Shown here in pieces: positions 1 to 22,664 of a DNA stretch of 22,664 nt (positions are counted from its first letter, which is position 1; every line of letters begins with the position of its first letter). The notes beneath the pieces are model-generated. The model saw only the letters and a list, made by a program, of their open reading frames with translations. It ran no database searches and was not told the DNA's origin. The translations under genes and the position numbers were made by a program. The DNA comes from a virus, in the IMG/VR virus record IMGVR_UViG_3300032892_000045, positions 1-22,664 of that record; one strand, given 5' to 3'.

Positions 1-584
1 TGCGTAACGAACACGCCGACAGCAGCCGTCGAAAGGGTTGCGACGGTACCGAGGTCAGTCGCGAATTCCTGAATGGCCACACCGTTGGCGTCGGTCGTTG
101 GGAACTGAGCCGCGAGCACGAGACCGGCTGTGTGGGTGGCGCCAACCGTCGGCACCGCGTTGATCAGTTCCCAGTTGGCGTTTGTCAGCGCACCGATAGC
201 CGTCAGGTGCGTGTCGCCATAAGCTGCCACCGTCGCGTCGGTTCCGAGGCCGATACGCCCGTTCGTGGCATTGACGAACTTGGTAATGCCTGCGCCGGCA
301 AAGCCATTCATGATGTACTGCCAGCCGAGGTCTGTAATCAGGTTGCAGTCCTCTTTGAAGTACACGCTATCCGGAGCGCAGCCGAATGCACGGAACCAGT
401 GCTGGTCCGGCTCCTGGCCCGGATTGAACTTCAGGTCACGCTGGTTCTTGTAGGCCGTCCAGCTAATCTGGTCCAGGTCCCACTTCTCCACCCGGAAGTC
501 TGTCTGGTGCCGGCCCGCTTCCCTTACTCCTAGCCCCACGTCTATCCCTATCCTTTCTACAGCCGAGCCGTATTCGTTTGCCAT
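1..584 (-). CDS. Tail-end structural protein (possible receptor-binding or fibre protein), 3' truncated
   Basis: The frame is open from an ATG at 584 through the left edge, about 194 residues, and has no stop inside the window. It starts MANEYGSAVERIGIDVG. The start is set by a TAATG overlap with the stop of the upstream lysin gene. Around residues 107-135 a stretch reads IGLGTDATVAAYGDTHL, a pattern I associate with phage fibre or decoration proteins of the form 'lGtg.tapa..dt.L'. I infer a virion surface or tail-tip role from this and from its place at the end of the tail genes. The missing C-terminus could hold a receptor-binding domain. No catalytic motif is visible. Family assignment is weak; that it is a real gene is well supported by the coupling and the long open frame. 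Confidence 0.7.
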   Translation of the reverse strand, partial: MANEYGSAVERIGIDVGLGVREAGRHQTDFRVEKWDLDQISWTAYKNQRDLKFNPGQEPDQHWFRAFGCAPDSVYFKEDCNLITDLGWQYIMNGFAGAGITKFVNATNGRIGLGTDATVAAYGDTHLTAIGALTNANWELINAVPTVGATHTAGLVLAAQFPTTDANGVAIQEFATDLGTVATLSTAAVGVFVT

Positions 585-1438
585 TACTTACCGCCGAGAA
601 GCACGTATTGTGCATAGCTGATTGTCTTGGCCGGAAGGCTCAACGCCTCATATGCCTGCAATGTAGCCTGGTCCGGAATGTGCCACAGTTCTCCAGGGAC
701 GTATCCGCCCAGGAAGATGCCGGGCCATGCCTTGCCGACTGGTACGGTCTTCGTGTCGACAGTGATGATGATCATTCCTGACTCCTGTATTGGTTGCGGT
801 GCTGGTCTTGGCCATTGCCCGAAGTCTTCTTGCAAAGCCGCATTCTCACGAATGTCGACATCCGTGCCATAAACAGGGCTGCTCGCTGCCGTCTGGTAGA
901 TAGTAGCTCGCGGATCTAGCTGGCCGCCAGACCAGGCAATTGTCTGCCATCCAAGCGTCGCTAGCCCTGCGTCCATGACTCGCTTGACAGCATAGTATCC
1001 GCCGTACACGCCAACCGCGAATGGGTACCTCAGATTGTTTATCGCGGTGAAGTACTGGCCTACCGGCCCTAGCTTCCCGATTGCGCTGGCTGGCGTATCT
1101 GGCAGCGATGGAGAGTAGTCCGGGATATCCCAATCACACGCAAAGTAGACGGCCATGCCCGGCGGAGCGCCCAGGCCGGCTAGCTGACTCGCTGCTAGCT
1201 GTCCGTCGGCGTGGCCCTGTGCCGCTCCGCGCGCCGCAGCATCGGTCACGTACTCAAACGCCAGGAACACTGAAATACCAGCCGCGAGTAGTGCCTTTGC
1301 CTCGGGCTTGGTGATGTTCTTTCCGGTGTTCTGGTAGCCTGGCTCACCATCCCAGCCTATGTACCGACCGACGGCCGTAACTCCATGTGCCTTGAGTTCA
1401 GCTATTGTTGGCCGAGCTAGGCTGTAGTCAATTATCAC
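584..1438 (-). CDS. DUF1906 (Rv2525c-like) glycoside-hydrolase-type lysin
   Basis: A 284-residue protein. Residues 1-208 look like the DUF1906 / Rv2525c-like glycoside-hydrolase-like TIM barrel (related to GH25 muramidases): an Asp right at the N-terminus (IIDYS), GRYIGW at 24-29, FEY at 61-63, YFACDWD at 98-104 and YGGYYA at 145-150. These are the acidic and aromatic strand ends expected around the active site. A Pro-rich linker (209-218) leads to a C-terminal piece of about 65 residues of unknown fold, perhaps a binding module. There is no signal peptide. The start is GTG at 1438, behind AAGGAG six bases upstream. By family and context it likely acts on peptidoglycan or surface glycan, either as endolysin or as virion-borne hydrolase; no holin is seen nearby. 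Activity is inferred. Confidence 0.8.
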   Translation of the reverse strand: MIIDYSLARPTIAELKAHGVTAVGRYIGWDGEPGYQNTGKNITKPEAKALLAAGISVFLAFEYVTDAAARGAAQGHADGQLAASQLAGLGAPPGMAVYFACDWDIPDYSPSLPDTPASAIGKLGPVGQYFTAINNLRYPFAVGVYGGYYAVKRVMDAGLATLGWQTIAWSGGQLDPRATIYQTAASSPVYGTDVDIRENAALQEDFGQWPRPAPQPIQESGMIIITVDTKTVPVGKAWPGIFLGGYVPGELWHIPDQATLQAYEALSLPAKTISYAQYVLLGGK

Positions 1439-1447
1439 GCTGGCTCC

Positions 1448-1984
1448 TTACAGGGGCATTGTGAATATCCGGCGCGAAAGGAATGTACCGGTACCGGCAC
1501 TAACCCCATATTGCATCGTGAATTGATTGGTTCCTGGAGTCAGGCCGGTCTGTAGGAATGTAGCACCAGCCAAGAATCCTGGGTTTGTATTTGTTATGCC
1601 ACCTATTGCCCGGTCCCAGCTACACGGGATAGTAGTGGCATTAGTTACTTCGAATCCGGAGTAGCACGCTGCACTGTTACTTGAGTTGTACATCTGAGTG
1701 TAGATAGCGCACATACACATTGTGCCAGTGTTCACCGATACCCATGGCCCGAATGTAGCTAGGTTGATCGGGAAGGATCCAGTCGTTGTTTCCTGCGTAG
1801 CAATATACCCGGATGTAAACTGCCTGGCGGCCATAGCGTTCGCGGCAGTCCCGACAAGGATCTGGTTGGCGGCAGTAATAAGGGCAGGCCCGGTCTGGAG
1901 AAAGTTGTCCCGGACGTTGGTGTTGAACTGGGCTGCTGTAAAGACGCTGCCCGAAACGGCTGTCATCGGACTAGTCCACGCCAT
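1448..1984 (-). CDS. Short minor tail / fibre-like protein
   Basis: A 178-residue protein beginning MAWTSPMTAVSGSVFTAAQF. This opening (W..PMTav....fTAaqfN..vRDN) is one I recognise from small tail or fibre proteins of actinobacterial phages. The rest is rich in Thr, Asn, Ser, Gly and short beta-prone strands, with no enzyme motif, signal peptide or membrane segment. It starts in a TAATG overlap with the upstream zinc-ribbon gene and ends nine bases before the lysin start, so it belongs to the tail-tip cassette. Role as a structural or adhesion component is inferred from position and composition. Confidence 0.6.
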   Translation of the reverse strand: MAWTSPMTAVSGSVFTAAQFNTNVRDNFLQTGPALITAANQILVGTAANAMAARQFTSGYIATQETTTGSFPINLATFGPWVSVNTGTMCMCAIYTQMYNSSNSAACYSGFEVTNATTIPCSWDRAIGGITNTNPGFLAGATFLQTGLTPGTNQFTMQYGVSAGTGTFLSRRIFTMPL

Positions 1985-2451
1985 TACGCACCCTCAATCT
2001 GCTGGACCTGGAACGGAAACCGGCCGACCTGTGTCCGCATCATCGCCTCTACCGGAGTCCCGAAGCTAGCCCACTCGGCCAGCTCCTGAGCATGCTCCTC
2101 ATCCTCGGCCAGTAGGTCACCTATCGTCTGGCCATGCGGGCAATTCGAGATAAGCGCGAGGTGGTGACCGGCCGGGAACCAGTTCATCCAGGCCGGGTTA
2201 CCGCGCGCGGCAAGCACCGAGGAAATGGCAGCAGCATCGCGAGGCCAGTCAACGATTGCCTCCGCGAGGCATGCGCCACAAAGGAAAACAGGCTGCCATG
2301 GATCCAGAAGCTCCGCGCTGCCGCAGTGAGGACGTGGGCAATCGGCTATCCACCTTCCCCTGTTCACGTAAGCTCTGGCCATCCGCTCTACTGGCCCGCG
2401 AGCCGGAGCTACAGGTACATCTAGGCGGACCGTCCTTGGCTCATTCACCAT
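1984..2451 (-). CDS. Zinc-ribbon protein of the tail module, function unknown
   Basis: A 155-residue protein. Residues 38-61 hold CPRPHC and CGAC, a CX4C-X14-CX2C arrangement (C38, C43, C58, C61) that fits a zinc ribbon. It follows a short motif RGRWIADC. A further Cys lies at 104 in a CPHG context. The C-terminal third is acidic and helical (LLAEDEEHAQELAEW). It overlaps the end of the upstream minor tail gene by seven bases (start ATG at 2451) and its own stop is fused to the next start as TAATG. I recall similar zinc-ribbon proteins in actinophage tail regions, but no defined role. It might be a virion component, a chaperone, or a nucleic-acid-binding protein. Confidence 0.65.
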   Translation of the reverse strand: MVNEPRTVRLDVPVAPARGPVERMARAYVNRGRWIADCPRPHCGSAELLDPWQPVFLCGACLAEAIVDWPRDAAAISSVLAARGNPAWMNWFPAGHHLALISNCPHGQTIGDLLAEDEEHAQELAEWASFGTPVEAMMRTQVGRFPFQVQQIEGA

Positions 2452-3989
2452 CCGAACGCTCCCGTATTGAACTTGCCATTCGTGGCGGCATCAAATGTGA
2501 ATGGATTCGTCTGGGCATTGGCCGAGTCGGTAGGCGCTTTCTCGCACCCAAAGGTTGCTGTGATCAATGTCTGGCCATTGCTTATGGAATATCCGATGGT
2601 CTCAATGAAGCAATCAGCATTGAAGTCGAGGTTATTGATAATCACTGTGATTCGGTCGGACAAGTCGCGGGCGAGCAGTTGCGTCAGCCGGGTAGCGCTG
2701 ACATTGTTTAGCGCAAATGTGATGATCGGCCTGCGCTGGGCATACCTGTTGAGCAACAGCGTGCTTATCGCTGCCGCATCGTCTGGGCCACACCAGGACA
2801 TATCAACACCTGACAACCCGCGCACTCCATATTCAGCAATGGACGTATTGTCCTGGTTCGTGAGCTGAATCTGGTAAGTCGTATTGATCAGGTTGCCACG
2901 CATCTGCAGCCCGGTTATCGCGCTACCACCTCCGGCATCAGTAAGCGTAATTGTGACTGCCAGGCCCGAGTTCCAGCTGATTGATGCCGTCGTTGTCCCA
3001 TAGACCTGCTGGAAGTCGATTCCGGCAAGCGGTGCAGCAGCTCCGGTGAACGGCCCGTTAGCCACAGCCGTTATCGTGTATGTACTGGAGTCGGCTATGG
3101 TGATGGTGTTGGTTATCGCTCCGGCGATCACCGGGGTGCCAGTCTCAGGGTCAACTGTTGCACCGACATTCCCGCTTGAAGACCAGATCACCGTTGTTGC
3201 TGCTGGGTCATATGCCGTACAGGTTACTTGTACCTGATTGACAATGTTTTTCCAGCCAGCATCATACGTCACAGGCTCGCTGATAATCGGTTCGGTAGTC
3301 GTACCGTGAAAGGTTGCCTGGCTGGTATTTGATACCGTGCGCAGCAGCCTGTGGTGCCTGTCACGGAAACAGAAGTTGCCCGTTGCTCCATCAATAAAGC
3401 AGATAGCTGGCGGGCCTTCCGCACCTATCAGCTTATTGAGCGCAGTTAGCGCGTCGGTTCCCTGCTCCCACCACCAGCGAATGTACGTTGCTCCGGGATC
3501 AAGGTCCCGACCTCCGGTCCAGCCAACAGCATCAAGAATATGGCCAACAGCAGTTCCGGTCCGCACACCCTGGTACAAATAGGTTGATATCTGTACATAC
3601 GCGAACCTGGCTATCTGGTCGATACACGAGACCTGTACCTTCTGGTCACTCTTTGATGGGAGCACTGTATAATCATCAATGAATCCATGAAACAGCGTAT
3701 ATGTCGTTCCGCCATACGTTGCCTGAACAATTACAGGACGGCCAGGAACAAGGTTCCCGTACATCGCGCTGCCGGCATTGTCCGGGGAATACTTCAGCGT
3801 GTCATTCCGCAATTCAAATGCGCCGGTTCCGGCCATCGTAGGCGACAAGGCCCGAGCGGTGTCACGGCCATAAGCAATAGCGACAGCCGAGTCGGACATG
3901 ATGTCGGTGCTGACATTCTCGCCGGTATCGCTGTAGTCGCCGTCGTTGTTCCAGTCAACGCCTACAAAGTATGAGGTAACTGCCACCAT
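2445..3989 (-). CDS. Large minor tail / baseplate protein
   Basis: A 514-residue protein directly downstream of the tape measure gene, the usual place of the distal tail or baseplate proteins. I choose ATG at 3989: it forms TAATG with the tape measure stop, whereas the GTG at 4001 lies right against the GGGAGG ribosome site. Near the N-terminus (residues 12-24) DWNNDGDYSDTGE is an Asp-rich, EF-hand- or dockerin-like loop that may bind calcium. The N-terminal 200 residues look like a hub domain, with a strand-rich ELRNDTLKYSP region and an aromatic RWWWEQG segment. The middle is Thr/Ser-rich and beta-like. No hydrolase motif is seen. Function as baseplate or tail-tip protein is inferred from position and length. 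Confidence 0.7.
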   Translation of the reverse strand: MVAVTSYFVGVDWNNDGDYSDTGENVSTDIMSDSAVAIAYGRDTARALSPTMAGTGAFELRNDTLKYSPDNAGSAMYGNLVPGRPVIVQATYGGTTYTLFHGFIDDYTVLPSKSDQKVQVSCIDQIARFAYVQISTYLYQGVRTGTAVGHILDAVGWTGGRDLDPGATYIRWWWEQGTDALTALNKLIGAEGPPAICFIDGATGNFCFRDRHHRLLRTVSNTSQATFHGTTTEPIISEPVTYDAGWKNIVNQVQVTCTAYDPAATTVIWSSSGNVGATVDPETGTPVIAGAITNTITIADSSTYTITAVANGPFTGAAAPLAGIDFQQVYGTTTASISWNSGLAVTITLTDAGGGSAITGLQMRGNLINTTYQIQLTNQDNTSIAEYGVRGLSGVDMSWCGPDDAAAISTLLLNRYAQRRPIITFALNNVSATRLTQLLARDLSDRITVIINNLDFNADCFIETIGYSISNGQTLITATFGCEKAPTDSANAQTNPFTFDAATNGKFNTGAFGW

Positions 3990-6900
3990 TACGCTGGCCA
4001 CCTCCCGCCACGCTTCAAGTCGGCCATTGCCTTAATCAGCCAGTTCTTCACTTCATGCTGGCTGCCAAGTACCCCGTGATTCTGGACGATAAGAGTTGTA
4101 TTGCCGCCCAGAATGCGCTCGGTCTGGGCATTCGAGTACACATGCGTCCCGCCAGGAAGCCTAAGCAGCTCACGACCTCTTTCACCCACCATGGCCAGGC
4201 CGCCTCTGGCTATTCCCCCATTCGCGAGGAACTGCATGTATGCACCGGAATTGTATGTTGCCCAAGGTGAGAATCCACCGGCCTGGTTGTACAGGTAGAC
4301 GGCTGCCTTCGCGTTGTTCAGCGCGTTCAGCAGGTTGCCGAACTTGCCATTCTGCCAGATTCCCGAGGTCGGCGTGATCTGCCACAATCCATATCCGGTA
4401 AGTCCTGGAGGCTCACCGGACTGGACAATACCAGCATTGTCTGTCGACTCGGTCATCGCGATAGCGGAAGCGATGTTTGCCGTTAGACCGCCAGGACCAC
4501 CGGCCTGCCGCCAGACCGCCTCAACAGCGCTCCGCGACATCGGCCCACCCTTGCCACCGCTGCCACCCGCGAATCCACCCGGAGGAATACCATACCCGCT
4601 TACCGCGCCGGCATCGCCGATGATGTTGTTGAACCGGGTGCCATACCCTGTAGCATAAGCATCGACAATCCGCTTAGAATCAACGATGATTCCGACATGG
4701 CCCGGACTGTACTGTGAGCCGTCCGAGCCGGCAAAGAAGGCTAGCCCGCCTACCTGTGGGGTAGGCGTACGCTTCACCCAGGCAAACTGATCCTCGGACG
4801 TCCGGGGAATCGAGTTGTACCCGAAATGCTTGTACACATAACTTGTGAATCCCGAGCAGTCCCAGCCCTGCGGAGTGGTGCCGCCCCATACATACGGAAC
4901 CTTGCCGATAAAGGACTCGGCGTATTTGACGATTTCATTTGCGTTGCCCGAGGTCGTCTCTTTCAGGACAGCAACCAGTTTGGAAATCAGCTCCTTGGGG
5001 ATGTCCTTTATCCAGGAGCCTAGTTTTGTACCTCCGCCTGGCATGGCATTCAGCAACGGATTGAGAATGGCGCTAGCAGCGTCCGCTAGCGCAGTCCCGG
5101 TCAACGTCTTGATCTTGCTAGCGACGGCCGGAGCACTAAGCACCTGCGGCAGGCCCGGTATAAGGCTTTCTGCACCCCTAACTATGTCCTTGCCGATAGT
5201 TATGGGATTGGGGATAATTCCGCCGAGCGCCCAGTGCGGACCGCTGCCTATGCTTCCCTTCTTGCCAAGGGCCGAGTCGATAGCCGAGTGGCCGCCGAGA
5301 TGGCTAACATCCGACAGCGACAGCACTCGTTCACCAGGAGTCAAGAATGCAGGAACATTGTCCTGTGTTCCGTGGCCAGGAACCCGACCGCCTTCAGAGA
5401 AAGAGATGCCACTCAGGGGATGCATCCCGATGACGCCGGCAATCGCGTCAACCACAGGCACGATGCCTTTATCATAGACTGTATTCACCAGGAATTTGAC
5501 CGGAGCTTCAGCGACGTCCTGAAGGCCGTGCCAGATGTTCTTGATGGCACCGACCGCAATGCTGAACGCATCCCTGATATCATTGAGGGTTGTGCCTATC
5601 CAGCTCTTTACATTGTTGAAAATGCTAGTCGTCGTATTGCGGATGTTTGTCCAGGCATTCGAAAACACATTCTCGACTGCGCCAAGAACAGACAGCGCAA
5701 TGTTCTTGATGGCATTCCAGACAGAGCTGAAATACTCCTTGATAGCATTCCATATCTGGACGCCGAAATTCTTGATGTCAGTCCATGCCTTGCCCCAGTT
5801 TCCGGTAATCAGATCCAGCGCAACCTTGAATATGGCTACGATAGCATCCCAGGTTACCTTGATGAACAGCCTTATTCCGGCAAATATGACCTTGGCAATG
5901 TTATCGACAAGCGACCAGGCAACTTTCCACACATTCGTGATGACGGACATTGATGTCTTGAATATGCCGGAAATAAGGTCAAATGCGACCTTGATCACCA
6001 AAGTAATATCGGCCCATACCTGCTTCGCCACAACAAGGATGCCGTTGAAATTCTTCTTGAGGTAATCGTAGACACCATTCCATATCTTCTGGATGAATTG
6101 CCAAATGTCATTATGGTACTTGTAAATGATGCCACCAACGCCAAGCAGAAGCGGCCACCATTGCTTCGCGAATGAAAGGATGTTATCCCATACAGTCTTG
6201 ATGACCTTGAAGATGTCATTCCAGGTCTTTACGATAAAGCTCGATATTTGGGTATGATATTTGATGATTACAAGCGCCAGGGCAGCAATGGCGACAACAA
6301 TGACCCCGATAACACTCGCACTCATCGTGAGGTTCAATACCTTGAATGCCTCAGACAGCGTCTTGATCGCCTCGGCTACCTTTGCCGCAACAGCCAGGCC
6401 AGCAAGCACTCCGGCGAAGATCACCACTACCTGAATATGCTTGGAAATGAAATCCAGGACTCCGCTTATGACCGGCAGCAACTTAGTGCCTATGGAGGCA
6501 GCGACGTCGGTGAGCTTGGCCCGCAGTACCTCCATCTTGCCGGCCGTTGTGTTCGCGGCTGCCTGGGCATCCCCTCCTATCCTCTGGTTCATTATCCTGG
6601 TGAATTCCTCCATCCGCTGTGCAGCCGTAGCGGACTTTGGTAGGACATCAATGCCTAGCTTGTTCAGCGCCGGGACGGAGCCTGCGGCTGCCTGTCCTAC
6701 AAGACTTTGAGCCTGCGCGAGTGACATATGGTGTTGCCGAGCGAAATTGGCTATTCCGCCGACCGAGTTAATCTGGTCGCCAAGGATCTTCTGCGCCGAT
6801 GCCGTAGCCTTAGACCAGTCTGCTCCGGTGGCCATTGTGATGTTGAGATCCTTCATCCCGCGAGCTTGGCCACCAGCAGCCTTGCTGACCATGTCGGCAG

Positions 6901-7348
6901 CCGAAGCCAGCGAGATGTGCTTCTGAGCCGCTAGGTTGGCCGTTACACCCATCAATCCCATAGCGGTGTTAACGCTACCAGTCGCGGTTGTTAGCTTGGC
7001 TAGGGTGCTGTCAGTCTCAGCATTGCTATGCCCTAGCGATTCCATCCGCGAGCGGACAGCATCCAGCTGCGGAGCTGACTTCTCAAGACTGCCGCCAGTA
7101 TTCTTGATCGCCTGGTCTAGGCTGTCCTGGCTTTCCTGAAGCTTGTTCCCGGCCTCAATGGCCATTCCTAGCCCGGCAACGAATACGCCAGCCCCGATTG
7201 TCGAGGCTGTCTTCATCGTCTTGCTGAAACCTTGTGAGAAAGCGTTGCCGGTATTCTCGCCTTCTTTGGCTGCATCCTTCTTTGCCTCATTGAAGGCTTC
7301 ACTGGTCTTGTTTTTCGCCTCAACAATGATCTCAACAACGTTAGGCAA
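3989..7348 (-). CDS. Tape measure protein with NlpC/P60 and transglycosylase-like domains
   Basis: At 1119 residues this is the longest gene. It sets tail length and is ejected with DNA. Residues 1-300 are helical. Hydrophobic segments lie at about 305-325, 343-363 and 397-409. Residues 370-600 are helical with repeated W-x-x-I spacing typical of tape measures. Residues 803-925 form an NlpC/P60 endopeptidase: YVWGG, DCSGF (C831) and GHVGII (H884). Residues 936-1045 form a lysozyme-like transglycosylase domain: AMTES with probable catalytic E967, then GYGLWQITPTSG. Two tape-measure 'GG..PGE..L' type segments lie at 653-678 and 1049-1070. The start is TTG at 7348, behind GGAGGAGG, overlapping the end of the chaperone -1 frame by eight bases. 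Catalysis is inferred from motifs. Confidence 0.9.
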   Translation of the reverse strand: MPNVVEIIVEAKNKTSEAFNEAKKDAAKEGENTGNAFSQGFSKTMKTASTIGAGVFVAGLGMAIEAGNKLQESQDSLDQAIKNTGGSLEKSAPQLDAVRSRMESLGHSNAETDSTLAKLTTATGSVNTAMGLMGVTANLAAQKHISLASAADMVSKAAGGQARGMKDLNITMATGADWSKATASAQKILGDQINSVGGIANFARQHHMSLAQAQSLVGQAAAGSVPALNKLGIDVLPKSATAAQRMEEFTRIMNQRIGGDAQAAANTTAGKMEVLRAKLTDVAASIGTKLLPVISGVLDFISKHIQVVVIFAGVLAGLAVAAKVAEAIKTLSEAFKVLNLTMSASVIGVIVVAIAALALVIIKYHTQISSFIVKTWNDIFKVIKTVWDNILSFAKQWWPLLLGVGGIIYKYHNDIWQFIQKIWNGVYDYLKKNFNGILVVAKQVWADITLVIKVAFDLISGIFKTSMSVITNVWKVAWSLVDNIAKVIFAGIRLFIKVTWDAIVAIFKVALDLITGNWGKAWTDIKNFGVQIWNAIKEYFSSVWNAIKNIALSVLGAVENVFSNAWTNIRNTTTSIFNNVKSWIGTTLNDIRDAFSIAVGAIKNIWHGLQDVAEAPVKFLVNTVYDKGIVPVVDAIAGVIGMHPLSGISFSEGGRVPGHGTQDNVPAFLTPGERVLSLSDVSHLGGHSAIDSALGKKGSIGSGPHWALGGIIPNPITIGKDIVRGAESLIPGLPQVLSAPAVASKIKTLTGTALADAASAILNPLLNAMPGGGTKLGSWIKDIPKELISKLVAVLKETTSGNANEIVKYAESFIGKVPYVWGGTTPQGWDCSGFTSYVYKHFGYNSIPRTSEDQFAWVKRTPTPQVGGLAFFAGSDGSQYSPGHVGIIVDSKRIVDAYATGYGTRFNNIIGDAGAVSGYGIPPGGFAGGSGGKGGPMSRSAVEAVWRQAGGPGGLTANIASAIAMTESTDNAGIVQSGEPPGLTGYGLWQITPTSGIWQNGKFGNLLNALNNAKAAVYLYNQAGGFSPWATYNSGAYMQFLANGGIARGGLAMVGERGRELLRLPGGTHVYSNAQTERILGGNTTLIVQNHGVLGSQHEVKNWLIKAMADLKRGGRWPA

Positions 7349-7984
7349 GGTCCGGTTCCTCCTCCCGCTTTACCCCAAGCTCCTCTATCTTCAGCAATCG
7401 GACAACGTCAATGTCTTCCTTTCTTGCCTGGCTAGGAAGGCAGTGGAATTCGCGACATATACGTAGGATCAGCTTTGCATCTAAGAGTTCGGTAGGTTCT
7501 TCGACAAGTTCGCCAGTTGTTGCGACACCTCCGCTGGAATCCCTCCACTGCTCGAGCCGTTCTGCAAAGGGCCAGGAACAGCCACCACCGCATTCATCCA
7601 GGCCATCAGGATATTCATGGCGAAGTCGATATCCTGGGCGCACAGGCCGTCGTATTTGCATGGCTCCTGAGTTGCCTCGACCGAGTTGTGTGCCTCGCAC
7701 CGTTCGCCAGGCTTGCCAGGCTTGCCCGAGGCCACACATACTGCGTATGCGATAGGGACCGGGGTACCATCCTCATTCTCCAGGTCCCATTCAATAATGA
7801 CGTCAGCCAGCTTCTGGAATATCGGCGCCATATCGGGCGACTGGTTGGTAGCCAGCGTGGCAGTCAGCGCCGATACCTCGGTGAACTCGGCTACCGAACA
7901 GGACCTGGTTAGGCACTCGAACCCTTCCATTTCTGGATCCTGGAACTTGAGGCGATACTGCTTCATCCTTTTCTTGTAACCCAT
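7341..7984 (-). CDS. Tail assembly chaperone, long form made by -1 frameshift
   Basis: This is the predicted fusion product, about 214 residues: codons 1-140 of the 0 frame (7984-7565), then the -1 frame from 7565 to the TAA at 7341 (74 residues). The -1 frame has no good start of its own in the needed place, and its part beyond the 0-frame stop (LLDAKLILRICREFHCLPSQ onward) is a natural helical, acidic sequence rather than shadow-like. Lambda G/GT-type chaperones upstream of the tape measure gene are made this way in many siphoviruses; the long form recruits or protects the tape measure protein. A CCCTTTG heptamer lies at the right place. The shift itself is predicted, not observed. Confidence 0.75.
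7481..7984 (-). CDS. Tail assembly chaperone, short form (G-like)
   Basis: The 0-frame product is 167 residues and begins MGYKKRMKQYRLKF. ATG 7984 is preferred over an upstream start at 8017, because GGAG lies five bases ahead and the upstream start would run into the previous gene's coding end. It lies between the tail tube gene (1 base gap) and the tape measure gene, the invariant position of this family. The N-terminal half looks globular; the C-terminal tail is Gly/Ser-rich with QQLANLSKN before TAG. Four Cys lie in the region VCVASGKPGKPGERC to CKYDGLC, which is unusual and could bind metal. Expected role: soluble chaperone of tape measure folding and tail assembly, absent from the finished virion. 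Confidence 0.8.
   Translation of the reverse strand: MGYKKRMKQYRLKFQDPEMEGFECLTRSCSVAEFTEVSALTATLATNQSPDMAPIFQKLADVIIEWDLENEDGTPVPIAYAVCVASGKPGKPGERCEAHNSVEATQEPCKYDGLCAQDIDFAMNILMAWMNAVVAVPGPLQNGSSSGGIPAEVSQQLANLSKNLPNS
7565..7571 (-). promoter_or_regulatory. Slippery heptamer CCCTTTG for -1 ribosomal frameshift
   Basis: On the coding strand the 0-frame codons read GGC CCT TTG, that is C CCT TTG, an exact X XXY YYZ heptamer. Slipping back one base gives CCC TTT G and then GCA GAA CGG, entering the frame that stays open to 7341. The site lies 28 codons before the 0-frame TAG, as expected for tail chaperone genes. Downstream I see only modest pairing potential (a GCTCGAGC palindrome nearby), so a stimulatory structure is not established. 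Confidence 0.75.
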
Positions 7985-7985
7985 A

Positions 7986-8387
7986 TCAGCTCCAGGCCGG
8001 AACGGTGCCGTCCGCAAGCGAGGCAGCAGCGGACCAGTTCAGGTCGCCAGTATTTGTACGGGCGACGGTATAGTCTGTGTAAAGATCCTCGGTGTTCAGG
8101 CTGGCGGTATTCACCGTCATGCTCGTTGTCCTGGTAACGGCCGACGACGTGACCGTTCTCAGCACATAGTGCACGCCAGCGCCATTGAACTGACCATTCA
8201 GCGTAAGCGAGAAGTCCGCAAGCAATAGGATCCGCTCTGTCGCTGTCTTGTCAATTCCGGTTACGTCGCTAGCTGCCCTTGGAGTCGAGAACTGGAGGTT
8301 TGTCACGTCATTCTTGATTACAGTAGCAGCACCCGTGATGTCATCGACGGACAACGTAGTCCAGCCAAGACCGGTAGCCTTAGCCAT
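7986..8387 (-). CDS. Major tail (tube) protein paralog 2
   Basis: A 133-residue protein, MAKATGLGWTTLSVDD at the start, and a clear paralog of the gene just upstream: both share DVTNLQFSTPRA, DVTGIDK.ATER, LLLADFS, TMTVNTA-like, GDLNWSA and DGTVPAW. It directly precedes the tail assembly chaperone, the standard order of major tail protein then chaperone then tape measure, so I take it as the tail tube subunit or a close relative of it. ATG at 8387 has a strong AGGAGGTGAACA leader. No signal peptide or membrane segment. Which of the two copies forms the tube, or whether both do, cannot be told from sequence. Confidence 0.7.
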   Translation of the reverse strand: MAKATGLGWTTLSVDDITGAATVIKNDVTNLQFSTPRAASDVTGIDKTATERILLLADFSLTLNGQFNGAGVHYVLRTVTSSAVTRTTSMTVNTASLNTEDLYTDYTVARTNTGDLNWSAAASLADGTVPAWS

Positions 8388-8410
8388 TGTTCACCTCCTG
8401 TCCGGTCGGC

Positions 8411-8821
8411 CTAGGTCCAGGCCGGAACGGTGCCGTCGCCCAGGACGCCAGGAGCCGACCAGTTCAGGTCACCGCCAGCCGCGCGAGTAATGGAGTAGTC
8501 GGTGTACCAGACTTCGTTGGTCATGTTCGCCGTGTTCACCGTCATGGCTGTTGTCCGCAGGTTCTGGTTCGTGAATGTCGGGACCGACTTGAACACCGTA
8601 TGCGCCAGCGCGGTATTCCACTGGCCGCTCAGCGTGATCGAGAAGTCAGCAAGGAGCAACAGGCGCTCGGTAGCCATCTTGTCGATACCAGTCACATCAG
8701 TTGTGGCTCGCGGAGTCGAGAACTGAAGGTTGGTGACGTCATTCCTGATGTCGACATTGTCATTGCCGAGAATCGTGTCGACCGTCAGCGTGGTCCATCC
8801 GAGACCAGTAGCCTTAGCCAT
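8411..8821 (-). CDS. Major tail (tube) protein paralog 1
   Basis: A 136-residue protein that opens MAKATGLGWTTLTVDTILG and ends DGTVPAWT. It matches its downstream neighbour along the whole length and shares the shorter signature VTGI[DN]K.ATERL with the larger tail protein at 9512-10276. This family occurs as tail tube-like protein in actinobacterial siphoviruses as far as I can recall. The start at 8821 follows AGAGGATGAACA. A gap of 23 bases with its own strong ribosome site separates it from the second copy, so both should be well translated. Assigned as structural tail protein by position and similarity to the neighbour. Confidence 0.7.
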   Translation of the reverse strand: MAKATGLGWTTLTVDTILGNDNVDIRNDVTNLQFSTPRATTDVTGIDKMATERLLLLADFSITLSGQWNTALAHTVFKSVPTFTNQNLRTTAMTVNTANMTNEVWYTDYSITRAAGGDLNWSAPGVLGDGTVPAWT

Positions 8822-8824
8822 TGT

Positions 8825-9274
8825 TCATCCTCTCTCAAATGCTGTCTTGAGCCTGTCCTGATGGCAGGCAAAGTCGTCTACCCATTGATCGGACCGCAGC
8901 TCTACTCGCGGCGTACCCCTGGGATTCCCGCGCCAGTCGCCACCAGTGATGAGAAACCTTTCCTCACGGTCCAGGGGCACCCGATGCTCGCCTCCGAAGC
9001 AGGTCTGTCCGGCCGGAAATGTAAACACTGTCATTCCGTCCGGTTGCTTATCCTCCAGATGCCGGCGACTCTTGTCGTGCCGGATATAGTCAGCCTGGAA
9101 TGCTCCGAGCGCGCTTGACTCGTCTACCGTTGTTCGCCACCCATTCTGGTACGCCTCGCATCCGGCTTCTTCGCACGTTGCTAGCCGCCAGTGTGTATTG
9201 ATCGGAGCGGCTATCTGGAATGTCTTGTAGTTCTCAGGTGGCATCCCCGGAGGATTCCGGTTCAGATTCTGCAT
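8825..9274 (-). CDS. Conserved actinophage-type tail-region protein, function unknown
   Basis: A 149-residue soluble protein. Recognisable blocks are THWRLATCEEAGCEAY, WRTTVDE, ADYIRHDKSRRH, FPAGQTCFGGEHRVPLDR, GGDWRGNPRG and WVDDFACHQDRL. The four Cys (in the CEEAGC, TCF and ACHQ contexts) and several His could form a metal site. I recall this block pattern in proteins from actinobacterial phage tail regions without known function. The start at 9274 overlaps the previous gene by 41 bases, but a near-perfect GGAGGTGAT seven bases upstream supports it over the inner ATG at 9244. No hydrolase or membrane features. Role in tail assembly is only a guess. Confidence 0.65.
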   Translation of the reverse strand: MQNLNRNPPGMPPENYKTFQIAAPINTHWRLATCEEAGCEAYQNGWRTTVDESSALGAFQADYIRHDKSRRHLEDKQPDGMTVFTFPAGQTCFGGEHRVPLDREERFLITGGDWRGNPRGTPRVELRSDQWVDDFACHQDRLKTAFERG

Positions 9275-9512
9275 CCTGTATCACCTCCCGGCTGTGTATG
9301 ACTACGGTCTTGCCTCCACTGTTATGGATTATCGAGAGCACGAGGCGAATCTTCTTGCCGGCCAGTTCCTCGGGAGCACCTTCATCCTCAACAAGCCACC
9401 AGTGCTCTCCGCTTGCCGGGCCTTGTTCCCATTGCTCAACTAGCCGGAACCCATCCGGCAGGACGGAAAGATCTATGCCATCAGCAACGAGGATGCTGTA
9501 TCGAGCGCTCAT
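9234..9512 (-). CDS. Small acidic protein between tail genes, function unknown
   Basis: A 92-residue protein, MSARYSILVADGIDLSVLPD at the start. It begins in a TGATG overlap with the stop of the larger tail protein and so is translationally coupled to it. It is acidic, with EQWEQGPASGEHWWLVEDEG in the middle and a Glu/Ser/Asp-rich end. Predicted alternating strands (IRLVLSIIH, KTVVIHSR) suggest a small beta fold. No motif I recognise. Its 3' end lies under the start of the next gene. It could be a tail accessory protein or assembly factor; no function is claimed. Confidence 0.6.
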   Translation of the reverse strand: MSARYSILVADGIDLSVLPDGFRLVEQWEQGPASGEHWWLVEDEGAPEELAGKKIRLVLSIIHNSGGKTVVIHSREVIQDAESEPESSGDAT

Positions 9513-10276
9513 CAGAATGCCTGCCCGGCAACTAGGTTCCGGCAGAACAGAATGGCGAACATAGCGTTTGTGTATGTTCCCGTTGTCTGCACTCGTGTCC
9601 AGCGCCGAACAAGCGCGTTGTTAGCAGTCGCAAGCCGTACGGCATAAGGACACATAGCCGGGGTGATCGCCCCGGTAACCAGCCCCGTAATGTCGACGTA
9701 GCTTGCCGGAGTGTCTGTGGTGAAGTCCTGAAGGTGTATTGTTACCGAGGTCCCGGTAACGCTGAACACCTGGATGTAAACCTGAGCGCCAAACGAGAGG
9801 CCAGCTTGGCCAGTGTCATCGTACCCGGCGCTGCTTGTTGTTGGACCGGTGGCGTCTGTCTGGATACCAGCTGTATGCTGGAATCCCCATTCGAGGCCAT
9901 AAGCATCGCTGCTGAGCGAACAAGCCAGCGACATTGATCCGTCAGTACCGCGCGTAGGGTCCCAGTTTAGCTGCCGGGCATTCATCGCAGCACCATCGTT
10001 GCCTATTGCCGTGCCCCGGAAGTAGGTCCCGATGACATCAGTCGTCGGCAGCTTGTACATACCGGCCGGGATGCCAGCACTGTATGGATTGAACCACGCT
10101 GTGAAGTCCATACCGGCATCGCGCTTCCCGCCGAGCCGTTCTGTTGCTGCCTTGTTGATTCCGGTAACCTCCAAGGCTGCCGGGCCACCGTTGATCTTGC
10201 TGAGCGCGCTTGTATCTCCGCTCAGATCAAGACCCTGAACATAAAAGTTATCGCCAAGACCACCGGTCTTTGCCAT
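9512..10276 (-). CDS. Tail tube-like structural protein (larger paralog)
   Basis: A 254-residue protein starting MAKTGGLGDNFYVQGLDLSG. It has the pieces EVTGINKAATERLGG, DFTAWFNP, YFRGTAIGN, NWDPTRGTDGS and YGLEWGFQ, which I recognise from phage structural tail proteins of actinobacterial siphoviruses. It shares the VTGI[DN]K.ATERL signature with the two small tube paralogs downstream, so all three may have one tube fold, here with a C-terminal extension of about 100 residues rich in Thr and Gly. ATG 10276 follows GGAGGTGTAGGCG. It comes right after the tail terminator gene. Whether it is the main tube subunit or a second tail component is open. Confidence 0.7.
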   Translation of the reverse strand: MAKTGGLGDNFYVQGLDLSGDTSALSKINGGPAALEVTGINKAATERLGGKRDAGMDFTAWFNPYSAGIPAGMYKLPTTDVIGTYFRGTAIGNDGAAMNARQLNWDPTRGTDGSMSLACSLSSDAYGLEWGFQHTAGIQTDATGPTTSSAGYDDTGQAGLSFGAQVYIQVFSVTGTSVTIHLQDFTTDTPASYVDITGLVTGAITPAMCPYAVRLATANNALVRRWTRVQTTGTYTNAMFAILFCRNLVAGQAF

Positions 10277-10279
10277 CGC

Positions 10280-10750
10280 CTACACCTCCTGCACGAACAT
10301 ATCGTTGATGATTATGGGGATAGCGAGCGTCATGGATCTAAACATCTGCCTGTCAATTTCGATGTACCCAGCCTGCGCTGAAAGTCCTGCCCCGGTAGAG
10401 CCAAGCAGGTCTAGGTTCCTGATGTCGGCTATCCCACCGAAATTGAAATCGCCACTCAGCGTCCCCATAAGATCAGCAACGGCCGCAGTGACATCCGGGT
10501 CAATCATGTCATACGGCATCCGGCGCATGTTCCGGTAGATCCTGGCATTGATGAGGACGACGCCGCTCGTTGCCGCAAGTCCGCTAGAACGCACAGGCCT
10601 GACAGACTGTACCCATACCGAGCATGACATAGCCGAGCCAGGAGCACTTTTGACTTCATGCTGGTTGACGTGATCGAATCGACCTGTGGTGATAGCGTAA
10701 CTGACAATCGCGTCAAAGATCTCGGTAATGGCAGCGTCGTTGAAGCTCAC
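10280..10750 (-). CDS. Tail terminator-like protein
   Basis: A 156-residue protein beginning MSFNDAAITEIFDAIVSYAI. The pattern of an N-terminal helix, a strand block (VWVQSVRPVRSSGLAATSGV, VLINARIYRNM), IDPDVTAAVADLMGTLSGDF and a C-terminal YIEIDRQMFRSMTLAIPIII resembles tail terminator or tail completion proteins that cap the tube at the neck. It starts with GTG at 10750, with GTGA overlapping the upstream stop. Its place between the small neck genes and the first tail protein supports this. Alternative: another neck or minor tail protein. Confidence 0.65.
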   Translation of the reverse strand: MSFNDAAITEIFDAIVSYAITTGRFDHVNQHEVKSAPGSAMSCSVWVQSVRPVRSSGLAATSGVVLINARIYRNMRRMPYDMIDPDVTAAVADLMGTLSGDFNFGGIADIRNLDLLGSTGAGLSAQAGYIEIDRQMFRSMTLAIPIIINDMFVQEV

Positions 10751-10941
10751 CAGTGGTGCATCTCCTTGGCCAGCGCTCTGAACTCATGCGCAACAAAAGC
10801 AGCCACTTCCTTCTCTGGCCCAGAGTCGAACTGAACGTCCAGTTCACCGGCCCGCTCCAGGAGTGCATTTTCCAGCGGGACAAGGCTGGCGTCCAGAAAG
10901 CGCCTAGGCTCCGTACGCCGGAGCCCTGTGAATTCCGCCAT
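10747..10941 (-). CDS. Small neck-region protein, function unknown
   Basis: A 64-residue protein, MAEFTGLRRTEPRRFLDASL at the start. The frame stays open upstream to 11046, but the ATG at 10941 forms TAATG with the stop of the preceding Cys-protein gene and is the likely start. The sequence is mostly helical (VPLENALLERAGELD, VAAFVAHEFRALAKEMHHW). No known motif. It sits between the Cys protein and the tail terminator, coupled at both ends, so I infer a neck or assembly role. Confidence 0.6.
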   Translation of the reverse strand: MAEFTGLRRTEPRRFLDASLVPLENALLERAGELDVQFDSGPEKEVAAFVAHEFRALAKEMHHW

Positions 10942-11192
10942 TACAGAACCGGCCCAGGAAGCAGCAGCCCGCTCGACAAGGCCCGCTCGGCGGCCGAAGT
11001 CTCCTTCATCCCGATGTGCTTCATGCATGTCGGGAGCGCTACGCACGCCACGATCTGCTGCACACCCATTGTCTGCATCTGCCAGGCTGGTACCAGCGTA
11101 ATGCCTTCATTCACCATTTCCCAGTCAGCGTCTCCATTGCTGTTCATTTTCTCGAGGTACTCGCTGACACAGGATGCGCACTTCAGTTGCAT
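10941..11192 (-). CDS. Small Cys-motif protein in the neck cluster
   Basis: An 83-residue protein. CASC at residues 5-8 (C5, C8) and C50/C56 with H59 give a four-Cys pattern (CX2C ... CX5C) that could hold one zinc. The middle (GDADWEMVNEGITLVPAWQM) looks like a short beta domain. Small CXXC proteins of this shape occur in actinophage neck regions by my recollection, with no known role. ATG 11192 follows AGGAAAG. Its stop is fused to the next start as TAATG. Confidence 0.6.
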   Translation of the reverse strand: MQLKCASCVSEYLEKMNSNGDADWEMVNEGITLVPAWQMQTMGVQQIVACVALPTCMKHIGMKETSAAERALSSGLLLPGPVL

Positions 11193-11201
11193 TGTCTTTC
11201 C

Positions 11202-11615
11202 TCACAGATTCATCGCTACGATGTATGGGGGCAGTTCGTCTTCCGCTATCCCTGCAGAATCATGATCAATGGTCTGGTTTACAACCCTGAATGCGGCATA
11301 TCCCGGGAAGCGTCTCGCGCTGTTCTGTTCGCTGGCACCTTCAAGCCATGGCCCATAGACAACCCCATCGTCACTGACTAGCGCTCCTTCTGGGGTCTCC
11401 TTGGCATTGACCTGTGCTGCGTAGTATCCGGCGTTTCTTGGCACCGGATTCTTCTTCAAGTTGCCGCCGTGATGCCCGAGGTACTTGTACTGCTCTGGCA
11501 GGTACGCCTTGATCCTTGCTGCTGCTTCTTCGGCAACTGCCATCGTTACCTGCTGGCAGTACCTTTCGACCTCTTCCTCGACCCGACCATCAAATACAGG
11601 CCCTGTTGCAACCAT
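11202..11615 (-). CDS. gp10-like neck / minor capsid protein
   Basis: A 137-residue protein. An N-terminal helix (VEEEVERYCQQVTMAVAEEA) is followed by a central strand region and GVVYGPWLEGAS..N..RRFPGYAAFR, the YG.wLEgts..n..f.Gy..fr block typical of HK97 gp10-like or minor capsid/tail-completion proteins. It probably joins the head connector to the tail. ATG 11615 lies two bases after the upstream stop, with GAGGGA as ribosome site. Position in the neck cluster agrees. The exact role is inferred. Confidence 0.65.
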   Translation of the reverse strand: MVATGPVFDGRVEEEVERYCQQVTMAVAEEAAARIKAYLPEQYKYLGHHGGNLKKNPVPRNAGYYAAQVNAKETPEGALVSDDGVVYGPWLEGASEQNSARRFPGYAAFRVVNQTIDHDSAGIAEDELPPYIVAMNL

Positions 11616-11617
11616 TG

Positions 11618-11893
11618 CTAGTCCCTCGGTCTCCGGCGCGCCAGGCGACGCAGGTGACGTCGCTGACGTTCTTGCTCGTGATGCTCGTGATTCAGTTCCT
11701 TCTCGTCCCTGTTACGTAGGTGCGGATGACGTCGCTGGGACCAGGGAACTACGCGGCGCGGAAGCCGCGCTGCTGCCCAGTCAGCCAGCCGACGCAGAAC
11801 GGACGGAGGTTTATACCTGTCGTCCGGATGCTTGCTCATGGCGTCCGCTTCTGCCTGGCGCAGAACCAGCTCAGCTTCTTCATCCGGATTCAT
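11618..11893 (-). CDS. Small basic Arg/His-rich protein, function unknown
   Basis: A 91-residue protein. The first 25 residues are acidic and helical (NPDEEAELVLRQAEADAM); from about residue 40 it turns strongly basic, with RRLADWAAARLPRR and a tail of Arg and His (HEHHEQERQRRHLRRLARRR). Such a tail suggests nucleic acid binding, perhaps packaged-DNA contact near the portal vertex, but this is inference. Start ATG 11893 overlaps the connector stop as ATGA. The low-complexity end makes family assignment unsafe. Confidence 0.5.
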   Translation of the reverse strand: MNPDEEAELVLRQAEADAMSKHPDDRYKPPSVLRRLADWAAARLPRRVVPWSQRRHPHLRNRDEKELNHEHHEQERQRRHLRRLARRRPRD

Positions 11894-12966
11894 GCCACCC
11901 GCGTCCTAGCGGCACGGGAGAATCGCGAGTTGCAAACACGTTCTCGCAAGTCTGGCAGGCCCGGACCGGCGCTAGGCCCGCCAGCGGACGCCAGCGGTCC
12001 GCTCGCTCCGCCGTAGGCACCATGCTCCTGCGCAAGCCAGACTATGGCCTCGGCGATGGACAGCTGCCGGATCAGGCCCGGCACGACGGACGCCGTAAGC
12101 GCGTCGCCGACCTTGTGCGTGGCTACAATGGTCCCTAGCGCTCCGCGGATGACCGTGAGGGTACGGCTAGCCCAGAGCGTCCCTCCGGCGTGAGCGGCCA
12201 GTACAGAGCCTTCGAAGGCCCGTTTCACGACCAGGTTGTTGCCGGCGATGTACTCAACGAGCAGCCACTCGGCATCGACCATCAAGATCTCGCCCTTGCT
12301 GAAGGCAGTACCGTCCGGAACCGCAACTATCTTGTCGGCCGCCGAGGCAGAGCTCAGCCCGGAGTAGGCGACGCCAGTGTCGGCATAAGCCGCGTCGGTC
12401 ACGATCATGCGCTCGGAGCCAGCAATAAGCAGATCACCAACACCTACCGAGCCGTCGCTTACCGTCACCGCAGTATCCACTATTGCCACGTCGGCCGCAA
12501 GGACCCCTGCTGACTCGGTCTTTGTCCAGTAGCCGAATGTGCCAGTTATGGCGATGTCCTCCTGTGGCGTCGAGTTGTACCCGAATGCTACAGAGAGATC
12601 ACGCCGTAGCTCAATTCGCGTATAGGGAGGCCCTGTATTTACCGGCTGGCAGATTACGTCAGGAATCGGAATGGTAACCGGAACAGGAAGCAGGGAGCCA
12701 GTTACTACTGCGGTGGGGATGTCCGCTAGCTCATTCTCGTCCAGATAGAGCTTCCACGGATAGGTGTACTGATAGTTCGGCCAGTCAAACTTGCGCGTCG
12801 CTGTCTCTGGGTAGAACTTTCGCTGCGTCAGCGCCTCGACTGCCTCAGAGGCAGTCAGGATGGCGCGATCAATTCTGTCGTAAGCATACTCAGCCAGCGT
12901 GACTTCAACTGCACGTCTGACTTGCTCCCGTGTGCAATAACACGGTCGAAAGATAATCGGCGCCAT
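11890..12966 (-). CDS. Head-tail connector (adaptor) with inserted repeated beta domains
   Basis: A 358-residue protein, about twice the usual adaptor length. Residues 10-60 (CTREQVRRAVEVTLAEYAYD, then IDRAILTASEAVEALTQRKF) look like the helical N-terminus of gp6/gp15-type head-tail connectors, and 299-320 (RQLSIAEAIVWLAQEHGAYG) like their last helix. Between them lies a strand-rich insert in which two motifs recur: DGSVGVGDLLIAGSERMIV (171-189) versus DGTAFSKGEILMVDAEWLLV (218-237), and VKRAFEGSVLAAHAGGTLWA (247-266) versus VIRGALGTIVATHKVGDAL (272-290). The C-terminal tail is Gly/Pro/Ala-rich. The start at 12966 is preceded by AAGG about nine bases away, after a 68-base spacer with no other feature. 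Confidence 0.7.
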   Translation of the reverse strand: MAPIIFRPCYCTREQVRRAVEVTLAEYAYDRIDRAILTASEAVEALTQRKFYPETATRKFDWPNYQYTYPWKLYLDENELADIPTAVVTGSLLPVPVTIPIPDVICQPVNTGPPYTRIELRRDLSVAFGYNSTPQEDIAITGTFGYWTKTESAGVLAADVAIVDTAVTVSDGSVGVGDLLIAGSERMIVTDAAYADTGVAYSGLSSASAADKIVAVPDGTAFSKGEILMVDAEWLLVEYIAGNNLVVKRAFEGSVLAAHAGGTLWASRTLTVIRGALGTIVATHKVGDALTASVVPGLIRQLSIAEAIVWLAQEHGAYGGASGPLASAGGPSAGPGLPDLRERVCNSRFSRAARTRVA

Positions 12967-13034
12967 CCTGTGCCTTGCTTTCTTGCCGAGAACCTAGGAC
13001 TTTCGTCTCAGGTGGGATTGGCCATATTCAGTTG

Positions 13035-13382
13035 TTAAGGGACGAGGAATCCTCCGCTGCCGGGATCCTCCTCGCTATACCCCTGGCCCTGTGTAACTTC
13101 CCTCTCCTGCTGAGACTCCTCCGAAGAGACCGACAGGCTGGGCTGGCCGAATGTGGTCTCTTGGGTACTGGTACCCGTCGTACCGGCAGTAAAGGATTGC
13201 TGACTGGGCTGTTGGTCCTGCCCTGAGAGGCTCTCCGCAACTAGGGCAGGCGAGTGGTGGGATGACTCCGTGTCCTGGGGAAAGGTTCCACTCGAGCCTT
13301 GCCTGCTTACGGATGTCAAGGAGCTGGTACCAGCTGATAGCTCCTCCTTACTCGAGGCTCGCGCTAGATTCGCCTTGGCCAT
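13035..13382 (-). CDS. Ser/Gln-rich, probably disordered protein in the head module
   Basis: A 115-residue protein starting MAKANLARASSKEELSAG. About 24 Ser and 13 Gln, with many Thr, Gly and Glu and very few large hydrophobics, so it is predicted to be intrinsically disordered. The start is fixed by a TAATG overlap with the preceding structural gene; a longer frame upstream to 13886 is a shadow of that gene. I recognise no family. Scaffold-like, linker or decoration roles are possible in this position. Translation coupling makes it likely to be real despite its low complexity. Confidence 0.55.
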   Translation of the reverse strand: MAKANLARASSKEELSAGTSSLTSVSRQGSSGTFPQDTESSHHSPALVAESLSGQDQQPSQQSFTAGTTGTSTQETTFGQPSLSVSSEESQQEREVTQGQGYSEEDPGSGGFLVP

Positions 13383-13867
13383 TACGCAGCCACCACCTGG
13401 GACCCTGTGTCCAGCGGGGTGTACTCCAGGTACCAGGCTGCTGACCCTGGGTTGACACCGACGCCACCGGTGTAGGTAATGGCGCCAGGACCAAGAAGGA
13501 ATGCTGGATGTTGCGCAAGCGGAGTGGCTGCCGTTGCGCCGATCTGAAGCGCTCCACCGATTGTCGTGGCATTGAGCGTCCAGTGCGTACCGATCTCGCG
13601 AACGACGCCCACAACGGAGCTGCTCGCGATTGCCGCAGGAACACTGACGCCAGCACCCTCGCTGGCCGTGAACCCAAGGGTGATTGTCGTAGCGTTCGAC
13701 GCGTCGGATCCGATCGTCAGCTTCGCATACATCATCCTGACAAGAATCCGGCCGCCAGTAATTGTGTACATCGGCGTAAGGACTTGTGCAACGAGCGATG
13801 AAGTGCGCGACACTGAGATGCCCAAGGCGATTGTACGGACATCCTTGTTCGCTATCATTGTAGTCAT
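13382..13867 (-). CDS. Probable small virion protein (head decoration-like)
   Basis: A 161-residue protein, MTTMIANKDVRTIALGISVS at the start. ATG 13867 with GGAGGCGAAAC ahead is preferred over the frame's extension to 13972. Predicted mainly strands, Gly/Ala/Thr-rich, with TITGGRILVRMMYAKLTIGS and a C-terminus AAWYLEYTPLDTGSQVVAA. The ITGGr.lv ... W...Y.pLd.Ga.v form is one I associate with capsid decoration or other repeated virion proteins in actinophage. No signal peptide. It follows the two paralogous structural genes behind the capsid gene. Role is inferred. Confidence 0.6.
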   Translation of the reverse strand: MTTMIANKDVRTIALGISVSRTSSLVAQVLTPMYTITGGRILVRMMYAKLTIGSDASNATTITLGFTASEGAGVSVPAAIASSSVVGVVREIGTHWTLNATTIGGALQIGATAATPLAQHPAFLLGPGAITYTGGVGVNPGSAAWYLEYTPLDTGSQVVAA

Positions 13868-13878
13868 GTTTCGCCTCC

Positions 13879-14349
13879 TCAGGCACTCAGGATCTTGAGG
13901 TTCGCCGGACCGCGCTGGACAGCCAGGTCGTGCGTAACGGCTCGGACCAGGCCGCCACCAGTACTGACGCACTTGATGTAGGTGTACGCACCGCTGTCCG
14001 TGCCGGTCGAGTCAACCAGACGCCGGATGCCCGCTGTATGGACAGCAAATACCGTCATCAGGCCGGTGCTCGTGAAGGTAGCTGCGTCCGCGCCCAGGGT
14101 CACCCGAGTCCATGCTGCGCTGCCGTCGGCGGCCGTTGACTTGTAGTAGTGATCGATCGGAGTCCATGCCGGCGAGAAGCCAGCATAAGCTCCGGCCCGG
14201 TACGTACCCGTGAAGGCAGTAGCAATGGACACGGTGTAGGTGTCCGAGCCAGAGCAGACAAACGAAATCGTCGCACATTCACCTAGGTACACCGCAACGG
14301 TGTCGGCCGCAATGGGGATGACATTGAACAGCCTGCCAAGACCTTCCAT
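13879..14349 (-). CDS. Small head structural protein, paralog 2
   Basis: A 156-residue protein beginning MEGLGRLFNVIPIAADTVAV. It is a paralog of the gene upstream: shared MEGLGR.FN..PIA, EC[AT].I.FVC.G.DT.T, .Y.ST...G.A.WT, and a closing THDL.VQR.P.NL. Strand-rich, with two conserved Cys (in ECAT and FVCSG). It lies two genes after the capsid gene, so I infer a capsid decoration or head-surface role. ATG 14349 follows GGGGAG nine bases away. It has a longer central loop region than its partner (about 15 residues more). Confidence 0.65.
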   Translation of the reverse strand: MEGLGRLFNVIPIAADTVAVYLGECATISFVCSGSDTYTVSIATAFTGTYRAGAYAGFSPAWTPIDHYYKSTAADGSAAWTRVTLGADAATFTSTGLMTVFAVHTAGIRRLVDSTGTDSGAYTYIKCVSTGGGLVRAVTHDLAVQRGPANLKILSA

Positions 14350-14363
14350 TTATCTCACTCCCC

Positions 14364-14789
14364 TCATGCAACCAGGACGGCTAGGTTTTCCGGCTTCCGC
14401 TGGACTTCCAGATCGTGCGTCAGCGCCCAGACAAGTCCGCCGGCACCGCCATTCGTGCAGCAGACGTAGTCGAACGTGTCATCCAGCCATGCAGCGTGAA
14501 CCTCGATGGCTGTTATGTCGGCTGCACCCTGAACAACGGCATCAGCTCCTGACTGAGTCTGCTTTGTCCAGACAGCCGTACCGGCCGTGCTCGTGCTCTG
14601 GTAGAAGTGGGTGATGAGGGTGCTGATACCCTGCGCCGAGCCTCCGCCAGAGGTCAGTGCCTCGGTGATGGTAAATGTGTCAGCTCCTGTACACACGAAC
14701 GTAATGGCGGCACATTCCTTCATAGAAATGTACTTGCCGTTGGCAATGGGAACGGTATTGAACACCCTTCCCAGCCCTTCCATTGACAT
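14364..14789 (-). CDS. Small head structural protein, paralog 1
   Basis: A 141-residue protein, MSMEGLGRVFNTVPIANGK at the start; the paralog begins at the third residue. ATG 14789 sits five bases after AGGAG, so the extra two residues are likely real. Contains ECAAITFVCTGADTFTITEA and YVCCTNGG, then ALTHDLEVQRKPENL. Beta-rich and soluble, with no signal peptide. It is the first gene after the capsid gene, the usual place of decoration or head-fibre genes. Function is inferred from position. Confidence 0.65.
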   Translation of the reverse strand: MSMEGLGRVFNTVPIANGKYISMKECAAITFVCTGADTFTITEALTSGGGSAQGISTLITHFYQSTSTAGTAVWTKQTQSGADAVVQGAADITAIEVHAAWLDDTFDYVCCTNGGAGGLVWALTHDLEVQRKPENLAVLVA

Positions 14790-14803
14790 TGTTACTCCTG
14801 TCC

Positions 14804-14825
14804 CCCTGGGGCGTTACTGCCAGGG
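14804..14825 (-). terminator. Short hairpin after the capsid gene (weak)
   Basis: On the coding strand CCCTGG pairs with CCAGGG around a 10-base loop, 6 bp in all, in the 49-base gap between the capsid stop and the next gene. There is no T-run after it. It could be a partial terminator or mRNA-stabilising 3' end that keeps capsid mRNA high, or nothing. Confidence 0.3.
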
Positions 14826-14838
14826 ATTAACTGCTTGG

Positions 14839-16260
14839 CTACGGACGTGTAGCCAGCTGGACGAATGGGGTGAGCGTGTTGCCCGAGGCGTTGTGCGGGA
14901 TGATTGCCGACTGAATCCACGGCCGACCGTCCAGGCGCTCGATCACACGGAAAGCCGTCTTGTCGTTCTGGAACTTGTAGTGCTCGCTGGACATCGACTG
15001 CATGATCTGGCGGTCGCCGATCAGGTAGTAACTGAGATCCACGAAGGAGATGTCGCCGGTGGTCCCGAGCGCCGGAGTCTTCTCCGTGAAGTACACCGGA
15101 CGGCCGAGAATCGTGACGGGCGGAGTAGCTGTACCTGGGTTGGTGTAGTTGCCCATCCAGACCGGGCCACCACCGGTGCCTACCGAGAGCGCCATCGTGG
15201 CCAGCTGCGGGAAGGTATCGATGCTCGCGATCCACACGGCCCTCCCAAGCGCGGTCGGCAGCATGCGGGCATACATCTTGACGATGTTCTCCCACACGAT
15301 GGTTGCTGACGGCTGTCCGGCCTCAGCGCTGACACCAACGCTCGCCGGGCAGTTGATGAAACCGAGCGGCTCGCCGACGCCCGAGCCGGTCATGAACGCA
15401 ATGTCCTCGAACCAGGCGATGGCGCGCGGGAAGATCGTGTCGAAGAAGGAACCGAAGGCCGGAGCATCGGCTAGCAGCTCATTCGGCACTTCCGCGTAGC
15501 CGGTCAGCTTCTTGGCGTCGAGCACCACGCGCCCAAAGCTCGCCTGCGATTCTACAAGCTGCGCTGCTTCTTCGGTCCAGTAGCAAACGACCCCACCGAA
15601 CACCGAGGAAACGTTGCTCGTGACGTCGATCATCGGGATCGGCACCCTGAGCGAGTCCATCGGGATGACCTGCGCCCGGCTGCGAACCACCGCGTCCTCC
15701 AGGGCAACCTGGAGAATCTCGGAGCGCAGAATCTCCGGGATGAGGAAACCACCGTCGGCCGGAACCTCGCTGCCGAAGGAGTTCTGAATCCGGAGCGCAG
15801 CGGAGCGCTTCGCCCCGAGACGGCCACTGTTCTTGAGCGTTTCGTACCTGGGCCAGATGGCCTGGAAGAATTCCGAGGTGGACTCGAACATCAAGTCCTC
15901 CCCACCTTCCTTCTTGATCTCACGCTCAAGCCGAGCACCAAAGGAGCCACTGTTGTACGCAGCACCCTTGCCATGGCTGACCTTGCGCATGTCAATCTTC
16001 GGATTCTCGTGCGCATTGCTCAGGTTCAGCCGTGCACCACCCATGCCGTTCTCGCGCATGAAGTCGGCCAGGCCGATCTGAACCTGGTCCTGAATCTGCC
16101 GCTTCAGGTCGTTGTCCTTGTCGACGATGGCCCGTGCGTAGACCTGGATGAATTCCTTGAACCGTCCAGGTTCGGTCATCATGTTCCGGACATTGCTGGG
16201 ATCACCCAGGAATTCCTCCAGCTCCTCAGGCCTGGTCGGAATCTGTAGCGTTGGCGCCAT
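14839..16260 (-). CDS. Major capsid protein, HK97 fold, with N-terminal delta domain
   Basis: A 473-residue protein. Residues 1-145 are helical and charged (EELEEFLGDPSNVRNM, DLKRQIQDQVQIGLADFMRE, LEREIKKEGGEDL), fitting the internal scaffold (delta) domain removed by the prohead protease encoded just upstream. From about residue 160, SFGSEVPADGGFLIPE begins the HK97-type shell, followed by EILQVALEDAVVRSRAQVIP, WTEEAAQLVESQASFGRVVL and FMTGSGVGEPLGFIN, all typical of this family. ATG 16260 is preceded by GAGGAG seven bases away. No separate scaffold gene is seen, consistent with the fused delta domain. The cleavage site is not determined. Confidence 0.9.
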   Translation of the reverse strand: MAPTLQIPTRPEELEEFLGDPSNVRNMMTEPGRFKEFIQVYARAIVDKDNDLKRQIQDQVQIGLADFMRENGMGGARLNLSNAHENPKIDMRKVSHGKGAAYNSGSFGARLEREIKKEGGEDLMFESTSEFFQAIWPRYETLKNSGRLGAKRSAALRIQNSFGSEVPADGGFLIPEILRSEILQVALEDAVVRSRAQVIPMDSLRVPIPMIDVTSNVSSVFGGVVCYWTEEAAQLVESQASFGRVVLDAKKLTGYAEVPNELLADAPAFGSFFDTIFPRAIAWFEDIAFMTGSGVGEPLGFINCPASVGVSAEAGQPSATIVWENIVKMYARMLPTALGRAVWIASIDTFPQLATMALSVGTGGGPVWMGNYTNPGTATPPVTILGRPVYFTEKTPALGTTGDISFVDLSYYLIGDRQIMQSMSSEHYKFQNDKTAFRVIERLDGRPWIQSAIIPHNASGNTLTPFVQLATRP

Positions 16261-16273
16261 TTGTGCTCTCCTC

Positions 16274-17596
16274 TCAGAGCCTAAGTTGCCTGGCGAAATT
16301 CATGATGTCCTCATCGCTGAGGCCGAATGGGTTCCCAGCACTACCACTAGGGTCCCAGTCCGGATTGATCGCACGCATGTGAGCCTCGAGGTGGCTCTGC
16401 GCCGCATCTTTGTTGGTAAGGCCCTGGGTCTGGCCGATCCGAGCCAGAGCATTCCGGACGCCTGCCGCATTCGGCGCAGCACCCGGCTTGTAGTGGTGCG
16501 GCAATGCCCATGCTGCCTGTGTACTGGTGTCGCCGCCACGCTTACCCGCACAGATAGCCGCATACCAGGCAGTAGGATTGTCGCTGTTCGCACCATCACC
16601 CATGGCCTTACCAGCGTCCCAGGGCGAATTGTCCACAGCCGCATTCACGATGTCAATCAGCTCAAACCGCGCGTTCAGCGGCTTACCAGGCACCGACTTC
16701 AACTGCCGGCCGCTAGCGTCCCAGTAGTCGTGATCGGTATCGCCTTCGGGCGTGCTGTCATCGTCGCCATCGCCATCAGGGTCCCATGTAGAATGATGGT
16801 TGTGGTTGGCGTCGTTGTTGTGGACGTGACTGTGGTTGTGAGTTCCGTCGTCGGCAGCGTCCTGCTGCCCAAAGGCCGGATGATCGTGGGCATGGGTGCC
16901 GGTTACCGCACCATGGCCCGTCTGGCCAGGAGGCACCACCGGCATAGATCCCTTGAGCCGGTAGGCACTTTCGAGATCCCACTTGTCCTTGGCAGCAATT
17001 GTGACCTGCCGACCAGCGCCCGAGTCGATCGTCCTGTCGGCTAGCCCTACATCAATCGCCTCGGACGAATCGTACCAGGTCTCGGCCTTCATGATGTTGC
17101 GCCAGTATTCGAGCGGACGTCCGGTATGGTCGCTGTAGATACTGGCAATGTTGTTGCTCGTCCGGTCAAGCAGCTCGGCTAGGTCGCGCAGGTCTTGCGC
17201 GTTGCCGATCGCCATTCCGAATCCGTCGTGCACCATCATCTGAGCATTCCGGGCAATCAGCACCGGGTTGCCGGCCATCGCAATGACGCTAGCGATAGAG
17301 GCAGCCAGCCCGTCAATCATGACAGTGACGTCGCTCCGCGCAAGCAATGCGTTGTAGATCGCTATGCCGTCAAAGACCTCTCCGCCTGGAGAATTCAGGT
17401 GGACTTCGAGAGGTCCGGGAATGTCAGCCATGTCACGGATGAGGTCTCCAGCCGAAACCCCAAAGTAGCCGATCTCGTCGTAGATGTGCAATTGAGTCGG
17501 CCCGTTGACCTGGTTCTTGATCCTGTACCAGTCATTCTTCTGCTGGTGCAGGGCATACATCTTCCTGGTCGTTCGCCAGGGTGTATTCCTACTCAC
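16274..17596 (-). CDS. ClpP-like prohead protease with His/Asp-rich insert and C-terminal module
   Basis: A 440-residue protein. Residues 35-190 are a ClpP-type (S14-like) serine protease: LNSPGGEVFDG (68-77), catalytic S100 in GLAASIAS and H123 in QMMVHDG; the third triad residue is not clear. Residues 234-290 are packed with His, Asp and Asn (THAHDHP, GTHNHSHVHNN, DPDGDGDDD). Residues 311-410 form a second conserved piece (WDAGKAMGD, AWYAAICAGKR, STQAAWALPHHYKPGAAPNA, GLTNKDAA) that I recall from the C-termini of other phage head-maturation proteases. Start GTG 17596 follows GGAGGG. It likely matures the capsid protein whose gene begins 13 bases after its stop. Confidence 0.85.
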   Translation of the reverse strand: MSRNTPWRTTRKMYALHQQKNDWYRIKNQVNGPTQLHIYDEIGYFGVSAGDLIRDMADIPGPLEVHLNSPGGEVFDGIAIYNALLARSDVTVMIDGLAASIASVIAMAGNPVLIARNAQMMVHDGFGMAIGNAQDLRDLAELLDRTSNNIASIYSDHTGRPLEYWRNIMKAETWYDSSEAIDVGLADRTIDSGAGRQVTIAAKDKWDLESAYRLKGSMPVVPPGQTGHGAVTGTHAHDHPAFGQQDAADDGTHNHSHVHNNDANHNHHSTWDPDGDGDDDSTPEGDTDHDYWDASGRQLKSVPGKPLNARFELIDIVNAAVDNSPWDAGKAMGDGANSDNPTAWYAAICAGKRGGDTSTQAAWALPHHYKPGAAPNAAGVRNALARIGQTQGLTNKDAAQSHLEAHMRAINPDWDPSGSAGNPFGLSDEDIMNFARQLRL

Positions 17597-17627
17597 ACAA
17601 TCCCTCCTTTACCGCCCTGCACCGTAT

Positions 17628-17656
17628 GCCCCTGCCCTCCTGAAGAGGACAGGGGC
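17628..17656 (-). terminator. Strong hairpin after the exported-protein gene
   Basis: A 12-bp stem (GCCCCTG + TCCTC pairing with GAGGG + CAGGGGC, one T-G wobble) around a 5-base loop TTCAG starts eight bases after the stop codon at 17664. There is no T-run behind it on the minus strand, common for actinobacterial terminators. It splits the exported gene from the protease gene, so it may be a terminator, attenuator or RNA 3' end stabiliser. Confidence 0.6.
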
Positions 17657-17663
17657 CTTTCGG

Positions 17664-18758
17664 CTAACTGGTTGGTGCGTTCGCCGTTGACAGGACGAAG
17701 TGGTCACCTGCGGTGGCCGCGTCTGTCGAACTGCCGTGCGGGCCAGTATTCACGAGACTCTGGCTGTTGTTCGGGGCGACCAGTGCTCCGGTAGCTGCCG
17801 GGCTGATGCCTTCGGATGTAGTGTATGAGGACAGCGGAGCGCTGGACGCGCCAATGCTGGCCTCGGTGTACTCAAATGTCGCGACCGGCTGGCATGCCTG
17901 GGTGATGTAGGCAGCAGGCCCGATCAGCGAGGTGGATGCGCAAGGCACCATCGCGGTCTGGTTCTCGTTCACGCCCGCGTCAGCGTGGTTGAAGACCTGT
18001 GCTGCAGGAAGGTTCACGATCTTGGTGAACACGCCTGCCGCGTCCCCCGTCGCGCCGGTTGCGTTCAGGTCCTGCGCCGCGTACAGCACCTGGTCACGAG
18101 TCAGCGTGATCTTCACCCAATGGCAGGTGAACGTCCGGTGAATCCGTGGTGGCGCTGGGGTTACCGTCGTGGTTGGGGATGGGGTCGCTGTTGGCGCTGT
18201 CGTCCCGGTTGGTGTCGGGACTGGTGTCGTCGGTGCCGGAGTCGGCGGTGTCGTCGCCAGCGGTCCGCGCGCCACGCAGACCAGCAGCCACCGAACGCGC
18301 GACACCGCTCCGCTGCTGACGCTCAACCAGACCGAGTGTCCATACGGAACCGCCGAAAGACTGCTGCTGATGGACGATGGGCTGGCCAGCACGCCAGCAG
18401 TAGGGCAGCCCGGACTGGGCAGCACCCCGCTCGCGTAGTCGACTGCATAGGTCGTGCTCAGGTTCGTGCTCGCCAGGCCGAGTTGCTGCGCCTGGTTCGT
18501 CGCGCTCGAACACAACTGCACACCCTGGGCACCAGTCTTGATCGTCGTACCGTACTGAGTCGGCGTAACGACGGTCTGAACCTGGTTGTACCCGGTTGCG
18601 GCGGTCGTGACTGCGTTATAGCCGGCATTGCCATTCGGCGCAACCTCCGGCGTCGGCGAGACAGCAGCATACGCCGCCGTGCCAGCACCGATCAGGCCCA
18701 AGCCCAGACCGGCAGCGGCAATGCGAGACCGCAAAGAGAAATGTCGAAGCCTCTTCAT
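17664..18758 (-). CDS. Exported protein with Sec signal peptide and Pro/Thr linker, function unknown
   Basis: A 364-residue protein. Residues 1-31 are a classic Sec signal peptide: MKRLRHFSLRSR, hydrophobic AAAGLGLGLIGAG, and AYA cleavage site at 29-31; no lipobox. The mature part has a Ser/Thr/Val-rich first domain (about 32-165), a Pro/Thr linker (168-204) and a second domain (205-364). Six Cys (83, 118, 161, 212, 273, 289) could form disulfides, fitting export. No transmembrane helix follows. ATG 18758 follows AAGGA after a 32-base gap. It is out of place between portal and protease and is closed by its own hairpin, so it looks like an accessory (moron) gene. Superinfection exclusion or host surface change is possible; I know no family. 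Confidence 0.7.
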   Translation of the reverse strand: MKRLRHFSLRSRIAAAGLGLGLIGAGTAAYAAVSPTPEVAPNGNAGYNAVTTAATGYNQVQTVVTPTQYGTTIKTGAQGVQLCSSATNQAQQLGLASTNLSTTYAVDYASGVLPSPGCPTAGVLASPSSISSSLSAVPYGHSVWLSVSSGAVSRVRWLLVCVARGPLATTPPTPAPTTPVPTPTGTTAPTATPSPTTTVTPAPPRIHRTFTCHWVKITLTRDQVLYAAQDLNATGATGDAAGVFTKIVNLPAAQVFNHADAGVNENQTAMVPCASTSLIGPAAYITQACQPVATFEYTEASIGASSAPLSSYTTSEGISPAATGALVAPNNSQSLVNTGPHGSSTDAATAGDHFVLSTANAPTS

Positions 18759-18790
18759 ATTCCTTCTTCCCTGGGTGTCCGGAACGGCCT

Positions 18791-20305
18791 TCAGCGAACG
18801 CTGCCGCGGCCGTTGCTCTTCACATCCGAGAATCCTGCTCTGATCAGTTCCGCAATGTCCTGGTACCGAATACCCTCCAAATCTGCGCTTGCCTGCGCTT
18901 GTGCGGCTCCGGGTGGTGCCGGAGGGGATGGTGCTGGCTGTGGCTCAGATGGCGCCTGCGTGGGTGCGGGCACCGTAGTGGTAGGGTTAGCTGGGGTCTC
19001 CGGCTCAGGGCTTGAAGGTGTCCCTGGAGGAAGCGCCACCCACCCCGGAGGCAGCGCAGCAGATTGGGTAGCTAGTTCGGCCAGATCCATATCCGGCAGC
19101 CCGACAACTTCCAGTACGTCATGCGGATCGTAACCTGCGCTGACGAGGGTCTTGGCCGCATTGGACTTAGCAATCAGCTCTGCGTTGTCTTCTTCCCGGT
19201 TCTCTGGGTTAGGATCATCAAAGTCAAACTCAACCTGCGGGTTAGCACCGAACATCTCAAGGTACTTTGTGTTCAGGATGTTCTGCTGGCGTCGCAGGCG
19301 CGGTACCTCGTGCCAGGCAATGTGGACCTCTTGCGCTGTTTGCGCATTGGCCCGGTTGACATCGGTACTGTCGCCGAGCATCGACTGGTGAATCCGGTAA
19401 GCCTGCCGGATCATGTCGCTCGTCACCTTGCGCAGCTCCGGGAACTGCATATCCTGCATGCTGTAGGTGTTTGGGCTCCAGGTTGCCCCCTGCTCCAGGA
19501 CCCCAACACGGTGCCCACGTGCAACACCCTGGTGCTGCTCACGCCAGCGGTCTGTGAACTCAGTGAACTCTTCATCGCTCAGCCGCTTGCTGAATGTCAC
19601 GATGCCGCCGGGCTGCGCGCTGTTCAGGAAGAAGTTCCTTGACCATTCGGCCGAGTACTTTGCCGCGTCGATATCCACGAGTATTGCCTGGACAGCACTC
19701 AGGCCCCTGTAGTAATCAGTGGGGTGCGGATACCTGAGCTGGATAACCTCGTCTGTACTGAGCGGAACCTGCTCACCATTCGGCCCGGTATACACCCAGC
19801 CAACGAGGAACTTGTCCTTGTCCGGAATCGGCTCCATCCGGTCCGGCCGCACAGGCCACATCTCGGTCGGGATGCTCTTACCAGTCGGACCTCTGCTGAG
19901 TACCCAGTACCATTCGCCGACCAGCTCCATATGCTGCCAGCCGATCTCACGAAACTCGGGGCCTGTCATGAACAAGTTGGGCCGGTTCCACAGCCGCAGT
20001 GCCTGGTGCTGAAGAACCTCGGTGCGCTGGTCGCTGCCCCGGTCAGTAGAGGCATACCTTACGCGCGCATCGGTGATCTTCTTGTACATCGACCAGCCGC
20101 CATAGCTCTGCGAGCCAGTACTTAGCAGCTGGATAATCGCGAACAGGGTACCTTGTGTCCCCATCGCGTTCATCATTGTGAAGCGGTCTGCTGTACCTGT
20201 TCCGTACAGACTGCCCTGGCCGCTGCCTCCCCATCGGCTGGGGAAGGGAATGGGGTGCCCCTGGGCCAGTATCTTGGCAGCCTTACCGAACAGGGACTTA
20301 GGCAT
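18791..20305 (-). CDS. Portal protein (HK97-type)
   Basis: A 504-residue protein forming the dodecameric gate for DNA entry. It matches the Phage_portal family (PF04860) in layout: MWPVRPDRMEPIPDKDKFLV, EVIQLRYPHPTDYYRGLSAV, SAEWSRNFFLNSAQPGGIV, FTDRWREQHQGVARGHRVGV and QAYRIHQSMLGD. The usual core ends near residue 430; the rest is a Pro/Ala/Gln-rich tail (APTQAPSEPQPAPSPPAPPG) that is probably disordered, then a short helix. ATG 20305 follows GGGGTG, a weak ribosome site, which overlaps the possible tiny gene's stop. Directly downstream of the terminase block, as usual. Confidence 0.9.
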   Translation of the reverse strand: MPKSLFGKAAKILAQGHPIPFPSRWGGSGQGSLYGTGTADRFTMMNAMGTQGTLFAIIQLLSTGSQSYGGWSMYKKITDARVRYASTDRGSDQRTEVLQHQALRLWNRPNLFMTGPEFREIGWQHMELVGEWYWVLSRGPTGKSIPTEMWPVRPDRMEPIPDKDKFLVGWVYTGPNGEQVPLSTDEVIQLRYPHPTDYYRGLSAVQAILVDIDAAKYSAEWSRNFFLNSAQPGGIVTFSKRLSDEEFTEFTDRWREQHQGVARGHRVGVLEQGATWSPNTYSMQDMQFPELRKVTSDMIRQAYRIHQSMLGDSTDVNRANAQTAQEVHIAWHEVPRLRRQQNILNTKYLEMFGANPQVEFDFDDPNPENREEDNAELIAKSNAAKTLVSAGYDPHDVLEVVGLPDMDLAELATQSAALPPGWVALPPGTPSSPEPETPANPTTTVPAPTQAPSEPQPAPSPPAPPGAAQAQASADLEGIRYQDIAELIRAGFSDVKSNGRGSVR

Positions 20306-20311
20306 GTCGGC

Positions 20312-20371
20312 TTACACCCCGTTCTTCAGAGCGATGGCCAGCAGCAGTGCCCACAGAAGAATGAGCCGCAC
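20312..20371 (-). CDS. Possible 19-residue hydrophobic peptide before the portal gene
   Basis: In the 68-base gap between the membrane protein stop and the portal start, a GTG at 20371 opens a frame reading MRLILLWALLLAIALKNGV, stop TAA. It is a single hydrophobic segment with a basic start and end, like a tiny single-pass membrane peptide. It begins two bases after the upstream stop, so re-initiation is feasible, but no clear ribosome site is present. It could also be chance; a rival frame from the GTG at 20382 codes a Ser/Arg-rich peptide and looks less natural. Confidence 0.3.
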   Translation of the reverse strand: MRLILLWALLLAIALKNGV

Positions 20372-20373
20372 GG

Positions 20374-20628
20374 CTACTCACTGACCTTCCACTCGAAGAC
20401 CAGGAGAAGGACGCCAGTCACGAGCAGGCCACTGAATACCGAATGGTAAAAGGCTGCGGCCGAAACACATCCCAGACCCAGCAGGCTATAGACATGGTCC
20501 CTGATATGGCTGGCTAGCGGCGCAGCGCGGCGTCGCAGCCGCGTCCTGATGTTAGGGGTCCACTTCGGCTTCCTCGGGCTGCCGTTGCTGCCATATGCCT
20601 GGAATTGCCGTGTCTCCGGGGCAGTCAT
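20374..20628 (-). CDS. Small two-helix membrane protein
   Basis: An 84-residue protein with a basic N-terminal half (NIRTRLRRRAAPLASHIRDH, 26-45) and two hydrophobic segments, about 47-62 (YSLLGLGCVSAAAFYH) and 65-79 (FSGLLVTGVLLLVFE). Predicted helical hairpin in the membrane with a positive cytoplasmic N-terminus. I recall similar small membrane proteins between terminase and portal in actinophages, with no known role. Its start makes TAATG with the upstream Acb2-like gene. A holin or an anti-defence partner is conceivable but not supported by motif. Confidence 0.65.
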   Translation of the reverse strand: MTAPETRQFQAYGSNGSPRKPKWTPNIRTRLRRRAAPLASHIRDHVYSLLGLGCVSAAAFYHSVFSGLLVTGVLLLVFEWKVSE

Positions 20629-20843
20629 TACTCTTTGTCCTCCAGTGCCTGGATTACGAAGCAGTCTTTTGCCTCACGGAGTTTCCTCAGTCCAGCGTTC
20701 AGCTCCGGCCCATCGTCAAGTATCTCTGTCATTTCGGTAGCCAGGTCATGAACCGCCTCTGCAACTTCAGCAGCAACCCCATCAAGCCTTGGGTTCGGCT
20801 CAAGCCAGTGCATCAGATGCTCGGTGCTGGGGTTCGTCGTCAT
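20628..20843 (-). CDS. Acb2/Tad1-type helical hairpin protein (candidate anti-defence sponge)
   Basis: A 71-residue protein. Residues 23-68 read as two helices: VAAEVAEAVHDLATEMTEIL, then DDGPELNAGLRKLREAKDCF. This fits the Acb2/Tad1 hairpin form as I remember it: EV..a...L.....elLp.g.e...aL.KLeeA. Known Acb2 proteins bind cyclic di- and trinucleotides of CBASS defence, and Tad1 binds the Thoeris signal; whether this one does is inference. It has no signal peptide or membrane segment. ATG 20843 overlaps the terminase stop as ATGA, and its stop is fused to the membrane-protein start. A different small helical role is possible. The ligand site cannot be judged from sequence. Confidence 0.6.
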   Translation of the reverse strand: MTTNPSTEHLMHWLEPNPRLDGVAAEVAEAVHDLATEMTEILDDGPELNAGLRKLREAKDCFVIQALEDKE

Positions 20844-22201
20844 ACCTGAAAGCTCCTGAAGATAGGCCGGATGCCAAAGTCCCGGTGCGCCGCAACATAG
20901 CGCATCGCGTCACAGCCGTGGTCATCCTCCTTGACTGGCCCTTCCTTCGAGCGGTTGGACCAGACGTACGCCGGTATCTCCTCGGCGGTACAGGTCGGCT
21001 TACTTGCCTCGGCCAGCTCCTCATCTCGCTCGTGAAGCGCATTCCTGATGATGAACAGCCGAGGCAAACCGTCTCCAGCCGGACGCAACCGCGTCTGTAC
21101 GGCCTCTATCCCCTCGAGAACGGACTTGTGCGCTGCCTCAGTAGAATGCCCCAGCTCTTTCTCTAGGGTTGCTCGGCCTTCCGCGTCGTGGTCGGCTACT
21201 ATGGAGCGCGGTCGCGGGGTTATCCAGCTGCCTCTTTCGTTCATCACCAGCGAGCGGATCGTCTGCGCGTGCTGATCGACCGTCCGCTTGGTGTGGTAGA
21301 TCTCCCGGTACAGGTACAGCCGCCCATCTGGATCCTCGGCCCACATCTGGCACACGAATGGGTTGGTGTATCCGAAATCAATAGACCAGAACCTAGGCCA
21401 GTTCATCGGAATGCCGCTGCGGTCTATATGGGCGCCAGCATTGTGCGGCACCTCATTCAGCAAATGGACGTTCGACCAGTCCTCATAGATAACACCCTCG
21501 GCCGCCACCCATCGCCCAAGCCGGAGCCGCTGAAATCGCACGCCAGTAAGGCTGTTTAGCTTGGCGATATAATCAATTCCCTGCTCTGTGATCGTGCCTT
21601 TGTGATCGAACAGAACAGGATTGTCCTCGTGCCGACTCTCCAGCATTGTCGTGATGCCCTTGTCACACCGGGACTTCAGCCAATGCTCAGGATGCTGCGG
21701 GTTACAATCGCCAATTAGCTGCTGGAACGTAATCGTCCAGTTCCGCAGCCGCGTCGTAAGTGCTTCCCAGTCGTTTTCAGTTAGCTCCGTAGCCTCTTGA
21801 ATATAGATGACGTCATACTCGGCGGACATGATCTTGCTGACCTTGTCCAGCCCGCCAATCGCAACAACCGATCCATTCTTGTACTGGTAACTTGCTGGCT
21901 CCTGTGCACTGCCGCCATAGTAGGTGACGTCGCCGCACTCAATCGCTTCTTTCGCGACAAAACGACGCCATGTAACCAAGGCTGTAGAGCTCAAGGTAAC
22001 GGCTGCCTTGCGCGCAATGAGTCCGCGCGCACCTGGATTCAGTAGCATCATGATATGCAACTTTTCCAGGCACGCGCGGCTCTTCCCGGTGCCTGCCGGA
22101 CCCGAAAGCAGCACCTCGGGATCTCTACATTTGAACACATCAGCACACGCACCTCGCGGAGAGAAGAGGTGCGTCAGCGGAGCGTGTGTCTGCGTCGTCA
22201 T
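20840..22201 (-). CDS. terL: Terminase large subunit
   Basis: A 453-residue DNA-packaging motor. N-terminal ATPase: Walker A GPAGTGKS at 34-41, Walker B-like YDVIYIQEA at 129-137 with E136 as probable catalytic carboxylate. The coupling motif region (IGDCNPQHPEHW, 163-174) is visible. C-terminal RNase H-like nuclease: D275 in SIDFGYTNP, D337 and D339 in VADHDAEG, and DDHGCDAMRY (426-435). The starting Met lies in ATGA with the small-subunit stop. It cuts and pumps DNA into the prohead through the portal encoded downstream. No inteins or frameshifts are seen; length is in the usual range. Confidence 0.95.
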   Translation of the reverse strand: MTTQTHAPLTHLFSPRGACADVFKCRDPEVLLSGPAGTGKSRACLEKLHIMMLLNPGARGLIARKAAVTLSSTALVTWRRFVAKEAIECGDVTYYGGSAQEPASYQYKNGSVVAIGGLDKVSKIMSAEYDVIYIQEATELTENDWEALTTRLRNWTITFQQLIGDCNPQHPEHWLKSRCDKGITTMLESRHEDNPVLFDHKGTITEQGIDYIAKLNSLTGVRFQRLRLGRWVAAEGVIYEDWSNVHLLNEVPHNAGAHIDRSGIPMNWPRFWSIDFGYTNPFVCQMWAEDPDGRLYLYREIYHTKRTVDQHAQTIRSLVMNERGSWITPRPRSIVADHDAEGRATLEKELGHSTEAAHKSVLEGIEAVQTRLRPAGDGLPRLFIIRNALHERDEELAEASKPTCTAEEIPAYVWSNRSKEGPVKEDDHGCDAMRYVAAHRDFGIRPIFRSFQV

Positions 22202-22664
22202 TGCATCACCGCTGGGTCAGCGGTGTCGATGACATAGTGAACAGTCTGGCCTGTCTTTGCTGGCGCCTGAGCACGCTGCGGGTATGCCCCAAGCTCCTCA
22301 GCAGTCTGCTTGAACAAGTCGAGATAAACCTTCAGCATATCGCGGTGACTCCGAGACCAACTTACGCCTGTCTCGCGCAATTCAGCCAGGAAATCGCGTA
22401 TATCCTCGACCTGTGCCTGGTACTCTGCAAGCCTATTCTGCTTCTTTGTGATCCACAATCCGGCCGTTTCAATAGCCAGTTTACCCGCCAGCGCAGCCCT
22501 TACCTCGGCTATCTCGGTGACGTGTTCTTCGCGAAACCGCTGGATGTCCTCGGTCTTGACACCTTCGCGCAGCGCTATCTCTCTGGCGCTCAGCTCGTTC
22601 ATCGCGAGGTCGCTAATGAGCGCCAGCCGGTCCTTGCCCCTGTATATATCCGCTAGAGCGCGAG
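22198..22664 (-). CDS. Terminase small subunit-like protein, 5' truncated by window edge
   Basis: The frame is open from the right edge to TGA at 22198, at least 155 codons. I do not use the internal ATG at 22602 as start: the frame continues upstream as ALADIYRGKDRLALISDLAM in register, and there is no ribosome site before that ATG. Residues around DLAMNELSAREIALREGVKT look like a helix-turn-helix, then KQNRLAEYQAQVEDIRDFLA is a coiled-coil-like helix, consistent with small terminase subunits that bind the packaging site and form a ring. Position directly before terL supports this. ATGA coupling links it to terL. Family similarity is moderate. Confidence 0.65.
   Translation of the reverse strand, partial: RALADIYRGKDRLALISDLAMNELSAREIALREGVKTEDIQRFREEHVTEIAEVRAALAGKLAIETAGLWITKKQNRLAEYQAQVEDIRDFLAELRETGVSWSRSHRDMLKVYLDLFKQTAEELGAYPQRAQAPAKTGQTVHYVIDTADPAVMQ

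Follow-up and report, generated by a model that had tools for sequence, protein, structure and literature searches.

Acb2, represented by Vs.4 of phage T4 and by the cyclic-nucleotide sequestering protein of cluster E mycobacteriophages (e.g. Xandras gp101), is anti-CBASS protein 2, of about 65-90 aa; as a homo-hexamer it binds cyclic di- and trinucleotides. Its hairpin belongs to the same helical hairpin superfamily as the hairpin part of Tad1, the two being joined in PF24729 (Acb2_Tad1_hairpin), and Tad1 (Thoeris anti-defense 1) has an added N-terminal beta-sheet domain (PMC12043709). The roles of residues at the T4 Acb2 pocket were taken from two Panoptes papers, PMC12657218 and PMC12657230. 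Binding of cyclic dinucleotides is abolished by the change Y8A, and Phe82 makes a stacking contact with the base (PMC12657218); the affinity is lowered by T68M (PMC12657230).

A 71-aa protein encoded next to terL in the window (the whole stretch of viral DNA that was analyzed, 22,664 nucleotides) had been predicted from its motifs to be a protein of this kind. Together with its relatives it resembles Acb2 in size, in a short stretch at the N-terminus that carries an aromatic-x-(x)-His motif and is followed by a predicted helical hairpin, and in the features of that hairpin, namely the turn P/D-G-x-E, the element K-L-x-E-A and an Ala-rich C-terminal end. Like Acb2, it is the product of a phage accessory gene found at times near terminase or holin genes.

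The gene at 20628-20843 and its neighbors

The 22.7-kb virus record is probably a fragment. Its terL was closest to that of Thermobifida phage P1312 (60%), followed by that of Streptomyces phage Dagobah (53% identical), which points to an actinobacterial host. The gene order is terL, the 71-aa gene, a small membrane-type ORF and the portal gene:

20840-22201, minus strand: terL (terminase large subunit), directly upstream of the 71-aa gene
20628-20843, minus strand (read from 20843 to 20628): 71-aa ORF of the phrog_5120/1761 family, remote homolog of the Acb2/Tad1 hairpin
20374-20628, minus strand: small ORF of 84 aa with a hydrophobic, membrane-type C-terminal half, between the 71-aa gene and the portal gene (phrog_502 membrane protein, E 7e-4)
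18791-20305, minus strand: portal gene, next downstream (PF04860, E 1.6e-51)

The original prediction had placed the gene at the right coordinates, with no strand given; it is encoded on the minus strand, in the translation of which the motifs that had been named were all present (EV at 26-27, LATEMTEIL, DDGPE and LRKLREAKD). The frame on the plus strand at 20628-20843 is unrelated to the 71-aa protein. Translational coupling with terL, also predicted, is visible as an ATGA overlap of the start codon with the terL stop codon, preceded by AGGAG. At the other end the TAA of the 71-aa gene overlaps the ATG of the 84-aa ORF (TAATG). Since genes for a Clp-type head protease, a capsid protein and a tape measure protein follow downstream of the portal gene, the 71-aa gene is located in a late structural operon, as had been proposed.

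The ORF was confirmed as a genuine gene by its match to phrog_5120 (E 3.9e-21, PHROGs v4), by homologs in 287 phage records (tblastn) and by third-position substitutions. Codon differences against relatives were concentrated at the third position (16/11/38 over 64 codons in the comparison with contig L023). The tblastn relatives include phages of Mycobacterium, Gordonia, Rhodococcus, Brevibacterium, Vibrio, Erwinia, Acinetobacter and Alteromonas. Based on a motif scan, the family motif is carried by at least 348 stretches from virus contigs and by at least 139 from bacterial genomes.

Relationship of the family to the Acb2/Tad1 hairpin

The 71-aa protein also matched phrog_1761 (E 3.3e-13), the profile of which is longer (148 positions, matched at 98-142), and all 76 relatives matched both phrog_5120 and phrog_1761. 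Both are annotated as function unknown in PHROGs v4, and current profile libraries provide the family with neither a name nor a function. Eight residues were invariant in the 76 aligned members: E47, R53, K54, L55, E57, K59, D60 and V63. An aromatic/His-x-H-L element, which resembles the F-x-[Y/F]-H of Acb2, is kept by 62 of 82 family members. A relative of the Y-x-H-L type is NVP1098O_27 of Vibrio phage 1.098. The window protein belongs to a subtype having P-N-P-R-L where other members have F-x-Y-x-H-L-P.

The HMM search that had been suggested as a check of the Acb2/Tad1 identity went against it, the 71-aa protein giving no match to PF24729 at E<=10 in Pfam. None of the 76 relatives reached the gathering cut-off of this family (27 bits), which was exceeded by the controls T4 Vs.4 (E 7.1e-20, 71 bits) and Xandras gp101 (E 5.1e-16, 59 bits). 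PF24729 was nevertheless the most frequent of the families that the relatives matched with marginal scores (six members, best E 0.024). Searches of Pfam, NCBIfam, PADLOC and PDB with the single 71-aa sequence revealed nothing beyond weak NCBIfam matches to hemophores, and these, with E 0.01 and below the cut-off, were judged to be due to chance. In PDB, HMM searches with family profiles returned designed helical proteins and unrelated chains alone, at E >0.01.

Comparison of alignments gave a different picture. When the 76 family members were compared with 56 actinophage Acb2s by hhalign, a probability of 95% (P 3.8e-8, score 39.9) was obtained over residues 24-58, a region which covers the D/P-G-x-E turn together with K-L-x-E-A. 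Of 200 column-permuted controls none scored above 19.3, and the reversed alignment scored 9.9. As a yardstick of accepted relatives, the same actinophage Acb2 set scored 25.3 against T4-type Acb2. Direct comparison of the family with T4-type Acb2 by hhalign yielded nothing (score 8.8), and the link to Acb2 runs solely via the actinophage type.

Rank tests were consistent in both directions. Among 19,464 ORFs from family loci searched with the Acb2 HMM, the top match was a true Acb2, and 98 of the 100 best were members of the phrog_5120/1761 family; conversely, the 50 best of 9,572 ORFs from Acb2 loci searched with the family HMM were all Acb2s. Cross-matches were seen in PHROGs as well: 17 of the 76 family members matched the Acb2 PHROG 1454 (best 3.2e-5), and 18 of the 56 Acb2s matched phrog_1761. 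Because of the hhalign result against permuted controls, the two-way rank test and these cross-matches, the family is classified, on sequence grounds, as a remote homolog of the Acb2/Tad1 hairpin and not as a member of it. The original identification is thereby retained as distant kinship; as an assignment to Acb2/Tad1 proper it conflicts with the scores below the PF24729 cut-off and with the loss of the T4 pocket residues described below. The Acb2 profile of the present analysis also matched Tad1 chains.

The true Acb2 at the top of the rank test is an ORF of 80 aa in contig L028 (4745-4987, 54 bits to the Acb2 profile), which overlaps or abuts a family member extending from 4944 or 4992 to 5216. 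This family member is of the P-N-P subtype of the window. The pair is located in a head-gene cluster, just before two ORFs which by appearance encode a scaffold-like and a capsid-like protein. It was the sole tandem of this kind among 160 loci searched, and it allows an Acb2 and a family member to be compared side by side.

The 71-aa protein was modeled with AF2, using 76 sequences, with a pLDDT of 96. Helices were predicted at 5-14, 22-41 and 46-70, and no beta strands. Set against the description of Acb2 in PMC10419184, the protein is predicted to be composed of a short N-terminal helix and a long two-helix hairpin, and the hairpin called for by the original prediction is thus seen in the single-chain model (helices 22-41 and 46-70). 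In contrast to Tad1, the model contains no N-terminal beta-sheet domain. A Foldseek search of PDB with the model listed no Acb2/Tad1 chain; this search has little power since in a control run with the model of a canonical Acb2 the T4 Vs.4 chain ranked first at a weak E of 1.9. No Acb2 was listed by VIA against solved structures, and the matches from both programs were generic helical bundles alone. In the viral fold library likely family relatives ranked first, while models named Acb2/Tad1 were found at ranks 8, 14 and 19, the one at rank 8 being the "Acb2/Tad1 hairpin" protein of Providencia phage PS3 (probability 0.95).

Two further arrangements of the hairpin were observed among the relatives. 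A protein of Erwinia phage pEa_SNUABM_46 (L387:2764-3192) has two hairpin matches in one chain, one of them partial, as if a six-fold ring could be built from three chains. In Gordonia phage Soos (L017:3572-4210, annotated gene 23) the hairpin is fused behind a beta-domain-like region and a Cys/His-rich stretch.

By motif alignment Tyr8, Thr68 and Phe82 of T4 Acb2 correspond to Asn17, Arg53 and Leu67 of the 71-aa protein, the alignment of Thr68 and Phe82 being anchored on (T/R)-K-L-x-E-A and that of Tyr8 on F-x-Y-x-H-L-P of the family. The position equivalent to Tyr8 is Y or F in approximately 70% of the family and Asn17 in the window subtype. The hallmark of the actinophage Acb2 C-terminus, M-F-W-A-N-A-A-I-A-R, is absent, the family having KDCFVxxAL instead, with K59, D60 and V63 invariant. 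Since the pocket residues of T4 are replaced, binding of 3'3'-cGAMP in the manner of T4 Acb2 is probably not to be expected of the 71-aa protein. Judged from its sequence, its ligand may be another signal, or there may be none.

Genomic settings and possible function

Members of the family were found in gene clusters for the head, the tail and lysis as well as in early clusters. They are located between terL and the portal gene in eight contigs (L022, L023, L024, L027, L089, L091, L094 and L095), between the portal and protease genes in L049 and L064, and between the portal and capsid genes in L086 and L087. In the Gordonia phages DumpsterDude (gp8) and Pimento a member lies between the capsid and connector genes, in Jumbo between lysin genes and in AGM3 after the holin gene; in Phayonce, RcZahn, Tonitrus and Finkle members occur in early/replication regions. 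No family member was found at the position following terL in the closest terL relatives. In Dagobah the slot of the 71-aa gene is occupied by an unrelated ORF which, by appearance, is HNH-endonuclease-like (L378:3263-3787). In Dagobah as in the window the portal gene is preceded by a small ORF of membrane type; the position after terL is a variable insertion site. Based on the scatter of the family over these clusters and on the slot in Dagobah, the gene behaves like an accessory gene.

The original prediction had taken the late placement of such a gene to raise the question of when it acts. The placement is not special, given the family members in lysis and early clusters and the canonical Acb2 genes that adjoin terminase and holin genes themselves (Malthus gp5 upstream of the terminase gene, Rima gp30 after the holin gene). 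The settings of the family and of canonical Acb2 were not separable: for each of them, 37 of 80 viral loci had head genes no more than 5 kb away, counts that are rough because some terL calls in the Acb2 set were not confirmed by Pfam. As canonical Acb2 shares the habit, a late position does not by itself suggest that the protein acts in a new way.

We consider it probable, with moderate confidence, that the 71-aa protein is a sponge from a sister family of Acb2, which sequesters a nucleotide immune signal with an altered ligand preference. Protomers would join head to head to form an oligomer. By binding and sequestering the nucleotide second messenger that CBASS, Thoeris or a related abortive-infection system of the host produces, this oligomer would keep the killer effector switched off. 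The ligand may differ from the 3'3'-cGAMP of T4 Acb2. A wider and distinctly tentative proposal is that an unannotated branch of Acb2/Tad1, present in phages of Actinomycetota, Proteobacteria and others, sequesters an immune nucleotide which is not bound by known Acb2s, in a pocket rebuilt on the invariant R-K-L-x-E-x-K-D. The tandem with canonical Acb2 might then cover two signals in some phages, and many members might be expressed late, together with capsid and packaging proteins able to trigger these defenses. If the family does consist of sponges, the known set of phage counter-signaling proteins would be enlarged, and the altered pocket would be a pointer to host nucleotide signals for which no sequestering protein has been described so far.

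The charged set R53, K54, E57, K59 and D60, at whose positions Acb2 has T, K, E, M and F, is invariant in the 76 aligned sequences and can also be read differently. The hairpin fold could be shared with Acb2 by descent and nucleotide binding lost, leaving a small protein-binding adaptor which, for example, blocks a host enzyme or defense protein. The absence of equivalents of Tyr8, Thr68 and Phe82, and of a direct fold match to Acb2 by Foldseek in PDB, would be in keeping with such a role. We nevertheless think it unlikely: the Acb2-like aromatic/His element is kept by most family members, one member stands in tandem with a canonical Acb2, and canonical Acb2s are themselves very diverse, as seen in the score between the T4 and actinophage types.

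The location inside structural operons could signify, instead of a sponge, a virion or assembly role, such as a small terminase-associated or capsid factor acting as a packaging or head-assembly accessory with terL and portal. Its occurrence in the terL-portal slot of eight contigs and in the capsid-connector slot of DumpsterDude and Pimento fits this explanation. Such wandering as is seen in Jumbo and AGM3 (lysis) and in early/replication regions is unexpected of a packaging factor, and in the closest relatives by terL no family member was found at the slot. A virion or packaging role is set aside because of the relatives in lysis and replication regions, and we regard it as improbable. It is more improbable still that the protein is an ordinary Acb2 missed by Pfam through drift, binding 3'3'-cGAMP and cA3 like the Acb2 of T4 or of Pseudomonas phage. 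The homology seen by hhalign and in the rank tests and the breadth of Acb2 families would allow it, but the changes are systematic and family-wide, with R53, K59, D60 and V63 fixed and MFWAN absent, and do not have the appearance of drift. A sponge with altered ligand preference therefore remains the preferred reading.

Other ORFs of the window

Several other ORFs on the minus strand of the window were noted. Between the genes for the portal and the head protease, 17664-18758 encodes a protein of 364 aa that starts like a signal peptide, is rich in Pro/Thr in its middle part and had no match in Pfam or PHROG. Just downstream of the capsid gene are two adjacent paralogs (13879-14349 and 14364-14789, MEGLGR.FN...), with no Pfam match. 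The 358-aa product of 11890-12966 showed a weak match, below the cut-off, to the Rider domain of K1 capsule lyase (E 1e-4). The adjacent paralogous ORFs 7986-8387 and 8411-8821, which begin MAKATGLGWTTL..., probably encode tail proteins, and a third, more distant paralog of these, beginning MAKTGGLG, is located at 9512-10276.
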